From Flavobacteriaceae bacterium YJPT1-3 (GTDB taxonomy: Bacteria; Bacteroidota; Bacteroidia; Flavobacteriales; Flavobacteriaceae), in NCBI GenBank assembly GCA_029866965.1, contig CP123444.1, positions 2,087,501 to 2,151,500 of the forward strand: DNA of 64,000 nt. The letters are read 5' to 3'. Each line of letters opens with the position of its first letter. The stretch's first letter is position 1. The notes beneath the pieces were generated by a model. That model was not told where the DNA came from and did not search any database. It worked only from the letters and a program-made list of their open reading frames with translations. Position numbers and translations under genes: made by a program. Positions 1-64,000 of the stretch are shown one piece after another.

Positions 1-186
1 GAAAACACGCTGAAATACTTTACGAAGGTTCGTCTTTACCTCTCTGCGCGAAATCCATTGATATGGAAGAAATTTTCCGGATTTACACCGGAACTACCGG
101 GAGCTCCACTGGGAACCGCCGGAATTGAACTGGACGCCTATCCAACACTACGTTCATTTTATATTGGTATTAACTCCTCATTTTAG
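1..186 (+). CDS. SusC-family TonB-dependent outer-membrane receptor, C-terminal end only
   Basis: The frame starting at base 1 is open and ends with TAG at 184-186, giving about 61 residues. It ends in the pattern of SusC barrels: a run around ELDAYPTLRSFYIGINSSF with a terminal aromatic residue, as needed for outer-membrane insertion. SusC proteins are TonB-dependent barrels that import oligosaccharides with a SusD lid. The start lies outside the window. The next gene begins one base after this stop and encodes SusD, which supports the call. Substrate cannot be read from this fragment. Confidence 0.85.
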   Translation, partial: ENTLKYFTKVRLYLSARNPLIWKKFSGFTPELPGAPLGTAGIELDAYPTLRSFYIGINSSF

Positions 187-187
187 C

Positions 188-1633
188 ATGATTATGAAAA
201 CAGAAAGCCTACAAAAAATTACAATTCTGCTCTTATCTGTAGCTCTTAGCGGCTTCTTAGGATGCAGTGAAGAATTTATCGATGTCGAGTCCAACCAGGA
301 AACTGAGTCCGCAATAAGTGCCGAAAGGGCACCTGAATTAGTCAATGCGGTGTACAACAGTCTGCTTACTTGGGAAGTCAGTTCCTTCAGTTGGACAGGG
401 ATTACCAGTATCGCCTCAGACGATGCCGATAAGGGTAGTGTACCCAGCGATACTGGGGTAGATAAACACCTGCTGGATGCCCTTGAAATTTCTCCAACCA
501 TGGTCTCCGTTGGCGATGTTTGGCGCGGTCATTTTGGTGGTATTCAGCGTGCAAACCAGGCGCTGAATCGGATTGCCTTATTTGAGGAAATTGATGCTGC
601 ACTTCAAAGCAGATTGATAGGGGAGGCGAAATTTTTGCGGGCCCTCTATTATTTTCGATTAGTCCAAACCTTTGGAGGGGTGCCTATCATTACGACAATC
701 AATAGCCTGGATGACATCAATGAAACTCTTCTTACCCGGGCTACACGTGAAGAAACTTTCGCGTTCATTGAGCAGGATCTGAGAGATGCAATTGATGCGC
801 TACCCGAAAAAAGCGAATATCCTACCTCGGAATTGGGACGTGCAACTCGAGGTGCAGCAAAAACCTTACTGGCTAAGGTCTTTATGTATCAGGAAAATTG
901 GGAAGAAGTTAGAGCACTGACCAACGAGATCATAGCTTCTGGGGAGTATGGTCTGACCCCCAATTATGAGGACATTTGGAAGGAAAGCAGTGAAAACAAC
1001 ATAGAATCCATTTTCGAGATCCAGTCCCGAGGTGCTGATCCTGCAGCCGGAGTTGATAAATACAGTACCATCCAAGGCGCTCGAGGTGCTGGTGGTTGGG
1101 GCTGGGGTTTTAATACGCCATCTGCTGACTTAAATGATTCCTACGAGGAAGGTGATACGCGACGTGATGCAACCATTATGTACGCTGGAGAAACTTTATT
1201 CGATGGTCGGGAGATTAGCGCCGATGCGCCCAATCCGCGTTACAATCAAAAAGCCTATGCTAGTGAGCTAACCGAGGCTGAAATTACAGGAAAAAATGTT
1301 CGTTTATTGCGCTATGCTGAAGTGCTCCTTATGAATGCTGAAGCGGCTGCCGTGCTTGGTGGCGACGTAGCAACGCCTCTTAATCAAGTGCGCGGAAGAG
1401 CAGGACTTGCACCAGCCATTACGCCATCGCGACTGGCTGTGTGGGAAGAACGCCGCTTTGAACTGGCTTTTGAACACGACCGCTACTTTGACTTGGTGCG
1501 TCAGGGAAGGGCACAAGAAGTACTCAATGCCAAGGGCATTCCTTTTGTTGCCGGAAAGCATGAAGTATTTCCGATACCTCAAGAACAAATCGATCTAAGT
1601 GGGGGCGTACTCACCCAAAATCCAGGATACTAA
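188..1633 (+). CDS. SusD/RagB-family glycan-binding surface lipoprotein
   Basis: SusD proteins sit on the outer face of the outer membrane, bind glycan and close over the SusC barrel. The protein begins with a lipoprotein signal peptide ending in GFLGC. It then shows SusD-typical features: DVWRGHFGGIQRANQ, the helical stretch GEAKFLRALYYFRLVQTFGGVP, and a C-terminal region with RYAEVLLMNAEAA and the ending PIPQEQIDLSGGVLTQNPGY. About 481 residues is normal for the family. Start: ATG at 188 lies one base after the SusC stop; ATG at 194 is equally possible and gives a cleaner signal peptide. It is coupled to SusC and followed 23 bases later by the glucanase gene. Confidence 0.92.
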   Translation: MIMKTESLQKITILLLSVALSGFLGCSEEFIDVESNQETESAISAERAPELVNAVYNSLLTWEVSSFSWTGITSIASDDADKGSVPSDTGVDKHLLDALEISPTMVSVGDVWRGHFGGIQRANQALNRIALFEEIDAALQSRLIGEAKFLRALYYFRLVQTFGGVPIITTINSLDDINETLLTRATREETFAFIEQDLRDAIDALPEKSEYPTSELGRATRGAAKTLLAKVFMYQENWEEVRALTNEIIASGEYGLTPNYEDIWKESSENNIESIFEIQSRGADPAAGVDKYSTIQGARGAGGWGWGFNTPSADLNDSYEEGDTRRDATIMYAGETLFDGREISADAPNPRYNQKAYASELTEAEITGKNVRLLRYAEVLLMNAEAAAVLGGDVATPLNQVRGRAGLAPAITPSRLAVWEERRFELAFEHDRYFDLVRQGRAQEVLNAKGIPFVAGKHEVFPIPQEQIDLSGGVLTQNPGY

Positions 1634-1656
1634 AAAAAATAAATTGACATATTGAA

Positions 1657-3027
1657 ATGATAGCTTTTCTAAGAATCTTACAGATGAATACATTTTATAC
1701 CTGCCTTGCTTTGATCTTTCTTACGGTCAGCGGATGCTCTGATGACGAAATTGCACCACCTCCGCCAGACGTAGGCTTTATCGAAGAGTCTAATGTAGAA
1801 ACACTGCCCCTCGAAAAGTTACTGGATACGGTACAGCGGCAAACCTTCCGCTATTTTTGGGAATTTGCAGAGCCCAATAGCGGTTTGGCCAGAGAGCGAT
1901 CTCAAGAAGATGCTTTAGGTGGAGAATCCAGAAATATTGTGACCATCGGAGGATCTGGTTTTGGAATTTCGTGTTTTCCTGCGGCGGTGGAACGAGGCTG
2001 GATCAGCCGAAACGATGCTATAGCCAGGCTGGAAAAAATACTCAACTTCTTAGAAAATGCGCAGACCTATAATGGAGTGTTTTCACATTGGTATTTTGGA
2101 GACAGTGGAGTAACTAGACCATTCAGTCCGCTAGATGATGGAGGAGACCTGGTAGAAACAGCATTTCTGATACAGGGCTTACTCATTAATCGTCAGTATT
2201 TCTCGGGAGACAACGCAGAAGAAGCGTCGCTTCGGGATCGGATCACGTCGATTTGGGAGGCCGTAGAATGGGATTTTCATGAGCGAGGTCAAAATGTATT
2301 GACCTGGCATTGGTCGCCGGCGAATGAATTTGCAATTGACCTTCAGATTCAAGGTTGGAATGAAGGCTTGATTGTCTACGTATTGGCGGCTTCTTCACCC
2401 ACGCACCCTATCGCGAAAGAAACTTATGATAATGGTTGGGCGTCCAACGGGGGGATGGTAAACGGATCAACTTACGTAGGAACTACCCTCCCCTTAGGAG
2501 AACCTTTTGGAGGACCTCTTTTCTTTGCTCATTATTCATTCATTGGACTTGATCCTACCAATCTGAGTGATCGATATGCCTCTTATTTTGAGCAGAATCG
2601 CAACCATTCCTTGATCAATTATGAATACTGCCGAAATAATCCTAACGGTTATCGGGGCTATAGTGAAGAATCCTGGGGTCTTACGGCAAGTGATAACTAT
2701 CAAGGATACTCTGCGCACAGTCCTACCAATGATCTGGGAGTGATAACACCAACCGCAGCCTTGTCCTCTTTTCCTTTTACACCAGAGCAATCACAGCAGG
2801 CATTAGAGCATTTTTATTACGATAAAAATGAAGATCTATGGGGTCCTTATGGTTTTTACGACGCTTTTTCAGAGGAATTTAATTGGGTTGCTGATGGTTA
2901 CCTGGCTATTGACCAGGGCCCGATAGTCGCCATGATTGAAAATTATAGAACACAACTTCTATGGGACCTGTTCATGCAGGACACGGAAATCCAGCGAGGT
3001 CTGGATAGATTGGAGTTTAATTATTAA
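1657..3027 (+). CDS. GH144-type (glucoamylase-like family) beta-glucanase lipoprotein
   Basis: The protein has a lipoprotein signal ending in TVSGC and then a single alpha-helical barrel domain. Its motifs are those of the glucoamylase-like family (PF10091), which includes GH144 endo-beta-1,2-glucanases: QTFRYFWEFAEPNSGLARER, GGSGFGISCFPAAVERGW, VFSHWYFGD, GGDLVETAFLIQGLL and the late YLAIDQGPIVAMIENYR. About 456 residues suits the family. The ATG at 1657 has an A-rich upstream typical of the group; an internal ATG at 1684 would give a shorter signal peptide. It lies between SusD and a GH3 enzyme, so a periplasmic or surface endo-acting role on a beta-glucan is inferred. The exact linkage is not readable from sequence alone. 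Confidence 0.82.
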   Translation: MIAFLRILQMNTFYTCLALIFLTVSGCSDDEIAPPPPDVGFIEESNVETLPLEKLLDTVQRQTFRYFWEFAEPNSGLARERSQEDALGGESRNIVTIGGSGFGISCFPAAVERGWISRNDAIARLEKILNFLENAQTYNGVFSHWYFGDSGVTRPFSPLDDGGDLVETAFLIQGLLINRQYFSGDNAEEASLRDRITSIWEAVEWDFHERGQNVLTWHWSPANEFAIDLQIQGWNEGLIVYVLAASSPTHPIAKETYDNGWASNGGMVNGSTYVGTTLPLGEPFGGPLFFAHYSFIGLDPTNLSDRYASYFEQNRNHSLINYEYCRNNPNGYRGYSEESWGLTASDNYQGYSAHSPTNDLGVITPTAALSSFPFTPEQSQQALEHFYYDKNEDLWGPYGFYDAFSEEFNWVADGYLAIDQGPIVAMIENYRTQLLWDLFMQDTEIQRGLDRLEFNY

Positions 3028-3122
3028 TGAAATTATTCTTTTCGACCTCTAGTCGAGGCAGATAGTGGGCACTAAGCGCAGTGTCAGTGAATACAGAATA
3101 AATAAATCATCGAAAAATTCCT

Positions 3123-5384
3123 ATGCGGAAATTCATAAAAAAACCAATAAGCATTTTAATACTGCTACTTATTGCAGGAGGATTTGCCTATTCCTCTTTT
3201 CATAAACCGATACCATTAAACGAAGAGGAGATAATCAGTAAAAGAGTAGATTCTCTTATGGGTTTAATGACCTTACAAGAAAAAATCGGTCAAACGGTGC
3301 TGTATACCACGCATCAAGATGTAACCGGCCCGGTCATTGACGAGAATTATCAGAGCTATATGAAAGCAGGTGGTATTGGCGCCTTGTTCAACGCTACGGG
3401 CTCTGCGTTCACGCGAAAACTACAAAAGATCGCAGTAGAGGAAACTCGACTCGGTATTCCCCTGCTTTTTGGATATGATGTGATCCACGGTCATAAAACG
3501 ATTTTTCCTATCCCACTGGCTGAAGCATCCAGCTGGGATCTTGCATTAATGGAAGAAAGTGCACGAGTCGCGGCTCTTGAGGCTTCTGCTGAAGGTCTGC
3601 ACTGGACCTTTGCACCCATGATAGATGTCGCTCGTGATCCGCGCTGGGGTCGAGTAGCAGAGGGCACAGGAGAAGATCCGTATCTCTGTACTGAAATAGC
3701 CAAAGCCAGAGTACGTGGTTTTCAAGGCGACGATCTAAGCCATCCTAATACAATACTGGCTTGTGCAAAGCATTTTGTTGCCTATGGAGCAGCTCAGGCG
3801 GGTCGCGATTACCATACGGTTGATATTTCAGAGAATACCCTCCATAATGTATATCTGCCTCCTTTCAAAGCGGCAGTCGACGAAGGAGTAGCTACGATTA
3901 TGACTTCGTTCAATGAACTCAACGGGGTTCCGGCAACAGGAAATAAATATTTGCTCACTGACATACTCCGGGACTCGTGGAATTTTAATGGTTTTGTAGT
4001 TACTGACTATACTTCAATTAACGAAATGGTTCCCCATGGTTACGCCAGAGATCTAAAGCATGCCGGAGAATTAGCTATGAATGCAGGAGTCGACATGGAC
4101 CTGCAAGGCGGAGTGTATCGCACCGAAATGGAAAAGTCCATTCAAGAAGGTACAATTTCAAAGCAGCGACTGGACGACGCGGTTCGTGCCATCCTGACCT
4201 TAAAATATAAACTGGGTCTTTTTGACGATCCCTACAAATATTGCCAGGAAGAGCTGGAAAAAACTGTTGTACTGAGTCAGGAACATCTGAATAAGGCTAG
4301 AGATGCTGCTCGAAAATCAATGGTTTTATTAAAAAACGAAAATCAGGTCCTACCGCTGAAGGCAGATGCAAAGATCGCATTAATCGGACCCCTCGCTTCC
4401 GATGAATATCACATACTAGGAAATTGGATTGCTCGCGGAGATCGTGATGGGACGGCTGTTTCAGTCAAAGAGGGTCTAGAATCTAGAAACATCAACTTTT
4501 CTTACGCTAAAGGCTGCGAAATTGATGAAGACAACAGTTCCGGGTTTAAGGAGGCTGTAGCTGTGGCCAAAAAATCAGATGTAGTCGTCATGGTGTTGGG
4601 AGAATCAGAGCGTATGAGTGGGGAAGCCGCAAGTCGCACGAGTATACGGCTTCCAGGCAAGCAGTCTGAACTGATAACAGCCTTAAAAAAAACCGGGAAG
4701 CCCCTGGTATTTGTGCTGATGAACGGTCGACCCCTTGATTTATCCTCAGAAGAGCCTCAGGTTGATGCCATTCTGGAATCATGGTTCCCCGGGACCAGCG
4801 GTGGTCATGCTATTGCCGATGTACTCTACGGAGATTATAATCCATCGGGCAAGTTAACAGTAACGTTTCCTATGAACATCGGTCAAGTACCTATTTACTA
4901 CAATATGAAAAATACGGGTCGTCCTGCCTATGTCGAGGGCGCCAATGAACGTTACACCTCTAAATATATAGATGCTCCCAATAAGCCGATGTACCCTTTT
5001 GGATATGGATTGAGCTACACCACTTTTGAGTATGGAAAGGTCAGGCTTAGTGAAGAGGTTCTAACCGATGGATCCAGTATCGTAGCCAGTGTTGAGGTGC
5101 GCAATACCGGTGACCGGGATGGGGAAGAAGTGGTTCAATTGTATGTATCGGACGTGGTAGGCAGTATCACCAGGCCCGTGAAAGAACTTAAAGGATTTCA
5201 AAAAATTCATTTGAATAAGGGAGAGTCAAAGATGGTGAGCTTCGAGATCACTGCAGATGACCTCAAGTTTTATAAGCATGACTCAGGATTTATCAATGAA
5301 GAGGGCAAGTACGAGCTCTTTGTGGCAGGGAGCTCAGATCATGCGTTCACCCATACTTTTCAATTCAAATTTGAAAGTTTATAA
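3123..5384 (+). CDS. bglX: GH3 beta-glucosidase (BglX-like), exported
   Basis: This enzyme removes terminal beta-linked glucose from oligosaccharides. It starts with a signal or membrane segment (ILILLLIAGGFAYSSF). It then has a GH3 N-terminal barrel (FGYDVIHGHKTIFPIPLAE, APMIDVARDPRWGR, ACAKHFVAYGAAQAG), the nucleophile motif GFVVTDYTS with Asp295, a GH3 C-terminal domain (LPGKQSELI, SWFPGTSGGHAIADVL) and a fibronectin III-like domain ending near 740 (FGYGLSYTTFEYG to AGSSDHAF). About 753 residues matches E. coli BglX. It lies in the locus behind the GH144-type enzyme, so it probably finishes glucan depolymerisation in the periplasm. The 95-base gap before it shows no clear promoter. Confidence 0.93.
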   Translation: MRKFIKKPISILILLLIAGGFAYSSFHKPIPLNEEEIISKRVDSLMGLMTLQEKIGQTVLYTTHQDVTGPVIDENYQSYMKAGGIGALFNATGSAFTRKLQKIAVEETRLGIPLLFGYDVIHGHKTIFPIPLAEASSWDLALMEESARVAALEASAEGLHWTFAPMIDVARDPRWGRVAEGTGEDPYLCTEIAKARVRGFQGDDLSHPNTILACAKHFVAYGAAQAGRDYHTVDISENTLHNVYLPPFKAAVDEGVATIMTSFNELNGVPATGNKYLLTDILRDSWNFNGFVVTDYTSINEMVPHGYARDLKHAGELAMNAGVDMDLQGGVYRTEMEKSIQEGTISKQRLDDAVRAILTLKYKLGLFDDPYKYCQEELEKTVVLSQEHLNKARDAARKSMVLLKNENQVLPLKADAKIALIGPLASDEYHILGNWIARGDRDGTAVSVKEGLESRNINFSYAKGCEIDEDNSSGFKEAVAVAKKSDVVVMVLGESERMSGEAASRTSIRLPGKQSELITALKKTGKPLVFVLMNGRPLDLSSEEPQVDAILESWFPGTSGGHAIADVLYGDYNPSGKLTVTFPMNIGQVPIYYNMKNTGRPAYVEGANERYTSKYIDAPNKPMYPFGYGLSYTTFEYGKVRLSEEVLTDGSSIVASVEVRNTGDRDGEEVVQLYVSDVVGSITRPVKELKGFQKIHLNKGESKMVSFEITADDLKFYKHDSGFINEEGKYELFVAGSSDHAFTHTFQFKFESL

Positions 5385-5393
5385 CGTATACCT

Positions 5394-8300
5394 ATGAAGC
5401 AATTTTTACTTTTTTTCTTCATTTTTTCAAGTTACCTGGGATTTGCTCAATGTGTAGATCCCCTATTGACCGACTTCGAGTGTGATCCACCATCTCATCC
5501 CTTCTCCGGAGGGGTGGTGGTGGAGAACATCGACAATCCATTCCCTACAGGGATCAACACCAGTGCTCGCGTGGGAAGAGCCACCGATAATGGCATGGAA
5601 GGATTCGATGCGCTGATCGTGGAGTATGGCTCCCCGATCGATCTGACGACCAATCCGATCTTCCACATGAAGGTCTACACGGAGCTAACTGCGCCCATCC
5701 CCCTGGTGGCCAAGGTGGAAGGAGGTACCACCCCGCTGGAGATTGCCGCGGAGATTGCCGTTTCGGATCAGTGGAGTGAATACACCTTTGACTTTAGCTC
5801 AGTGGCCGATAGTGGTAACACCCGATTGGTGGTGTTCTTTAATTTTGGCGCTACCGATGGTACGACTACCGATCTGTACTACATAGACGATTTATTCTTT
5901 GGTCCGGCGCCCACGCGTTGTGAGGATCCAATACTTACCGACTTCGAGTGTGATCTGCCATCTCACCCCTTCTCCGGAGGGGTGGTGGTGGAGAACATCG
6001 ACAATCCATTCCCTACGGGGATTAACACCAGCTCTCGCGTGGGAAGAGCCACCGATAATGGTACGGAAGGATTCGATGCGCTGATCGTGGAGTATGGCTC
6101 CCCGATCGATCTGACGACCAATCCGATCTTCCACATGAAGGTCTACACAGAACTAACTGTGCCCATCCCCCTGGTGGCCAAGGTGGAAGGAGGTACCACC
6201 CCGCTGGAGATTGCCGCGGAGATTGCGGTATCGGATCAGTGGAGTGAATACACCTTTGATTTTAGCTCAGTGGCCGATCAGGGTAACACCCGATTGGTGG
6301 TATTCTTTAATTTCGGTGCTACCGATGGTACAACTACCGATCTGTACTACATAGACGATTTATTCTTTGGTCCGGCGCCCACGCGTTGTGAGGATCCGAT
6401 ACTTACCGACTTCGAGTGTGATCTGCCATCTCATCCCTTCTCCGGAGGGGTGGTGGTGGAGAACATCGACAACCCATTCCCTACGGGGATCAATACCAGT
6501 GCCCGAGTTGGAAGAGCCACCGATAATGGCACGGAAGGATTCGATGCGCTGATCGTGGAGTATGGCTCCCCGATCGATCTGACGACCAATCCGATCTTCC
6601 ACATGAAGGTCTACACGGAGCTAACTGCGCCCATCCCCCTGGTGGCCAAGGTGGAAGGAGGTACCACCCCGCTGGAGATTGCCGCGGAGATTGCCGTTTC
6701 GGATCAGTGGAGTGAATACACCTTTGACTTTAGCTCAGTGGCCGATAGTGGTAACACCCGATTGGTGGTGTTCTTTAATTTTGGCGCTACCGATGGTACG
6801 ACTACCGATCTGTACTACATAGACGATTTATTCTTTGGTCCGGCGCCCACGCGTTGTGAGGATCCAATACTTACCGACTTCGAGTGTGATCTGCCATCTC
6901 ACCCCTTCTCCGGAGGGGTGGTGGTGGAGAACATCGACAATCCATTCCCTACGGGGATCAATACCAGTGCCCGAGTTGGAAGAGCCACCGATAATGGCAC
7001 GGAAGCCTTCGATGCGCTCATTTCCGATTACGGTATGCCGATCGATCTGACGACCAATCCGGTGTTCCACATCAAGGTTTATACGGAAGGGACCACACCA
7101 ATTCCTTTTGCTGTGAAGGTAGAGGGAGGTACCACCCCGCTGGAGATAGGTACAGAGATCGATGTTTCTAACCAGTGGAAGGAATACACCTTTGACTTTA
7201 GCTCGGTGGCCGATCAGGGTAATACCACCCTGGTGCTCTTCTTCAACGCTGGAGCCACTGACGGTACGACTACCGATCTGTACTACATAGACGATTTATT
7301 CTTTGGTCCGGCGCCCACGCGTTGTGAGGATCCTGTTTTGACCGACTTCGAGTGTGATCTGCCATCTCATCCCTTCTCCGGAGGGGTGGTGGTGGAGAAC
7401 ATCGACAACCCTTTTGCGGGAGGGATCAACACCAGTGCCCGAGTGGGAAGAGCTACCGATAACGGTACAGAAGGATTCGATGCGCTCATTTCCGATTACG
7501 GTATGCCGATCGATCTGACGACCAATCCGGTGTTCCACATCAAAGTTTATACGGAAGGTGCCACACCGATTCCTTTTGCTGTGAAGGTCGAGGGAGGTAC
7601 CACCCCGCTGGAGATAGGTACAGAGATCGATGTTTCTAACGATTGGAAGGAATACACCTTTGACTTTAGCTCGGTGGCCGATCAGGGTAATACCACCCTG
7701 GTGCTCTTCTTCAACGCAGGAGCCACTGACGGAACGACTACCGATCTGTACTACATAGACGATTTATTCTTTGGTCCGGCGCCCTCGCGCTGTGAGGATC
7801 CGATACTTACCGACTTCGAGTGTGATCTGCCGTCTCATCCCTTCTCCGGAGGGGTAGTGGTGGAGAACATCGACAACCCTTTTGCGGGAGGGATCAACAC
7901 CAGCTCTCGCGTGGGAAGAGCCACCGATAATGGTACGGAAGCTTTCGATGCGCTCATTTCCGATTACGGTATGCCGATCGATCTGACGACCAATCCGGTG
8001 TTCCACATCAAAGTTTATACGGAAGGTGCCACACCGATTCCTTTTGCTGTGAAGGTCGAGGGAGGCACCACCCCGCTGGAGATAGGTACAGAGATCGATG
8101 TTTCTAACCAGTGGAAGGAGTACACCTTTGACTTTAGCTCAGTGGCCGATCAGGGTAACACCACCCTGGTGCTCTTCTTCAACGCAGGAGCCACTGACGG
8201 AACGACTACCGATCTGTACTACATAGACGATTTATTCTTTGGTCCAGCGCCCACGCGTTGTGAGGATCCAATACTTACCGACTTCGAGTGTGATCTGCCG

Positions 8301-10859
8301 TCTCATCCCTTCTCCGGAGGGGTAGTGGTGGAGAACATCGACAATCCTTTTGCGGGAGGGATCAACACCAGCTCTCGCGTGGGAAGAGCCACCGATAATG
8401 GTACGGAAGCTTTCGATGCGCTCATTTCCGATTACGGTATGCCGATCGATCTGACGACCAATCCGGTGTTCCACATCAAAGTTTATACGGAAGGGACCAC
8501 ACCAATTCCTTTTGCTGTGAAGGTAGAGGGAGGCACCACACCGCTAGAGATAGGTACAGAGATCGATGTTTCTAACCAGTGGAAGGAATACACCTTTGAC
8601 TTTAGCTCGGTGGCCGATCAGGGTAACACCACCCTGGTGCTCTTCTTCAATGCTGGAGCCACAGACGGAACGACTACCGATCTGTACTACATAGACGATC
8701 TATTCTTTGGTCCGGCGCCCTCGCGCTGTGAGGATCCGATACTTACCGACTTCGAGTGTGATCTGCCATCTCATCCCTTCTCCGGAGGGGTGGTGGTGGA
8801 GAACATCGACAATCCTTTTGCGGGAGGGATCAACACCAGCGCCCGAGTGGGAAGAGCTACCGATAACGGTACGGAAGGATTCGATGCGCTCATTTCCGAT
8901 TACGGTATGCCGATCGATCTGACGACCAATCCGGTGTTCCACATCAAAGTTTATACGGAAGGGACCACACCAATTCCTTTTGCCGTGAAGGTAGAGGGAG
9001 GTACCACACCGCTGGAGATAGGTACAGAGATCGATGTCTCTAACGATTGGAAGGAATACACTTTTGACTTTAGTTCGGTGGCCGATCAGGGTAATACCAC
9101 CCTGGTGCTCTTCTTCAACGCTGGAGCCACTGACGGAACGACTACCGATCTGTACTACATAGACGATCTATTCTTTGGTCCGGCGCCCTCGCGTTGTGAG
9201 GATCCAATACTTACCGACTTCGAGTGTGATCTGCCGTCTCATCCCTTCTCCGGAGGGGTAGTGGTGGAGAACATCGACAATCCATTCCCTACGGGGATCA
9301 ATACCAGTGCCCGAGTTGGAAGAGCCACCGATAATGGCACGGAAGGATTCGATGCGCTCATTTCCGATTACGGTATGCCGATCGATCTGACGACCAATCC
9401 GGTGTTCCATATCAAAGTTTACACGGAAGGGACCACACCAATTCCTTTTGCTGTGAAGGTAGAGGGAGGCACCACCCCGCTGGAGATAGGTACAGAGATC
9501 GATGTTTCTAACCAGTGGAAGGAATACACCTTTGACTTTAGCTCGGTGGCCGATCAGGGTAATACCACCCTGGTGCTCTTCTTCAACGCTGGAGCCACTG
9601 ACGGTACGACTACCGATCTGTACTACATAGACGATTTATTCTTTGGTCCGGCGCCCTCGCGTTGTGAGGATCCTATACTTACCGACTTCGAGTGTGATCT
9701 GCCGTCTCATCCCTTCTCCGGAGGGGTGGTGGTGGAGAACATCGACAACCCTTTTGCGGGAGGGATCAACACCAGCTCTCGCGTGGGAAGAGCCACCGAT
9801 AATGGTACGGAAGCTTTCGATGCGCTCATTTCCGATTACGGTATGCCGATCGATCTGACGACCAATCCGGTGTTCCACATCAAAGTTTATACGGAAGGGA
9901 CCACACCAATTCCTTTTGCCGTGAAGGTAGAGGGAGGTACCACCCCGCTGGAGATAGGTACAGAGATCGATGTTTCTAACCAGTGGAAGGAATACACCTT
10001 CGACTTTAGCTCGGTGGCTGATCAGGGTAATACCACCCTGGTGCTCTTCTTCAACGCTGGAGCCACTGACGGTACGACTACCGATCTGTACTACATAGAC
10101 GATTTATTCTTTGGTCCGGCGCCCACGCGTTGTGAGGATCCAATACTTACCGACTTCGAGTGTGATCTGCCGTCTCATCCTATTTCAGGAGCTATTACTC
10201 GAGTTCCAAATCCATTTATCGAGGGAATAAACTTAAGTGAAAACGTGGGTGAATATGTGGATGACGGTTCGGATCCTTTTGACAATGTCTCATTCGCTTA
10301 TGAAATGCCAATCGACCTGACAGTTTATAATATTCTCAAATTGAAAGTGTACACGACTCAAACTACCAACTTGTTGGTCAAACTGGAAAACGGAACTTCT
10401 GTTCCGGCGGAGCGTGGGAATATTGGGGATAATGGTGACAATATTGATGTAACCAATGCCTGGACTGAATATGAATTCGACTTCAGTGATCAAGCGGGAG
10501 AAAATCATCAGCGACTGGTACTCTTTTTTAACGCAGGAAATACCCAAGCTGATCCGGAAACATTTTACATTGATGATCTACGATGGGAAGCCAGTACATT
10601 AGCTATTGAGGATGTGGAGCAAGAAAATCAGCTGTACGTGTATCCTAATCCTGTAGTGGATCAAATAAAAATTTTCACGACCACCGAGATTGAAACTTTC
10701 GAGATCTATGATTTGACCGGAAGAGTGATTCTTCAGGGAGGAAAGACAGCAGAATCGTCGGTGAATGTCATAGATGCTTCATCGCTGAACAGTGGAATTT
10801 ACCTATTAACTATGAAAACAGCTTCCTTTACCAAGACTATAAGAATTTTAAAGAGGTAA
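5394..10859 (+). CDS. T9SS-secreted protein with eleven tandem jelly-roll-like domains
   Basis: The 1821-aa protein starts with a signal peptide ending GFAQC. It then carries eleven 156-aa domains: copies 1-10 are nearly identical and begin at bases 5451, 5919, 6387, 6855, 7323, 7791, 8259, 8727, 9195 and 9663; copy 11 (from 10131) is diverged. Each domain has a Cys pair (CEDPILTDFEC), a strand-rich body, EYTFDFSS, TLVLFFNAGATDG and the ending DLYYIDDLFF, the usual look of a jelly-roll carbohydrate-binding module. The last 75 residues (LYVYPNPVVDQIKI to TKTIRILKR) are a type A T9SS sorting domain, so the protein should be secreted and attached to the surface. No catalytic domain is visible. 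From its place in the locus I infer a multivalent glucan binder; I do not recognise the domain as a named family. Confidence 0.85.
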   Translation: MKQFLLFFFIFSSYLGFAQCVDPLLTDFECDPPSHPFSGGVVVENIDNPFPTGINTSARVGRATDNGMEGFDALIVEYGSPIDLTTNPIFHMKVYTELTAPIPLVAKVEGGTTPLEIAAEIAVSDQWSEYTFDFSSVADSGNTRLVVFFNFGATDGTTTDLYYIDDLFFGPAPTRCEDPILTDFECDLPSHPFSGGVVVENIDNPFPTGINTSSRVGRATDNGTEGFDALIVEYGSPIDLTTNPIFHMKVYTELTVPIPLVAKVEGGTTPLEIAAEIAVSDQWSEYTFDFSSVADQGNTRLVVFFNFGATDGTTTDLYYIDDLFFGPAPTRCEDPILTDFECDLPSHPFSGGVVVENIDNPFPTGINTSARVGRATDNGTEGFDALIVEYGSPIDLTTNPIFHMKVYTELTAPIPLVAKVEGGTTPLEIAAEIAVSDQWSEYTFDFSSVADSGNTRLVVFFNFGATDGTTTDLYYIDDLFFGPAPTRCEDPILTDFECDLPSHPFSGGVVVENIDNPFPTGINTSARVGRATDNGTEAFDALISDYGMPIDLTTNPVFHIKVYTEGTTPIPFAVKVEGGTTPLEIGTEIDVSNQWKEYTFDFSSVADQGNTTLVLFFNAGATDGTTTDLYYIDDLFFGPAPTRCEDPVLTDFECDLPSHPFSGGVVVENIDNPFAGGINTSARVGRATDNGTEGFDALISDYGMPIDLTTNPVFHIKVYTEGATPIPFAVKVEGGTTPLEIGTEIDVSNDWKEYTFDFSSVADQGNTTLVLFFNAGATDGTTTDLYYIDDLFFGPAPSRCEDPILTDFECDLPSHPFSGGVVVENIDNPFAGGINTSSRVGRATDNGTEAFDALISDYGMPIDLTTNPVFHIKVYTEGATPIPFAVKVEGGTTPLEIGTEIDVSNQWKEYTFDFSSVADQGNTTLVLFFNAGATDGTTTDLYYIDDLFFGPAPTRCEDPILTDFECDLPSHPFSGGVVVENIDNPFAGGINTSSRVGRATDNGTEAFDALISDYGMPIDLTTNPVFHIKVYTEGTTPIPFAVKVEGGTTPLEIGTEIDVSNQWKEYTFDFSSVADQGNTTLVLFFNAGATDGTTTDLYYIDDLFFGPAPSRCEDPILTDFECDLPSHPFSGGVVVENIDNPFAGGINTSARVGRATDNGTEGFDALISDYGMPIDLTTNPVFHIKVYTEGTTPIPFAVKVEGGTTPLEIGTEIDVSNDWKEYTFDFSSVADQGNTTLVLFFNAGATDGTTTDLYYIDDLFFGPAPSRCEDPILTDFECDLPSHPFSGGVVVENIDNPFPTGINTSARVGRATDNGTEGFDALISDYGMPIDLTTNPVFHIKVYTEGTTPIPFAVKVEGGTTPLEIGTEIDVSNQWKEYTFDFSSVADQGNTTLVLFFNAGATDGTTTDLYYIDDLFFGPAPSRCEDPILTDFECDLPSHPFSGGVVVENIDNPFAGGINTSSRVGRATDNGTEAFDALISDYGMPIDLTTNPVFHIKVYTEGTTPIPFAVKVEGGTTPLEIGTEIDVSNQWKEYTFDFSSVADQGNTTLVLFFNAGATDGTTTDLYYIDDLFFGPAPTRCEDPILTDFECDLPSHPISGAITRVPNPFIEGINLSENVGEYVDDGSDPFDNVSFAYEMPIDLTVYNILKLKVYTTQTTNLLVKLENGTSVPAERGNIGDNGDNIDVTNAWTEYEFDFSDQAGENHQRLVLFFNAGNTQADPETFYIDDLRWEASTLAIEDVEQENQLYVYPNPVVDQIKIFTTTEIETFEIYDLTGRVILQGGKTAESSVNVIDASSLNSGIYLLTMKTASFTKTIRILKR
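5451..10130 (+). repeat. Ten tandem 468-bp coding repeats
   Basis: Ten units of exactly 468 bp (156 codons) follow each other with no spacers and are nearly identical at DNA level. Two subtypes occur. Units 1-3 read LIVEYGSPIDL and VADSGNTRLVVFFNFG (unit 2 has VADQG). Units 5-10 read LISDYGMPIDL and VADQGNTTLVLFFNAG. Unit 4 joins a first third like unit 3 to a type-two remainder. Local variants (PFPTG or PFAGG; SARVG or SSRVG; EGFDAL or EAFDAL; APTRC or APSRC) are shuffled between units. This is the mark of unequal crossing-over or gene conversion. Copy number could be mis-assembled. Confidence 0.95.
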
Positions 10860-10884
10860 GGGGAGCGCAATAAAAATCGAAACA

Positions 10885-12897
10885 ATGAAAAGTTTACTTA
10901 GACTGAAATACGTATGCTTAGGATTGATACTCTTCTTTGGGGCTTCATGTACCGAAGAACTTCAAGAGTTTGACCTTTTGGTCACCGTACCCTGCGAAGA
11001 TCCCGATACCACGGTTGATCCATTGATTGTTTCTGATTTTGAGTGTCAGGACAACGTGAATATTGAAGGCGTTGAAGTGGTACGCAATCCAACGGAAACC
11101 GGAATAAATACGTCTACTTTTGTAGGGGTCTATACCGACCAGGCGAGTCCGACGGATGGTATTACTATCAATTTTGGAACTATAAATCTTGAAGAAAATG
11201 GGCTCTTTAAATTTAAAGTGCTTACCAATATTACAGGGGATATACTCGCCCGACTTCAGGGGAGTGCCAATGCACCGGTAGAAATGCGAGTTACCGTTTT
11301 TGGAGGAGATAACTGGCAGCAGTTAGAGTTTGATTTTAGTGAGGTTGAGGCAAGTGGATATTCGCAACTCGTACTTGTTTTTAATGAAGGTATAGAAACG
11401 GTAGGTGATGATCTTTATTATATTGATGACCTTTTGTTTGAAGCACCTATTGATCCCTGTGAGGGAGTGACCACCGATTTGAGTGTGGTGAACGATTTTG
11501 ATTGTCAGCAGAATTACTTTTTAGGAGATCCTGAGGCTGCTGAAGATGCGGTTACCCTAATTGATAATCCAAATCCAGGGGGGATCAATACCAGTGCTAC
11601 GGTAGGACAATACATCGACAATGGATTAGAACCTTTTGATAACTTACTTATTGACTTTGGTGAACCCATTGATTTGAGCACCAATGCTCAATTTAATATT
11701 AAGGTGTATGCCAATGCACAGGTACCGGTCATTGCTAAGTTGGAAGGTGGAACCATGGCTGTGGAAAAGACAGCTCAGATTCAGCAAACTAATACCTGGG
11801 TAGAACTTTCATTCAATTTTACAGAAGCTCAAGGTGCAGAAAATACCAGACTGGTGCTGTTCTTCAATGCCGGAGGGACCGATGGAACTGAAAACGATGT
11901 TTACCTCATTGATGATTTGCGTTTTGTGCCCTTTGTGGACGACTGCGAGGGGGTAGAGCCTGATTTAACGATCATCAGTGATTTTGACTGCCAACAGAAC
12001 TATGCCGTAGGAGCACCCGGGGTGGTCAATCTTGTCGATAATCCTAATCCGGATGCAGTAAACATGAGCAGCGGGGTAGGAAGTTATGTAGATAACGGTA
12101 CAGAACCCTTCGATGCGCTGATCATTGATCTTGGAGGTCCTTTCGATCTCAGTGAAAATCCGGTGTTGAGTATTGATGTACTTTCCTCTAGGCAAGCGCC
12201 GCTACTAGCCAAACTAGAAGGCGGAAGCATGCCTGTAGAAATACAAGCAAATATTGACGTCGTTAATGGTTGGAGTACGTATACGTTCGACTTTTCTCAA
12301 GCCATTGGACAAGGAAATACCACCTTAGTGTTCTTCTTCAATGCCGGTCAGGATGATGGAACCACAGAAGACATCTATTACCTCGATAATATCCGTTTTG
12401 AATCTGGCGGGTGTTCGGAGATTGTAGAAAATTGTGATGGGGTAGAACCGATGCTGAATATTATCAACGACTTTGACTGTCAGATCAATTTTCCTTTTGT
12501 CGATCCTGCCAGTGCTCCTGTAGTTCAAAACCCCAATGTCAGCTGCGCGAACCGTAGTTCTAATGTAGGCGCCTATACGGATAATGGCACAGATCCCTTC
12601 AATGCATTAATCGTGAATTTTGGACAGGAAATAGACCTATCGGTAAACAATCAGCTTAAGATTAAAGTATTGTCTTCTATGGCTGCCCCGATATTGGCGA
12701 AATTGGAAGGCGGTACGGCCATCGAAATTTTTCAGGACATTACCGAAGTAGGGGAATGGGTAGAATACACCTTCGATTTTAGCAGTGCCGCCGGTGATGG
12801 TAATACCACCTTGGTTCTGTTTTTTAACGCAGGTGAAACCAATGGAACTCCGACAGATCTGTATTATATCGATGATCTTAAGTTTGAACCTATGTAG
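10885..12897 (+). CDS. Surface lipoprotein with four diverged copies of the same jelly-roll-like domain
   Basis: The 670-aa protein has a lipoprotein signal (LGLILFFGASC) and four domains of about 150-160 aa, each starting with an SDFEC, NDFDC or SDFDC-type motif and closing with LYYIDDLLFE, VYLIDDLRF, IYYLDNIRF or LYYIDDLKF. These share motifs with the 156-aa repeats of the gene before (GINTSATVG, PFDNLLIDFG, AKLEGGT, TRLVLFFNAGGTDG) but are far more diverged. It has no T9SS sorting domain, so it is probably a lipid-anchored surface glycan-binding protein in the position where SusE/SusF-type proteins usually sit. The gene follows by 25 bases and ends the locus just ahead of a strong terminator. 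Confidence 0.82.
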   Translation: MKSLLRLKYVCLGLILFFGASCTEELQEFDLLVTVPCEDPDTTVDPLIVSDFECQDNVNIEGVEVVRNPTETGINTSTFVGVYTDQASPTDGITINFGTINLEENGLFKFKVLTNITGDILARLQGSANAPVEMRVTVFGGDNWQQLEFDFSEVEASGYSQLVLVFNEGIETVGDDLYYIDDLLFEAPIDPCEGVTTDLSVVNDFDCQQNYFLGDPEAAEDAVTLIDNPNPGGINTSATVGQYIDNGLEPFDNLLIDFGEPIDLSTNAQFNIKVYANAQVPVIAKLEGGTMAVEKTAQIQQTNTWVELSFNFTEAQGAENTRLVLFFNAGGTDGTENDVYLIDDLRFVPFVDDCEGVEPDLTIISDFDCQQNYAVGAPGVVNLVDNPNPDAVNMSSGVGSYVDNGTEPFDALIIDLGGPFDLSENPVLSIDVLSSRQAPLLAKLEGGSMPVEIQANIDVVNGWSTYTFDFSQAIGQGNTTLVFFFNAGQDDGTTEDIYYLDNIRFESGGCSEIVENCDGVEPMLNIINDFDCQINFPFVDPASAPVVQNPNVSCANRSSNVGAYTDNGTDPFNALIVNFGQEIDLSVNNQLKIKVLSSMAAPILAKLEGGTAIEIFQDITEVGEWVEYTFDFSSAAGDGNTTLVLFFNAGETNGTPTDLYYIDDLKFEPM

Positions 12898-12965
12898 GGA
12901 TTTGTCTCGGTCATCTACTGTGTTTTTGTTGGCCTGAGTAAGTTTAAACTAAGTTTGTTTTTCAA

Positions 12966-13008
12966 AAGAGAAGGTGCGTATTTGTTGTTGTTGTACGCAC
13001 CTTTTCTT
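12966..13008 (+). terminator. Strong hairpin terminator closing the glucan locus
   Basis: The arms AAGGTGCGTA (12971-12980) and TACGCACCTT (12994-13003) pair perfectly around a GTTGTTG-rich loop. The stem extends outward through AAGAG/TTCTT, and a T-rich tail follows. It lies between the convergent ends of the lipoprotein gene (+) and the YtxH gene (-), so it may work in both directions. Confidence 0.85.
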
Positions 13009-13064
13009 ATTTTAATCCTAATTCATAAAAGAGGTTTTTCTCTTCTGATTATAAAGTACCTGAA

Positions 13065-13400
13065 CTAGGAACTTTTCTGAAGTCGGGCATTCTTTTTTCG
13101 AAGTGTTTCCAGACGCTCTTCCAGATTGACCATAATGTCATCTGCACGATGGCTGAGTTTATCCACCACTTCTTCCATTTTGTGTTCAAATTCTACTTTC
13201 TTCTCTGCAGCCGCTTTCGCCAAATCTTCTCGAGCGTGTTTCATCTTCTCCCCCAGATCATGTGTAGTTTCTAAGGTTTTTGCTTTGATCTTTTCTCGGG
13301 TTTTCGAACCGCGATCGGGGGCAAAGAGTACACCGAGTACTCCTCCAATTGCCGCACCGGTGAGCAGGGCATAAAATGCATTTTTGTTTGCTGTGTCCAT
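13065..13400 (-). CDS. YtxH-domain protein
   Basis: This is a 111-aa protein with one N-terminal hydrophobic segment (AFYALLTGAAIGGVLGVLFAPDRG), the YtxH signature of a glycine-rich helix followed by APxxGxxTR. The rest is a highly charged helix that is probably coiled coil (EKIKAKTLETTHDLGEKM, LEERLETLRKKNARL). Family members are small membrane-associated proteins often linked to stress responses; molecular function is unknown. Start: ATG at 13400 gives the usual MDTANKN-type start; the frame extends upstream but that extension is unlike the family. It faces the glucan locus and shares the terminator between them. Confidence 0.8.
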   Translation of the reverse strand: MDTANKNAFYALLTGAAIGGVLGVLFAPDRGSKTREKIKAKTLETTHDLGEKMKHAREDLAKAAAEKKVEFEHKMEEVVDKLSHRADDIMVNLEERLETLRKKNARLQKSS

Positions 13401-13559
13401 GATTATTGTATTAGCGTTAATGGTATGGACTTTAAGGTACTGGTAGATTGAGCCGGACACAATGACTTTCGTCAGCTATGAGGGCATTTGCATGATATTG
13501 ATCATGTTGCAGCCTAATTCAAACACTTAATTTTCAGCAATCCCAGGAAAAGGATTTCC

Positions 13560-14164
13560 ATGTTCACGTTTAAAAATTTTAATATCGCCGACTGGTTTTC
13601 GTTCTATCGGATTGCTGCGGTGCCTATGCTCTTAGCCTTTATCTTTTTTGATTGGAGGAGCGTCTTTACCTGGTTTCTTTTTTTAGTTTTTTAACAGATG
13701 CTATTGACGGATTCTTAGCCCGGAAACTAAAAATTACCAGTCCGAGAGGTTCTCAACTAGACAGCATAGGCGATCAAATTACTCTTCTTTTGGGCGTAGT
13801 AGGTCTGTACCGCTTTGAAACCGAATTTATCCATACCCATCTCCAATTATTACTGATCATTTTCATTCCCTACGGACTGCAGATGGGGATCGCCTTTTTC
13901 AAGTACGGTAAAGCCACGGCTTTCCATACCTATTTGGCAAAATTATCAGCACTTATTCAGGCAACATTCATACTCTGGCTTTTGTTTTTCGGACCGGTAT
14001 ACTGGCTCTTTTATTTTATGCTCGCACTTGGCGTTATCGAAACGGTAGAAGAAATCATTCTTATTTTTATGTACGATCAATGAGTGGATGGTGTCAAGGG
14101 TATTTATTGGGCCTTGCGTGATCCCAGGCGTCTGGAAGCCAAGGAGCAAATCGAATCGGACTGA
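13560..14164 (+). pseudogene. CDP-alcohol phosphatidyltransferase, broken by a frameshift and a premature TGA
   Basis: The intact ancestor would be a membrane enzyme of about 201 aa that moves a phosphatidyl group from CDP-diacylglycerol to an alcohol. From ATG 13560 the frame reads a typical N-terminus (FNIADWFSFYRIAAVP) but stops at TAA 13692 in a T6 run (13687-13692). One extra T would continue into LTDAIDGFLARKLK, which with the following residues completes the catalytic signature DxxDGxxAR(x8)GxxxDxxxD. That second frame runs to TGA at 14081-14083 and then continues in frame with VDGVKGIYWALRDPRRLEA to a TGA at 14162-14164. The span is 605 bases, one short of a whole number of codons. 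The final TGA overlaps the ATG of the next gene, as expected for a formerly coupled pair. Confidence 0.8.
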
Positions 14165-15390
14165 TGCGCACCTATTCCTTTTTTACGATCGCACTCCTGT
14201 GTCTGGCCATCGTCATCATAGATGCTTTGGCTTTTTTTTGGTTGCAGGCCATTACGGACCTATTGACTTCAAACACACTTCGAAATTTTATCCATATTCT
14301 GTTTTGGGTCTTCACCCTGGGCTTAGTGATTGCGATTCTGACTCTGAAATTACGTATGAACGCGATCTCCCCGCGTTGGAAACAACGCTTGGTCACCTCG
14401 ATGTATGGGCTGACCGTTTCCTCTTTTATTCCCAAAGGAATTTTTGTGCTCCTCATTACGCTCATGTATTATTCTACCCTTACCTTACCGAATCCAAAAA
14501 CGGCGCTCTGGGTGGCCCTGTTTGGATTGATCGCCGGGTTCCTGCCCTTTTTTGTCATTGTTTATGCCATTTTTGGGGCAGTCTATCGCTTCAAGGTTCG
14601 ACGTACGCAGTTGTCGTTTAAAAATCTTCCGTCCACCATTCACAACCTGCGCATCGTACAGATCTCCGATCTCCATCTGGGCAGTTTCGGATTCAAATAC
14701 AAGACACTGGACAGAGCGATTCGCATGATCAATGAACTCGAACCGGATCTCCTCTTTTTCACCGGTGATCTGGTCAATAATTACGCCTGGGAATTGAGGG
14801 GTTGGGATCAGGTATTTCAGAAACTTCGTCCTAAACTTGGAGCCTTCGCCGTATTGGGGAATCACGACTACGGTGATTACAGCATCTGGGATTCCGCTTT
14901 CGCGAAAGCAGAAAATAGAGAAGCCATCAGGCAGTTCTTTGAACGTACGCCGTTTAGGCTCCTCTTGAATGAAGCAGTCATCCTTAAGCGCGGGCGGGAT
15001 CAACTGGCGATCATCGGAGTGGAGAATTGGGGCAAGCCACCCTTTAAGCAGTATGGTGATTTGGCGAAAGCCCAAAAGCAGGTGCCTGCAGATGCATTCA
15101 AGATATTGCTCTCCCACGATCCTTCCCATTGGGAGGCCGAGGTTGTTGAAAATACTGACATTGATCTCACCTTTTCCGGACATACGCACGGCATGCAGGT
15201 GGCCTTGATCGTTGGTAAAAAGGAATACAGTCCCATACAATTGAAATACAAGCAGTGGGCGGGTTTATACAGTAAAGGCAACCAATACCTTTACGTCAAT
15301 CGCGGTTTGGGTTGGATGGGTTTTCCGGGGCGTATTGGCGTACGACCGGAAATTACCCTGCTGGAGCTAGTCCGAGTTCAGCAGCAATGA
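14164..15390 (+). CDS. Membrane-anchored metallophosphoesterase
   Basis: About four N-terminal membrane segments (residues 5-30, 42-62, 90-104, 115-140) precede a calcineurin-like phosphoesterase domain. The metal-binding motifs are all present: QISDLHLG (Asp169, His171), FTGDLVNN, LGNHDYG, LSHDPSHW and FSGHTHGMQ. The layout resembles YkuE-type membrane phosphoesterases that act on lipid or nucleotide phosphates; the substrate is unknown. ATG 14164 overlaps by one base the last stop of the broken phosphatidyltransferase gene, so the two were probably co-translated and worked on related phospholipid metabolism. An exact copy of the palindrome GCTTTCGCGAAAGC lies inside (14896-14909), encoding AFAKA. 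Confidence 0.9.
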   Translation: MRTYSFFTIALLCLAIVIIDALAFFWLQAITDLLTSNTLRNFIHILFWVFTLGLVIAILTLKLRMNAISPRWKQRLVTSMYGLTVSSFIPKGIFVLLITLMYYSTLTLPNPKTALWVALFGLIAGFLPFFVIVYAIFGAVYRFKVRRTQLSFKNLPSTIHNLRIVQISDLHLGSFGFKYKTLDRAIRMINELEPDLLFFTGDLVNNYAWELRGWDQVFQKLRPKLGAFAVLGNHDYGDYSIWDSAFAKAENREAIRQFFERTPFRLLLNEAVILKRGRDQLAIIGVENWGKPPFKQYGDLAKAQKQVPADAFKILLSHDPSHWEAEVVENTDIDLTFSGHTHGMQVALIVGKKEYSPIQLKYKQWAGLYSKGNQYLYVNRGLGWMGFPGRIGVRPEITLLELVRVQQQ

Positions 15391-15524
15391 TTGGGAATCT
15401 CCCTGCGGAGAGGATCAACTGATTGATTGACAGGGCGAAACGCCTAAGGCATTCTCTTAATAAAAGTTAAGCTTTTTGTGAGGGCTAAAGGATTCCTTAA
15501 GTTCGAAAAAAATACAAATCAGCT

Positions 15525-15743
15525 ATGGATATTATTCAAGAAGCACAATCATTTGAAGACATGAAAATGAGCAATATGTCTACAAGTGACCGGGTCAAGG
15601 CTTCCAGACGAGCCAAAAATTTAATTTTGCGCATTAACGTACGCTACAAGAAAACGAAAGAGCAGAAACTGATGGATCTGATGAAGCGTCTTACGCAGAA
15701 AAAGCGAAAAATAGAAAAGCGTTTAAAGGGACGACTGGCTTGA
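15525..15743 (+). CDS. Small basic protein of unknown function
   Basis: This is a 72-aa protein rich in Lys and Arg in its second half (KNLILRINVRYKKTKEQK, RLTQKKRKIEKRLKGRL). It is probably helical and able to bind nucleic acid or membranes, but I do not recognise a family. ATG 15525 follows an A-rich stretch (GAAAAAAATACAAATC) typical of start regions in this group, and a strong terminator lies about 95 bases after the stop. These points support a real gene. It stands alone on the + strand between the phosphoesterase and the envelope operon. Confidence 0.6.
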   Translation: MDIIQEAQSFEDMKMSNMSTSDRVKASRRAKNLILRINVRYKKTKEQKLMDLMKRLTQKKRKIEKRLKGRLA

Positions 15744-15837
15744 TCTAAGATGGACAACTGAGCATTTTCAATGCAGTCTTCAATGTCTCAATAACGCCTG
15801 TACCCCACCCCATCGTCTCAGTAATGCGGTGAATTAA

Positions 15838-15867
15838 AATAATCCTGGAAATTCTTCCAGGATTATT
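15838..15867. terminator. Bidirectional hairpin terminator
   Basis: The arms AATAATCCTGGA (15838-15849) and TCCAGGATTATT (15856-15867) form a perfect 12-bp stem around AATTCT. It lies between the convergent small basic protein gene (+) and the last gene of the envelope operon (-), so it can end both transcripts. Confidence 0.85.
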
Positions 15868-15884
15868 GCTCTGGCAGCTTAAGT

Positions 15885-16538
15885 TCATTCAAATTCGATC
15901 TCGATGATGATGAAAATTGAGGTGCCGTCTTGTTCAAAAAAGCCAAAGACTTGACCATTGGTATAATCAGAGGCTGGTAAGGCGAAATCGCCAACAGTAC
16001 CGTCTATGTCAGTGGTTCCTATTCGAGCAATGAGATTGGTCACCGGCGTTCCGATAGGAACGGTCATAATGATCTTATCCTCTCCATCGATGATCGTTCC
16101 TTCGATGTCCGTATCCACTGGATTCTCCTCCGCCAAAAAGCGGAAGTAATTTACAATTTCACTTAGAGGACGAGCTGATCGATTTTCTTCTACGGTAACC
16201 GTGTAGTCCGCAGTAGATCCATCTTCTGCGGTAACGGTATAGGTTAGAGGAGCATTAAAATCTTGCGGGCCTTGAGGAGAGTACGAAGCCCGATCAGACA
16301 CCTCAATACTTGGAAATATAAAGGATACCATTGCTCTATGGGGTACCAATAAGGTAATTTCATCCTCATTTATAGTCCCTTCGATATCGATAGGGATTGT
16401 GGAGGGGTTTTCCGCAGCAAGAAATTGGAAAGAAATGATTTCTTTCGAGTCGCTCAGTCGTGCCTTGGTGTTGCTATCATCACTGCTACAGGCTAAGCCT
16501 ACACATAACACAATAAATATATACATCCATTTTTTCAT
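15885..16538 (-). CDS. Lipoprotein with two DUF5018-like beta-sandwich domains
   Basis: The lipoprotein signal peptide ends in VGLACS. Two similar halves follow, each with a stretch like ISFQFLAAENPS or NYFRFLAEENPV and an IDIEGTI or TDIEGTI strand, then VTAEDGSTADYTVTVEE between them. This arrangement resembles the DUF5018 / Ig-like repeats of Bacteroidota surface lipoproteins. Function is unknown; a structural or binding role at the outer membrane is inferred. Start: ATG 16538 gives the signal peptide directly; an upstream ATG at 16562 would add eight residues. Last gene of the eight-gene - strand operon, six bases (to 16562) or 29 bases (to 16538) after the collagen-like lipoprotein gene. 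Confidence 0.72.
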   Translation of the reverse strand: MKKWMYIFIVLCVGLACSSDDSNTKARLSDSKEIISFQFLAAENPSTIPIDIEGTINEDEITLLVPHRAMVSFIFPSIEVSDRASYSPQGPQDFNAPLTYTVTAEDGSTADYTVTVEENRSARPLSEIVNYFRFLAEENPVDTDIEGTIIDGEDKIIMTVPIGTPVTNLIARIGTTDIDGTVGDFALPASDYTNGQVFGFFEQDGTSIFIIIEIEFE

Positions 16539-16567
16539 AAATCGTGTTTTATTTGATGTCATTGGTT

Positions 16568-17215
16568 TTAATATTCTAGTTGGAAATAGTCCATAACCTC
16601 CTCATAATTGGATAGATCAAGACCTTTCTGCTCCAGTACTTTAAGGTGAGAATTTTCTGTACGCTTTCCTGAACTGGTCGAATTGACTTCGATTAGAACA
16701 ATTTTCAGCGTTTGAAGACTACCTGCACTCACGGAAAACGGCGCGTCATCTCGTTTGAATTCCATCCAAAATTGAACACGATTATTAAAATAAGTCATAT
16801 AAGTATTTATGTCTATGGGAATACCGAGAAAGACATACTGATTAGGAATTTGATACCATTCATCTCTGTTAGTTTTGAGATAAGCTAAAATCACACCTGT
16901 TTCTAAAAGTTCGAGCGTTGCTTCGTCAATAGACACTCTGTGATTATTCCCGCTTACGTCGGCGAGATCGTAAAGGATGCTGCGAACATTGGCATTGCCA
17001 TCCGCGCCGTCCTGCCCGTTAGCTCCGTCTTGACCATCGGCTCCATTAGTGCCATCCTGTCCATCAGCACCGTCTTGTCCTGGTGGACCAATTTCACCTT
17101 GTGGTCCTGGAGGGCCAACAGCTCCATCTTCTCCATCTTCTACTGAGCAGGATAATGCGAAGAGTACTCCCACGCTCAATAGAACAAGCTTGATTTTTAA
17201 TAGTCTACGTTTCAT
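16568..17215 (-). CDS. Lipoprotein with a collagen-like Gly-X-Y segment
   Basis: The signal peptide ends at FALSC (Cys23). About sixteen uninterrupted Gly-X-Y triplets follow (residues 28 to about 75), rich in GQD, GAD and GPP. The remaining 140 residues are a globular domain (RSILYDLADVSGNNHRVSI onward, ending YEEVMDYFQLEY) that I do not recognise. Bacterial collagen-like proteins form trimeric stalks on the cell surface, so a surface stalk bearing a C-terminal head is inferred. The gene lies between the OmpA-type lipoprotein and another lipoprotein in the operon; the Asp-rich triplets suggest a charge-stabilised helix. Confidence 0.78.
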   Translation of the reverse strand: MKRRLLKIKLVLLSVGVLFALSCSVEDGEDGAVGPPGPQGEIGPPGQDGADGQDGTNGADGQDGANGQDGADGNANVRSILYDLADVSGNNHRVSIDEATLELLETGVILAYLKTNRDEWYQIPNQYVFLGIPIDINTYMTYFNNRVQFWMEFKRDDAPFSVSAGSLQTLKIVLIEVNSTSSGKRTENSHLKVLEQKGLDLSNYEEVMDYFQLEY

Positions 17216-17250
17216 GATATTTATATTTAACTGGTTAATAAAAGTCTATT

Positions 17251-19014
17251 TTAGAAAGGGGTCACTAGAATTTCAACCCTTCTATTTTTTTGTCGATTTG
17301 ATTCTGTATCGTTTGGAACCAGGGGTTTCGTTTCGCCAAGGCCTACTTCTTTCCACTTTAAACCAGATTGACCTAACGATTTTTTAAGTGCTGTCGCAAC
17401 GCTGGCTGCACGTCGTTTGGATAATGTGAAATTGTTTTGCGCGCTCCCTACATCGTCCGTATGTCCTTCTACCGTGACCGTACCTTTAATGAAATTTTGC
17501 ATTTGAGTGGCCAACTCTTCAACCATGATAATGCCTTCGGGTTTTAACTCGTGTTTACCCGTATCAAAGAGCACAGCACTATCCAGACTTAATCGCAGCG
17601 CTCCCCCTATAGTAGCCACCGCATCGATATCAGCGCCGGGTAGCATACTTTGAGTTTCCAAATCGGTAAAGCGCACGTAATTGAAACTTTGTCCCTGACG
17701 TACAAACGGACCGATATCCACCTGAGCTGTACCCCCGCTGATTTTGCCCACTTCGATCCAATCACTGCCATTCTCTGAAATTTCAAGCCGAGTTGACTCA
17801 ATAACACCTATTTCAAAAACGAAAAGGTCAGGACCATTGACGTCGATAAGCACGTTATCCTTGAACTCGAGTATCAGCACGCCTTTTAACCCCAGATTAC
17901 TCATCTTACTATTGGTGTTTTCGTCGAAATCGGGTTCATTCAAGGCGTCGCTGGCGTTGGCCCCACCACCATTAATTCCTATATAGTGCGAGATTACCCG
18001 GTCGGCAAAGGATAGTGTCCCCAGAGGTAAAAAAACATAGGTTCCTTGATTGGAGAGATAGGTTTCCGATATTCCCTCTTGATCATGAAACCAGTTAGGG
18101 TTGAGGTCATAGAATCGCTGTTCTGCAACTTGTGCTCTTTTGATAAAGGTTGATGCATTATTCACTCTACGCTCCCTTAATCTGTTCATATGAGCCTCGA
18201 AGCTTGGAGTTGCCTTCCCGCCTTTCAGATGTTGTTCAATATTCGGCGAGAGCGGTTCCTTTTTGAACATTTTGGCTTCTGTAGTTGATTGTGGTTTGGC
18301 GAAAGCGGGCGTGGCCTTCATTAAGTGCACTTCTTCTTCAGTGACATCGAATACACGCGCCAGGGTTTCATCATCCACAGCATCTGGATTAAAGGTCATC
18401 TGACGTTCTACCATCATCTTTTCCACAAGATCCCAGAATTCCTCCTTGCGTAATTCATGTTCTATAAAACTAGGTTCCACCAGTCCATCCTCCCTTAAGA
18501 ACTCTTTTGGTATTTTTTTTATCCCTTCTCGAACTGAGATGGTAATTGGATCTTCCGTTTCTTGGGGTTTTCTGAAAATAGAATTGCGTAGTTCTTCAAT
18601 ACTAGCCTTCCCTTCACGCTCCGTTTGTTCTAGAGCAGTTAGGTATTGATCCAACTCCGCCCAATACTGCTTGCCCGCTTCTGAATCCAGTAAGCTTTCC
18701 GCCTTGAGCGATGCCTTTTGCTCACTGTATTCAACGAGTTTATCGATCTCCGCTCCACTCAGGCCATAGTGCATTTGCAAAAGTGGTTTTAGATCATTCA
18801 ATTGGAGATCAAGCTCGGTTTCCAGTTCATAGGTTTCAGTAACATTCGCTGTAGTCTGAGAGGGCTGTTTTGAGGCAGGAAAGGTAGTTGATGTACTTCC
18901 TACCGAATGCACGGTAGATTTCGCAGAAACTTCGTTGACAGATTCTGTACTATGTTCTTGCCCGCACGAGAGCACCAAAAGAGAAATTGTGCAAAAGGTA
19001 AATATTCTAATCAT
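17251..19014 (-). CDS. OmpA-family lipoprotein with peptidoglycan-binding domain
   Basis: The 587-aa protein has a lipoprotein signal (LLVLSCGQ) and a long charged helical region (residues about 65-300). A beta-rich middle domain follows (YVFLPLGTLSFADRVISHY, ESTRLEISENGSDWIEVGK) that looks like a discoidin-type or surface adhesion fold. The C-terminus is an OmpA domain (about 480-587) with VTVEGHTDDVGSAQNN, LSKRRAASVATALKK and NRQKNRRVEI, the residues that bind diaminopimelate in peptidoglycan. It probably ties the outer membrane to the cell wall and may anchor the other envelope proteins encoded beside it. Four bases separate it from the gene before. Confidence 0.85.
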   Translation of the reverse strand: MIRIFTFCTISLLVLSCGQEHSTESVNEVSAKSTVHSVGSTSTTFPASKQPSQTTANVTETYELETELDLQLNDLKPLLQMHYGLSGAEIDKLVEYSEQKASLKAESLLDSEAGKQYWAELDQYLTALEQTEREGKASIEELRNSIFRKPQETEDPITISVREGIKKIPKEFLREDGLVEPSFIEHELRKEEFWDLVEKMMVERQMTFNPDAVDDETLARVFDVTEEEVHLMKATPAFAKPQSTTEAKMFKKEPLSPNIEQHLKGGKATPSFEAHMNRLRERRVNNASTFIKRAQVAEQRFYDLNPNWFHDQEGISETYLSNQGTYVFLPLGTLSFADRVISHYIGINGGGANASDALNEPDFDENTNSKMSNLGLKGVLILEFKDNVLIDVNGPDLFVFEIGVIESTRLEISENGSDWIEVGKISGGTAQVDIGPFVRQGQSFNYVRFTDLETQSMLPGADIDAVATIGGALRLSLDSAVLFDTGKHELKPEGIIMVEELATQMQNFIKGTVTVEGHTDDVGSAQNNFTLSKRRAASVATALKKSLGQSGLKWKEVGLGETKPLVPNDTESNRQKNRRVEILVTPF

Positions 19015-19018
19015 CTCT

Positions 19019-20656
19019 CTATCGTCTATAACGTCCTGTGTGTTGATTGGTGATGGCCAGTGACTGTAAGTAATTCTGGATCCGGACCTTGTCTACGTTA
19101 TACATTTCGAATTCTTCCTCTCTGAGAGCGTCGGGTTGTCCCATTCTCATGGCAGCCTGTTTACATCCATGTATTTCATCAAAAATGGAATCAAGACGGG
19201 TCATAAATTCATTGAATTTGTTTACATAGCTCCGAGCCAGCTCCCTTCTGCTTTGCTGAACCTCTTTTCGAACTTCCGTCCATCCCAATCCAAACCCAGG
19301 AATAGAGGCCATAGCGTCGCCAAAGGCTGTACCATCAGCAGCATAGGTCTCGGCGGTCGTATAGATCGCATTCAGCCGGTGAAAAAGCTGCTCCAGATCA
19401 TTGAGTTTGGTGATCTTTTCTTGGAGACAGGCCATGCATGACTCGATATTTTTGCAATAAATAAGTTCAATGGGTTTATCCCGTGGCGGAGGCAGATTTT
19501 CTCTGTCCTTTTCAGAAAGCAGTGCAACCTTTATCTCAAGATCTCGGATCCGTCTTCTCAAACTGGCTATTTCCTGAGCGCTAATGTCAGGGCGGACCGT
19601 GTTAGAATCCTTATCCGGATCAAATCGTCCTGGCATATCTTCATAATAATTTTCCTCAAATCTTCGTCTTTCCTCCTTCATGGTCCTCCCCATCTCTCTC
19701 GCCTCGTCGGTCCCAGAGATGTCCTTTGCACCATCGGGTACGTTTACGTTTTGGTCATGTCTTTCTTGACTATCTGCATAGCCTAAATCGTAATTTTCTA
19801 TGAATCCTTCATAATCAGTCACAGGAACACCATTCTCTTCAAGTATGAAAACGTCTACTGTATAATTGGAAACCGAAGGTTCAATGTTCTCTGTTTCCAA
19901 AATAAAAACCTGTTCTTGGGCAATTATCGTTTGGCTAGACACCATGCTCATGAGCATGATTAGGATGAAGTTTGTTGATCTCATTTTTTTAAAGTAGAAG
20001 AAGGCACTCAGGGCCAGGATAGCGACCAAAAGCCCTATGACCACATAGAGCATATTGGTATGCTCACTTTTCTCCTTGCCTTTATCCTTGATTAGTGCAT
20101 TTTCTTCCCGTGAAGTTGGTGCGGCTGCCGCTTCGAACTTTTGATCTCCATAAAATGCTCTATATTCATTGATATTGTCAGTTACGCGAATCATTGGAGC
20201 ACTGGAAACCGGAAATTTTTTACCTATCATGATTGAGACTAAGTAGGGCATACCCTCCACGGCAGAAGAAATCCCGATTACAGCCTCACCTTGCGTTCTA
20301 AACAGGTGGTTTACTGCTTTTTTTCCCTTATTCGATAGAACAGAGGCGGGTTCATCTCTGGCATCTCCATAAAAGCTTACATCGAACTTAAATTGTGGAA
20401 ACTTAGTCATAATCGATACATAGACTGGTTCCATAATGTCCAGAGGCTTAATGGTGAACAGTTGGACGGAGTCCTGACCAAGGGTTCGACCTTCTGCAGC
20501 GGCCACCTTCATTCCCTTGTCGTTTCTATTCAGTTTTAAAACGACTGATTTGGGGGCTTGCAATTGCTGCCTGATGTCCTGACCGTACGTGGAGCACTGG
20601 AGGCCCCAATACAGGGCAATGAATAGGACTAAAAAGCTTGAGTTTATCGTTTTCAT
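19019..20656 (-). CDS. Large envelope protein with central membrane hairpin, unknown function
   Basis: The 545-aa protein has a signal peptide (FLVLFIALYWGLQCSTYGQ). A beta-rich exported N-terminal part runs to about residue 180, followed by a charged linker. Two closely spaced hydrophobic segments come next (MLYVVIGLLVAILALSAFFYF and TNFILIMLMSMVSSQTIIAQ), then a second exported-looking region with a coiled coil (SLRRRIRDLEIKVALLSEK) and a Cys pair (CKNIESCMAC). The second hydrophobic segment resembles a fresh signal peptide beginning at a Met, so the gene may be a fusion of two exported proteins. No family recognised. Six bases separate it from the lipoprotein gene before, and two from the OmpA gene after, counting stop to start. 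Confidence 0.7.
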   Translation of the reverse strand: MKTINSSFLVLFIALYWGLQCSTYGQDIRQQLQAPKSVVLKLNRNDKGMKVAAAEGRTLGQDSVQLFTIKPLDIMEPVYVSIMTKFPQFKFDVSFYGDARDEPASVLSNKGKKAVNHLFRTQGEAVIGISSAVEGMPYLVSIMIGKKFPVSSAPMIRVTDNINEYRAFYGDQKFEAAAAPTSREENALIKDKGKEKSEHTNMLYVVIGLLVAILALSAFFYFKKMRSTNFILIMLMSMVSSQTIIAQEQVFILETENIEPSVSNYTVDVFILEENGVPVTDYEGFIENYDLGYADSQERHDQNVNVPDGAKDISGTDEAREMGRTMKEERRRFEENYYEDMPGRFDPDKDSNTVRPDISAQEIASLRRRIRDLEIKVALLSEKDRENLPPPRDKPIELIYCKNIESCMACLQEKITKLNDLEQLFHRLNAIYTTAETYAADGTAFGDAMASIPGFGLGWTEVRKEVQQSRRELARSYVNKFNEFMTRLDSIFDEIHGCKQAAMRMGQPDALREEEFEMYNVDKVRIQNYLQSLAITNQHTGRYRR

Positions 20657-20662
20657 AACTCT

Positions 20663-21295
20663 TTATTTTCTGTGTTTTTTCAGTAGATAATTGGCCAGCA
20701 TGACCATTTTCTGGGTAAGTTCTTGATGTTGTTCAGGAGTACGATCATTATATACCGAACCACTCATCCCGTAGGAGATTAAAAAAGCTTGGTCGTAATT
20801 TTCATTATAAATAAGGACTCTTCCCACATGGGGCTGACGATAGATATAGCTATCCTGAGTATCTGCTAGGCTTATGCCCATACCGAAAAGTTCACTAGGA
20901 GCATCGTCTTCCTTAATCTTAAGCCCTGATTGAATCTCATTCTTATTCGCAGCTTTTGTACTGGGGATAGGCCCCCAAGATAATTGGGCGGGTTCGTTTA
21001 GTTTATTCTTTCCAAAGCCTTGAATTTGATATACACAAAGATTGGCGGTGTTGGTTTGAATTTGGGTAAGCTCGTCCGGACTAACCTCAAGCGCTTGAGC
21101 TAAATTGTCATCGATTATGGGACATTTATAATTCTCAAAAAGCGTAGTGTAATCGCCACTCTTGAGGCTAGAGGTAGTGTTAGGTTTTTGAGGGGCAATC
21201 TCCATTGTTGGATCTGATGTGTCCTTTGATTTGGATTCGGTATTGCATCCCAAAAGAACGGTAAATGCGAAAACAAGGATTGTGATTTTTTTCAT
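20663..21295 (-). CDS. Lipoprotein of unknown function
   Basis: The 210-aa protein has a clear lipoprotein signal (FTVLLGC). The mature part contains a Cys-containing beta-rich domain (YKCPIIDDNLAQALEV, NLCVYQIQGFGKN, GRVLIYNENYDQAFLISYG). Two Cys residues (in YKCP and NLCVY) could form a disulfide. I recognise no family. It is the fourth gene of the envelope operon, nine bases after the DUF4412-type gene and six before the next, so an envelope role with those products is inferred. Confidence 0.7.
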   Translation of the reverse strand: MKKITILVFAFTVLLGCNTESKSKDTSDPTMEIAPQKPNTTSSLKSGDYTTLFENYKCPIIDDNLAQALEVSPDELTQIQTNTANLCVYQIQGFGKNKLNEPAQLSWGPIPSTKAANKNEIQSGLKIKEDDAPSELFGMGISLADTQDSYIYRQPHVGRVLIYNENYDQAFLISYGMSGSVYNDRTPEQHQELTQKMVMLANYLLKKHRK

Positions 21296-21304
21296 GTCTT
21301 AATT

Positions 21305-22105
21305 TTAAAATGTGTTTTTATAATACGCAGTATTGATCTGCAGCGCTATGGTGCCTAGCTCCACACATCGCATCAGCACGCGTTGAGGCTTTCTTTTATT
21401 GGTGATGGTCATGTCCACCTCGAGAGCAAGCCCATCGAAATGATTCATCCATTGAAGATTGATGCCGGACTGTTGTGTTTTATCTTTTTGGAGATTGGCT
21501 AAGCCTTCAGGATGCCCGATATCACTGTCTTCAGTGACCCATACGATTCCGGAATAGTCATCCCCTTGTACGCTGTAGCCAGTACAGGTATATCCTAATA
21601 TTTCTTTTAATTTGTCTAGAGGTTCAATCTTAATCTCTCCCTGAGCTGTAAATTGGGAAATCTCGTTGGGCGAAAACCTCATGCTGGTTCTCGTTTTCTG
21701 ATTTCCAAAATCCATCAAGTTGTGTATAAGATTTTGATTGAGATCAATGATGGAGAAGACTTTTTGATCAGTATCCAACGTAATACGACTTCCTAAGATA
21801 TGATCGTCATCTCCCCAGTATATGGTTGAAAGCAGGGTGTCTTTTTTTTGGACTATTTGCATGGTGTAATAGCTTTTAAAGTGATAGGTGAATTCATCAC
21901 TGTTAGCACTATCGTTAGAATCAGTATCCTCTTTCTTAAAAATATCATCCATCATTTTATTCGTTTTTTTGGAGGCTTCATGTTCTACTTTGCGCTGAAT
22001 GGTTCGTTCTGCTGATTTTAGAGCTTTATTTCCGAGCTTCTTCAGAAACTGTCCGTGACTTGTGCTGAAGGTGAGTATGATCAATAGAGTTACGAGTCTT
22101 TTCAT
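21305..22105 (-). CDS. Exported DUF4412-type protein
   Basis: The 266-aa protein has a signal peptide ending STSHGQ, then a positively charged helix (KKLGNKALKSAERTIQRKVE). The body follows the DUF4412 pattern: YYTMQIVQKKDTLLSTIYWG, LDLNQN-type strands, ILGYTCTGYSVQGDDYSGIVWVTE, and strands near the end (LALEVDMTITNKRKPQRV). DUF4412 proteins are periplasmic or outer-membrane proteins of unknown function common in Bacteroidota. It lies third in the operon, 42 bases after the 109-aa gene. Confidence 0.75.
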   Translation of the reverse strand: MKRLVTLLIILTFSTSHGQFLKKLGNKALKSAERTIQRKVEHEASKKTNKMMDDIFKKEDTDSNDSANSDEFTYHFKSYYTMQIVQKKDTLLSTIYWGDDDHILGSRITLDTDQKVFSIIDLNQNLIHNLMDFGNQKTRTSMRFSPNEISQFTAQGEIKIEPLDKLKEILGYTCTGYSVQGDDYSGIVWVTEDSDIGHPEGLANLQKDKTQQSGINLQWMNHFDGLALEVDMTITNKRKPQRVLMRCVELGTIALQINTAYYKNTF

Positions 22106-22147
22106 GGTTTCAGTTTTTCAGATTGGGTTTTTTGGAGAGGGCTGCTT

Positions 22148-22477
22148 TTATGCTTTTCGCGAGAGCGGCCTTAAGCGAATCTTTTTGTTTGGGATCAGTG
22201 TTTTCAATTCGATCATTTGGTATTGCGCCAAAAGCTCTTGCTTGAAGGCCGTGTTCAAATCAGATTGAATGAGCATTTGTTTATAGTTTTCGAAACCGGC
22301 CATAGGATTTTCTTTAATTTGATCACCACCGAGAACATCTTTCATTACGTCAAATTGAGCGTCTATAAAATTGACCTGTGATGTCGTATCTTTTGCCTTG
22401 GTTATCGGTTTCTGCTGTGCGTGCGCCGCGGATATAAATAGCCATCCTAAAATCAGAAGGATAAGATTTAGCTTCAT
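22148..22477 (-). CDS. Small exported protein of unknown function
   Basis: The 109-aa protein has a classic signal peptide (LILGWLFISAAHAQQ) and a short mature part that looks helical (FDVMKDVLGGDQIKENPMAGF, LLAQYQMIELKTLIPNKK). No family recognised. Its ATG (22475-22477 on the - strand) shares one base with the stop of the 51-aa gene before, so the two are translationally coupled. A near copy of the palindrome motif (GCTTTTCGCGAGAGC) is present at its 3' end. Confidence 0.7.
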   Translation of the reverse strand: MKLNLILLILGWLFISAAHAQQKPITKAKDTTSQVNFIDAQFDVMKDVLGGDQIKENPMAGFENYKQMLIQSDLNTAFKQELLAQYQMIELKTLIPNKKIRLRPLSRKA

Positions 22478-22632
22478 TACTTTTTAAATTTTGTCTTTTT
22501 TAATAATCGTTTTTGGTCCATTATATTCAATTCGTACTGGCCGTCGTCAAGTTGAGTGACATTGAGAAATATTTCATCTGATGGCATCTTGGGGAGTATG
22601 CCCGACAGTTTTTTTCGAGTTTTTTTCTTCAT
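22477..22632 (-). CDS. 51-aa basic protein, first gene of the envelope operon
   Basis: The frame from ATG 22632 to TAA 22477-22479 encodes 51 residues, beginning MKKKTRKKLSGILPKMPSDE and ending RLLKKTKFKK. The TAA overlaps the ATG of the next gene by one base, and a -7 promoter element lies about 40 bases upstream. These are good signs of a real small gene. The product is strongly basic with an acidic middle (NVTQLDDGQYELNIMD). It has no signal peptide, so it is probably cytoplasmic, or a leader peptide for the operon. No family recognised. Confidence 0.68.
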   Translation of the reverse strand: MKKKTRKKLSGILPKMPSDEIFLNVTQLDDGQYELNIMDQKRLLKKTKFKK

Positions 22633-22673
22633 TATCAATAGACAGCGCTGTAGAAGATTCTTTAGGTTGAAGT

Positions 22674-22681
22674 CAAAGCTA
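22674..22681 (-). promoter_or_regulatory. Candidate -7 promoter element (TAnnTTTG) for the envelope operon
   Basis: Read on the - strand this is TAGCTTTG, a full match to the Bacteroidota TAnnTTTG element. It would start transcription near 22667, about 35 bases before the 51-aa gene. No good TTTG -33 box is present at the usual spacing, which is common for promoters that need an activator. Confidence 0.55.
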
Positions 22682-22710
22682 TTGCAGTATCATAGCACTG
22701 CCTAGCACAC

Positions 22711-22741
22711 ATGTAACAAGTGCTTTGTTATATGTAACAAG
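22711..22741. promoter_or_regulatory. Direct-repeat operator, two ATGTAACAAG sites 21 bp apart
   Basis: ATGTAACAAG occurs at 22711-22720 and again at 22732-22741, exactly 21 bp apart (two helical turns). CTTTGTTA between them also makes an inverted partner to the first site. The pair lies about 44 to 74 bases upstream of the predicted start of the envelope operon and directly beyond the 3' end of the AraC-type regulator gene. That is the usual placement and spacing for an AraC-family activator dimer. Confidence 0.55.
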
Positions 22742-22812
22742 CCGACTAATAGACAGTAATACAGGCGGTTAAGAGAAGAAAGAAAGTAGAAGATGATTGC
22801 GCAATGAAAGAA

Positions 22813-25773
22813 TTACGCTCTGAATTCTGAGGGAGCGATACCGAATTGTTCTTTAAAACATTTAGTAAAATGGGAAGGATTATTGAATCCAACGGTATAG
22901 CCAATCTCAGAAATGTTGGCATCCGATTTTTTGAGAAGTTCGGCAGCCAGTTTTACACGTTGACTGCGAATAAATTCTGTTGCTGTTTGGCCTGTAAGGG
23001 CTTTTAATTTTCGATGAAGCTGCATACGACTCATGCCTAAAATGTCTGCGAAAGCAGAGGCGTTAAAGTCAGATTCTACCAATTGATTATTCAGTATTTC
23101 CTGCAGCGTATTCAAAAAGCGCTCGTCGTAAGAATCAATAGAGATTTCTTTTGGCGTTAATATGACTTCCTTGCTGAATCGCTCTTGTAGTTTTTTTCTA
23201 CTCTCCAATAGATTATTCACCGTTTGTTTAAGAATCTTGGGATTAAACGGTTTGGTCAAGTAGGCGTCTGCACCCGTAACAAGTCCTTCCAATCGATTTT
23301 CATCGCCCGATTTAGCGGTGAGCATGATAATGGGAATGTGGGAGGTAGTATCGTGAGTTTTGCAATTTTCAGTCAAAGCCAGCCCATCGTCCTCAGGCAT
23401 CATGAGGTCAGTAATTACGATATCGGGAACATATTTCAAAGCCATCTCAAATCCTAGAAGACCATTTTCGGCAGTTAAAATTTCAAAATCATCGCTAAAA
23501 ATAGTGGACACATAGGTAAGTATATCTAGGTGATCATCAACAATGAGAACAATGGGACGTTCGGAATCCATCTTGTTTTCAGCAGAAGTAAGATTTTGGT
23601 TGTCAACGTTAGGAGTTAGAGCAGGAATTTTCGTCATGATTTGGCCTTGAGACCGCTCTGATAATTCGTCCGTCTGAAATGCCGACTTGCCTACGGGAAG
23701 CCGTATTTCAAATAGTACAGAGTTTGATTTACTTTCAACGCTAATATTCCCTTTGTGCAATTCCACCAATTCTTTGGTCAGCGCCAAACCAATTCCGGTA
23801 CCGGTAGTCTCTTGATGACTGCGGTGGAACCGATTGAAGATTTGAACACGTTGCTCTTTGGAGAGGCTCACCCCTGTATTCTTAATAGACAGCAGTAATA
23901 GCTTATTGCTTATCGATGCATTTAAGTTGATCGTAGCTCCTTGAGGGCTGTATTTAAGCGCGTTACTCAATAGATTAGATACTATTTTTTGTATAATATC
24001 TGGGTCGTACAAAAGATCCTTATCATCTTTGCCGATATGAATATGGAATTGCTGTTTCTTTTGTGCGGCTTGATAAGTAAAAGATGTAGCAATGGTTCTC
24101 AAAAAGGTCGACAAATCTCCAAAGCTCAGGTTCAGGGCGTAGAATCCAGACTCTAATTTAGAGAGATCGAGCAGTTGATCAACGAGAGTTTCTAATCTTT
24201 CCGTGTGATTTTTAGCAATCAACAAGATTTGTTTATCCTTTTCAGACAATTTTTCATTGTCCATTTGTGATTCCAGCGGACCTTTGATCAGGGTGAGGGG
24301 GGTTCGTAGTTCGTGCGAAATATTGGCAAAGAAATTAGATTTTATGGTGTCTAATTCTCTCAGCTTTTTGTTGGTTTTTTGACGATTTCTATAGAGTAGG
24401 AACATAAAGAGTCCTACCATGGAAGTCAATCCAATCCCGCTCATTAATAAGTTGCGTTGACTTTTTCTTTTTTGCTCTGCCAACTCATTTTGAGACTTTA
24501 AAATTGCTATTTGTTGTTCTTTCTTCTCCGTCTGGTATTTAGCCTCAATTTCTGTAGTAATCTTTTCTTTGTTCATCAGCTCTAGGCTATCTTTTAAAAT
24601 CAGTAGTCTTTCACTGATTTGGAAAGCCTTTTCATAATTGCCAAGTCCTTTGTAGGCATCTTTTAGGGCTTCTGAAATTTCTTTTCTTTCTCTTAAATAA
24701 TAATCAGTCCCTTTGGAAGGGGCAAAGGCTTGTGCCTCATTTAGATAGAAAACAGCTTGCTCGAAATTTTTGTTTTTCAGATAGAAATAGCCGGCAGCAT
24801 AGTACATTTCATTTTTACCAACTCGGCTAAAGTCTTCCGGTGCGACTATAGCTAAGCCTTTGTTTAAATAGCTTTCTGCTGAATCAAATTGAAGTAAGTT
24901 GGTGTGGGCTAATACCAATTCGGAGTAGACTTCTGCCAGTTTATTGGGATCTTTGAATGACTCATAAAAGGGTAAGACCTGCTCATAGTATTGAATCGCC
25001 TTTTCAAAATTCCCTTGTTTATTTTGATAGTTTCCTTTTAGACGTAGGCTATTATTTTCTCCTGCCTTATTTCCCAATTCACGATGTACTGAGATACTTT
25101 TATCAAGATACTCCAGCGTTTGCTTACTTTTTAGTTCGGAATAAATTAGTGAAATATTCTCATAAGCCAGAGACAAATTTGAGGTGATCCCGTTATTGGC
25201 ATTATGGGTAGAATCTACTTTCAAGTAATATTCCAGTGCTCTTGAGTAATCATTTTTCTGAAAGTGAACATTGCCTAAAACGACCAATGAAGAGGCTATC
25301 AGCTCCCAGTTGCCTGATTTTTTAGCTTCTTCCAGGGCAAGTTTGCTGTACGCTTCGTAATTATCAAAATCAATATTTATTCTGCTAAGAATGGCGAGTT
25401 TTCGATAGGTGTCTGAGACCAGCCTATGATCATCACTATCCTTAAGGAGGTCTAAAGTTTTCTCTACCAATAGCAAGCAACTATCCATTTGAGAGTTGTA
25501 GAAATAATAGGTGGACGCGAGGTTATAGGCCTGGATCGAAATACTATCTACGGATGTGTTCCGTGCCAGCTTCAGTAGTTTATCATTGTAAACCTTGGTA
25601 GAATCCATACTGATCTGGAGGTAATTACGGATCAATAGATTTAGGTTTTCAAATTTCTGAGCGTCAGTGTTGGAAACCTGATATGCAGTTCTTATAGAAT
25701 CGAGATTCACGACGTTTTGCGCTCTTAGGCTCAACGAAGAAATAATGATTATTAGACCTATAATTAATTTCAT
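22813..25773 (-). CDS. Hybrid two-component regulator: TPR sensor, histidine kinase, receiver, AraC-type HTH
   Basis: The 986-aa protein joins sensing, phosphorelay and DNA binding. Parts in order: signal peptide (MKLIIGLIIIISSLSLRAQ), TPR repeats in the periplasm (about residues 50-400), membrane segment 441-462, histidine-kinase dimerisation motif ANISHELRTP (His487), ATPase domain (LLSNALKYSP, GTGIGLALTKELVELH), receiver domain (VLIVDDHLDIL, phospho-acceptor Asp789 in VITDLMMP) and a C-terminal AraC domain (GFNNPSHFTKCFKEQFG). ATG 25773 is chosen because it starts the signal peptide directly; an ATG at 25821 adds 16 residues. Most regulators of this type in glycan loci have propeller sensors; TPR sensors are a different branch. 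It probably controls the envelope operon directly downstream. Confidence 0.92.
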   Translation of the reverse strand: MKLIIGLIIIISSLSLRAQNVVNLDSIRTAYQVSNTDAQKFENLNLLIRNYLQISMDSTKVYNDKLLKLARNTSVDSISIQAYNLASTYYFYNSQMDSCLLLVEKTLDLLKDSDDHRLVSDTYRKLAILSRINIDFDNYEAYSKLALEEAKKSGNWELIASSLVVLGNVHFQKNDYSRALEYYLKVDSTHNANNGITSNLSLAYENISLIYSELKSKQTLEYLDKSISVHRELGNKAGENNSLRLKGNYQNKQGNFEKAIQYYEQVLPFYESFKDPNKLAEVYSELVLAHTNLLQFDSAESYLNKGLAIVAPEDFSRVGKNEMYYAAGYFYLKNKNFEQAVFYLNEAQAFAPSKGTDYYLRERKEISEALKDAYKGLGNYEKAFQISERLLILKDSLELMNKEKITTEIEAKYQTEKKEQQIAILKSQNELAEQKRKSQRNLLMSGIGLTSMVGLFMFLLYRNRQKTNKKLRELDTIKSNFFANISHELRTPLTLIKGPLESQMDNEKLSEKDKQILLIAKNHTERLETLVDQLLDLSKLESGFYALNLSFGDLSTFLRTIATSFTYQAAQKKQQFHIHIGKDDKDLLYDPDIIQKIVSNLLSNALKYSPQGATINLNASISNKLLLLSIKNTGVSLSKEQRVQIFNRFHRSHQETTGTGIGLALTKELVELHKGNISVESKSNSVLFEIRLPVGKSAFQTDELSERSQGQIMTKIPALTPNVDNQNLTSAENKMDSERPIVLIVDDHLDILTYVSTIFSDDFEILTAENGLLGFEMALKYVPDIVITDLMMPEDDGLALTENCKTHDTTSHIPIIMLTAKSGDENRLEGLVTGADAYLTKPFNPKILKQTVNNLLESRKKLQERFSKEVILTPKEISIDSYDERFLNTLQEILNNQLVESDFNASAFADILGMSRMQLHRKLKALTGQTATEFIRSQRVKLAAELLKKSDANISEIGYTVGFNNPSHFTKCFKEQFGIAPSEFRA

Positions 25774-26037
25774 AGACCATACAGCTGATGACGGTACAAC
25801 GGGTTTGAATCCAGCGTTCATGTTCTCTCAAGTTAACTGTATCTATACAAAAATTAAGGTATGCATTTCTATATCAATCTATTAGGGTTTGGAAAAATAT
25901 AATAATTCGAATAAAAGCAAACAATTAAAAGCATTGGAGCGTAAAATTGTCTTGAGCATTATGGTTTAAGGCCTCGGTTTTATCAGCTTATGAAACTATC
26001 GTAATTCACAATGGACAGGGGTGCTAGCACTTTTTAG

Positions 26038-26334
26038 TTAAGGAATACATTTTTTAGTTTGCTGCCTCCACTGCAAAGAGTCCTTATTGTGCGCCATCAA
26101 CAGTGCCTTGTCCTCCAGGTAGCGTTTCAGCAGCTGGAGCAAAGCTTCTCGTTCCGCCTCCTGAATGTATTTATAGGCCGGTCGTTGGATCACCGTATCC
26201 CATTTCGCTTGATAAATATTATCCAGTCCAATCCGTAGATAGCAATGATTCTCAAAATTCAAATCGGAGTAGGTGTCTACTAACTTTTCAGGCAGGTTTT
26301 GGTAGGTGGAATAATAATAGGGAGAGTAGGCCAT
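26038..26334 (-). CDS. 98-aa protein of unknown function downstream of the cyclase-effector pair
   Basis: This 98-aa soluble protein has a Tyr-rich N-terminus (MAYSPYYYSTYQNLPEKL) and a charged helical C-terminus (QEAEREALLQLLKRYLEDK). I recognise no family. It starts 43 bases after the stop of the Pycsar-type effector on the same strand, so it could belong to that operon, though the link is only positional. The frame is clean and the ATG at 26334 has AT-rich DNA upstream. Confidence 0.55.
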   Translation of the reverse strand: MAYSPYYYSTYQNLPEKLVDTYSDLNFENHCYLRIGLDNIYQAKWDTVIQRPAYKYIQEAEREALLQLLKRYLEDKALLMAHNKDSLQWRQQTKKCIP

Positions 26335-26377
26335 AAACTAAAAATAGCAGTTTTTTAATGGATATTACTTCCTTGAT

Positions 26378-26968
26378 TTATAGCATGCGGGAAAAAATGC
26401 CCTCCGAGATCAGGTAATAAGTAATAGTGCCAAAGAGAAGGAAGAGTCCCAGGGCCAGAAACCAGATTGCCCGCTTTACATTCTTGAATTTCCAGGCTGC
26501 TATTTTTGAAATGATAAAAATTTGTTCGCCTAATTGCAAAAACAACTCGTCTTCGTCTAGACTTACCTTATAAAACTTCTTAGAGAAGTCTTTCACGCTT
26601 CCAAATTTGGAGATCACATCACTAAAAAAGAACATATTGCGATCATAGTTTCCTTCAATTTTTGGAATAAAACAGCGTACACAGAAGAAAATAGAGGTAG
26701 CCGTACACAACAACCAAAGGCCTGCCAAAAGGAGTAAAAGAGAACGTTCTGAAGCCGAGATCAGAATGTTGATGGTGCTTTGGTACAGAAAATTTAAGAG
26801 GATACCGTAAAAAGAGAGGATAAGACCCGCCTTAATTTCAGAGGCTTTAATCAAACTGGTGACATAATTGATGCTGAACCAATAATGATCCACCATATCT
26901 GCGGTGTGGTCGTCCCTGGGCTCTTGCAGTGCAGGCCGTTCCTTCTTTAATTGATTTTGATTTTTCAT
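26378..26968 (-). CDS. Pycsar-type transmembrane effector (PF18967/DUF5706-like)
   Basis: The 196-aa protein has an N-terminal helix (DHYWFSINYVTSLIKASEIK), then two membrane segments (AGLILSFYGILLNFLYQ and LLLLLAGLWLLCTATSIFFCV). A cytoplasmic stretch of about 65 residues and a third membrane segment (AIWFLALGLFLLFGTITYY) complete it. The KASEIKAGLILSFYGILLN pattern is typical of the Pycsar effector family, in which a cyclic nucleotide made during phage attack triggers membrane damage. It begins 23 bases after an adenylate-cyclase gene, giving the cyclase-effector order of Pycsar operons. Whether it responds to cAMP and defends against phage is inference. Confidence 0.75.
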   Translation of the reverse strand: MKNQNQLKKERPALQEPRDDHTADMVDHYWFSINYVTSLIKASEIKAGLILSFYGILLNFLYQSTINILISASERSLLLLLAGLWLLCTATSIFFCVRCFIPKIEGNYDRNMFFFSDVISKFGSVKDFSKKFYKVSLDEDELFLQLGEQIFIISKIAAWKFKNVKRAIWFLALGLFLLFGTITYYLISEGIFSRML

Positions 26969-26991
26969 AAGTACAGTTTCGCGTAAAGCGG

Positions 26992-28785
26992 CTAATTATT
27001 TACGAAATACATTTTGAGACGACCTCTGTTTTTTACTTCTATCTCTCCCCGGTACTCACAATTCCAGTCCTTTTTAATAAGGGCGTAGGTGGTTTCACTG
27101 ATGTTTATTTTACCGGGCGCCGACATGGATTCCATTCGGGAAGCGACATTCACCGTATCTCCCCAAATGTCGTAAGCGAATTTCTTGGTGCCTACCACTC
27201 CGGCCACCACGGGACCGGAGTTGATCCCAATACGTACGTCAAAGGTCATTTTATTATCCTGACTTCCTTTTTTGGTAGCTTTGACAAATTCGGCTATCTC
27301 AAAGGCCGCCTCCAGCATTTTATCAGCGTGATTATTCTTAAGGGAGTGGATTCCTCCCGCACACATATAGGCGTCACCAATGGTCTTGATTTTTTCCAGG
27401 CCGTGCTTTTCGATGATCTCATCAAAGGCGGAAAAATAGAAACTTACCGTTTTGACCAGCTCTTCGGGAGATAGGCCTTCCGAATAACTGGTAAACCCTT
27501 TAAAATCGGTAAATAGAACCGTGGTGCTTTCGTATTTCTTAGCACTGACCTTTCCGGTCATTTTCAATTCTTCAGCAGTTTCTTCGGGAAGGATGTTGAG
27601 CAGCAGGGTATCAGAACGATCCCGTTCTGCCTCAATAATTTTTTTGGTTTTTCTAATGAACTGATTTCTTCGGTAGAGTCCGATGGAGAAAATCCCGACA
27701 GCAAGCAATCCCAATGCCGTGGCAATGGTCACGATGCGCTGATTTTTTCGTTTTTGTTCTAATAGGTCGACCTCAATTTGCTTTTGGGATACTTCAAATT
27801 CCGTACGTTGGTCTGCCATTTGCTGAACGACTTCGATATTCTTAACACTATCCCGGTAGGCAATGTGTGACTTATAATGATCAAAAGCAATAAGGGGATT
27901 CTCGTTTTGTTCGTGGAGCTCCGCCAGCTTCAAGTGGGCTTCGCTCATTTGATTCTTCAGTCCGTGTCTGGTAGCAAGATCTAAGCTTTTTTCCGCATAA
28001 TTGAGGGCTAATGGGAACTTGTTTTTACGGGCATAAATGTCCGACATGTAGGTCAGGTATACCGAGATACCGTAATAGTCTTCCAACTCTTCCAACAGCC
28101 TAACGGCCTGGTTGATATTTGCTTCGGCCAATTCATCCTGGCGTTGTTCTGCGTACACCATACCTATGTTTCCCAGATTGTAAGCTTTACCAATGGTATA
28201 ATCAAGCTGATCAAAAAGTTCTCCGGATTCTTTAAAGTAGGTCAACGCCTGAGTATAGTCTCCAGCATTAAACGCTTCATCTCCAGCATTGAACAAGGCT
28301 TTGGACAGTGGAGCTGGATCATCGTTTTTGCGCAGCAGTTCAATTCCTTCGGCGTAATACTTATTGGCATTGACTGAATTTCCTATTTCTGAATATAGAT
28401 TAGCGATCGCAATGGTAGCATTCCCTGCTCCCCTATCATATTGGATCTGTTTGGACAGGCGCAGACTTTCAAAGTAAGCTTCTAACGCTTGCTCCACTTC
28501 TCCACTGAGATGCAAAGCGTTTCCTTTTTGAAGATACCCGCTAAGGAGCATTTGATCCTGGTTGTCTTTGGTTGCTTTTTCAATAAGCTTGATGGCATAT
28601 TCCTCCTTAGTGATGGGATTGGTCTCTTGCACAGCAATAGCTTTGAGTAGTTCCAGCTCATTGCCTTTATAAGAACCGGATTGATGTTGGGCGATAAGAC
28701 TATCGGCTAATTTCTGATTTTGAGCAAAACTAGTATTGAGAAGAACGAAGCATAGAAAGAAGCAGAAAAAGAGGGAGTAGCGCAT
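26992..28785 (-). CDS. Membrane TPR protein with class III adenylate cyclase domain
   Basis: The 597-aa protein has a signal peptide (MRYSLFFCFFLCFVLLNTSFAQ), periplasmic TPR repeats (residues about 60-330), one membrane segment (351-371), a short coiled linker ending in LLLNILPEETAEEL, and a C-terminal class III cyclase domain. Catalytic residues are complete: metal Asp427 (LFTDFKGF) and Asp471 (GDAYM), base-selecting Lys467 and Asp539 (YDIWGD), Asn546 and Arg550 (NVASRM). The Lys/Asp pair predicts ATP as substrate, giving cAMP. ATG 28785 is chosen because it opens the signal peptide; an upstream start would overlap the preceding gene. Followed by a Pycsar-type effector gene. Confidence 0.9.
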   Translation of the reverse strand: MRYSLFFCFFLCFVLLNTSFAQNQKLADSLIAQHQSGSYKGNELELLKAIAVQETNPITKEEYAIKLIEKATKDNQDQMLLSGYLQKGNALHLSGEVEQALEAYFESLRLSKQIQYDRGAGNATIAIANLYSEIGNSVNANKYYAEGIELLRKNDDPAPLSKALFNAGDEAFNAGDYTQALTYFKESGELFDQLDYTIGKAYNLGNIGMVYAEQRQDELAEANINQAVRLLEELEDYYGISVYLTYMSDIYARKNKFPLALNYAEKSLDLATRHGLKNQMSEAHLKLAELHEQNENPLIAFDHYKSHIAYRDSVKNIEVVQQMADQRTEFEVSQKQIEVDLLEQKRKNQRIVTIATALGLLAVGIFSIGLYRRNQFIRKTKKIIEAERDRSDTLLLNILPEETAEELKMTGKVSAKKYESTTVLFTDFKGFTSYSEGLSPEELVKTVSFYFSAFDEIIEKHGLEKIKTIGDAYMCAGGIHSLKNNHADKMLEAAFEIAEFVKATKKGSQDNKMTFDVRIGINSGPVVAGVVGTKKFAYDIWGDTVNVASRMESMSAPGKINISETTYALIKKDWNCEYRGEIEVKNRGRLKMYFVNN

Positions 28786-28810
28786 GAATCTATAGCTTAA
28801 ACCATGGAGC

Positions 28811-29290
28811 CTAATTAGAAGATGAACGATATTCAAAATAGCGTGAATTTCCATCATCTCTGTTCGGCAGATATTGAAAACCCAAAAACCGTAACCAGGT
28901 GAATACATGGGGATGCCTGGACGAAGAAAAAATACCGATGCTACAACCCGGGTAGTATTGCGCGTATACTTTTAAGGTTTTACGCATTTGGAAACTGATC
29001 TTTAGAGCGTGTTCTTCATAAAGGTCACTACAAACCAGGAAAGTGGTGTATTTGGTTTTAGCAACCGGATAACATCCCAGAATGGCTATGGGTAGCGCCT
29101 TTTCATCTCTCCAAATCTTCGAGTAACCACCTTCTTCGGTGAGCGTCAGTAGTTCTTGTATATAATGGAACATACTCTCTTTACTGTTCTCATCTCCAAG
29201 ACGCCATTCCATTGCTGAGATACTCCAGGGATTAGCCAGAATATACCGAAGATCGACTTCTGGAATAATGTCCGTTGACAATGCTTTCAT
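28811..29290 (-). CDS. Possible GNAT-fold acetyltransferase-like protein
   Basis: About 159 residues from ATG 29290 (MKALSTDIIPEVDLRYILA); ATG 29314 and GTG 29341 are possible longer starts. The pattern ALPIAILGCYPV followed by a strand (YTTFLVCSDLYEEH), a helix (SFQMRKTLKVYAQYYPG) and FTWLRFLGFQYLP recalls GNAT folds seen in some phage and bacterial proteins, but no acetyl-CoA motif (Q/RxxGxG/A) is clear. Function is uncertain. The stop lies 25 bases before the cyclase gene on the same strand, so it may share its transcript. Confidence 0.5.
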   Translation of the reverse strand: MKALSTDIIPEVDLRYILANPWSISAMEWRLGDENSKESMFHYIQELLTLTEEGGYSKIWRDEKALPIAILGCYPVAKTKYTTFLVCSDLYEEHALKISFQMRKTLKVYAQYYPGCSIGIFSSSRHPHVFTWLRFLGFQYLPNRDDGNSRYFEYRSSSN

Positions 29291-29422
29291 TGTTCGTTGA
29301 TACGTTATGACCATACTACCCTGGTGACGTTGAGCATTCACAGTATTAGAATAGTGGATGACCGTAGAAATAAAGATTTCTTTTTTTAAGCGAATGTCGA
29401 AGAATCACTACGCGAAGCCTCA

Positions 29423-29803
29423 TTAGTTGCTCATCTGAAGTTTAGGATCTACTGAACAGAGAACGCTGGATTCCCCTGGATTGGCTTTCATGGAATAGGA
29501 CACCGAGTATTCACGGGTATCTTCTTTGTCTAATTTACCAATGACTCCAGTCCAATTATTGGATTTACTAGGATCCTGTTCGAAAATATCAGAACCGGGC
29601 CCTTCCGTAATGGCTGTAATTTCTTGTATGTCGCCACCCACGCGAAACATCACCGTCTGTCCTTTTTTTACTTTGGTTACAAATTCTTTAGACTGTCCCG
29701 GGGGAGCCTGATGCTCGCCGTCCGAAAGGCTGGGCTGACACGGATTACTGTCAAAAGCGGTCACCGTAATGGTAATGGGGGCTGGTTTGGATCCTGTACA
29801 CAT
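29423..29803 (-). CDS. 126-aa protein of unknown function
   Basis: The protein opens MCTGSKPAPITITVTAFD with no signal peptide and appears to be a small all-beta domain (KKGQTVMFRVGGDIQEITAI, DTREYSVSYSMKANPG). It has three Cys residues after the N-terminal one. I recognise no family. It is separated from the GNAT-like gene by about 130 bases, so it may be its own transcript. The A/T-rich region before ATG 29803 could hold its promoter. Confidence 0.55.
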   Translation of the reverse strand: MCTGSKPAPITITVTAFDSNPCQPSLSDGEHQAPPGQSKEFVTKVKKGQTVMFRVGGDIQEITAITEGPGSDIFEQDPSKSNNWTGVIGKLDKEDTREYSVSYSMKANPGESSVLCSVDPKLQMSN

Positions 29804-30269
29804 ACTATTTATCTATTAGGTTGAATATTTAAGAGTATTGAACAGTTTGACAAAAAAGCAAACTGCTGTCGCAGGTAGATGAGCGGCGTATTTTCTTAGG
29901 GAAGGCGCTAAGGCAAAGTAGGTAACAGTCTGTAAAGTAGTTATTTAAATTTTATAATCCAAGTGTCTTGAAGAAATATCCTTGTAGATTCTTAATTGCT
30001 TCATTCGAGAAGCTCAATAATAAAATGGAGCCGATACCGATATTCTTTTCCTATTTGGCTAGATCGGTGAGGCATGTACTGCTTCCCTTGATTTTGACGA
30101 AATAGAAAAGGACCATTCGTATAGGAATATACCGGTTACTTGGATAGGGGTCAGGCGCAGCTTTAAGTTCAATTCGGCTACAAATTATAGGGATTGGGCT
30201 AGATAGCTGCTGTGCTAAGGCGTAGTTTTGCGGCTTCATCAAAATCCCGTTGAGTCGGCGACCTTACTA
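29804..30269 (+). other. 466-base intergenic region with a candidate promoter at its right end
   Basis: I see no convincing gene here. A TAGTTTTG element at 30223-30230 fits the TAnnTTTG -7 consensus and would start a transcript about 34 bases before the TTG start of the Omp85-type gene. No -33 box is evident at the ideal distance. The rest is AT-rich with no clear repeat or terminator. Confidence 0.4.
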
Positions 30270-31421
30270 TTGAAAACAAATACCCTATTTTTTCTGATCC
30301 TTCTATTTTCCGGTTTAACTCCTGTGGCTGCACAAGAACTGGAAGAACTCAAAGAATTTTTCACCTTCTATCCAAACCGTAAAGCGGTAGCGCAAGACAG
30401 CACCCTCTATTTATCGAAGCTGGTGGCGGCACCGGTAATCAGCTATGCGCCGGAGACCAGCCTGGGTTTTGGCGTAGGTGCCAAATACCTGTTTAAATTT
30501 CGCGGAAGCGGGGAGGAGACCCGTACTTCCAATATGCCGGCAACCCTGCAATATACCTTGAATAATCAGTTCATTCTGTACTCCGGTTTTGAAGTGTTCA
30601 CGAATCAGGAAGAATGGGTGATTGAGGGCAATCTGCTTTTTCAGAATTATCCCCGTTTGTTTTATGGGATTGGTCGGGATACTCCCAAAGAAGCGGAAGA
30701 GCAATACAACTACTATCAGGCTCTGGTAGAACCTATTTTCCTCAAGAAAATGTTCCTGAGGTATCTGTTTGTAGGAGCTGGAGTGCGCTACAATCATGTT
30801 TTTAATGTCTCCTTAGACGAAGGGGGTACTTTAGTTGAAGATCGACCCCTTGGTTTTGAGGGTTCCACTTCTGCCGGAGCAGAATTTGCGGTACTCTATG
30901 ACAGCCGTAATAATATACTCAACGCTCAATCCGGCTGGTATTTTGAGTTTACTCATGGGTTCTATGGGAAAGTACTGGGAGGGACCAGTAATTTTCAATT
31001 AACCCGTTTTGATCTTAGGCACTATTACAGCCTTTCTGAAAAGAATGATGACGTACTCGCCTTTCAGCTTGTTGGTCGATTTTCGCATGGTGATGTTCCT
31101 TTCTCCGAACTGGCACTCTTTGGGGGTGATGACATCCTAAGAGGCTATCAGGAGGGCCGCTACGTAGAACGCAGCATTTTGGCCGGCCAATTGGAGTATC
31201 GAAAAACATTTAAAAATTCCCGTTTAGGAATGGTGGCCTTCGTAGGAGGGGGAGATGTGTTTAGACAGTTGGATGACGTTCAACTGAAGAATATCCGACC
31301 CAATTTTGGGGTGGGACTGCGCTATATGCTCGATCGCACTGAAAAACTGAACATCCGGGTAGACTGGGGCTTTGGTACAGATACCAATAATCTGTATTTG
31401 GATATTGCAGAGGCCTTTTAA
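30270..31421 (+). CDS. Omp85-type outer-membrane barrel (BamA/TamA family, short form)
   Basis: The 383-aa protein has a signal peptide (TNTLFFLILLFSGLTPVAAQ) and a C-terminal surface-antigen barrel. It keeps the family's loop motif DDILRGYQEGRY and a strand pattern rich in alternating aromatic residues (GAEFAVLYDSRNN, FGVGLRYMLDR). It lacks POTRA domains, so it is a short barrel of the kind that may insert or export outer-membrane lipids or proteins; cargo is unknown. Start: no ATG fits; TTG at 30270 gives the signal peptide MKTNTLFF and lies just after a -7 element. The last residue is Phe, as in most such barrels. It converges on the serine hydrolase gene. Confidence 0.8.
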   Translation: MKTNTLFFLILLFSGLTPVAAQELEELKEFFTFYPNRKAVAQDSTLYLSKLVAAPVISYAPETSLGFGVGAKYLFKFRGSGEETRTSNMPATLQYTLNNQFILYSGFEVFTNQEEWVIEGNLLFQNYPRLFYGIGRDTPKEAEEQYNYYQALVEPIFLKKMFLRYLFVGAGVRYNHVFNVSLDEGGTLVEDRPLGFEGSTSAGAEFAVLYDSRNNILNAQSGWYFEFTHGFYGKVLGGTSNFQLTRFDLRHYYSLSEKNDDVLAFQLVGRFSHGDVPFSELALFGGDDILRGYQEGRYVERSILAGQLEYRKTFKNSRLGMVAFVGGGDVFRQLDDVQLKNIRPNFGVGLRYMLDRTEKLNIRVDWGFGTDTNNLYLDIAEAF

Positions 31422-31428
31422 GAATAGC

Positions 31429-32718
31429 TTAATTCGCTGCAATTACCGCTTCTTCCGTCAGGTTCTCCTTGTAGATGGAAGCGATGATCTCTTGCAAGTC
31501 AGGAATCACACGACTGGCCAAAGGAGTCATGCTATTCATCAGTACGCAGATACCCAGATCGTCTTCCGGGAATAGCGCAATCTCATTTCTAAAATTGTTG
31601 ACGCTACCCCCATGATGGATCATGGTTTGGGCTTTTTCCTGTTCATCAACAAATTCATGCACACGCCAACCGTAAGCATAGTAGGAGGCCTGATGCCCCT
31701 TCCAGCGCTGGTAGTATTTGCTTCGACCGGGAATCTCCACTTGAGGTTGGAACACTTCTGCAAGAGCCTCCGCGCCCATTACTTCTTGATTATGTCCTAG
31801 CAAAAATCGCATCCATTGAGCCATATCGGCGGCACTGGCATTGATGCCTCCAGCAGCCACAGCATTGTAATAATGGTCATTTAATTGGATGGATCTCCAA
31901 CCCCGGCGGTATTTTCGATGAGGTATTGCTTTATTCTCTGTAGCCAAGAGTCCTTCATGATCGGTACTTACGGTACTCATGTTCAAGGGCGTGAAGAAGT
32001 TTTCCTTAAGATCGTTGGCGATGGGGTTACCGGTTACTTGCTGTGTGGCTTCTCCCACCATGGAAAAGAGGGCGTTTTGATAACTGTACAATTCTCCTGG
32101 AGCACTGACGGGTTGGACCGCTGTAAATGAGGAAGCGATGGTCCTTAAATCAACTCCGTGCTCAATCAAGTCGGTATAACTGTGATAGGGCGCCCCTGAG
32201 GTATGGGAAAGAATATGCGAGAGGGTGATTTTTGGGGTATGGTGTGCCTGTTTGAATTGGAGTTCGGGAACATATTCGTTGATCTTGTCATTCCAGTCGA
32301 GAAGCCCCTCACTTTTAAACTTACCGGCCAGAACACCGGCAAATCCTTTAGAAAGGGATCCCAGACGGAAAACAGTGCCCGCATCAACACCTTTATTGGT
32401 ACGTAAATTGCGTGAACCGTAACCGGTAGCAAGTACGATGGAATCTCCCTTGACAATGCTTACACCAGCCCCTACGATCAATCCTTTTTTGATGGCCTTA
32501 TCGAAATACTCAGCAACTGCGACTTGCAGCTGCTCTTGCCGATGCAGATACATCCTCCGGGCTTGTGGAGACAACTTGGGTTGCGTTGTGGCAGAGATCT
32601 TCAGACTTTTTTTGGAGGACACCTCCTGCGGATCAGGCATTTTGTAAAAACTACTGATCAATAGGGCAACAAAAAAAGCGATAGTGATGCGCTGAAGCGA
32701 ATAATTTAGGGGTCGCAT
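31429..32718 (-). CDS. Serine hydrolase of the class C beta-lactamase / penicillin-binding family
   Basis: The 429-aa exported protein has a membrane or signal segment (ITIAFFVALLISSFY) and the full catalytic set of the family: Ser121-x-x-Lys124 (SLSK), Tyr213-x-Asn215 (YQN) and HHGGSV as the third box. Known relatives are D-Ala-D-Ala peptidases, esterases and AmpC beta-lactamases. Sequence alone cannot say whether it hydrolyses beta-lactams; the HxG third box (rather than KTG) points more to peptidases or esterases. It is a single gene ending seven bases from the convergent Omp85-type gene. Confidence 0.85.
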   Translation of the reverse strand: MRPLNYSLQRITIAFFVALLISSFYKMPDPQEVSSKKSLKISATTQPKLSPQARRMYLHRQEQLQVAVAEYFDKAIKKGLIVGAGVSIVKGDSIVLATGYGSRNLRTNKGVDAGTVFRLGSLSKGFAGVLAGKFKSEGLLDWNDKINEYVPELQFKQAHHTPKITLSHILSHTSGAPYHSYTDLIEHGVDLRTIASSFTAVQPVSAPGELYSYQNALFSMVGEATQQVTGNPIANDLKENFFTPLNMSTVSTDHEGLLATENKAIPHRKYRRGWRSIQLNDHYYNAVAAGGINASAADMAQWMRFLLGHNQEVMGAEALAEVFQPQVEIPGRSKYYQRWKGHQASYYAYGWRVHEFVDEQEKAQTMIHHGGSVNNFRNEIALFPEDDLGICVLMNSMTPLASRVIPDLQEIIASIYKENLTEEAVIAAN

Positions 32719-33075
32719 ACTGCAGTTAAGATTTAATTGGGGACGATAATAATACGATAAAAAACTAATAAATCAGATAAAGTGTAAAATAAAATTATAA
32801 AAAGTAAGTAAAATACTACGATATGAATAGCTCAATGCTTAGGTGGAGCGCCAATGCGCTGAGCAAAGTTTACGTTACGTTCCTATATACCTAAGTTAAG
32901 AGAACGCTGGATCTTGTTCTTATGGTATGTATGTTTTACGAGTTAATCTTTTCGGTTTGAATTTGAACGAAAAACATAAATTTTATTCGGGAGTTGGTGT
33001 TCATTTATTCTGTTTACCGAAGGAGCTACGATCGATGGTATTGGTAGGTAGATGCCACAACCCATCTTATTGGGT
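32719..33075. other. Gene-poor stretch before the tandem repeats
   Basis: This 357-base AT-rich stretch holds only short frames without supporting context. The part next to the serine hydrolase gene should contain its promoter. I see no tRNA, hairpin terminator or repeat here. Confidence 0.5.
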
Positions 33076-33340
33076 ATTCTGCATTTTACCTCCTGCCATC
33101 ATTACATAGAAGGGAATCGTGCTTCGCGCCACCCTGAAGATTTTTTGAAGGAGCACTAGCGCTCAACCGCTGTCGGGATTAGCTGCGCTGATCCCTCTTA
33201 CGGCATTCTGCATTTTACCTCCTGCCATCATTACATTAAAGGGAATCGTGCTTCGCGCCACCCTGAAGATTTTTTGAAGGAGCTATCGCCATCAACCGCT
33301 GTCGGGATTAGCTGCGCTGATCCCTCTTTCGGCATTCTGC
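33076..33340. repeat. Tandem 129-bp intergenic repeat, two full copies
   Basis: Units begin ATTCTGCATTTTACC at 33076 and 33205, 129 bp apart; a short third start (ATTCTGCA) follows at 33334. The copies differ only at a few sites, such as GCACTAGCGCTC against GCTATCGCCATC. Each contains a hairpin, GGGATtAGCtgcGCTgATCCC, closed by a T-G pair. No frame runs through both copies. It lies just beyond the terminator of tRNA-Ser. Confidence 0.85.
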
Positions 33341-33360
33341 AAATGCCTAAGGCTGGAAAA

Positions 33361-33393
33361 CAAAAAACCGCTAGCATAAATGCTGCGGTTTTT
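33361..33393 (-). terminator. Terminator of tRNA-Ser
   Basis: AAAAACCGC and AGCAT at 33363-33377 pair with ATGCT and GCGGTTTTT at 33380-33393, a long stem with a two-base loop. Read on the - strand it ends in a T run, 26 bases after the 3' end of the tRNA, so it should end that transcript. Confidence 0.8.
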
Positions 33394-33418
33394 CTAGTTC
33401 AAGCCTTGCGCTTGATCG

Positions 33419-33503
33419 CGGAGAAAGAGGGATTCGAACCCCCGGAGGTGTGACCCTCAACAGTTTTCAAGACTGCCGCATTCGACCACTCTGCCATTTC
33501 TCC
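33419..33503 (-). tRNA. tRNA-Ser (anticodon TGA)
   Basis: Read on the - strand the gene starts GGAGAAA, which pairs with TTTCTCC at the 3' end, followed by a G discriminator; CCA is not encoded. The D arm (GCAGAGTGGTCGAATGC), anticodon stem GCAGT/ACTGT with loop CTTGAAA (anticodon TGA), a long variable arm and the T arm GGGGGTTCGAATCCC are all present. The 85-base length and large variable arm are typical of serine tRNAs. Confidence 0.96.
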
Positions 33504-33511
33504 AATATGTA

Positions 33512-33775
33512 CTCTAGTCTTGCCTACCAAAGCAGAGCCACCGCTTTGCGAACAATGATGGCTTTTAATCTTTCTCTGTTAGCCTGGCGGGCCTGCCGGC
33601 CGAAGCAAAGCAACCGCTTTGCGAACATTGATGACTTTTACGCTTTCTCTGTTAGCTTGGCGGGCCTGCCGGCCGAAGCAAAGCAACCGCTTTGCGAACA
33701 TTGATGACTTCTACGCTTTCTCTGTTAGCTTGGCGGGCCTGCCGGCCGAAGCAAAGAAACCGCTTTGCGAAGGCG
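33512..33775. repeat. Tandem 73-bp palindrome-bearing repeats upstream of tRNA-Ser
   Basis: Units start GTTAGC(C/T)TGGCGGGCC at 33578, 33651 and 33724, a 73-bp period, with a degenerate partial copy before (33512-33577). Each unit carries GGCCTGCCGGCC and the hairpin GCAAAGC-AACC-GCTTTGC. The frames that run across these units code only for the repeat itself and are not believable genes. The GCTTTGCGAA half resembles the 14-bp palindrome found elsewhere in the window. Confidence 0.88.
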
Positions 33776-33821
33776 GGTGCAAATATAAAGCTATTTTTAG
33801 AAAAGGGAAAGCACCTCAAAA

Positions 33822-33853
33822 AAAAATCTGCCCACTAAAACAGGCAGATTTAA
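33822..33853 (-). terminator. Hairpin terminator after the 49-aa gene
   Basis: AAATCTGCC (33824-33832) pairs with GGCAGATTT (33843-33851) around CACTAAAACA. On the - strand it ends in nine T residues, 25 bases after the stop of the 49-aa gene. Confidence 0.8.
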
Positions 33854-33877
33854 ATCTTCTCTTTCCAACAATTTTGT

Positions 33878-34027
33878 TTAGTTGTCGTTGATGGTATCCC
33901 TTGGCTGGTGATGATTTTTCTTATCTTTCACCTGATGGTTAATATCCTTGCCATGGGCATTTTCCATATTAATAGCATGTTCTTTCTTGCTTATGTTTTC
34001 GGGAATCGGTGCGTCTTCTTTACTCAT
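33878..34027 (-). CDS. 49-aa hydrophilic protein of unknown function
   Basis: The frame runs from ATG 34027 to TAA 33878-33880 and encodes 49 residues rich in Lys, His, Asn and Asp (MSKEDAPIPENISKKEHAIN, KKNHHQPRDTINDN). It looks disordered, with no signal peptide. An A/T-rich upstream (AAATAAAAATTTAGAAATT) fits a start region in this group, and a terminator follows closely. These make it a likely real small gene. No family recognised. Confidence 0.6.
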   Translation of the reverse strand: MSKEDAPIPENISKKEHAINMENAHGKDINHQVKDKKNHHQPRDTINDN

Positions 34028-34123
34028 AATTTCTAAATTTTTATTTAAAATAAGAACTTTAAGCGTTTAACGAGTGGGCCTTAACGCACTTTAACAGGAA
34101 TAGTTAATGGGGTTGTAATGCCA

Positions 34124-34510
34124 TCAAATGATCGCTACGGGCCGCTTGTTTTCATCAACCGCTACAAAGGTGAATTTTCCGGAAACGGCCTTTTCCCGCT
34201 CATAGCTATACATGTCTTCTACAAAAATATCCACCTGTACCACGCAACTGCTGCGCCCTACCGTGGAAACCCGGGCGATCAACTCAACAATGGTGCCCTG
34301 AGGAATGGGCTTTTCAAAATCGATCTTGTCTGAGGATACAGTAACCACTTTTTTCCGACTGAATCGGGTAGCACAAATAAAGGAGGCTTCATCCATCATG
34401 TGCAAGGCAGTACCGCCAAAAAGGGTATCGTAGTGATTGGTCGTATTTGGAAATACTGCCTTAAAGATTCGTGTTTCAGATCGATCGATCAGAGCGTCCA
34501 GGTCCTTCAT
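34124..34510 (-). CDS. Hot-dog fold acyl-CoA thioesterase
   Basis: The 128-aa protein is a single hot-dog domain of the YciA/acyl-CoA hydrolase type. It has NHYDTLFGGTALHMMDEASF (with the catalytic Asp in MMDEA) and KIDFEKPIPQGTIVELIARV, then the strand SSCVVQVDIFVEDMYSYE. Such enzymes split medium- or long-chain acyl-CoA in the cytosol. ATG 34510 is well placed. It is divergent from the nitroreductase gene, with 87 bases between the starts that may hold both promoters. Confidence 0.85.
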   Translation of the reverse strand: MKDLDALIDRSETRIFKAVFPNTTNHYDTLFGGTALHMMDEASFICATRFSRKKVVTVSSDKIDFEKPIPQGTIVELIARVSTVGRSSCVVQVDIFVEDMYSYEREKAVSGKFTFVAVDENKRPVAII

Positions 34511-34597
34511 TTTTTCTATGTCGTAATTGAATTAAACGATGCAGCCACCCTCCCCAATAAGAAGCCGGAGCACTACCTTTGCATTAAAGATAGCGTT

Positions 34598-35233
34598 ATG
34601 GATATAATTGAACGGTTACAATGGCGATATGCGGTGAAAAAATTTGATCGGGAGCGTAAGCTTTCGCGAAAGCAAATCGACACCCTGACCACCGCATTCA
34701 ATCTGACCGCCACGTCTTACGGTCTGCAACCGTTAAAAATGCTGGTCATTCAGGATAAGGAAGTGCAAGAGCAACTCGTCTCACACTCCATGGAACAACG
34801 ACAAGTAGCCGATGCTTCTCATGTTCTGGTGCTCTGTATTGAAGAAACTGTGGCCGGAGAATACGTCAATAACTATTTTGATTTGGTACAGGATATTCGG
34901 GATACCCCCGATGAAGTGATCGCTCCTTTTCGCGAAACTCTGGTTAAAAAATTTGAAGCCCAACCTGCTGCGGAAACACAGGAATGGTCGGCACGGCAGG
35001 CGTATTTAGCCATGGGTAATCTCCTTACCGTTTGTGCCCTGGAAGGTATTGATTCGTGTCCGATGGAAGGTTTTGATCCTCAGGGCTACGATGAATTGCT
35101 GGGATTGAAGGAACGCGGACTTAAATCGGTATTGGTTTTACCGGTAGGATATCGCGCAAAAAATGATTTTTTTGCAGATCTGGAAAAGGTGCGACGTCCG
35201 GAAGAAGAAAGCATCATCTATCAGTCCCGCTAG
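34598..35233 (+). CDS. NAD(P)H-dependent oxidoreductase, nitroreductase family
   Basis: The 211-aa flavoprotein resembles NfsB/YdgI-type enzymes: IIERLQWRYAVKKFD at the start, SYGLQPLKMLVIQD, AYLAMGNLLTVCALEGIDS, CPMEGFDPQGYDELLGL and VLPVGYRAKNDFFADLEKVR. These FMN enzymes reduce nitro compounds, quinones or other acceptors. ATG 34598 gives the usual family start; the frame is open further upstream but that part is not family-like. An exact GCTTTCGCGAAAGC lies within (34660-34673) and is read as KLSRKQ, a different frame from most other copies. Confidence 0.9.
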   Translation: MDIIERLQWRYAVKKFDRERKLSRKQIDTLTTAFNLTATSYGLQPLKMLVIQDKEVQEQLVSHSMEQRQVADASHVLVLCIEETVAGEYVNNYFDLVQDIRDTPDEVIAPFRETLVKKFEAQPAAETQEWSARQAYLAMGNLLTVCALEGIDSCPMEGFDPQGYDELLGLKERGLKSVLVLPVGYRAKNDFFADLEKVRRPEEESIIYQSR

Positions 35234-35279
35234 ATCTGGCCAGAAGAGTATGTCCTTTCGAGAACGCGTAAATCGAGAG

Positions 35280-35606
35280 CTAGTTTTTAGGTTCGAAGAT
35301 GGGCATTTTGCTCACTACTTCCTCAGCTACTTTTAAGTTAGGCATGGGTACTACAGTTCCTTTAGGTTGGAGTACAGGCATATTTGAAGTAAATCGAGAG
35401 TTAGTAGAGGTCTTCAAACTATCCGTTTCCTGGGCAGGGTATTCTGTATCGACAAACAGTCCAAATAATTGAGGGGAGGTCTTTCTTAAGTCTTCTACTT
35501 TAAGTGCCGGCGTCGAATCCTCCTTGGATTGCTGCGCAGTACAGCACAGGACGCCACCCAGAGCTAGAATAAGTGTTAACTTATGGAATTGTGATTGGTA
35601 ATGCAT
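35280..35606 (-). CDS. Small exported protein, unknown function
   Basis: The 108-aa protein has a signal peptide (LTLILALGGVLCCTAQQ) whose Cys pair might be a lipoprotein site, though the box is not ideal. The mature part is short and low in structure (QLFGLFVDTEYPAQETDSLK, KMPIFEPKN). No family recognised. It is on the opposite strand to the nitroreductase and may be a lone gene. Confidence 0.5.
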   Translation of the reverse strand: MHYQSQFHKLTLILALGGVLCCTAQQSKEDSTPALKVEDLRKTSPQLFGLFVDTEYPAQETDSLKTSTNSRFTSNMPVLQPKGTVVPMPNLKVAEEVVSKMPIFEPKN

Positions 35607-35674
35607 CGTCGTTTTCTGTGATTACTAGAATTAGTGGGCTAATAAATAAGCAATTGCTTGACTAAAGATAAGGA

Positions 35675-36354
35675 TTAATCTTCTCGTTCGTAGATATAGA
35701 AGTCGGCGAAAGAGGTTTTCTTGGGCTTCTTCTCATTGTAGGGGTAGCGATTGGGGATGTGTTGTATAAGTTTAAAGTTGGGGCGCTGTGCCTGAATCCA
35801 TTGGGTAAACTTTCTGGGTTTTACATGCGGAGGATGATGCTCAGCATCCTCACTGTCGTAGGCATAGATTATCACATAACGCTCAGATAGGTCGAAGAGT
35901 TGATTCATGTATTTGTGGTAAACCTGATCTTCAATAAGATGATAGATGACATCCAAACTTAAGACCAGCTCAGCCTTTTGATCGGCTATGATGTCCACGT
36001 GCTGGAAACGCATATGGCTTTGCTCTTTAAACTTCTGACGGCAATTTTCAATGACCACCTCGCTGACATCAAAACCCAGGTATGAAGGGAAATTGAAGTA
36101 TTCCAATTGGTTGCCGTCTCCAAAACCCAGTTCGATCACCGAGTGGACTTGGTGATCTTTGACGAATTTGTTGATGATCTCCCCTTTAAATTCGGCGAGA
36201 TTATTATAAGATCCTGCACCCGAATTTCCCCCTTTCTTATAGCGATTAATCCAATATTCGCGAGAATTGGTAAACGTGGTCTTTTTCTTTTTTTAATGTT
36301 TAATGCTTTCGCGATGGATTGAAAAAAGGAATTGGCTTTAGGGGAGTTCGACAT
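35675..36354 (-). pseudogene. SAM-dependent methyltransferase with a frameshift near its start
   Basis: From 36294 down to 35675 one frame encodes a class I methyltransferase of a family with a recognisable N-terminus: NSREYWINRYKKGGNSGAGS, YNNLAEFKGEIINKFV, then the SAM-binding VIELGFGDGNQL. That frame has no start codon; it meets a stop just upstream of the A-rich run. A second frame from ATG 36354 (MSNSPKANSFFQSIAKALNIKK) reaches the same run (T7 at 36288-36294 on the + strand) in the wrong phase. Adding one base there would join them into a 226-aa protein. The first ATG in the methyltransferase frame (36139) would lose about 50 essential residues. It is either a true frameshift or a homopolymer sequencing error. 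Confidence 0.75.
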
Positions 36355-36577
36355 GGACTTCTCTGTTTTTTAGGGTTTATGGATGAACGCTATCACTATT
36401 CTTGACCGCAGAGAACCGATCTCAAAGCGTACATGAACCCGCTTTAATCATCTTCTCAGGGGTTTCACTGCTGTCATATCGATCGGAGAACGGTGGTGGC
36501 GTCATTGGCAATACTAAGAATATGAGCCCAATAGTCAAAATAAACTTTGGAGTGGTAGAGGCTAGGCGTTGAAAAGA

Positions 36578-37723
36578 TCAATAATTGACCTGCTCCGTGA
36601 TTTCCAGACCGTAACCAATGATCCCGACTCGTTTGGTAGATTCACTATTGCTGAGCAATCGGATCTTAGAAATGCCCAGATCGTGCAAGATTTGAGCCCC
36701 AATGCCAAAGTCTTTATTATCCATCACGAGCTGCGGGGCTTTCATTTCCCCTTGCTCTTGCAATTCCTTTAATTCGTGTAAGCGATGCAGCAAACTGGCT
36801 GAGGCATTTTGCTGATTGATAAATACGATTGCTCCTTGTCCGGCCTCGTTCACCGCGCGAAACATATCATCCAGTTTTTTATCGGCATTGTTGGTGAGCG
36901 TGCCCAAAATATCGTTATTGATTTGGGTAGAGTTCACACGCACCAGTACCGGATCGTCTTCTTTCCACTGCCCCTTGGTCAGGGCTATATGAACGGAGTC
37001 ATTAGTGGTCTGTTTGTAAGCTCGTAAGCGAAAAGTTCCAAATCGTGTGTTGATGTCAAAATCTTCCCGCTTCTCGATCAAAGAATCATGCAGCATGCGA
37101 TAAGCTACCAGATCTTCAATGGAAACGATCTTCAGGTCAAAGCGCTTAGCCACCTCCATCAAATGGGGTAGGCGGGCCATGGTGCCATCTTCATTCATGA
37201 TCTCTACAATCACTCCGGCCGGCTCTAATCCGGCTAAACGAGCAAAATCAATGGCGGCTTCCGTATGGCCGGTACGTCGCAAGACACCACCTTCTTTAGC
37301 TTTAAGCGGAAAAATATGCCCTGGCCGACTTAAGTGATGGGGCTTTGTTTTAGGATCGATCAATGCTTTGATAGTTTTAGCACGATCTGCGGCGCTAATT
37401 CCCGTGGTGACCCCTTGTCCTTTGAGATCTACCGAGATGGTAAAGGCGGTTTCCATGGGATCGGTGTTGTTGCCTACCATCATTTCTAGTTGTAATTCAT
37501 CGCAGCGCTTCTCCGAAAGTGGAGCGCAGATCAAACCACGGCCATGTGTGGCCATAAAATTGATCATTTCGGGAGTCACTTTTTCGGCTGCTGCCAAAAA
37601 ATCTCCTTCGTTCTCACGATCCTCATCATCGACCACAATGATCACTTTTCCTTGACGGATATCGTCTATGGCTTCCTGAATGGTGTTCAATTGAATCGTT
37701 GTAGACGCTGCGGTCGTTCCCAT
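36578..37723 (-). CDS. ribB: 3,4-dihydroxy-2-butanone 4-phosphate synthase with degenerate GTP cyclohydrolase II-like C-terminus
   Basis: This riboflavin-pathway enzyme makes dihydroxybutanone phosphate from ribulose 5-phosphate. Residues 14-215 are a full RibB domain: [53 protein letters not shown], with the phosphate and metal residues present. Residues 220-381 follow the RibA fold, but the zinc cysteines are missing: [13 protein letters not shown] takes the place of the usual HSEC segment and NNADKK that of CDCG. So GTP cyclohydrolase II activity is unlikely. It is the last gene of a - strand operon, 27 bases after the LptF-type gene. Confidence 0.9.
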
Positions 37724-37750
37724 GAATACAAAATTTGCTGCAAAGATAGC

Positions 37751-39202
37751 CTAATGCGATTTATTGGCACGACCCGGTCCCAGTTTTTGAAAGAAGCGGC
37801 GCAATGGATCCAGAAAGGAATCAATATCAAATAAGCCCTGGTCAGTAGTGGCTCGATAAGTAAGATAAATACCCAGGGGCAAGATGATTAAGGTACTCAG
37901 CCAGGTGGCCAAAAAAGCAGAGATAGAACCGTTTTCGGCACTGTTCTTCGCGAATATCCCAATAAAGTGATACGTCAGAAATAGGACCACCCCTACCACA
38001 ATGGGAAGTCCTAATCCCCCCTTGCGAATAATGGCCCCCAGAGGAGCTCCCACGAAGAATAAGATGATGCATCCAAAAGCCAATACATACTTCTCGTGTA
38101 GTGAGATTTCAAATTTGTTTAAGATGCGCACCTTATTGAAATGTTCTTTTTTCTTCGCCTGAGCCGTGCTGATATTGGTCTTGATCTTGTTGCGGGCGTA
38201 ATCAATGATTTGACTCTTTTCATTGATGGTGAAATTCTCCAGGATGTCTGCATTGGTCGAATCGGCTGCTTTCACATTTAAAGCCAGCGAATCAATGGAT
38301 GTCAGGTCCAGTTGATTGTTCACCTGATCTCCGGTACGCACGATATAGTCATTGTATTCTTCCGAGAGCTTTCCTAAAGTCGAATCGAGCTCCACAATGT
38401 TCATCATGGCATAAGAGTTATTGAATTTCTCTTCTTCCAGATCGATATTGTTGAATTCGGTCAGATCGATGTTGATGATGTACTCCTCAAACTGACTTTT
38501 AACAAAAGGTCGGCGTTGACGCTTCATGTAATCCTTTTGGTAGATCTCATTGTAATAATTGCCGTTCTTCAACTTTAAGGAAAGGATATTCTCATTGGTA
38601 CTGCCCTCCAGTTCGCCTTCTTTGGCTTTGATCACCGTGAAATTCCCAGATCGATTAGGGTCTTTTTTATAAATGATGACATCCTTCAGGAATTCGTCGT
38701 TCTCTCCGTATTTGTCTTCAATCTTAATGGTAAAATCATCCCCGATGCTATTGTATTGTCCCTTAGCGATCACCATGGCGGGTTTGACCTGAGTAATGTT
38801 CTTTCTCAGATTTAAAGACTTAACCTCGGCTGCGGGAATCACATAGTTGGCAAAGAGAAAAGAGAGACCACTTAAGATCAGAATAAAAATCGTGAGCGAC
38901 TTCATGGCCCGTTGCAGGGAAATCCCGGAGGATTTCATGGCCGCGAACTCATAATTTTCCGCGAAATTCCCAAAAGTCATGATGCTGGTTAACAGGATGG
39001 ATAGAGGTAAAACCAGGGTGACCAGCCGCGGAGAGTAGTACATCAGAAATTTAACGATCACGATAAAATCCAGGTCCTTACCGGCCAGATCTTTGATAAA
39101 CAGCCATACGGTCTGCAAAACAAAGATGAACATCAAGATAATAAAGACGCTGGCAAGCGTCTTTACAAAGGAGGATAGGATGTATCGATCGAGTATTTTC
39201 AA
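37751..39202 (-). CDS. LptF/LptG-family permease
   Basis: The 483-aa protein is a subunit of the lipopolysaccharide export permease. It starts MKILDRYILSSFVKT, the standard opening, from a TTG codon at 39202. It has three membrane segments in the first 125 residues, a large periplasmic beta-jelly-roll region (about 130-370) and three more segments near the end (EKYVLAFGCIILFFVGAPLGAIIRKGG). It would pull LPS out of the inner membrane with LptB and a partner LptF/G. The lolA-like gene ends six bases before it. Confidence 0.92.
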   Translation of the reverse strand: MKILDRYILSSFVKTLASVFIILMFIFVLQTVWLFIKDLAGKDLDFIVIVKFLMYYSPRLVTLVLPLSILLTSIMTFGNFAENYEFAAMKSSGISLQRAMKSLTIFILILSGLSFLFANYVIPAAEVKSLNLRKNITQVKPAMVIAKGQYNSIGDDFTIKIEDKYGENDEFLKDVIIYKKDPNRSGNFTVIKAKEGELEGSTNENILSLKLKNGNYYNEIYQKDYMKRQRRPFVKSQFEEYIINIDLTEFNNIDLEEEKFNNSYAMMNIVELDSTLGKLSEEYNDYIVRTGDQVNNQLDLTSIDSLALNVKAADSTNADILENFTINEKSQIIDYARNKIKTNISTAQAKKKEHFNKVRILNKFEISLHEKYVLAFGCIILFFVGAPLGAIIRKGGLGLPIVVGVVLFLTYHFIGIFAKNSAENGSISAFLATWLSTLIILPLGIYLTYRATTDQGLFDIDSFLDPLRRFFQKLGPGRANKSH

Positions 39203-39208
39203 AACCGC

Positions 39209-39943
39209 TTAGTCCAGCCGGTTGATGTAATAGCCCTCATAGCGGGACTCATCAAAAGTAAAGGTGTTTTTGGCTAAAGGCTGATTGGTCTTAAAGCCGT
39301 TCACCGTTATCGTAATTCGGGTGCCGTTGTTTTGGGTCAGGATCAATTTATAAATATTCTTGGTCTGACTGTCAATACCCAACAAGGCTTGTTTAAACTC
39401 ACTTTTAGAGTCGATAGGAATCAGCTTGACGTACTGAATTTTACGACCCTTACTATTCTGTACAATATCCCACTTGTAGGTATACCCCTTATTGAAAAAG
39501 GTCAACATTTTGGAAGGCGTGATCGCATCATCATCTCCCGGTGCCACGGTCGATATAGTCACTTCTTCATCTTCATTGGAAATCACATATAGTTTTTTTC
39601 CGTCGTACATCTGGGTCGCACCCATGAGGTTCATCACGTATTTTTCTCCCTCCAGCGTGACGTCACCTCGTGTTTCTTGGGACAATCCATTCTCTTCATT
39701 GTTGATCGCATACTTAAAGTCAATCACCACATTGTCATAGGTTTTAACCTGCTCAGATACATCAGCCAGTAAGGCTTTTGCTTTGGGATCATTTTGCGCT
39801 TTCGCGAAAGCAGACACCAGCAACAGGGCTGCTAAGAGCGGGAACATTTTATTGACCACCCGTTTTCGCACACTGCGAATCACGACGGGCGCTACTTTTT
39901 TAATCAGGATTGGCAGAACCAATCGAAGAACCATCTTTTTCAT
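39209..39943 (-). CDS. LolA-like outer-membrane lipoprotein carrier protein
   Basis: The protein is a periplasmic LolA-fold chaperone that shuttles lipoproteins to the outer membrane. The mature part shows SEQVKTYDNVVIDFKYAI, MYDGKKLYVISNEDEEVT and IRITITVNGFKTNQPLAKNTF. Start is unclear: ATG 39943 follows a good A-rich sequence but adds a basic hydrophobic segment (LRLVLPILIKKVAPVVIRSV) before a second, classic signal peptide (MFPLLAALLLVSAFAKAQ) that starts at ATG 39847. A copy of GCTTTCGCGAAAGC (39798-39811) lies in the signal peptide and encodes AFAKA. It follows FtsK by 10 bases. Confidence 0.88.
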   Translation of the reverse strand: MKKMVLRLVLPILIKKVAPVVIRSVRKRVVNKMFPLLAALLLVSAFAKAQNDPKAKALLADVSEQVKTYDNVVIDFKYAINNEENGLSQETRGDVTLEGEKYVMNLMGATQMYDGKKLYVISNEDEEVTISTVAPGDDDAITPSKMLTFFNKGYTYKWDIVQNSKGRKIQYVKLIPIDSKSEFKQALLGIDSQTKNIYKLILTQNNGTRITITVNGFKTNQPLAKNTFTFDESRYEGYYINRLD

Positions 39944-39953
39944 TGTTTTCTTG

Positions 39954-42308
39954 TTATTCGTTATTGAGATGCGCATCGAGCGCAGTCATATCGGTTATTA
40001 AAACTTGTCGGGCTTTACTCCCTTCAAAAGGACCTACGATACCCGCAGCTTCAAGCTGGTCGACAATACGACCGGCTCGGTTATAGCCTAATTTAAGCTT
40101 TCGCTGAAGCAAGGAAGCACTACCTTGTTGGGCGGTCACGACGACCTCTGCAGCTTCGCGAAAGAGCACATCGCGGTCGCTCGCATCTATATCAAGACCT
40201 GTGCCACTTTCCTCACCCACATATTCGGGCAGCAGGTAGGCATCAGGATAAGCTTTTTGCGATCCGATAAACTCACAAATCTTATCCACCTCCGGGGTGT
40301 CTACAAAGGCGCATTGAATACGAATGACATCATTACCGGAAGTATACAACATATCCCCGCGACCAATCAACTGATCGGCACCCTGGGCATCCAAAATAGT
40401 TCGCGAATCGATCTTCGAAGTTACCCTAAAGGCAATTCTCGCCGGGAAGTTGGCCTTGATGATCCCCGTAATCACATTCACCGACGGCCGTTGCGTAGCG
40501 ATAATGAGGTGGATTCCAATTGCTCTCGCCAACTGAGCCAAACGGGCAATAGGAGTTTCCACTTCTTTCCCTGCGGTCATGATCAGATCGGCAAACTCAT
40601 CAACCACTAGAATAATGTAAGGCAGAAAACGATGCCCATCGTTTGGATTGAGCTTACGGTTCCTAAATTTTTGATTGTACTCTTTTATGTTACGTACATA
40701 AGCATCTTTAAGCAGATCATACCGAGCGTCCATCTCGATACATAGTGAGTTTAGGGTGTTGATCACCTTACTGTTGTCCGTTATGATGGCATCTTCGCTA
40801 TCGGGCAATTTGGCCAGATAATGACGCTCGATCTTATTGAATAAGGTTAATTCCACTTTTTTGGGATCAACCAGAACGAATTTGACTTCCGCCGGATGTT
40901 TTTTGTAAAGCAGGGAAGTCAAAATGGCATTCAATCCCACCGATTTACCTTGTCCTGTGGCTCCGGCCATGAGCAGGTGAGGCATTTTGGCCAGATCGAC
41001 CACAAACGTTTCGTTGGAGATCGTTTTTCCTAAGGTCAGGGGCAGCTCCATCTCTGCATTTTGGAAGCGGGGAGAGGCCACGGCAGAACGCATGCTGACA
41101 ATGCGCGGATTCTTATTGGGCACCTCGATCCCGATGGTGCCTTTTCCGGGGATTGGGGCAATGATCCGTATCCCCAAGGCAGAAAGCGACAAGGCAATGT
41201 CATCCTCCAGATTCTTGATTTTTGAGATCCGAATTCCCGCCTCGGGAACGATCTCATAAAGGGTCACCGTTGGACCAACAGTGGCCTTGATCTGGGCGAT
41301 ATCGATCTTATAATTCTTGAGGGTCTCTACAATCCGGTTCTTATTTTCTTCCAGTTCCTCCTGATTGATGGTGATCCCGGCTCCCTTGGTATAGTCTTTC
41401 AGCAACTCCAAGGGAGGAAAGCGATAATTGCTCAACTCTAAGGTAGGATCAAATTCACCAAAATCTTCCACCAATTTTTTACTGCGGGCATCCGTATCGG
41501 TCAACTCTTCTTCCTCCACAACTTCTTCTACTTCTACGGTCACCTCATCGTGTTCTGCAGGGGGTGCGGGTGTTGGAGCAGTGGCCATGGAGGGCCCCAT
41601 CACCACCTCCCTTTCAGGTTCAGAAGAAGTTTGAGGCACTTCAGTCGGGCTGTCTTCCTCTAAATGATCCACCAGATTGGCGTCAGACTCGGTAGACTTA
41701 AATTCTGTGCTCAGATCCGCTTTTTTCTTATTGAAATAGGCTCCTGCGGCTTCCGGGCTAAAGCGTAATCGAATAACGGCATAGGCTATGGCTAAAAAGG
41801 CCAGTAAAAGAATGGTTCCGATAAAGCCGAGGTAGTCCTGAAGAAAATCATTCATTTCCAAACCAACGGTGCCTCCAAGCAGGGCATTCTTATCTGCGAA
41901 AAAGCCGAAGAAAATCGCTAGCCAGATCATCACGAGGATGCCCCAAAACCAGAGATTGAGGAGTTGCTTTTTAGCGTAGTCAAAGAAAAAATAGATCCCG
42001 GTAGTGGATAGCAAAAATGCCAGGGTAAATGCGGCAATCCCAAAGCCTTGATAGATGGCGATATGACTTACACCGGCACCAAACTTACTTAGCCAATTCT
42101 GAGCTGAGGTGTCACGATTCGCAAAATCCTGGAGTACACTTTGATCGGCCTGCCAGGTGAAGAAATACGAAATGAAGGAAAAGAAAAGCGCCAGACCTAA
42201 AAAAAACAAAAAGGCACCTAACACAATCTTCTGTTGTTTAGAGAGGGCCAGGCTTAGTGTTTTTTTCGTTTTTTTGGTAGACTTGGTTGTTCGCTTTTTT
42301 TTGGCCAT
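39954..42308 (-). CDS. ftsK: DNA translocase FtsK
   Basis: FtsK pumps chromosome DNA through the division septum. The 784-aa protein has a Lys-rich N-terminus, four membrane segments (about residues 28-185), an acidic linker (VEVEEVVEEEELTD) and the FtsK motor with Walker A GATGQGKS (Lys455), Walker B IILVVDEFADL and the LARAIGIHLIIATQRP motif. The C-terminal gamma winged helix (SLLQRKLKLGYNRAGRIVDQ) reads DNA polarity sequences. It sits between dgkA and lolA in the - strand operon. Confidence 0.96.
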   Translation of the reverse strand: MAKKKRTTKSTKKTKKTLSLALSKQQKIVLGAFLFFLGLALFFSFISYFFTWQADQSVLQDFANRDTSAQNWLSKFGAGVSHIAIYQGFGIAAFTLAFLLSTTGIYFFFDYAKKQLLNLWFWGILVMIWLAIFFGFFADKNALLGGTVGLEMNDFLQDYLGFIGTILLLAFLAIAYAVIRLRFSPEAAGAYFNKKKADLSTEFKSTESDANLVDHLEEDSPTEVPQTSSEPEREVVMGPSMATAPTPAPPAEHDEVTVEVEEVVEEEELTDTDARSKKLVEDFGEFDPTLELSNYRFPPLELLKDYTKGAGITINQEELEENKNRIVETLKNYKIDIAQIKATVGPTVTLYEIVPEAGIRISKIKNLEDDIALSLSALGIRIIAPIPGKGTIGIEVPNKNPRIVSMRSAVASPRFQNAEMELPLTLGKTISNETFVVDLAKMPHLLMAGATGQGKSVGLNAILTSLLYKKHPAEVKFVLVDPKKVELTLFNKIERHYLAKLPDSEDAIITDNSKVINTLNSLCIEMDARYDLLKDAYVRNIKEYNQKFRNRKLNPNDGHRFLPYIILVVDEFADLIMTAGKEVETPIARLAQLARAIGIHLIIATQRPSVNVITGIIKANFPARIAFRVTSKIDSRTILDAQGADQLIGRGDMLYTSGNDVIRIQCAFVDTPEVDKICEFIGSQKAYPDAYLLPEYVGEESGTGLDIDASDRDVLFREAAEVVVTAQQGSASLLQRKLKLGYNRAGRIVDQLEAAGIVGPFEGSKARQVLITDMTALDAHLNNE

Positions 42309-42371
42309 TCAGCTTGGGTTATGGTATCACAAAAATACAATTAACAAACGTCAATTTTTGGGATAAATTTT

Positions 42372-42731
42372 CTAAAAGATTCTGGGTCCGTAAATCAAAA
42401 CGCCGGCAATTAGAGCGCCTAAAGCGGCAAAGGTCACGGCGCCCGCAGCGATATCTTTTACGCGACCAATACTGCTGTGAAAATCGGGATGCACAAAATC
42501 AGCCATTTCCTCTACAGCGGTATTCAGGCCTTCCACGGCAAGTACGAGCGCAATGGCTAAAATCTGAATAAGCCATTCTGTGGTAGAAATCTCAAAGTAA
42601 AATCCCGCAAGAGTGACCAAAATGGCGCAGCTCAACTGCACCTGAATGCTGGCCTCCCGTTTGATCAGTAACCAGGCCCCCTTAAAAGCATAACCAAAAG
42701 CCCGGAAACGCGATTTGATAAAGTCGATCAC
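42372..42731 (-). CDS. dgkA: Diacylglycerol kinase family protein (DgkA type)
   Basis: The 119-aa inner-membrane kinase has three membrane helices and the family motif EGLNTAVEEMADF followed by IGRVKDIAAGAVTFAA. Members phosphorylate diacylglycerol or undecaprenol. The start is GTG at 42731, which overlaps the tpx stop as GTGA, so translation is coupled. It precedes ftsK by 63 bases. Confidence 0.9.
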   Translation of the reverse strand: MIDFIKSRFRAFGYAFKGAWLLIKREASIQVQLSCAILVTLAGFYFEISTTEWLIQILAIALVLAVEGLNTAVEEMADFVHPDFHSSIGRVKDIAAGAVTFAALGALIAGVLIYGPRIF

Positions 42732-43228
42732 GACAGTTGAGCCAGAGCTTGTTGATAATTGGGTTCTTGTCCAATTTCAGGAACTTGCTCGGTGTAGATG
42801 ACCTTCCCCTCCTCATCCAGGATGACGACCGCCCTGGAGTGTAAACCGGCAAAGGGACCTTCTTCAATAGTGACACCGTACTCTTCACCGAAAGCTCCCG
42901 ATTTAAAGTCGGAGAGCATTTCTACGCGTTCAATCCCTTCAGCGCCACAAAAACGTGCCTGAGCAAAGGGTAGATCTCTAGAGATACAAAGTACCTGAAC
43001 GCCTTCCAGTTGAGCGGCTTCTTCATTGAATTTTCGTACGGAACTCGCGCATACGCCGGTATCTACACTGGGAAATATGTTGAGGATCAATGAATTACCC
43101 TGGTAGTCCCCAAGGGAAGCTTCGGAAAGGTCTGATCGTACCAATTTAAAATCAGGAGCCTGTGTGCCTTTTTCAGGAAGACTGCCTGTAGTGTGGACGG
43201 GATTGCCGCCGAGCGTGATGGATGCCAT
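42728..43228 (-). CDS. tpx: Thiol peroxidase Tpx
   Basis: The 166-aa atypical 2-Cys peroxiredoxin reduces peroxides with thioredoxin. It has the peroxidatic Cys60 in PSVDTGVCASSVRKF and the resolving Cys94 in ARFCGAEG, both at normal family positions. The start at ATG 43228 gives MASITLGGNPVHT, as usual for Tpx. It begins the tpx-dgkA-ftsK run and follows a terminator that ends the separate peroxiredoxin operon. Confidence 0.95.
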   Translation of the reverse strand: MASITLGGNPVHTTGSLPEKGTQAPDFKLVRSDLSEASLGDYQGNSLILNIFPSVDTGVCASSVRKFNEEAAQLEGVQVLCISRDLPFAQARFCGAEGIERVEMLSDFKSGAFGEEYGVTIEEGPFAGLHSRAVVILDEEGKVIYTEQVPEIGQEPNYQQALAQLS

Positions 43229-43301
43229 GAATGTACTTTAATGAAGTGAGTCGCTCTGCCTCTCGCTGAGCCTTGCGTAAAAATAGGCAAGCCCCGGCAA
43301 A

Positions 43302-43328
43302 TAAAAAACCCTGACCGAAGCCAGGGTA
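43302..43328 (-). terminator. Terminator of the peroxiredoxin-thioredoxin operon
   Basis: ACCCTG (43308-43313) pairs with CAGGGT (43322-43327). On the - strand a T6 run follows the stem. It lies 26 bases after the stop of the 82-aa gene and before tpx. Confidence 0.75.
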
Positions 43329-43353
43329 TAATTTCGCGTAAGAGTAACCACCG

Positions 43354-43602
43354 TTACCGATCGATGGAGCCCAATACTTTTTGAGCAAAGGCATTGGCCG
43401 CCTCCCGCTCTTCCATTCCGCTCTCGCGTAAAGCATGCACTTCTACAGCACCGCATAGATTGGTCAGCAATTCGCCCACCATATCCATTTCAGCTTCGGT
43501 TACGGAACGATGTTCGGTAAACGTTTCCAGGACAGCAATGGTGTGTTCCAGCTCTTCTGCACTGTGATTTTTATGCAGATGTCTAATTACGGGCAACTTC
43601 AT
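43354..43602 (-). CDS. DUF6952-like 82-aa protein
   Basis: The protein is small, acidic and helical: HKNHSAEELEHTIAVLETF, AEMDMVGELLTNLCGAVEVH, ANAFAQKVLGSIDR. It matches my recollection of a small family (DUF6952) found next to thioredoxin and peroxiredoxin in flavobacteria; no activity is known. Its start overlaps the thioredoxin gene by 20 bases, so the two are tightly coupled and it probably acts in the same redox system. One Cys (NLCG) is present. Confidence 0.75.
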   Translation of the reverse strand: MKLPVIRHLHKNHSAEELEHTIAVLETFTEHRSVTEAEMDMVGELLTNLCGAVEVHALRESGMEEREAANAFAQKVLGSIDR

Positions 43603-43897
43603 CTACGAGGTCTTTTAGGAGTTCAAATTTATTGGTCTGTACCTGATTTTGAAAGCTTCCGTTCTTGAAGGTGGCAAAAGTAGGCAAGTTGTCTACCGTA
43701 GCCAGCTTTCTCGATTCCGGATACTTTTCGGCGTCTACGAGTACGAACTTAGCATGGTCATGCTCAGCAGCCAGTTTTTTAAACTTAGGCTTCATCAAGC
43801 GACAATTTCCGCACCATCCGGCCATGTATTGCACGACGACCGTTTCTGTAGTATCGACCAACTCTTTTAAGTTGTCTTGTTTTAATTCTTCAATCAT
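43583..43897 (-). CDS. Thioredoxin-family protein with a WCGNC active site
   Basis: The 104-aa cytoplasmic thioredoxin fold has the active site WCGNC (Cys29, Cys32) instead of the common WCGPC, the cis-proline segment NLPTFATFKNG, and FVLVDAEKYPE. Replacing Pro by Asn usually changes the redox potential. It lies four bases after the peroxiredoxin gene and overlaps the 82-aa gene, so it is probably the dedicated reductant of that peroxiredoxin. Confidence 0.9.
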   Translation of the reverse strand: MIEELKQDNLKELVDTTETVVVQYMAGWCGNCRLMKPKFKKLAAEHDHAKFVLVDAEKYPESRKLATVDNLPTFATFKNGSFQNQVQTNKFELLKDLVDEVARN

Positions 43898-43901
43898 GGG
43901 A

Positions 43902-44543
43902 TTAGGCGTTTGATTTTAGGTAAGAGGCAACTCCGTCGCGATTGGCGTTCATGGCTTCCTTTCCTTCTTCCCAATTCGCTGGACATACTTCTCCTTTTTG
44001 CTGAACGTGAGTATACGCGTCTATTAAGCGCATAAATTCATTGACGTTACGCCCCAAAGGCATATGATTTACACTTTCGTGAAAAACGGTACCCTCTTCA
44101 TCGATAAGGTAAGTCGCACGATAAGTGACATTGTCACCTTCTACTTCATAGGCACCGCTCTCCTCGTCGAAACGCTCATTGGTGATGTCTAAAATACCCA
44201 GACGATTGGCCAGGTTACGATTAGAGTCTGCCAAAATGGGGTAGGATACTCCTTCAATTCCTCCATTGTCTTTAGGCGTATTCAACCAGGCGAAATGTAC
44301 TTCAGGAGTGTCGCAGGAAGCCCCAATCACCATTACATTGCGTTTGTCAAATTCTTCTAATGCGGCTTGAAAAGCATGCAATTCAGTAGGGCAAACAAAG
44401 GTGAAATCTTTTGGATACCAGAAAAGCAATACTTTTTTGTTGTTTTCTTTGGCTTCCTTCAAAATGTTGATTTTAAAAGTGTCGCCCATTTCATTCATGG
44501 CGTCCACATTCAAGTTTGGAAATTGTTTTCCTACTAAAGTCAT
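43902..44543 (-). CDS. 2-Cys peroxiredoxin (AhpC/Prx1 type)
   Basis: The 213-aa peroxide-reducing enzyme has the peroxidatic Cys51 in FTFVCPTEL and the resolving Cys187 in GEVCPANW. The family's WYPKDFTFVCP and IDEEGTVFHESVNHMPLGRN are clear. ATG 44543 gives MTLVGKQFPNLNV, the normal start; the frame continues eight codons upstream. It is first in a three-gene operon with thioredoxin and the 82-aa protein. Confidence 0.93.
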   Translation of the reverse strand: MTLVGKQFPNLNVDAMNEMGDTFKINILKEAKENNKKVLLFWYPKDFTFVCPTELHAFQAALEEFDKRNVMVIGASCDTPEVHFAWLNTPKDNGGIEGVSYPILADSNRNLANRLGILDITNERFDEESGAYEVEGDNVTYRATYLIDEEGTVFHESVNHMPLGRNVNEFMRLIDAYTHVQQKGEVCPANWEEGKEAMNANRDGVASYLKSNA

Positions 44544-44569
44544 AGCGTTGTTGTTTAATTTGTTCACTA

Positions 44570-44577
44570 CAAAACTA
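44570..44577 (-). promoter_or_regulatory. Candidate -7 element for the peroxiredoxin operon
   Basis: On the - strand this reads TAGTTTTG, matching TAnnTTTG, 26 bases before the chosen start. No -33 box was found at ideal spacing. Confidence 0.4.
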
Positions 44578-44784
44578 GAGGACAGTTAGGGGGCACTCCA
44601 GAGAAAGAAATGATAATAAATAATCTGTCGATTGACTTTATTTATGAGCTTAATAAACGTTGCTACTTCTTAAGAATACAGGAATAGCTCAGGGCACTTA
44701 TTGATAAATTCTCAGTAAACCGTATGGATCCTGCAGAATGCCTTAATAGGGCAAAAGACTTATTTTTTTGTTAAAAAGGAAGCC

Positions 44785-46275
44785 TTATTCCACAGCAGTC
44801 TCAGCAGCAGTAAGTTGGCGAATTTTAATATTGAACGCGGCGAAAAGTAAGGTCATAAACGGACTCAACCAATTGAAGATAGCGTACACAAAATACTCAC
44901 CCACACTTACACCCAACACTCCACTTTGGTAGGCTCCACAGGTATTCCAGGGGACTAATACCGAAGTAACTGTACCCGAATCTTCCAGGGTCCGACTCAA
45001 ATTTTCGGGAGCCAATCCTTTATCTCGGAAAGCTTTGCTATACATTTTGCCCGGCACGACTATGGCCAGGTATTGGTCACTTGCAGTCACATTAAGTGCC
45101 AAACAACTCGCCACCGTACTTGCGAACAGGCCAAAAGTAGATTGGAAAAGATTGAGTAAGGCCTTACTGATGGTGGCCAGGGCTCCGATAGCGTCCATGA
45201 TGCCGCCAAAAACCATAGCGCAAATGATAAGCCAGATGGTACCCAGCATTCCTTTCATTCCTCCTGAAGAAAACAACTCATTCAGGCTTTCATTATCGGT
45301 GGCAATTGAAGTCTCGACCGTGATGGCATTCATGATGCCACGATATCCGGTCAGAACGTCCAGGCGTTCACCACCGCCTAAGGCGGTGACGATTTCCGGT
45401 TGGAAAAATAAGGCTGCCGCCCCTCCTAACAAGGTGCCGAAAAGCAAGGCGATAAGCGGTGGTGTCTTTTTAATGATCAGTACAATGACAAGGGCGGGGA
45501 CTACAAAGAGCCACGGACTGATATGAAAGGAAGATTCGATGGAATTCAGGATGATCTGGGTGTCGACCACCCCTTCCGGCTCGATGGTAAAACCAATGAT
45601 GATAAATACAATCAGGGTTACAATGACCGTGGGAACGGTGGTAAAGGTCATGTATCGAATATGCGTAAACAGATCAGTCCCGGCCATGGCAGGGGCTAGG
45701 TTAGTGGTATCACTCAAAGGGGAGAGTTTATCACCAAAATAAGCCCCGGAAAGTACCGCTCCGGCGGTCATCCCCAGCGATATACCCAAAGCTTCAGCGA
45801 TACCGATCAAGGCAATCCCAACAGTCGCTGAAGTGGTCCAACTACTTCCGGTAGCCACAGAGATCACCGCACAGATGATCACGCAAGAGGCTAAAAATAT
45901 AGTGGGATTCAGAATTTGCAGTCCGTAATAGATCATGGTAGGAATGATGCCGCTCACCAGCCAGGTTCCGGCCAAAGCACCTACCATGAGCAGGATGAGT
46001 ATCGCTCCGGTGGTCGACATGATATTCTTGGCCACTTCGTCGATCATGGTATCCCAATTAACCTTGTTGTAAATACCTACGATAGCCGCTACGGCGGCTC
46101 CCAGTAAGAGTACAAATTGGTTGGAACCGGAAAGGGCGTCATCTCCAAAAGCGTAAAACACATTGTAGAAAAGCATACCCACCAGTGCAATCACCGGTAT
46201 CAAGGCCTCCCCAATGGATAATTCTTTGTTTTCTTGAATATGATCGTCTTTGGGGAATTGCGGAGGTTGCGCCAT
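44785..46275 (-). CDS. nhaC: NhaC-family Na+/H+ antiporter
   Basis: The 496-aa inner-membrane antiporter exchanges sodium for protons. It has about eleven membrane segments and the NhaC motifs: GSSWTTSATVGIALIGIAEAL, GAVLSGAYFGDKLSPLSDTT, DSGTVTSVLVPWNTCGAYQS. The PLSDTTNLAP stretch is a family signature. Such transporters are common in marine bacteria for sodium balance. It is a single gene; no operon partner is visible. Confidence 0.92.
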   Translation of the reverse strand: MAQPPQFPKDDHIQENKELSIGEALIPVIALVGMLFYNVFYAFGDDALSGSNQFVLLLGAAVAAIVGIYNKVNWDTMIDEVAKNIMSTTGAILILLMVGALAGTWLVSGIIPTMIYYGLQILNPTIFLASCVIICAVISVATGSSWTTSATVGIALIGIAEALGISLGMTAGAVLSGAYFGDKLSPLSDTTNLAPAMAGTDLFTHIRYMTFTTVPTVIVTLIVFIIIGFTIEPEGVVDTQIILNSIESSFHISPWLFVVPALVIVLIIKKTPPLIALLFGTLLGGAAALFFQPEIVTALGGGERLDVLTGYRGIMNAITVETSIATDNESLNELFSSGGMKGMLGTIWLIICAMVFGGIMDAIGALATISKALLNLFQSTFGLFASTVASCLALNVTASDQYLAIVVPGKMYSKAFRDKGLAPENLSRTLEDSGTVTSVLVPWNTCGAYQSGVLGVSVGEYFVYAIFNWLSPFMTLLFAAFNIKIRQLTAAETAVE

Positions 46276-46474
46276 GATTGGTTTTTTGGTGTCGTAATGT
46301 TACGATTTATGACCGCTTTATGCAAGTTGGCGACGTCTTGCCAGAGCGCTCGCTAGGAATTGATACAATTTACAAGTAAAAAAATAGAGAAATCACATGA
46401 AACGCATTTCAATGCATTGAAATATGCTTTTTATCGATAAAAAAATGCATTATATCGATAATTCTTTGAATAAA

Positions 46475-46488
46475 GCTTTCGCGAAAGC
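46475..46488. repeat. Palindrome GCTTTCGCGAAAGC, intergenic copy
   Basis: This is the only exact copy outside a gene. The other exact copies lie inside genes at 14896-14909, 34660-34673, 39798-39811, 49428-49441, 54064-54077 and 59376-59389, with several near copies (for example 34928-34937 and 61104-61115). Here it lies just upstream of a -7 promoter element. Confidence 0.9.
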
Positions 46489-46506
46489 AGAATTCCCGTA
46501 CCGTCT

Positions 46507-46623
46507 TATCTTTGTCTCGTGATTGATTGTTTTGGATTGGTAAAGCCCCAAATCATTTTTTTTTCGTTAGCCTTTCATCCCTAGAAAGGACAAGCCCAGG
46601 CCTCCCTAAGTCTGGGTTTTTTC
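46507..46623 (+). ncRNA. Possible small RNA between nhaC and the methionine gamma-lyase gene
   Basis: A TATCTTTG element (46507-46514) matches TAnnTTTG on the + strand, where no gene lies. About 75 bases later there is a hairpin CCTTTC-ATCCCTA-GAAAGG and then a terminator with a T6 tail (46592-46623). A transcript from about 46520 to 46620 of roughly 100 bases is predicted. No long frame is present. The family is not recognised; the terminator could serve the antisense of the lyase gene instead. Confidence 0.4.
46592..46623 (+). terminator. Rho-independent terminator, + strand
   Basis: AAGCCCAG (46592-46599) pairs with CTGGGTTT (46612-46619, one G-T pair), followed by a T run. The tail is on the + strand only, although the adjoining genes are on the - strand, so it points to a + strand transcript. 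Confidence 0.7.
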
Positions 46624-46625
46624 GT

Positions 46626-47840
46626 TTATACGTTTAAGGTCTCCAAAATACTCAGATGCTCCATGCAGTCACGCATCATGCGATGGGTACGTTCGATGTC
46701 TTCATCCAATCCGACTGAAAAGCGGATCAATCCATCACTGAGTCCCATGGCTTTTTGTTCTTCTTCGGGGATCTCTGAAGAGGTAGAGGTTCCGGGGGCA
46801 CTGAACAGGGTTTTGTAAAAGCCTAAACTTACTGCCAGATAACCCAAATTACGCTCTTGCATCAATTCCATCAGGGCATTAGCGCGATCTAAAGAGCCTA
46901 CGTCAATAGTAAGCATACCGCCAAAACCGTAGGAGGGATTCATCTGTTTAGCGAAGACGTCATGACCAGGATGCGAGGCCAATCCGGGATACACGGTCTT
47001 CAATCCGTCCCTTTGGAATTGTTCGGCTAAATATTGTGCATTTTTGCTGTGCTTGTGCATGCGCAAATGCAAGGTTCGAAGATTTTTCAGGATGGATGCC
47101 GCTCGCAGACTGTCCATGGTCGCTCCCAAGAGCATGGCTGCACCGTCGTTAACGTTACGGAGTTGATCAATGAATTCCTGAGTACCGCAAATGACGCCGC
47201 CCACGGTGTCTGAAGTCCCGTTAATGAACTTGGTAAGACTGTGAATTACGACGTCAGCGCCTAATTGCTTGGGGGAGATGGAAAGTGGGGAGAACGTATT
47301 GTCAACCACTAATTGTAAATCGTGTTTTTTGGCCAATTGGGCTAACGTCTGGATATCGGCCACCTCCAGTAGTGGATTACTGACGCTCTCGCAATACAGA
47401 ACCCGGGTTTTGGTAGTGATGGCTGCTTCTACAGCTGCCAGGTCCGTAATGTCCACAAAGTGAGTTTTCACCCCAAATCGCGGCGCAAAATTCTTAAGGT
47501 AGGCATAGGTACCCCCGTAAATGGTTCGGCTGGAAACGACCTCTTCCCCTCCGGCACATAACTGCATCAATACCGCGGTAATGGCTCCCATACCACTGGC
47601 CGTGACCGTAGCGGTCTCGGTTCCTTCCATGGCTGCGAGCGCCTGCCCCAGGTAGAGATTAGAAGGTGTAGAATGACGCGAGTAGAGGTAACAGCCTTCG
47701 GCATTACCCTCAAAGGTGTCAAACATGGTTTTTGCAGAAAGGAAAGTGTAGGTGGAAGAATCTGAAATGGACGGATTCACACCCCCGAATTCTCCAAAAT
47801 ATTGAAGATCCTGTATGTGATAAGCGGGTTTGAAACTCAT
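46626..47840 (-). CDS. Cys/Met metabolism PLP enzyme, probable methionine gamma-lyase
   Basis: The 404-aa PLP enzyme belongs to the cystathionine gamma-synthase/methionine gamma-lyase family. It has the cofactor Lys204 in VIHSLTKFINGTSD, plus ATVTASGMGAITAVLMQ, VVDNTFSPLSISPKQLGADV and the C-terminal LIRFSVGLDEDIERT. It breaks or builds the C-S bond of sulfur amino acids; gamma-lyase activity is inferred from the divergent Lrp-type regulator that often accompanies it in flavobacteria. Its stop is next to the possible small RNA terminator. Confidence 0.88.
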   Translation of the reverse strand: MSFKPAYHIQDLQYFGEFGGVNPSISDSSTYTFLSAKTMFDTFEGNAEGCYLYSRHSTPSNLYLGQALAAMEGTETATVTASGMGAITAVLMQLCAGGEEVVSSRTIYGGTYAYLKNFAPRFGVKTHFVDITDLAAVEAAITTKTRVLYCESVSNPLLEVADIQTLAQLAKKHDLQLVVDNTFSPLSISPKQLGADVVIHSLTKFINGTSDTVGGVICGTQEFIDQLRNVNDGAAMLLGATMDSLRAASILKNLRTLHLRMHKHSKNAQYLAEQFQRDGLKTVYPGLASHPGHDVFAKQMNPSYGFGGMLTIDVGSLDRANALMELMQERNLGYLAVSLGFYKTLFSAPGTSTSSEIPEEEQKAMGLSDGLIRFSVGLDEDIERTHRMMRDCMEHLSILETLNV

Positions 47841-47987
47841 AGGATAATTATTTTTCCAAAAATGGCGAAATAAGGAGTAAAATACAAGTTGTGCGTCATA
47901 GTATAGAGAATATTTCTATTCTTTTTATATTTAGTAGAATTAAAATCGGTAGATTTAAACTTCGAATGCGTATTTAGAATATTGTTC
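47841..47987. promoter_or_regulatory. Shared divergent promoter region with AGAAT/ATTCT motifs
   Basis: The gap between the lyase (-) and the Lrp-type gene (+) contains an 11-bp palindrome AGAATATTTCT and further TAGAAT, ATTCT and TTAGAATAT copies in an AT-rich stretch. Repeated, phased AT-rich palindromes are the usual target of Lrp/AsnC octamers, so autoregulation and control of the lyase are likely. Confidence 0.5.
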
Positions 47988-48446
47988 ATGAAGTTAGATG
48001 TTATCGATAAGCGGTTATTGGCCTTGCTCCAGGCTGACAGTAAGCAGACCACTAAAGCGTTGGCACACCAGCTTGATCTCTCGGCCACCGCCGTTTACGA
48101 ACGGATCAAGAAACTGGAGCGCAAGGGGGTGATCTCCAGTTATGTCGCCTTACTGGATCCTGCACAGGTGAAGCGGGATTTTGTGGTCTTTTGTCACGTG
48201 CGCCTCACTCAACACAGTAAAAACTATCTACAAACCTTTGAAAAAGCCGTTGTGGCTCTGGATGAGGTCTCAGAATGTGTGCACGTCAGTGGGGACTACG
48301 ATTATATTTTGAAGGTGCATGTGGCTGATATGCAGGCTTATCGTGCATTTATGGTCAATAAATTGACTACTTTAGATCATATTGGAAGCACACAAAGTAT
48401 GTTTGTCATCAACCGTGTAAAATATTCTACCGCGCTCAATGTTTGA
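47988..48446 (+). CDS. Lrp/AsnC-family transcriptional regulator
   Basis: The 152-aa regulator has an N-terminal winged HTH (DKRLLALLQADSKQTTKALA, LDLSATAVYERIKKLERKGVI) and a C-terminal ligand-binding RAM domain (VHVSGDYDYILKVHVADMQ). The ATG at 47988 is chosen; the only upstream option is a TTG two codons before. It lies divergent from the sulfur-amino-acid lyase gene and probably senses an amino acid and controls it. Confidence 0.93.
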   Translation: MKLDVIDKRLLALLQADSKQTTKALAHQLDLSATAVYERIKKLERKGVISSYVALLDPAQVKRDFVVFCHVRLTQHSKNYLQTFEKAVVALDEVSECVHVSGDYDYILKVHVADMQAYRAFMVNKLTTLDHIGSTQSMFVINRVKYSTALNV

Positions 48447-49098
48447 TCTAAAACAAGCACAACAGCTGCATCAGGGCTGGTTGGGAGCGGAGTTTTTAGC
48501 GCTCTTCGTACTGCTGCCGGTTAGTTTCAGCATGCCTTATCCTATAGTGTATAAAATAGGACTTACCCTTGCTGGATTCATCTACATTTTGATTGTCCTG
48601 TACCAAAATGAATATCGGTTGTTCCAGTCCATCACGCTCAATTGGACCGCCTTTTGGAAATCGGTGGGTATCCGATTTATAGGCATCGCCATAGTGACCC
48701 TGCTGTATGTGTACTGGCAGGACAAATCGCTGTTGTTTTTTGTGCCACGCAACAATCCGGGACTGTTCGGGATCATCGTGTTGGTGTATGCCCTATTGTC
48801 TGTTTGGCCACAGGAAGTGATTTACCGTACTTTTTTCTTTGAGCGGTACAAGCATTGGTTTAAAGACCAACGTTTGCTCTGTTTTGTCAATGCCATCGTG
48901 TTTTCACTGGCCCATTTATTTTTTCGAAATACCCTCGTGCTCCTCCTCACCTTTTTAGGAGGCTTATTGTTTGCGTTCACCTACCTCCGGTTTAAATCTA
49001 CTCTTGCGGTCAGTGTGGAGCACGCGATTTACGGCAATTGGCTCTTTGCCATCGGCATGGGCGAAATGCTTGCATTTCCGGGGATGGAGGCTCCCTGA
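48439..49098 (+). CDS. CPBP-family intramembrane metalloprotease-like protein
   Basis: The 219-aa protein has about six membrane segments and the conserved CPBP/Abi blocks, but the first block is WPQEVIYRTFFFERY where EExxxR is usual (Gln for the first Glu). The second, FSLAHLFF, and third, SVEHAIYGNW, are intact. Members process prenylated or other membrane substrates. Its ATG lies inside the end of the Lrp-type gene, an eight-base overlap, so the two are translated together. With the Glu replaced, activity is uncertain. Confidence 0.82.
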   Translation: MFDLKQAQQLHQGWLGAEFLALFVLLPVSFSMPYPIVYKIGLTLAGFIYILIVLYQNEYRLFQSITLNWTAFWKSVGIRFIGIAIVTLLYVYWQDKSLLFFVPRNNPGLFGIIVLVYALLSVWPQEVIYRTFFFERYKHWFKDQRLLCFVNAIVFSLAHLFFRNTLVLLLTFLGGLLFAFTYLRFKSTLAVSVEHAIYGNWLFAIGMGEMLAFPGMEAP

Positions 49099-49173
49099 TC
49101 GGGTTCTTGGGTTCTCGTTATTCCATTGTCATTCTTAGTTGTAACTTTGCTTTCCAATAGGAAAAAATACACT

Positions 49174-50580
49174 ATGAGTACATATGATGTTGCCGTGATT
49201 GGTTCGGGCCCCGGAGGCTACGTAGCCGCAATCCGATGCGCACAATTAGGAATGAAGACCGCCATTATTGAGAAATACGATACCCTTGGAGGCACCTGCC
49301 TCAATGTAGGCTGTATTCCTTCGAAAGCCTTACTCGATTCTTCTCATCATTATGAAGACGCCGTCAAGCATTTTGAAGAGCACGGGATCGAAATTCCCGG
49401 AGAGGTGAAGATCAATTTTGAGAAAATGCTTTCGCGAAAGCAAGGCGTAGTGGATCAAACCACTAAAGGGATTGATTTCCTGATGGATAAAAACAAGATT
49501 GAGGTCTACCATGGGATGGGATCCTTTAAGGATGCTACTCATATAGAGATCATTAAATCCAAAGGAAAATCGGAGACCATAGAGGCCAAACACATCATCA
49601 TTGCCACAGGAAGTAAGCCCAGCACTTTGCCCTTCATTACCATTGATAAGGAGCGTATCATTACGTCTACCGAAGCCTTGTCTCTAAAAGAAATCCCTAA
49701 GCACATGATCGTGATCGGGGGTGGGGTCATTGGTCTCGAACTGGGCCAGGTATACAAGCGATTGGGTGCTGAAGTTACGGTCGTTGAATATATGGACCGC
49801 ATCATTCCAACCATGGACAGTGCGCAGAGTAAAGAATTAATGAAAGTGATGAAAAAGCAAAAAGTCAAATTTGCACTTGCTCATAAAGTCACTGCCGTAG
49901 AGCGTAAAGGCGAAGAAGTCACCGTTACTGCCACCGATAAAAAAGGAGAGGAAGTGCAGTTCAAGGGAGACTATTGTTTAGTATCTGTAGGTCGTCACGC
50001 CTATACCGATAAACTCAACTTGGAAGCGGTCGGTCTGAAAACCGATGATCGGGGTAGAGTGGAGGTCAACGAACATCTACAGACTCAGGTAAAGAACATC
50101 TATGCGATTGGAGATGTGGTACGCGGAGCGATGTTGGCCCATAAAGCGGAAGAAGAAGGCGTTTTTGCAGCGGAAACGATAGCCGGACAAAAACCTCACA
50201 TAGACTATAATCTTATTCCGGGCGTGGTGTACACCTGGCCGGAAGTGGCTTCTGTGGGTAAAACAGAGGAGCAGTTGAAAGAAGCCGGGGTGGAGTACAA
50301 GTCGGGACAATTCCCCATGCGGGCGTTAGGGCGTAGTCGTGCCAGTGGTGACATTGACGGATTTGTCAAAATCCTGGCCGATGCCCAAACGGATGAGGTA
50401 CTTGGAGTTCATATGGTGGGCGCCCGGGTCGCCGACCTGATTGCTGAGGCTGTGACGGCCATGGAATTCCGCGCAAGCGCAGAAGATATCGCACGCATGT
50501 CTCACTCGCATCCCACTTATGCGGAAGCGGTCAAAGAGGCTGCATTGGCGGCCACGGAAGATCGAGCCTTACACGTTTAA
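49174..50580 (+). CDS. lpdA: Dihydrolipoyl dehydrogenase
   Basis: The 468-aa FAD enzyme reoxidises lipoamide in 2-oxoacid dehydrogenase complexes. It has the FAD motif IGSGPGGYVAA, the redox disulfide GGTCLNVGC (Cys42, Cys47), the NAD motif GGGVIGLELGQV, the second FAD motif IYAIGDVVRG and the active-site MSHSHPTYAEA. ATG 49174 gives the normal MSTYDVAVIG; upstream in-frame sequence is unlike the family. An exact GCTTTCGCGAAAGC (49428-49441) is read as MLSRKQ. Confidence 0.96.
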   Translation: MSTYDVAVIGSGPGGYVAAIRCAQLGMKTAIIEKYDTLGGTCLNVGCIPSKALLDSSHHYEDAVKHFEEHGIEIPGEVKINFEKMLSRKQGVVDQTTKGIDFLMDKNKIEVYHGMGSFKDATHIEIIKSKGKSETIEAKHIIIATGSKPSTLPFITIDKERIITSTEALSLKEIPKHMIVIGGGVIGLELGQVYKRLGAEVTVVEYMDRIIPTMDSAQSKELMKVMKKQKVKFALAHKVTAVERKGEEVTVTATDKKGEEVQFKGDYCLVSVGRHAYTDKLNLEAVGLKTDDRGRVEVNEHLQTQVKNIYAIGDVVRGAMLAHKAEEEGVFAAETIAGQKPHIDYNLIPGVVYTWPEVASVGKTEEQLKEAGVEYKSGQFPMRALGRSRASGDIDGFVKILADAQTDEVLGVHMVGARVADLIAEAVTAMEFRASAEDIARMSHSHPTYAEAVKEAALAATEDRALHV

Positions 50581-50601
50581 TTAGGCATTTTTGGTATACA
50601 G

Positions 50602-50632
50602 AAAAGCCAGACTCTAAAGTCTGGCTTTTTTT
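50602..50632. terminator. Terminator after lpdA
   Basis: A 12-bp perfect stem, AAAAGCCAGACT (50602-50613) with AGTCTGGCTTTT (50618-50629), has a four-base loop and a T run after it. It lies between convergent lpdA and alcohol dehydrogenase genes and may serve both. Confidence 0.88.
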
Positions 50633-50650
50633 ATTTTTCAGTATAACTGA

Positions 50651-51760
50651 TTACATACGCAGTATAGGTTTGATAACCTTGCCTTCCTCCATATCGCGAA
50701 CGGCTTCATTGATGTTCTCAAAATCGTAGTAGGTGACCAATTTATCAAAGGGGAAACGACCTTGACAGTACAGTTCCACCAATCGTGGAATGTATACGGG
50801 AACAATGCTGTCTCCTTCTACAACTCCACGAATACTGATTCCCGATAAAATCCAGGAGTTAGCATCAAAAGCATAGTCCGTACCTCCCGGAGGCGCCCCA
50901 ACAATGGCCAAAGTTCCTGTATTGAAAAGTGAATTATAGGCCTGGTTGGCCACTTCGGCGACACCGGAGCATTCTACGGCATTGCTTACGCCTCCTTTAA
51001 TGATTTCTTTAATCGCCTCGGGTACCTCGTCCACTTCTTTAGAGTTGATGGTATGTGTGGCCCCGAGCTCCTTGGCCAATTCTAGACGGTCGGGATTAAT
51101 ATCCACGGCGATGATCACGGAGCACCCTGCATTCTTTGCTGCCATTACGGCCGAAAGACCTACTGATCCCGTTCCAAAGACAGCAATGCTGGTTCCCGGA
51201 TTGGGATTGATGGTATTCATCACGGCTCCTGCTCCGGTTTGTATTCCACAGCCAAGCGGTCCCATCAGTTCCAGAGGTACATCCTTTTTTATTTTGACCA
51301 CGTTCCGATCGGATGCAATGGCATAAGTTCCAAACGACGATTGTTGGAAAAATACACCGTGTAATTCTGCAGGTTTTTTATAAATATGTTCTTTGCTGCG
51401 TAAGCGCTTGTTGGTAAAATTGAGTCCCTCAAAGTCGACACAGTAAGCCGGTTTACCTTCCAGGCAGGTTCTGCACGTGCCGCAAGATCCGTAACTTAAT
51501 ACTACGTGATCCCCTTTCTTTAAACCTTCAACGGCACTTCCAACTTCTTCAACGATACCTGAGCCTTCGTGACCCAATACTACGGGATAATTGGTTGGAA
51601 GCATGCCATCCTTTACGGCCAGGTCGGTATGGCACAATCCGGTAGCTTTGATCTTAATCAGAACCTCCCGATCGGTTATGGGGGCAAGTTCTACTTCCTG
51701 AATTTTAAAATCGGCTTCTTTTTCCGATACAACAGCAGCTTTAGCTTTCATAGATTTCAT
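50651..51760 (-). CDS. Zinc-dependent alcohol dehydrogenase
   Basis: The 369-aa medium-chain dehydrogenase has the catalytic zinc residues in ATGLCHTDLAV and VLGHEGSGIVEEVG. The structural zinc set is CGTCRTCLEGKPAYC, and the NAD-binding loop is AVFGTGSVGLSAVMAAKNAG with VDINPDR, where Asp predicts NAD. It oxidises alcohols or reduces aldehydes; the substrate is not evident, though the set resembles aryl-alcohol and benzyl alcohol dehydrogenases. Start is ATG 51760 or the Met three codons later. Confidence 0.92.
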   Translation of the reverse strand: MKSMKAKAAVVSEKEADFKIQEVELAPITDREVLIKIKATGLCHTDLAVKDGMLPTNYPVVLGHEGSGIVEEVGSAVEGLKKGDHVVLSYGSCGTCRTCLEGKPAYCVDFEGLNFTNKRLRSKEHIYKKPAELHGVFFQQSSFGTYAIASDRNVVKIKKDVPLELMGPLGCGIQTGAGAVMNTINPNPGTSIAVFGTGSVGLSAVMAAKNAGCSVIIAVDINPDRLELAKELGATHTINSKEVDEVPEAIKEIIKGGVSNAVECSGVAEVANQAYNSLFNTGTLAIVGAPPGGTDYAFDANSWILSGISIRGVVEGDSIVPVYIPRLVELYCQGRFPFDKLVTYYDFENINEAVRDMEEGKVIKPILRM

Positions 51761-51840
51761 TTTACTAAAAGGTACATGCTAGAGCAGAGAAGCGCTGTTA
51801 GAAAAATCCCAATTCTGAGGATATTAACAGACTGTTCCCA

Positions 51841-51870
51841 TAAAAAAAGCCCGCCTAGCAGCGAGCTTCA
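51841..51870 (-). terminator. Possible terminator after the tail-fibre-like protein gene
   Basis: On the - strand GCTCGC and GGCGGGC pair (one mismatch) around TGCTA, then a T7 run. It lies about 145 bases after the stop of the 496-aa gene. Confidence 0.5.
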
Positions 51871-52013
51871 AAACCGAAGTTTGGTTTGTTAGAAACATCT
51901 GTCCCCCCTATAGAACAGATGGAAGGTTAAAAATAAGAAAGTTTATGGCTAAACAATAACATCAAACCATTTATAATTAGCAGAATCGAGCTAAGGCATA
52001 GGAGGCGCAAGAA

Positions 52014-53504
52014 TTAATCTTCGTATTCTATGACAAAATAGGTGCGTTGATTTTGTGTACTGGCCGGCAGTGAATTTCTGTCAATTGCAATAGAGATGGA
52101 AGTATTGGCCGCAATAGGGCCATATTCAAAAACACCTTGAGTCCTCATATTAACGACATTATTTGGAGGCGCACCCCAAAATGATTGAGTCAGTACACCA
52201 TTGAGGTATAAATGGCTGCGCCATCTACTGTTTGAAGCTGAAGATGTTTGTAGGGTAACATATACCCGTAGACTTATAATGTCGCGACTACAAGTAAAGG
52301 TGTCTCTGGTAGTCCCATCGGGAGCAGGGGTGACGGTAATTCTCGACGTGGTACTGCCATAAGGGGCCATGATCTGTGTAGTCGAATTGAAAGCCGGTGC
52401 CCCTGAATTAAAACTGTTCCAGATAAAATTGCTTCCTACCAAAGTAAAGGTGCCGTCTTGGGTTTCCAGTTTTTCAATGCCTATGGTCTTGGGTGCCGTA
52501 GTTTCAGGAATCAGTCGATCCCATGCAGTACCTGTATTGTAATACATTCCTGGAGTCACATCTCCGGTGCTGGCGGTATTGAAGACGATCATCCCGGCTA
52601 CGTGATTGGCAAGAGGGGCAGGACTCGTCGTAGCGGTGAGTGCCACTCTATTCAGCAGTAAACCCTTGTCTGATGATCCTAGATCCAAATCGGCGTCGTC
52701 ATCGGGATTCTCATTATTTATGCCAACACTGCCCGAAGCTCGTATAGTCAATTCGGCTCCATTGGTAGACTCCAAACTTCCAGAAGCTGGTGTGGTGGAC
52801 AGAAGAATTTTTGTAGGTAAATTACCACTGCTGTGATCCCCGTCTGCAATTACCGAAAAGTTAGCTACATCACTGGATTTGGAAGACCCACCCCAAACTT
52901 TACTGGTGACATATCCTATGGGTTCATTATCTGTGAGGAAATCCCGATTATTGAAGTCTGTCCCCCCCGTCGTATAAAAGATGAGGTTTGGGGCGTTGGG
53001 CGGGGAGACACTGGTAATTTGCACATCATTATCTCCTGTTTTTTTAACCTCTAAGGTTTCTTCGGGATCATCGGTGCCTAGACCCAGCCAACCCGCATCA
53101 GAAAAGGTAATATCCACTCCATTCCCTTGCGCTTGTCGGGCAAAAATTAGATCCTCTCCAGAGCCGTTGGCTCCATTTTGCCATTCGCTTTCGGCTCCAA
53201 TGCCAATCCATTGCGTAGTGGGATGATCCCAATAATAAAATCCCGGAGGATTAGCGCCGCTTGTTGTGGTAAGAAAAACAAGCATTCCGTTTTGATCAGC
53301 AAGGGGGTCGATTGCCGGAAAAGCATCAATTCTCGGGATTAATATCCCATCTGTTGCTAAAGGACTGGCTGAATTGCTACTTCGTATGTCTAAGGTGCTC
53401 TTGGGATCGGTGGTTGCAATTCCCACCTGGGCGTGAACGGAAACACCAAGCATGCAGCATAGGACCACGAGGCCTGAGAGAAGTTGAAGAGACTGCTTCA
53501 TCAT
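52014..53504 (-). CDS. Exported tail-fibre-like surface protein
   Basis: The 496-aa protein has a signal peptide (GLVVLCCMLGVSVHAQ) followed by repeats of the kind found in phage tail fibres and bacterial adhesins: VGIATTDPKSTLDIRSSNS, WLGLGTDDPEETLEVKK, SVGINNENPDDDADLDL. PGFYYWDHPTTQWIGIG and PGMYYNTGTAWDRLIPE are common in Bacteroidota surface proteins. The last 130 residues form a beta-rich domain (SRITVTPAPDG, YFVIEYED). No T9SS domain is seen. An adhesion role is inferred. Confidence 0.75.
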   Translation of the reverse strand: MMKQSLQLLSGLVVLCCMLGVSVHAQVGIATTDPKSTLDIRSSNSASPLATDGILIPRIDAFPAIDPLADQNGMLVFLTTTSGANPPGFYYWDHPTTQWIGIGAESEWQNGANGSGEDLIFARQAQGNGVDITFSDAGWLGLGTDDPEETLEVKKTGDNDVQITSVSPPNAPNLIFYTTGGTDFNNRDFLTDNEPIGYVTSKVWGGSSKSSDVANFSVIADGDHSSGNLPTKILLSTTPASGSLESTNGAELTIRASGSVGINNENPDDDADLDLGSSDKGLLLNRVALTATTSPAPLANHVAGMIVFNTASTGDVTPGMYYNTGTAWDRLIPETTAPKTIGIEKLETQDGTFTLVGSNFIWNSFNSGAPAFNSTTQIMAPYGSTTSRITVTPAPDGTTRDTFTCSRDIISLRVYVTLQTSSASNSRWRSHLYLNGVLTQSFWGAPPNNVVNMRTQGVFEYGPIAANTSISIAIDRNSLPASTQNQRTYFVIEYED

Positions 53505-53691
53505 TTTATGATTTGGTACTACGGCCTAAATATATTCAAAAAATGGCATAAGTATCTGTTTGTCAGTTTATTCGCTCATTTCAAATGTGTTTTGTCCCTT
53601 TCTCCGGTCCCTAACACTTTATCTATTTCCTCCCAAAATGGATGGGTGGCGATATGTAGTCAAATCATTATCTTCCCCTAAAATTTTGTTC

Positions 53692-54234
53692 ATGCCCCGT
53701 ATCATAGCCTTTGCCGGTAGCAACAGTAGTAGTTCGATCAATCAAATATGGGTTCGTTATCTGTCCGGTTCGATTTCGAGTATAGACGTCGAGCTTATCC
53801 AGTTGACCGATTTTGACATTCCTATGTACAGTATAGATCTTGAAAATAAATCGGGTTTTCCGCTGGGCGTACAACTGTTGTTAGGGAAACTGAAAGAAGC
53901 AGACGGCTTATTGATCTCGGTCAATGAGCATAACGGCACTGTATCGGCTTTCTTTAAGAATATCCTGGACTGGCTCTCGCGCCTGGACCGTAATTTTTTG
54001 GCCGGTAAAAAGATATTGCTTACCAGTACCTCACCCGGAGCCCGCGGGGCCTCGAGTGCGTTAGCTTTCGCGAAAGCGGTACTGCCCCGGTTTGGAGCAG
54101 AGATTGTAGAAAGTTTTAGTCTGCCTTCCTTCCAAAGCAACTTTGACCGGGAAGCCCTGAAAATGACCAATGAATCCCAGCACCTGGGTATCATGGAAGT
54201 GCTTGCGTCGTTTGAGCAGGCGTTGTCTCATTAG
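53692..54234 (+). CDS. NADPH-dependent FMN reductase family protein
   Basis: The 180-aa flavodoxin-fold protein begins MPRIIAFAGSNSSSSIN, the phosphate-binding loop for FMN. It also has LISVNEHNGTVSAFFKNILDWLSR and LLTSTSPGARGASSALAFAKA. Relatives reduce quinones, azo dyes or FMN. ATG 53692 is chosen because the family starts there; the frame is open upstream. An exact palindrome copy (54064-54077) encodes LAFAKAVLP. The last 44 bases overlap the convergent gene on the other strand. Confidence 0.88.
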   Translation: MPRIIAFAGSNSSSSINQIWVRYLSGSISSIDVELIQLTDFDIPMYSIDLENKSGFPLGVQLLLGKLKEADGLLISVNEHNGTVSAFFKNILDWLSRLDRNFLAGKKILLTSTSPGARGASSALAFAKAVLPRFGAEIVESFSLPSFQSNFDREALKMTNESQHLGIMEVLASFEQALSH

Positions 54235-55348
54235 GCTCATACAAGGGTTTGGCTCTGGCGAGTAGATCGAGATCGCGAGTACGCGCCCGACTGGAGATCT
54301 CCAATTGAAACCAAAAGGGGAGCAATATATCGTGCAGGTGTTCAATAGCCGCACGGGATAAGGGGACTGGTCTGTTTTGAGTGAGCTGCCAGGTATCCAG
54401 GGTCCTAAAGAATTGGAGAAAATCTCCAACCTGTGGGAAGTCATGAATATTCTTTTCCGGATGTTCTTTTAGGAACTGTATATAGGATTGTAAGGTAGCA
54501 TGATACTCCCGGGCGGGCGGGGTCTCCACACCAGCAAAGAGATCATTGGCCTTGATTTCCTCCTGTGCCAGGTACAGAGCATCCCCCTTCAAATAATCCA
54601 GCCAATTCTGTATCTGCTGTAGGCATGTTTCATACTCCTTCGGCTCTGCCTTCGGGTCTATGGCGTCCAATCGATTCAAGGTTTTAACAATGGTCATGAA
54701 CGGCTGGAAGAATACGGTCTTCACATGCTCCGATAAATTGCCCATCTGTGTTTGCAAGCGTTCGAGTTCGAGGGGTTCCTGCAGCACCTTTTTCATATGA
54801 TCAGCACTGGAAGTCGCCAAAGTAAACATAAAATTGATGAAATAATGGATGAGGGGCTCGTACTCCTGCAGTTTGGGATAGGTATAATACATATCGTTGA
54901 GGTTGCGTTCCCAGGCGATCACCGAGGCAATCAGCTCGGTTTGAATGGTATTGAGCTTGCGTTGCTTTTTGTTTTTCAGGTCTTCGCTATAAAAGCGCAA
55001 TTCATTTACGTAGAGAAACAAGCGATTCCAGTCGGAGATAAAGCTATTCAGTACCTCTTGCCGTAGTTGCATACGGGCAATTTTGATCTTTTCTGCTTCC
55101 TGTGCCCGCTGTGCCCGGGCGTTTTCAATAATCTTCAAGCGATTTTCTAAAAGCAACAGAAGAATAGGAAGCACCAGGCTGATGGTGAGCAATTTAAAGA
55201 GGTCACTCTGCAGGTACTGCCAAAGGGATCTTGCCCCCGATAATTCGTTGAAAGCCTGTTGATGAATGGAATAACCAATGAGGTTGAGTCCGATCAGGAT
55301 GACAAAAAGCACCGTGATCGCGGTTCCGTATTTGAATTTCGGAAGCAT
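54191..55348 (-). CDS. Membrane protein of unknown function with long helical domain
   Basis: The 385-aa protein has two N-terminal membrane segments (AITVLFVILIGLNLIGYSI and LFKLLTISLVLPILLLLL), then a charged coiled coil (RAQRAQEAEKIKIARMQLRQ) and a long helical soluble domain. No family recognised. It is a single gene; its 3' end overlaps the FMN reductase gene by 44 bases on the other strand. Confidence 0.65.
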   Translation of the reverse strand: MLPKFKYGTAITVLFVILIGLNLIGYSIHQQAFNELSGARSLWQYLQSDLFKLLTISLVLPILLLLLENRLKIIENARAQRAQEAEKIKIARMQLRQEVLNSFISDWNRLFLYVNELRFYSEDLKNKKQRKLNTIQTELIASVIAWERNLNDMYYTYPKLQEYEPLIHYFINFMFTLATSSADHMKKVLQEPLELERLQTQMGNLSEHVKTVFFQPFMTIVKTLNRLDAIDPKAEPKEYETCLQQIQNWLDYLKGDALYLAQEEIKANDLFAGVETPPAREYHATLQSYIQFLKEHPEKNIHDFPQVGDFLQFFRTLDTWQLTQNRPVPLSRAAIEHLHDILLPFWFQLEISSRARTRDLDLLARAKPLYEPNETTPAQTTQALP

Positions 55349-55417
55349 GGGTCGCCGCTTTAACTGCTCTAAGATAGCAAATGTATCTTACAGATTATCA
55401 GTTAAATACCCCCTTTT

Positions 55418-57136
55418 TTAGAATCCTACCGCGGTATCATCCCCACGCCGGTCAGCACCGCCTTCCAAACGGCCATCGGGTAAGACCAGAATCCCGTCCA
55501 CCTTACCGATCACCGGACTGTTCTCCTGATTGACCGTGTATTGCTTTTTGGTCAAGCTGTCCAGCACTTCAGGCTTGAAGGAATCGGGTTCAAACATGAT
55601 CACATCTGGAAGCCATTGATGATGAAAACGAGGGGCATCTACGGCTTCTTGCATACTCATGTCAAAATGCTCTACATTGAGTATTGTCTGTAAGACCGAG
55701 GTGATGATGGTCGAGCCTCCCGGGGTACCTACACTCATCAGGAGATCACCGTCTTTCTCCACCAGGGTAGGGGTCATTGAACTCAGCATACGTTTGCCGG
55801 GTGCGATAGCATTGGCCTCCGCTCCAATCAAGCCAAACATGTTAGGAACTCCGGGCTTGGAGCTAAAATCGTCCATTTCGTTATTTAGAAAGAAGCCCAA
55901 ATCATTGACATAAAGCTTAGAGCCATAGGCTCCATTCAGGGTGGTGGTTACCGCAATGGCATTCCCAAACTGATCAACGATTGAATAGTGAGTCGTCTCA
56001 TTGGATTCGTAGCCAGGAATGGCTCCGTGCTCCATGGAAGCACTCGGAGTGGCCTGATCAAAGCTAAAATTGGCCATTCGACCTTGCAGATAGGCCTCAT
56101 CCAAAAGAGAATCTATCGGCACCTCGTAAAAGTCGGGGTCCCCTAAATAAAAGCTGCGATCAGCATAGGCACGGCGCTCGGCCTCTGTGAGTAGTTGGAT
56201 GTATCGGGTACCGTTGTGCTCCAGTTCGCTGAGTTCATAGGGGGCTAGCATTTTTAGAATTTGCGCCAGCGCAACACCTCCGCTGGAGGGAGGAGACATC
56301 GAAATGATGCGCAGATCGCGATAATTGAAGATGATGGGATCTCGCCATTTGGCTTCATAGGCTTTTAGGTCGTCCAGCGTCATGATCCCACCACGTTGCT
56401 GTAAAAAGTCAACAAGCTGCTGGCCGATAGCACCCCCATAAAAGGCCGATTTACCTTTTTTAGCGATGATTTCCAGAGTGTTGGCTAAGGCCTCGTTGAC
56501 AACGGTGTCTCCCGCTTGAAAGGGACCTGAATAAATTGACTTTGCCTGATTGACCGAGTCGAAGACCGGGCCATAGCGTTCGAAACGATTCGCCTGGTTT
56601 TCCGTTACCTGATATCCCTTTCGCGCAAGCTCAATAACGGGTGCAAGCAATTCTTCTACCGGTAGGGTCCCAAATTTTTCGTGCGCCGCAAAAATACCGG
56701 AGATCGTTCCCGGTACCCCAACGGCCAGACTCCCTACGGTACTGAGATCGGGAATCACACTGCCTTCTGCATCCAGATACATGTTTTTAGAAGCAGCGCC
56801 GGGGGCTTTCTCCCGGTAGTCCAGGGCTCCGGTAGTCCCATCAGCAAGTCGGTACACCATAAAACCACCACCTCCTAAATTTCCGGCGAAGGGATAGGTT
56901 ACGGCCAGGGCCATTTCGGTGGCGAACATGGCATCGAAAGCATTTCCTCCCCGTTCCATGATCGCACTGCCTATGGCTGAAGCGTCTTCCCGAGCAGAGA
57001 CCACCATCGCCTGATCGACAATTAATCCTTGTTTGGGTTCTTCACTCATCGCTTCTTCTTGCTTACAACTCCACAATATAGAAGTACAGCTGAGGACAAT
57101 CAAGGACAATCGAATAAAGGATGTAGTATTTTGCAT
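55418..57136 (-). CDS. ggt: Gamma-glutamyltransferase
   Basis: The 572-aa exported enzyme cleaves gamma-glutamyl bonds of glutathione and similar peptides. It has a lipoprotein-like signal (LSLIVLSCTSILWSC) and the autoproteolysis site ESNETTHYSIVD, where Thr381 becomes the new N-terminal nucleophile. PPSSGGVALAQILKM, YADRSFYLGDP, MDDFSSKPG and KRMLSSMTPTLVEKDG are also family features. It is a single gene, probably periplasmic or lipid-anchored. Confidence 0.95.
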   Translation of the reverse strand: MQNTTSFIRLSLIVLSCTSILWSCKQEEAMSEEPKQGLIVDQAMVVSAREDASAIGSAIMERGGNAFDAMFATEMALAVTYPFAGNLGGGGFMVYRLADGTTGALDYREKAPGAASKNMYLDAEGSVIPDLSTVGSLAVGVPGTISGIFAAHEKFGTLPVEELLAPVIELARKGYQVTENQANRFERYGPVFDSVNQAKSIYSGPFQAGDTVVNEALANTLEIIAKKGKSAFYGGAIGQQLVDFLQQRGGIMTLDDLKAYEAKWRDPIIFNYRDLRIISMSPPSSGGVALAQILKMLAPYELSELEHNGTRYIQLLTEAERRAYADRSFYLGDPDFYEVPIDSLLDEAYLQGRMANFSFDQATPSASMEHGAIPGYESNETTHYSIVDQFGNAIAVTTTLNGAYGSKLYVNDLGFFLNNEMDDFSSKPGVPNMFGLIGAEANAIAPGKRMLSSMTPTLVEKDGDLLMSVGTPGGSTIITSVLQTILNVEHFDMSMQEAVDAPRFHHQWLPDVIMFEPDSFKPEVLDSLTKKQYTVNQENSPVIGKVDGILVLPDGRLEGGADRRGDDTAVGF

Positions 57137-57187
57137 AGAAGGGTTCTTAAGATCCGCTGAAAATTAGAAAAAACTATTGGAATGGGC

Positions 57188-57790
57188 TTATCCGGCCTCT
57201 AAGGATTTTAAGTGTGATAAAACCTGTTTACAGTGAAGTTGAAGTTCTTCGAAAAAGTTTTTGAACTCCGCTTCGAACTCCTTGTAATAAAGTTCCAGTT
57301 CACGAGTTGCCTTATCCATTCCGCTTACGTATTTCGTTCTGCGGTTCATATTAAATAAGACCGTGGCAATTCCTTCGATCTTTGCGTAGCTCAGTAGCCA
57401 GTTATCGGCAATCATATAGGGTACCATACGCTGCACCCTGGGCGTGAGCACTTCAAAATGAGTATTCAGCAGTTGGTAAAAATTATCGACATAAGTCGCT
57501 AGCGGTTGGTCGTGATAATCTCTCCAATTGCTGGCTAAGAAATGATCGTACAGGATATCGACGATCACCCCGCTATAATGCCCGTAATTTTCATGGAGTC
57601 GTTTGGTACTTTGCTTGACGATAGGATGGGCATCGGTAAAGGTGTCGATCTCCCGATGCAACAAAATGCCCTTTTGGATCTCAATGGGATACTTTTTATA
57701 TCGCTTTCCTTTGATACCATCGGCCATAAAATTACCGATGGTGATCAGGTCATTGTCTCCGGAGAGATAGATATGCGCCAAAAAGTTCAT
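57188..57790 (-). CDS. Acyl carrier protein phosphodiesterase (AcpH, DUF479)
   Basis: The 200-aa enzyme removes phosphopantetheine from acyl carrier protein. It starts MNFLAHIYLSGDNDLITIGN at ATG 57790, the family opening, and has HREIDTFTDAHPIVKQS and VIVDILYDHFLASNW, metal-binding His/Asp motifs of the HD-like fold. Sequence upstream of this ATG in the same frame is not conserved. It lies divergent from the next gene. Confidence 0.9.
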   Translation of the reverse strand: MNFLAHIYLSGDNDLITIGNFMADGIKGKRYKKYPIEIQKGILLHREIDTFTDAHPIVKQSTKRLHENYGHYSGVIVDILYDHFLASNWRDYHDQPLATYVDNFYQLLNTHFEVLTPRVQRMVPYMIADNWLLSYAKIEGIATVLFNMNRRTKYVSGMDKATRELELYYKEFEAEFKNFFEELQLHCKQVLSHLKSLEAG

Positions 57791-57908
57791 GGGAGGGAAG
57801 TTACAAAAAGGACCCCCATGCTCCATCTCAAGTTTTATATTTGTACTCATAATCAAAAATCAACGCCGCAGGCTATTTATCGCTGCTTGCTGGTTTTAAA
57901 AGAAGAGC

Positions 57909-59297
57909 ATGACCTTAATCAAATCCATATCAGGAATTCGCGGAACCATAGGAGGCGCAGTAGGAGAAAATTTGACGCCCATTGATGCCGTAAAATTTGC
58001 AGCAGCTTATGGCACCTGGCTGAAACAGCAGCGCAATAAAGAGCATTATCGGGTAGTGGTAGGACGTGATGCCCGTATTTCTGGGCCCATGATTCAAGAG
58101 TTGGTCATGAATACCCTGGTGGGGATGGGCATCCATGTGATTGATCTGGGATTATCTACCACCCCAACGGTTGAGGTGGCCGTGCCCATGGAGCATGCCG
58201 ATGGAGGGATCATCTTAACAGCCTCCCACAATCCAAAAGAGTGGAACGCCTTAAAACTGCTTAACCAACGCGGGGAGTTTTTAGACGGAGCTGAAGGAGC
58301 CAAGATCCTAAAGATCGCCGAAGACGACTCTGTGGTTTTTGCAGAGGTCGATCATTTGGGAAAGATCACGCGAAACGATGCTTATATCGATCTGCATATC
58401 GAAGAAGTTCTGGCCCTGAAGCTGGTAAACGCCGATCAAGTGAAAAAAGCCGGATTTAAAGTCGTTGTGGATGGAGTCAATTCAACCGGGGGTATCGCCA
58501 TACCGCGTTTGTTGGAACAATTGGGGGTACATACGGTCGAATTGTACTGTGAACCCACCGGCGATTTTCCTCACAATCCGGAGCCTTTAAAGAAGCACCT
58601 GGGAGCTATTTGTTCTAAAGTGATTGAAGAAAAGGCCGATCTCGGGATTGTGGTCGATCCGGATGTGGACCGACTTGCCTTTATTGATGAGCATGGAGAG
58701 ATGTTTGGAGAAGAATATACTCTGGTGGCTTGCGCTGACTATGTTTTATCACAAACTCCGGGAGATACGGTTTCCAATCTATCCTCCTCCCGTGCGCTGC
58801 GGGATATTACTCAAAAACATGGAGGAAATTACCACGCCAGCGCGGTAGGCGAGGTTAATGTGGTGCAATTAATGAAAGAAAAGAAGGCGGTCATTGGGGG
58901 AGAAGGCAACGGGGGTATCATTTATCCTGCTGCACACTACGGCAGAGATAGCCTGGTAGGCGTAGCGCTGTTTCTAACCCATCTTGCTCAGGGCAATGCG
59001 ACGGTCAGTGAATTGCGAGCCGGGTATCCTTCCTATTATATGGCTAAGGAAAAGATCGCGTTGACCCCGCAGATCGACGTAGATGCGATCCTGACCACTG
59101 TGACTGAACGCTACGCTCAGGAAGAAGTGAATACCATAGACGGAGTTAAAATCGATTTCCCGGAGCACTGGGTGCATCTGCGTAAATCCAACACTGAGCC
59201 TATTATTCGTATATATACTGAAGCACAGAGCCAGACAGCTGCCGATGATTTAGCGCAAAAAATGATCCAGGAACTGAAAGAAATCGCGGGCATTTAG
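57909..59297 (+). CDS. glmM: Phosphoglucosamine/phosphoglucomutase family protein
   Basis: The 462-aa enzyme of the alpha-D-phosphohexomutase family has the active-site Ser106 in LTASHNPKEWN, the magnesium loop VVDPDVDRLAF, GGEGNGG and the phosphate-binding RKSNTEPIIRIYTEA. GlmM makes glucosamine-1-phosphate for peptidoglycan. The start MTLIKSISGIRGTIGG is typical. Its stop overlaps by four bases the stop of the convergent acyltransferase gene. Confidence 0.9.
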   Translation: MTLIKSISGIRGTIGGAVGENLTPIDAVKFAAAYGTWLKQQRNKEHYRVVVGRDARISGPMIQELVMNTLVGMGIHVIDLGLSTTPTVEVAVPMEHADGGIILTASHNPKEWNALKLLNQRGEFLDGAEGAKILKIAEDDSVVFAEVDHLGKITRNDAYIDLHIEEVLALKLVNADQVKKAGFKVVVDGVNSTGGIAIPRLLEQLGVHTVELYCEPTGDFPHNPEPLKKHLGAICSKVIEEKADLGIVVDPDVDRLAFIDEHGEMFGEEYTLVACADYVLSQTPGDTVSNLSSSRALRDITQKHGGNYHASAVGEVNVVQLMKEKKAVIGGEGNGGIIYPAAHYGRDSLVGVALFLTHLAQGNATVSELRAGYPSYYMAKEKIALTPQIDVDAILTTVTERYAQEEVNTIDGVKIDFPEHWVHLRKSNTEPIIRIYTEAQSQTAADDLAQKMIQELKEIAGI

Positions 59298-60175
59298 GAA
59301 GCAGTCTGCAGATGCTTAAAGCGCTTGTGTGTCCATAGATAATAAGCAGGATCTCGTTTGATCTGCTGTTCTAAGGCTTTCGCGAAAGCAGCAGTGATCT
59401 CAAAATCAGCAAAGGCATCGGGCTGTTCAGCCAGCAATTGAAATTTGGTCTTATAATGCCCTCTGGACACCTTACATACCTCCACAAAGACCACCGGTAG
59501 CTGTTCTTTTTTTGCGATACGCTCTACTCCGGTGAAAAAAGGAAGCTCATAACCAAAAAAGGAGGTCCTGAAATGATTAGCCACCTTGCCTTTGGTGGAT
59601 TGATCTGCGATAAAAAGATAGGTACCTACGCGACCCTCCTCCTGATGATCGGAAATGACTTTGCGTATAACTTTGTTGGGAATAAGCCCTGAATTGAAGC
59701 GGGCGCGAATGCGGTGCACCCATTGATCGAAATACTTGTTCTTTATGGGTTTATAGATGCCAAAGCCTGTATTATTTAAATGAAATTGGAGCACAGAAAG
59801 CCATTCATAGTTGGCATAGTGCCCCATAATCAAAATCGCGCTCTTTCCTTGAGCCTCCAATTCCTGTAAGAGTTCAGGATTTTCAAATTGCATGCGCGCC
59901 TGAAGTTTATTAGGATCGACAGAGATCGACTTGATCATCTCCAGAAAGAGATCGCACAGATGGCTGTAGAACTTCTTTTCGATAGCACTAAGCTCGGATT
60001 TAGATTTTTCCGGGAAGGCCAGTTGCAAATTGGTGCGTACTACTTTTCGCCGGTATCCGATCAGGCGGTAGACCAGAAAATTGACACCGTCTGAAAAGCC
60101 GTAAAGCAACTGAAAAGGAAGCTTGGAAATCCCCCAAAGTAGTGGATAAACCAAGAGAAATACGACCTTTTGCAT
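59294..60175 (-). CDS. Lysophospholipid/late lipid A acyltransferase (LpxL/HtrB family)
   Basis: The 293-aa inner-membrane acyltransferase has an N-terminal membrane segment (VVFLLVYPLLWGISKLPF) and the catalytic HX4(D/E) motif HYANYEW. RVGTYLFIADQSTKG, PFFTGVERIAKKEQLPVVF and YYLWTHKRFKH are also family blocks. It adds a secondary acyl chain to lipid A. The ATG at 60175 is chosen. A palindrome copy (59376-59389) encodes AAFAKALEQ. The promoter is probably shared with the divergent rhomboid gene. Confidence 0.9.
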   Translation of the reverse strand: MQKVVFLLVYPLLWGISKLPFQLLYGFSDGVNFLVYRLIGYRRKVVRTNLQLAFPEKSKSELSAIEKKFYSHLCDLFLEMIKSISVDPNKLQARMQFENPELLQELEAQGKSAILIMGHYANYEWLSVLQFHLNNTGFGIYKPIKNKYFDQWVHRIRARFNSGLIPNKVIRKVISDHQEEGRVGTYLFIADQSTKGKVANHFRTSFFGYELPFFTGVERIAKKEQLPVVFVEVCKVSRGHYKTKFQLLAEQPDAFADFEITAAFAKALEQQIKRDPAYYLWTHKRFKHLQTAS

Positions 60176-60229
60176 GCGTGAATTGTTTTGCCAAAGATAA
60201 GTTATCTTTGAGCGAACTAAAGGCGATCT

Positions 60230-60880
60230 ATGGGCAAATTGAGCTTGGTAACTCTGATTGTGATTGCAGCGAATGTGCTGTTTTCGATGCGGGGATTTAA
60301 GGACTTTTCTTTCTTTGAGAAATATAAATTCAATACTGGAGCCATTCGTAGGGGGGAGCAGCAACGTATTTTAACTTCTGGTTTTTTGCATGTCTCTGTG
60401 CAGCATCTGTTTTTCAATATGCTGACCCTCTATTTTTTTGCGAACGTGGTGATCTTCAATTTAGGGCCCATCAATTTTTTATTGATCTATCTGGGAAGTT
60501 TGATCCTGGGCAACTTGCTTTCCTTTTATTTCCATAAGGACGATTACCACTACAGTGCCGTAGGTGCTAGTGGAGCGGTGTCGGGCATTCTCTATGCGGC
60601 CATTTTGTTACAGCCGGGGATGAGCCTTTATCTTTTTTTTATTCCAATACCCATTCCGGCCTATCTATTCGGAATCGGGTATTTGCTGTATTCCATTTGG
60701 GGTATGCGTGCTCAAAATGACAATATTGGCCATGACGCCCATTTTGGCGGTGCGGTTGGGGGTTATGCTTTGACCCTGGCTTTTGCTCCAGCCTTATTGC
60801 AAACCAATACGATTATGGTTATCTTATTAGCAATCCCGATTGTCATCTTGTTTATATTGAACAAAACCGGCAAGATCTAA
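60230..60880 (+). CDS. Rhomboid-family intramembrane serine protease
   Basis: The 216-aa protein has six membrane segments with the catalytic Ser114 in GASGAVSG and His171 in HDAHFGGAVGGY. HLFFNMLTLYFF also matches the family. Rhomboids cut membrane-anchored substrates; the target is unknown. It is divergent from the acyltransferase gene and followed by 16 bases to the SIMPL gene. Confidence 0.93.
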   Translation: MGKLSLVTLIVIAANVLFSMRGFKDFSFFEKYKFNTGAIRRGEQQRILTSGFLHVSVQHLFFNMLTLYFFANVVIFNLGPINFLLIYLGSLILGNLLSFYFHKDDYHYSAVGASGAVSGILYAAILLQPGMSLYLFFIPIPIPAYLFGIGYLLYSIWGMRAQNDNIGHDAHFGGAVGGYALTLAFAPALLQTNTIMVILLAIPIVILFILNKTGKI

Positions 60881-60896
60881 TCTATAGTCTTCATCT

Positions 60897-61580
60897 ATGA
60901 AAACACTTTTGTATACCTTCTTCATTATGGTCACCATTGCAGCACACAGTCAAGAATCTTTCCCGTATCAGGTATCGGTTACCGGTGAGGGGCAGGTGCA
61001 GGTCGTTCCTGATCAGGTTCTGGTCAATATCCGCGTAGAACATACCGGGCAGGATCCGGCTGCGGTAAAGCGAAAGAACGATGAGGTGATCGACAAGGTG
61101 ATCGCTTTCGCGAAAAAACAAAAAATAGCGGCTAAAGATATTAAAACACAATACCTCACCCTCAACAAGAATTATGATTATCAAACAAAAAGCTATTCGT
61201 ACGCCGCTAATCAGTCTATTGCACTGCGCATGAGGGATTTGGACAACTATGAAGCGACCATGAGCGGTCTTTTAGAACTAGGGGTGAATCGCATTGATGG
61301 GATCAGCTTTCTAAGCTCGGATGCAGATGCCTTGCATGAAGAGGCGCGTAAGAAAGCCATCCTGAATGCCAAGCAAAAAGCCATGACCTATGCCGGCACC
61401 TTAGGGCAGGAGATTGGAAAGGCACGATCCATCAGTGAGGGTGGTACCTCCAGCAGACCGCAACCGGAAATGCGCATGATGGCCATGGCAGATAGTGGTG
61501 GTGTACCTAGCGATACCATGGCACCGGGTGAAATGACGATTACCGCTCAGGTTCAAGTCGTTTTTGAACTTCTACGTTAA
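60897..61580 (+). CDS. Exported SIMPL-domain protein (DUF541)
   Basis: The 227-aa protein has a signal peptide (LLYTFFIMVTIAAHSQ) and a SIMPL domain: VSVTGEGQVQVVPDQVLVNI, QYLTLNKNYDYQTKSYSYAA, KKAILNAKQKAMTYAGTLG and AQVQVVFELL. Function is unknown; family members are periplasmic and linked to stress. It is in an operon with the rhomboid gene. The last nine bases overlap the convergent gene. Confidence 0.9.
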   Translation: MKTLLYTFFIMVTIAAHSQESFPYQVSVTGEGQVQVVPDQVLVNIRVEHTGQDPAAVKRKNDEVIDKVIAFAKKQKIAAKDIKTQYLTLNKNYDYQTKSYSYAANQSIALRMRDLDNYEATMSGLLELGVNRIDGISFLSSDADALHEEARKKAILNAKQKAMTYAGTLGQEIGKARSISEGGTSSRPQPEMRMMAMADSGGVPSDTMAPGEMTITAQVQVVFELLR

Positions 61581-62708
61581 ATCTTTACGATAGGTTCTGC
61601 GGCGCTTATGCAAGTCAGGATTGTAATCTTTCCAAAGCTGCTGAATGGCCTTGTTTTCCTCCAACTCCGGATTGGTCTCCACATCAGTGATGCCCTGTTT
61701 ATTGAATAATTCTTGCATGGCCTGAAAGATCACAGCGGTGATGCCTTTTCCCTGATATTCCGGATCAATACCTATCAAATAAAAGGCGGCCGTACTGTTC
61801 TTCTTTTTGGCGCGTAAGAGATGAATGAAGCCAAATGGCCATAAACTGCCATTGGCCTTTTTCAAGGCTCTGGAGAAAGAAGGCATGGTAATCGCAAAAG
61901 CAACTAGTTTCCCCTCTTTATCCTCCACACATTTGATAAATTCAGGATTGATATACTTTAAGTACTTTTCTTTGTAATGATCAATTTGATATTGCTGGAT
62001 AGGGACAAAACTGCTCAATGAGCTATAGGTCTTGTTCAACAGGCCGAACATATCATCTACATAAGGGACGATCTCACTCGTTTTGGTAAAGTGAACCAAT
62101 TTCAGTTGGTACCGCTCGCTCACGATACCTGCAAACTTTTTCACTTTTGGATTCGCGCTCTCGGCCGGTGGAATTTGAATGCGATACTCCACCCATTCAG
62201 AGGCTTTTTCAAAGCCCAATTGCTCAAAATGCTCTTGATAGTAAGGATAATTATACCAGGTAATCATGGTGTTCAAATGCTCAAATCCCTTGATCAACAG
62301 TCCGGCTTTTTCCATATTGGAAAAACCTACCGGCCCTTCCAAATAGTCTAAATTTTGGTTCCTTCCAATTTCCTCCACTCGGGACAGCAGTGCTTTGGTC
62401 ACTTCAATGTCATCCACCACATCAAACCAGCCAAAACGCATTTTTGGCTTCTTTTGTTCATTGATCTCGATGTGATTGATGATTCCGGCTATGCGACCCA
62501 CGGCTTGACCATCACGATAGGCTAAAAAATAGCGGGCTTTAGCGTTTTTAAAGACTGGGTTTTTGGACGGATCCATGCTTTCCAGTTCGTCGTTGATCAA
62601 CGGGGGCACCCAGTTGGACTCTTTGCCGTAGAGCATAAAAGGGAATTTAACGAACGTTCGCAATTCCTTTTTGGTAATCATTTCTCGTATGGTAATCGCT
62701 TCTTGCAT
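61572..62708 (-). CDS. GNAT-like acyltransferase family protein
   Basis: The 378-aa protein is made of two GNAT-like halves. The second is clearer: FYLIGIDPEYQGKGITAVIF matches the acetyl-CoA loop (QGKG), while the first has FLAYRDGQAVGRIAGIINH. The opening ITIREMITKKELRTFVKFPF resembles a flavobacterial family of unknown substrate. It is a single gene between convergent neighbours. Confidence 0.78.
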   Translation of the reverse strand: MQEAITIREMITKKELRTFVKFPFMLYGKESNWVPPLINDELESMDPSKNPVFKNAKARYFLAYRDGQAVGRIAGIINHIEINEQKKPKMRFGWFDVVDDIEVTKALLSRVEEIGRNQNLDYLEGPVGFSNMEKAGLLIKGFEHLNTMITWYNYPYYQEHFEQLGFEKASEWVEYRIQIPPAESANPKVKKFAGIVSERYQLKLVHFTKTSEIVPYVDDMFGLLNKTYSSLSSFVPIQQYQIDHYKEKYLKYINPEFIKCVEDKEGKLVAFAITMPSFSRALKKANGSLWPFGFIHLLRAKKKNSTAAFYLIGIDPEYQGKGITAVIFQAMQELFNKQGITDVETNPELEENKAIQQLWKDYNPDLHKRRRTYRKDLT

Positions 62709-62744
62709 TGCGCTATTGAACTTTAGGAGTCAAGGATTTCAAGA

Positions 62745-63695
62745 TTAGTTTCCCCCGCCGTATCGGCTTTTTCTTCGGGCTTCTCGTTCCTGATAATTGG
62801 GCGCTTCATCGTCATCGTCAAAGCGTTTGTCAGCATGCATGCCGTCATAGCGGTAAGCAATGCCGAATGCAATATTAAAGCGTGAGGGAGTATCTTTAAA
62901 ATTAGTAAGTGCGGATACATCAACTTGCAGATTTTTACTGACCAAATAAGCTGCACCTCCTCGTAAAATATCATCAGCATAAAGATCGCTTTTAATCACC
63001 TGAACCTCTAAAAACCCTGCCAAACGGGGCGTGAGGGATCTTGTCATGGTGGAGATCCAGGCGTAAGAAGGGAAATCGGTTCCAATAAAGTCGCCACTGA
63101 AGTTGTTTACCCAGACCCAGGCTCCCCAATTATTCTGGGTGATGATGGCAGCCCGCGGACTAAACCCTTCCAGATCAGTGGTCACAAAGGGATTATCACT
63201 GTAGATGTAATTAGCTCCGGCGTATACGGCCACGGCCGGGATCAACGAGCGCCATTTAAAACGGCGGTTGGCGTGATAACTGTAAATATTGACTTCTTCC
63301 TCCACCTTATAGGGGTCATAGACCAGGTATTTGGCGCCCAGGCTTAAGGAGGGAAAACCACTACGATCGAAGGGAACGCTATTATCGCCTTGTATTTGAT
63401 CAATATCTTCAGAGATATAGGTGGTCGAAAACAGTACTTCAAGGGTCTCCATCAAAAATCCGTAGCGCACGGTCGCATCGATGCCCCAAAGACTGGATTC
63501 TGTATTTAGTAAATTGTGTTCCTCATCACCGATCAGGCCGCCGGTTTCAATCTGAATGACATTCTTCCCAGGAGCAAAAGCGCCTTGTGATTGTCCGGGT
63601 CGATTAGTGTTGATGGTTTCCGTGTATTGTGCACTGCTTAGCTGATACATGGGGAGCAGCAGCAATAAACAAATGCAGTTTTTTAAGTAGGTCAT
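62745..63695 (-). CDS. Outer-membrane transporter-like beta barrel
   Basis: The 316-aa protein has a signal peptide (CICLLLLLPMYQLSSAQ) and a pattern of alternating strands, with INTNRPGQSQGAFAPGKNVI and IETGGLIGDEEHN typical of the PF13557-like outer-membrane family. The C-terminal tail is unusually charged (FDDDDEAPNYQEREARRKSR) for a barrel, which normally ends in an aromatic residue. ATG 63695 opens the signal peptide. Function unknown. Confidence 0.75.
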   Translation of the reverse strand: MTYLKNCICLLLLLPMYQLSSAQYTETINTNRPGQSQGAFAPGKNVIQIETGGLIGDEEHNLLNTESSLWGIDATVRYGFLMETLEVLFSTTYISEDIDQIQGDNSVPFDRSGFPSLSLGAKYLVYDPYKVEEEVNIYSYHANRRFKWRSLIPAVAVYAGANYIYSDNPFVTTDLEGFSPRAAIITQNNWGAWVWVNNFSGDFIGTDFPSYAWISTMTRSLTPRLAGFLEVQVIKSDLYADDILRGGAAYLVSKNLQVDVSALTNFKDTPSRFNIAFGIAYRYDGMHADKRFDDDDEAPNYQEREARRKSRYGGGN

Positions 63696-63890
63696 GGTGA
63701 AATCGCTTGTGTTCGCTTTCGCGCCAGCCTGCATTCCAGTTGGACCCGAAGGCCTTTGGAGGACAGCGTAGCATATCTCACAAACATAATGTAAAAAATA
63801 GAAAAAGCCTAAATCCGCGTATCCCCTGTAGCGTGTCAATTTTATTGTTTTTTTAAGGCTTCCCAAATGGGGATTGGCTAATTTTGATTT

Positions 63891-64000
63891 ATGCTTGGAT
63901 TTCTGAAAACCCTCCTTATTATTTTGCTGGTAATCATGGCCTTGCGTCTTTTGGCCCGCATAGCGATGCCTTATCTTCTGCAATTCATTGCAAAAAAAGC
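63891..64000 (+). CDS. DUF4834-like small membrane protein, start only
   Basis: The frame from ATG 63891 runs to the window end. It reads a membrane segment (MLGFLKTLLIILLVIMALR) then LLARIAMPYLLQFIAKK, the usual opening of DUF4834 proteins of flavobacteria. The remainder is outside the window. Function unknown. Confidence 0.65.
   Translation, partial: MLGFLKTLLIILLVIMALRLLARIAMPYLLQFIAKK

Follow-up and report, generated by a model that had tools for sequence, protein, structure and literature searches.

A laminarin-binder-like module repeated in a predicted T9SS-exported array and a predicted surface lipoprotein of a flavobacterial GH144 locus

The question raised by this locus is what purpose a domain serves when two adjacent genes without an attached enzyme carry 11 and 4 copies of it. 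By the window we mean the whole 64,000-nucleotide stretch of DNA analysed; the genes of the locus follow the order regulator, SusC, SusD, GH144, GH3, array, lipoprotein, with a weak LuxR-type HTH match for the regulator upstream of SusC. A first-pass annotation of the sequence had described the two repeat genes and placed them behind GH144-type and GH3 enzymes, and this anatomy was borne out: the ORFs span exactly 5394-10859 and 10885-12897, the units of the array recur with a period of 156 aa, and neither the array gene nor the lipoprotein gene yielded a catalytic domain. The features are as follows.

125..1633, + strand: SusD-like outer-membrane lipoprotein (ORF from TTG 125, probable true start ATG 188); PF07980 and PF14322 over cut-off
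1657..3027, + strand: GH144 endo-beta-1,2-glucanase homologue; PF10091, 260 bits
3123..5384, + strand: GH3 beta-glucosidase, BglX type; PF00933, PF01915, PF14310; NF011678 BglX, 843 bits
5394..10859, + strand: array protein, predicted T9SS-secreted, 1821 aa, 11 CBM units; apparent signal peptide, type A sorting tail
5451..6836, + strand: array units A1-A3, first sub-type; 95-98% aa identity within, 81-87% to A4-A10
6855..10112, + strand: array units A4-A10, second sub-type; 96-100% aa identity within
10131..10586, + strand: array unit A11; in the unit tree, orthologue of the last unit in the Nonlabens (2-unit) and Dokdonia (5-unit) arrays
10638..10856, + strand: T9SS type A C-terminal sorting domain; PF18962 47 bits, TIGR04183 51 bits, residues 1749-1813 of 1821
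10885..12897, + strand: predicted lipoprotein of surface-glycan-binding type, 670 aa, 4 CBM units; Cys22 invariant in 12 orthologues
10993..11439, + strand: lipoprotein unit B1, residues 37-185
11458..11925, + strand: lipoprotein unit B2, residues 192-347; PF02018 E 8e-4
11944..12399, + strand: lipoprotein unit B3, residues 354-505
12433..12885, + strand: lipoprotein unit B4, residues 517-667

The 11 units of the array protein start at residues 20, 176, 332 and so on to 1580. All of them open with C-[VE]-D-P-[LIV]-L-T-D-F-E-C; the closing motif is YYIDDLFF in ten and FYIDDLRW in the eleventh. At the nucleotide level, Tandem Repeats Finder reported a period of 468 bp with 10.1 copies and 93% matches, while protein identity is 81-100% between any two of units 1-10 and about 50% between A11 and these ten. 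The Cys pair near the unit start, already pointed out at first pass, occupies unit residues 1 and 11 and is invariant among the window units. So many copies go far beyond what chance would give: all 15 matches of the unit profile at E<=1e-30 in the genome fall within the array and lipoprotein genes. Export of the array protein by T9SS, which had also been proposed, is supported by a type A sorting domain scoring over the cut-offs of both PF18962 and TIGR04183, together with a gene for the SprA translocon (SprA_N, PF14349) in the same genome. Weak Pfam matches on the array, including DUF6655, Tox-MPTase5 and DP, were set aside as noise inflated by the repeats, the families being implausible and absent from single-unit searches.

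The domain had initially been called unrecognised. This label does not hold, because both whole proteins pass the curated cut-off of PF02018 CBM_4_9 (25.9 bits), with 79.4 bits for the array protein and 43.7 bits for the lipoprotein, and because a solved laminarin-binding relative exists. Single units gave 14-20 bits against the same model, with no match for one of the four tested; the jelly-roll fold is held in common, but single units fall under the cut-off, and the unit would thus be a diverged member of the CBM_4_9 neighbourhood. We built a profile from ten units and searched it against PDB sequences, which returned one significant solved relative, 8qx6 (E 6.8e-14, 55.5 bits, unit positions 14-122), at an identity of 22-23%. 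The AlphaFold2 model of the unit is an all-beta sandwich, a jelly roll of 11 strands (pLDDT 86.1, pTM 0.84), and its top Foldseek matches were 8qx6_B and 8qx6_A (E 1.2e-7 and 1.4e-7, TM 0.72-0.74), followed, among others, by exo-beta-agarase, CBM11, CBM22 and CBM4 structures. The 8qx6 entry carries the title 'Novel laminarin-binding CBM X584' (molecule, PKD domain-containing protein; released 2024-09-18). We take X584 to be CBM102, which is reportedly the subject of work by Zuehlke et al. in Environ Microbiol in 2024 (26:e16624), where a laminarin SGBP of Christiangramia forsetii is said to hold four such modules; several copies of an X584-type module in one enzyme-free binding protein are presumably a likeness to this locus.

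Profile and predicted fold place the unit among the CBM4/9/22-like jelly rolls, as a diverged relative of the laminarin-binding CBM X584. A new fold or an unknown domain was ruled out by the whole-protein PF02018 scores and by the profile and Foldseek matches to 8qx6. The annotators' guess at a carbohydrate-binding jelly roll was a good one, since the model is a beta-sandwich and the domain strongly matched is a carbohydrate-binding one. Since the nearest characterised relative is a beta-1,3-glucan binder, homology does not settle the linkage specificity of the units.

The second repeat protein is probably lipid-anchored, as had been suggested, with Cys22 as the candidate anchor and a predicted lipobox whose G at -3 is off the classical form. 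Its four units are 38-56% identical among themselves and 40-53% identical to array units 1-10, and the model of the whole protein (pLDDT 81.7, pTM 0.41) shows repeated all-beta domains whose mutual orientation is uncertain. A phmmer search of the whole lipoprotein against the PDB gave no match; 8qx6 was retrieved by the unit profile only. Like SusE/SusF and SGBP-B, the lipoprotein is multi-domain, enzyme-free and predicted to be lipid-anchored, and it lies within a SusC/SusD locus, downstream of both genes. Unlike them, it is encoded after the enzymes and has no Pfam match to a SusE/SusF family model, and SGBP_B_XBD stayed sub-threshold (E 0.12). The SusE/SusF family assignment was dropped for want of Pfam support, so that what stands of the earlier "place of SusE/SusF" is the role: the protein is probably a surface glycan-binding protein. 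A scan of 12850-13100 for a promoter or terminator found none.

The GH144 enzyme points to a likely substrate. The GH144 protein matches CpSGL (5gzh/5gzk) with an E of 4e-143, and D135, D139, E142 and E211 of CpSGL align with D160, D164, E167 and E236 of the window protein, the CpSGL residues carrying just these numbers in the alignment; in CpSGL, E142 has been proposed as general base, and the clan was superimposed using E211 among other residues. The GH144 gene encodes the sole PF10091 protein in the genome and is the only endo-glucanase gene seen in the window locus, which, with the catalytic acids kept and with SusC/SusD and GH3 genes, has the gene content of a GH144 beta-1,2-glucan PUL. 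A lipobox-like VSGC followed by SDDE at the GH144 N-terminus suggests, from what is generally known of Bacteroidota export signals, a surface lipoprotein, and the SusD-like protein has a lipobox-like SGFLGC close to its N-terminus. Among solved structures, PDB 3u48 and 5xxl 'Periplasmic beta-glucosidase' are near relatives of the GH3 enzyme, which carries an apparent signal peptide and is probably periplasmic. Beta-1,2-glucans are made by bacteria, and the locus appears to be built for their capture and digestion; the glucan target named at first pass thus survives as a glucan-type locus, refined from a generic glucan to likely beta-1,2-glucan. Among the PULs of Bacteroidetes, those with GH144 count as frequent, and marine ones have been reported with a sulfatase (PMC6499787); no sulfatase was found in the window locus.

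A contig scan and genome searches recovered 18 more loci in which units neighbour GH144, GH3, SusC or SusD genes, hosted by Dokdonia, Nonlabens, Aurantibacter, Tamlana, Aquimarina, Lutibacter, Polaribacter, other Flavobacteriaceae and one Saprospiraceae, and the lipoprotein in unit-bearing loci usually has four units. In a sample of 301 Flavobacteriaceae genomes, 76 carry GH144 and 7 carry close units, and in all 7 the units lie a few kb from GH144. Other Flavobacteriaceae GH144 loci share SusC/SusD, GH144 and GH3 with the window locus, but they usually have a tandem GH144 pair and, in most of those examined, a lipoprotein without the unit (Big_7 + Laminin_G_3 in 3 of 3 scanned), and the window locus has neither. 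GH43, esterase or sulfatase genes occur in other GH144 loci tested, and none of these is in the window locus. A Laminin_G-type lipoprotein at the same position in other GH144 loci implies that the unit is not required for beta-1,2-glucan use. More distant units that were followed up (E 1e-27 to 1e-18) lie in GH16 loci, and the genome of the window has elsewhere a GH16 locus with GH16 and a PKD protein bearing three units. Around the GH144-locus units examined, no match to GH16 turned up. In some relatives, units stand beside another large passenger region.

We then compared the units in a tree of 122 units (8qx6 not included). A branch with support 100/93 separates the GH144-locus units, together with two from Saprospiraceae, from the X584-like units of GH16 loci, including those elsewhere in this genome; the GH144-locus units do not group with units of GH16-type loci. 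Within the tree, T9SS-array units form a clade (98/98) and the first lipoprotein unit has orthologues in most loci. Aligned by locus type, units of the GH144 clade have a near-invariant Cys pair (1, 11), D46, D53 and an aromatic at 111, and the columns that differ consistently from the GH16 clade include the Cys pair, D46, D53 and Y111. Most GH16-locus units have L at 111, and GH16-linked X584 relatives mostly lack the Cys pair and several other clade-specific residues. At position 76, GH16 units carry W or Y, array units Y, and lipoprotein units often L. Nearly all units of both locus types have W, F or Y, an aromatic residue, at 52. The clade-differing columns are candidate specificity residues.

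The array varies in length between lineages. Nine of the 18 unit-bearing loci have no T9SS array; Nonlabens, Tamlana, Aurantibacter and one MAG have 2-unit arrays, one Polaribacter-like genome has 2+2, Polaribacter sp. MSW5 has 2+1 (fragmented genes), a Dokdonia MAG has 3+2, Dokdonia sinensis 5, the Saprospiraceae 6 and the window 11. Of the multivalent, two-tier capture system proposed earlier, multivalence therefore stands, but the two tiers are not general, half of the sister loci being without the array. A11 falls in a 4-row clade (100/99) with the last units of the 2-unit array of Nonlabens and the 5-unit array of Dokdonia, and the window array consists of ten near-identical copies and one ancestral end unit. 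The amplified window units (93/31) lie apart from the amplified Dokdonia units (100/87), so amplification or homogenisation was likely separate in the two lineages, the window branch being weak. The four-gamete test, applied to array units 1-10, is failed by 989 of the 4095 informative site pairs, and every fixed difference between A1-3 and A4-10 falls within nt 165-408 of the unit. Inside the sub-types dS comes to about 0.16-0.20, from one sub-type to the other to 0.77, with dN/dS at 0.07-0.13. By these measures the array copies recombine and are under purifying selection, the four-gamete failures and low dN/dS together indicating that they exchange sequence and stay functional. No long near-identical T9SS arrays were seen among the GH16-linked X584 relatives examined, unlike the window array.

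We think it fairly probable that the unit is a module of the X584 kind whose GH144-tied, mostly flavobacterial clade binds, most likely, beta-1,2-glucan, and that the locus as a whole works by multivalent capture at the cell surface. The 4-unit lipoprotein, anchored in the outer membrane, would hold glucan chains near the SusC/SusD transporter and surface GH144; GH144 would cleave the beta-1,2-glucan chains, SusC/SusD would import the oligosaccharides, and periplasmic GH3 would free glucose. The 11-unit protein would pass through T9SS to the outer cell face, where its type A tail would attach or release it, and would act as an extended multivalent arm for capture. Recent unequal exchange may have raised its unit count from that of a 2-unit ancestor, in which case relatives would differ mainly in avidity or reach. 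It is a more tentative proposal, and one that we think less likely than not, that the GH144-linked clade is a beta-1,2-glucan-specific CBM subfamily diverged from laminarin binders and that flavobacteria tune capture via T9SS-exported multivalent arrays. The parts are of known kinds; new, as far as we found, are the GH144-linked clade and the lineage-specific amplified T9SS array. A literature search turned up no module of GH144 loci described as binding beta-1,2-glucan, which, with partial coverage, is weak evidence of novelty. The locus offers a direct test of a linkage change in a binding module, from beta-1,3 to beta-1,2, and the natural series of array lengths (0, 2, 5 and 11 units) one of T9SS-exported multivalence versus scavenging.

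The units might instead bind beta-1,3-glucan (laminarin) as 8qx6 does, in a locus for mixed or algal glucan where GH144 activity is secondary. The best relative by both sequence and fold is indeed a laminarin binder, and GH16 loci across Flavobacteriaceae, including one in this genome, contain related units. Yet the GH144-locus clade is separate, with conserved columns of its own, GH16 was not matched beside the GH144-locus units examined, the only endo-glucanase seen in the window locus is GH144, and the genome already has a separate GH16-linked locus; we regard this explanation as unlikely.

Beta-1,2-glucan capture by the array must also be weighed against two accounts of the repeats themselves. 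Slippage and unequal exchange could have inflated a two-unit protein without functional gain, the extra copies being a by-product of recombination. Ten near-identical 468-bp copies, the frequent four-gamete failures, sub-type differences restricted to one segment of the unit and lineage-specific amplification would all fit such a history, which we nevertheless rate as quite improbable: all 11 copies are intact and in frame, Dokdonia shows expansion too, and the low dN/dS at dS of about 0.2 within and 0.77 between sub-types implies that the copies were retained over some length of time. Repeat adhesins are commonly exported by T9SS, and the array, enzyme-free and variable in length, with units beside another large passenger region in some relatives, could be mainly a structural adhesin or surface layer (for attachment to cells, biofilm or particles), more than a protein for feeding, with repeats that provide length. 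We give this the least credence, because the array gene lies between GH3 and a glycan-binding lipoprotein that shares its domain, array orthologues stay in GH144 loci, and the fold residues are kept in all copies under purifying selection.

Most of the other Flavobacteriaceae GH144 loci examined (L089-L098) carry tandem GH144 genes together with a lipoprotein that lacks the ~156-aa jelly-roll unit, and GH43, esterase or sulfatase genes accompany these loci. All three of the unit-less lipoproteins scanned were composed of Big_7 plus Laminin_G_3, and the lipoprotein position, the same as in the window locus, is filled there by a different capture module.

On one Saprospiraceae contig, two loci (L054 and L055) share an identical gene layout in opposite orientation, comprising GH144, a 6-unit T9SS array, GH3 and SusC/D. 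In T9SS proteins of other relatives, a large passenger region follows 2-3 units (L041:6140-9451, L051:4180-6705 and L099:12158-14683), with a second unit-bearing T9SS gene adjoining each; for the L051 and L099 proteins, the T9SS tail was the sole Pfam match. A Tamlana T9SS-tailed protein with an F5/8C domain (L053:12879-14909) adjoins a unit-bearing lipoprotein. This T9SS-tailed protein matched PF10091, the family of the window GH144, below threshold, and is possibly a diverged beta-1,2-glucanase-clan enzyme.

The genome that contains the window also holds a second, GH16-linked locus with distant, weaker-matching units (L010, G000:C1:898000-914000):

2306-10718, protein that weakly matches a GH2-type TIM barrel; lipoprotein; GH16 lipoprotein; 998-aa PKD protein

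The PKD protein combines three distant units with CBM_4_9 matches.

Within the window itself, a predicted lipoprotein (16568-17215, minus strand) contains a collagen-like GPPGPQGEIGPPGQDGADGQDG stretch.

Follow-up and report, generated by a model that had tools for sequence, protein, structure and literature searches.

The window analyzed here is a 64,000-nucleotide stretch of the genome of Flavobacteriaceae bacterium YJPT1-3. On its minus strand, from 22638 to 15885, lie eight open reading frames (g1 to g8) with intergenic gaps of -1 to 42 bp, which we take as an operon. They adjoin a gene for a hybrid two-component regulator (HTCS), REG, and the gap between REG and g1 contains a repeated sequence motif and a putative promoter element. 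The features are as follows:

22813-25773, minus strand: REG, HTCS of 986 aa counted from an internal ATG, assigned by Pfam and by orthologs in the same position in related loci.
22732-22739, minus strand: predicted distal operator half-site TGTTACAT, sole perfect match in the genome and conserved across gaps.
22711-22718, minus strand: predicted proximal operator half-site TGTTACAT, 21 bp from the distal one, with a conserved ATAG extension into the -33 region.
22674-22681, minus strand: -7 element TAGCTTTG (TAnnTTTG), at an offset of 37 nt counted from where the proximal half-site begins, with no -33 TTG box.
22477-22632, minus strand: g1, 51-aa basic miniprotein without a signal peptide, HTCS-linked and weakly resembling the C-terminal strands of the T9SS sorting domain.
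22148-22477, minus strand: g2, 109-aa secreted protein with no family found; its gene has a 1-base overlap with the g1 stop.
21305-22105, minus strand: g3, secreted DUF4412 protein (24.6 bits, cut-off 21.6) with a charged helical N-terminus and orthologs in loci L015 and L024.
20663-21295, minus strand: g4, lipoprotein with no Pfam family.
19019-20656, minus strand: g5, N-terminal jelly-roll beta domain, transmembrane (TM) hairpin, and C-terminal helical domain with conserved cysteines.
17251-19014, minus strand: g6, lipoprotein with a helical region, a conserved beta-sandwich domain, and a C-terminal OmpA peptidoglycan-binding domain.
16568-17215, minus strand: g7, collagen-like lipoprotein (Pfam Collagen).
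15885-16562, minus strand: g8, lipoprotein with a weak DUF5018 match under the curated Pfam cut-off.
15840-15865, minus strand: terminator-like hairpin TAATCCTGGAA-GAAT-TTCCAGGATTA followed by TTTT, found by eye and missed by the terminator scan.

The terminator scan and a scan for sigma-70 promoters of the E. coli type performed on a par with shuffled sequence and were disregarded.

REG consists, in order, of a signal peptide, periplasmic TPRs, a TM segment, and HisKA, HATPase, receiver, and AraC-type HTH domains (Pfam families TPR, HisKA, HATPase_c, Response_reg, and HTH_18); the presence of the last four in one polypeptide behind an N-terminal sensor identifies it as an HTCS. The longest REG ORF begins at 25821, and the internal ATG at 25773 lies directly at the signal peptide. 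A tblastn search of plasmids with REG gave generic kinase matches only. Upstream of REG lies a gene (26992-28908) for a TPR protein with a TM segment and, as read from the sequence, a class III nucleotide cyclase domain. A polysaccharide utilization locus is recognized by a SusC/SusD pair or carbohydrate-active enzymes among its regulated genes; neither a SusC/SusD pair, nor carbohydrate-active enzymes, nor any other glycan-utilization family was found in this one by Pfam. An earlier model-generated description of the window (the sequence-only reading) had proposed a TPR-type hybrid regulator beside an eight-gene envelope operon devoid of glycan genes, and both points are borne out by the ORFs, the HTCS domain order, and the absence of glycan-related Pfam families. 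The OmpA-type, collagen-like, DUF4412-type, and membrane-hairpin proteins that it listed correspond to g6, g7, g3, and g5, respectively (identified by Pfam and, for the hairpin, by two predicted TM helices).

The product of g6 has an invariant Cys17 and an OmpA domain scoring 63.2 bits (cut-off 27.2); in its structural model (pLDDT 78) this domain matches the peptidoglycan-binding domain of TagL with a Z of 19.4 and an rmsd of 1.5 over 114 residues. It thus resembles the OmpA/Pal-type peptidoglycan-binding lipoproteins in its lipoprotein signal and C-terminal OmpA domain, but adds the helical region and the strongly conserved beta-sandwich, which no Pfam model covers, and its gene usually adjoins g5. 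OmpA-domain matches crowded the results of fold searches with g6. The beta-sandwich plus OmpA architecture also occurs in Gammaproteobacteria, Rhodobacter, Variovorax, and an acidobacterial MAG (L093-L104).

The two predicted TM helices of g5 are adjacent (residues 200-224 and 227-249; mean pLDDT of the model 70). Foldseek matched only the jelly-roll shape, in binding domains of unrelated proteins among others, at 11-18% identity; this is a common fold, and the matches were rejected as a guide to function. Runella, a Chitinophagales MAG, and Ferruginibacter have two separate genes in place of g5 (L075:8392-9551, L087:1017-2301, and L088:8213-9437), and the product of the second carries a signal peptide. 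This arrangement suggests a signal-peptide origin for the second TM helix of fused g5. The g6 protein and its partner look like anchoring parts of the periplasm or outer membrane rather than a proven external structure, and it is plausible that the operon products form an assembly joining inner membrane, wall, and outer membrane; that they make up one surface structure, as the sequence-only reading suggested, is a possibility.

The gap between REG and g1 carries CTTGTTACAT in two copies 21 bp apart. The 10-mer ATGTAACAAG is found at 22711-22720 and 22732-22741 (21 bp start to start) and nowhere else in the 3.16-Mb genome; the reversed control has six scattered matches. The -7 element fits the Bacteroidota sigma-A consensus TAnnTTTG, mapped in a flavobacterium at -12 to -5 (PMC9723704), and inspection of 22682-22710 revealed no TTG-type -33 box, which is consistent with activator dependence. 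Placing TAnnTTTG at -12 to -5 gives a predicted start near 22669 and half-sites at about -42 to -70. The sequence-only reading had described the same -7 element without a -33 box and the same two direct repeats spaced 21 bp, at a similar position (about -44 to -74), and had assigned them to an AraC-type activator; conservation across genomes and fixed geometry agree with this, the repeats being a conserved predicted operator suitably placed for such a protein. Within this gap alone, an identical 10-mer pair at a spacing of 12-40 was obtained in 57 of 5000 dinucleotide shuffles (~1%). The repeat in a single gap is only moderately surprising, and it is the comparative evidence that we judge decisive against chance.

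Related loci supplied 35 gaps between REG and g1, 30 of them non-redundant. A TGTTACAT pair at 21 bp with at least 14 of 16 matches is found in 31 of the 35, compared with at most 6 for any other spacing from 12 to 40, and the 21-bp repeat is present in 27 of the 30 non-redundant gaps (shuffle mean 0.007); three Flagellimonas-type loci have a spacing of 22 bp. In 29 gaps, the offset of the TAnnTTTG box, counted from where the proximal repeat begins, is exactly 37 nt; any other offset is seen in at most two, a regularity independent of the repeat selection. Half-sites occur in the variants TGTTACAT and TGAAACAT; the operator consensus, TGTTACAtatgTcATAGc..TTGTTACAT...T.aTA, indicates a further conserved element, ATAG, in each half-site, and with it the proximal half-site extends to the -33 region. 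Of the 54 HTCSs in the fetched loci, 52 have the operator box beside them and two lack it; the box had itself been the reason for picking some of these loci. The paired site recurs with its exact spacing beside regulators of this kind in dozens of flavobacteria of marine origin, and g1 usually comes next. In Maribacter and Winogradskyella, more operator-like sites lie 3' of the main operon (L053:12270, L059:16112, L064:13558, and L079:14797), suggesting multi-operon regulons in these genera. With a promoter code of the form TGTTACAT-N13-TGTTACAT followed by TAnnTTTG at a fixed distance, regulons should be predictable from sequence.

The genome-wide scans were pattern searches. When the whole host genome was scanned for both half-sites plus the -7 box, with up to three mismatches allowed, exactly two sites were found (reversed control, 0): the one in the window and one at G000:C1:1931041. 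The latter is located 3' of a gene for a 947-aa TPR-type HTCS, a REG paralog (47% identical), and is followed by a g1 paralog, a 424-aa OmpA-domain protein, and two more secreted proteins; no recognized glycan genes were found in this second cassette. A third HTCS-like gene of the host genome has no such operator, so two of the three HTCS-like loci have the box, both with g1. The second cassette spans G000:C1:1928169-1934120 (L189:6170-12120), and the N-terminal helix of its OmpA-domain protein resembles that of g3. Another genome (G442:C11) has three tandem HTCS-box-g1 cassettes (L190 and L191), one with a g7-like collagen-like lipoprotein. At L153, L158, L159, and L169, boxes lie 5' of operons for S74-peptidase/YadA-head and similar repetitive secreted proteins; these may be fiber-type surface proteins under the same control.

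A family search with g5, with inspection of the stretches around the matches, revealed that the order REG-g1-(g3)-g4-g5-g6 is largely kept in the window and in six other genera, g3 or g4 being absent in some; g1-(g3)-g4-g5-g6 is the constant part of the operon, and g7 and g8 are variable. An earlier scan of named genomes with the g6 sequence alone found no relatives; a scan with an alignment of the g6 middle domain identified 80 loci, mainly in Flavobacteriaceae (Maribacter, Winogradskyella, Muricauda/Flagellimonas, Croceitalea, Galbibacter, Cellulophaga, and Yeosuana), with a few in Saprospiraceae and others. Among the loci where a g5-type gene adjoins the g6 domain and the sequence extends more than 7 kb upstream, an HTCS is present upstream in 31 and absent in 10, and where it is absent the box is almost always missing too. 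An operon occurring mostly without its regulator, the outcome that the sequence-only reading had named as refuting its proposal, is therefore not what was observed. Outside Flavobacteriaceae (Runella, Ferruginibacter, and Rheinheimera), g5-g6 occurs without an HTCS; outside Bacteroidota, the g6 domain mostly occurs alone, or g5-g6 occurs without the regulator (Rheinheimera, L104). These occurrences and the ten g5 loci indicate that the cargo does not depend on the regulator everywhere. A literature search for this gene set found no description of it, which does not in itself prove that none exists.

Our favored explanation, which we hold to be probable, is that the HTCS REG activates the envelope operon via the TGTTACAT pair and that the cassette is reused in Flavobacteriaceae; its regulatory interpretation is strongly supported by the comparative evidence. 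Domain order, operator conservation, fixed geometry, and g1-HTCS linkage were read from the sequence; beyond these we infer phosphorelay, DNA binding, activation, operon transcription, and envelope location. The TPR domain of transmembrane REG would read a periplasmic signal, upon which HisKA would pass phosphate to the receiver domain. The AraC domain would then bind as a pair to the two half-sites, which at 21 bp, or two helical turns, apart would lie on the same DNA face. Because the proximal half-site with its ATAG extension occupies the site of the missing -33 box, activator bound there may substitute for that contact and recruit sigma-A polymerase to the TAnnTTTG box, amounting to class II activation. 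The operon, whose first gene encodes the HTCS-linked g1 miniprotein, would then be switched on, and its other genes would build envelope or surface parts anchored to peptidoglycan (through g6) and to membranes. Across the family, this cassette appears to have been reused with different cargos and even with different sensors.

Two other explanations were weighed. The repeats might bind another factor, since a box 3' of a regulator gene could serve another AraC protein, or REG might repress or only autoregulate, the neighborhood reflecting genome organization and not cognate control. However, box and HTCS go together nearly one to one (even allowing that some of the loci were chosen by the box), the two box-bearing HTCS-like loci among the three of the host genome both have g1, and the lack of a -33 box and the constant 37-nt offset are as expected for activation; we regard this explanation as improbable. 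It is highly improbable that this is a conventional glycan-utilization HTCS locus with its enzymes lost or not yet matched and the envelope genes as incidental passengers: HTCSs are best known from polysaccharide loci, with which the 21-bp direct-repeat operator is shared (PMC3878776), and some box-linked regulators have the Reg_prop sensor typical of glycan HTCSs, but the operon is without SusC/SusD or a glycoside hydrolase, its non-glycan core recurs 3' of orthologous regulators in many genera, and the second cassette of the genome is also OmpA-type without recognized glycan genes.

Members of the g1 family are ~50 aa long and basic (median pI 10), with no hydrophobic N-terminus and with four residues invariant across diverse genera. 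The gene is under purifying selection (pN 0.08 and pS 0.58 for 32 close pairs, pN being lowered by the choice of pairs with 75% protein identity or more). A profile was built from 33 copies, and a search with g1 alone found the family in 63 of 299 family genomes. We pooled 75 distinct g1 genes, most from the profile search and a few from earlier loci, seven of the latter fetched by the box: 71 are downstream of an HTCS, 67 downstream of a box, and 64 downstream of both, eight having no box by the criterion used; in the control, a box is found at 11 of 588 ORF starts. A class-wide sample gave strong matches in three genomes only (six genes, all in HTCS cassettes). The miniprotein follows TPR-type and Reg_prop-type HTCSs alike, its cassettes carry OmpA proteins, DUF4412 proteins, collagen-like lipoproteins, or S74-peptidase/YadA-head proteins, and in some (L191 and L017) it is not the first gene 3' of the box. 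This linkage to HTCS and box, whatever the sensor type or cargo, points to a class of HTCS cassette comprising sensor, operator, miniprotein, and envelope or surface cargo. The sequence-only reading, right about regulator, operon, and operator, had missed this hallmark role of g1, as it had the second cassette and the published 21-bp HTCS geometry.

Por_Secre_tail (PF18962), the T9SS sorting domain, is matched by 27 of the 33 g1 proteins (best E 3.9e-5; the member inspected scores under the curated cut-off), over profile positions 43-69 of 75, the C-terminal half only; the window's own copy gave no match. Weak class-wide matches of the g1 profile are located at the very C-terminal ends of long secreted proteins, the position that sorting domains occupy. 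DUF3244 and Y_Y_Y, the latter a sensor domain of HTCSs, match g1 proteins too. It is likely that g1 is homologous to the sorting domain, whose last strands it resembles; a generic Ig-type hairpin is a possible alternative. The sorting domain is a cargo tail, whereas g1 is free-standing, has no signal peptide, and is encoded beside a regulator; it does not have the full domain at the end of a signal-peptide protein that marks T9SS cargo.

A role on the HTCS is favored because the only constant partners of g1 are the HTCS and its promoter; that it works on the HTCS from the cytoplasm, as a feedback or coupling factor, is a guess. We tentatively suggest that g1 may represent a new class of HTCS-dedicated accessory protein, free-standing and sorting-domain-like, through which family-wide HTCS switches for envelope and surface cargo, not glycan uptake, would receive feedback or be coupled to secretion status. 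Alternatively, g1 could be related to the T9SS as an adaptor or decoy: a fragment of sorting domain in the cytoplasm that adjusts surface-cargo export and not the HTCS. The Por_Secre_tail matches and the C-terminal position of the class-wide matches would fit this, and the host genome encodes T9SS cargo and SprA, but g1 scores under the Pfam gathering score, the DUF3244 and Y_Y_Y matches make a generic Ig-type hairpin possible, a signal peptide is lacking, and the cargo of many cassettes is lipoprotein or OmpA, not T9SS; we consider an adaptor or decoy rather unlikely. A translated leader for operon expression, without protein function, is very doubtful. It is true that g1 is short, comes first, and overlaps the next gene in the window, but the gene is under strong purifying selection, four residues do not vary among the diverse genera, and it is not first 3' of the box in L191 and L017. 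The conserved, unnamed miniprotein family tied to these HTCSs raises the question of whether these regulators have a small partner protein.

AraC-family class II activators bind two direct half-sites 21 bp apart, the proximal one at the -35 region. The half-site geometry described here is the same; the AraC domain, however, is fused to a membrane sensor kinase, and the promoter is of the Bacteroidota -7 type. In Bacteroides thetaiotaomicron, 16 HTCS regulators of polysaccharide loci have predicted direct-repeat operators averaging 21 bp (Ravcheev 2013, PMC3878776). As in those systems, sensor, histidine kinase, receiver, and AraC domains are combined in one protein, the regulator adjoins its targets, and a direct repeat of ~21 bp lies upstream of the neighboring operon. 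The Bacteroides HTCSs have SusC/D and glycoside hydrolase targets, whereas the system described here has a TPR sensor and envelope, OmpA, or fiber-like cargo; unlike theirs, its TGTTACAT half-sites are common to many regulators and genera, and it includes a dedicated miniprotein gene. The 21-bp HTCS operator geometry is already known; new here are the non-glycan envelope cargo, the promoter code shared across the family, and the HTCS-linked miniprotein. HTCSs have been treated almost entirely as glycan sensors; in marine flavobacteria, position and operator assign to a large and conserved group of them the control of genes for envelope and surface.
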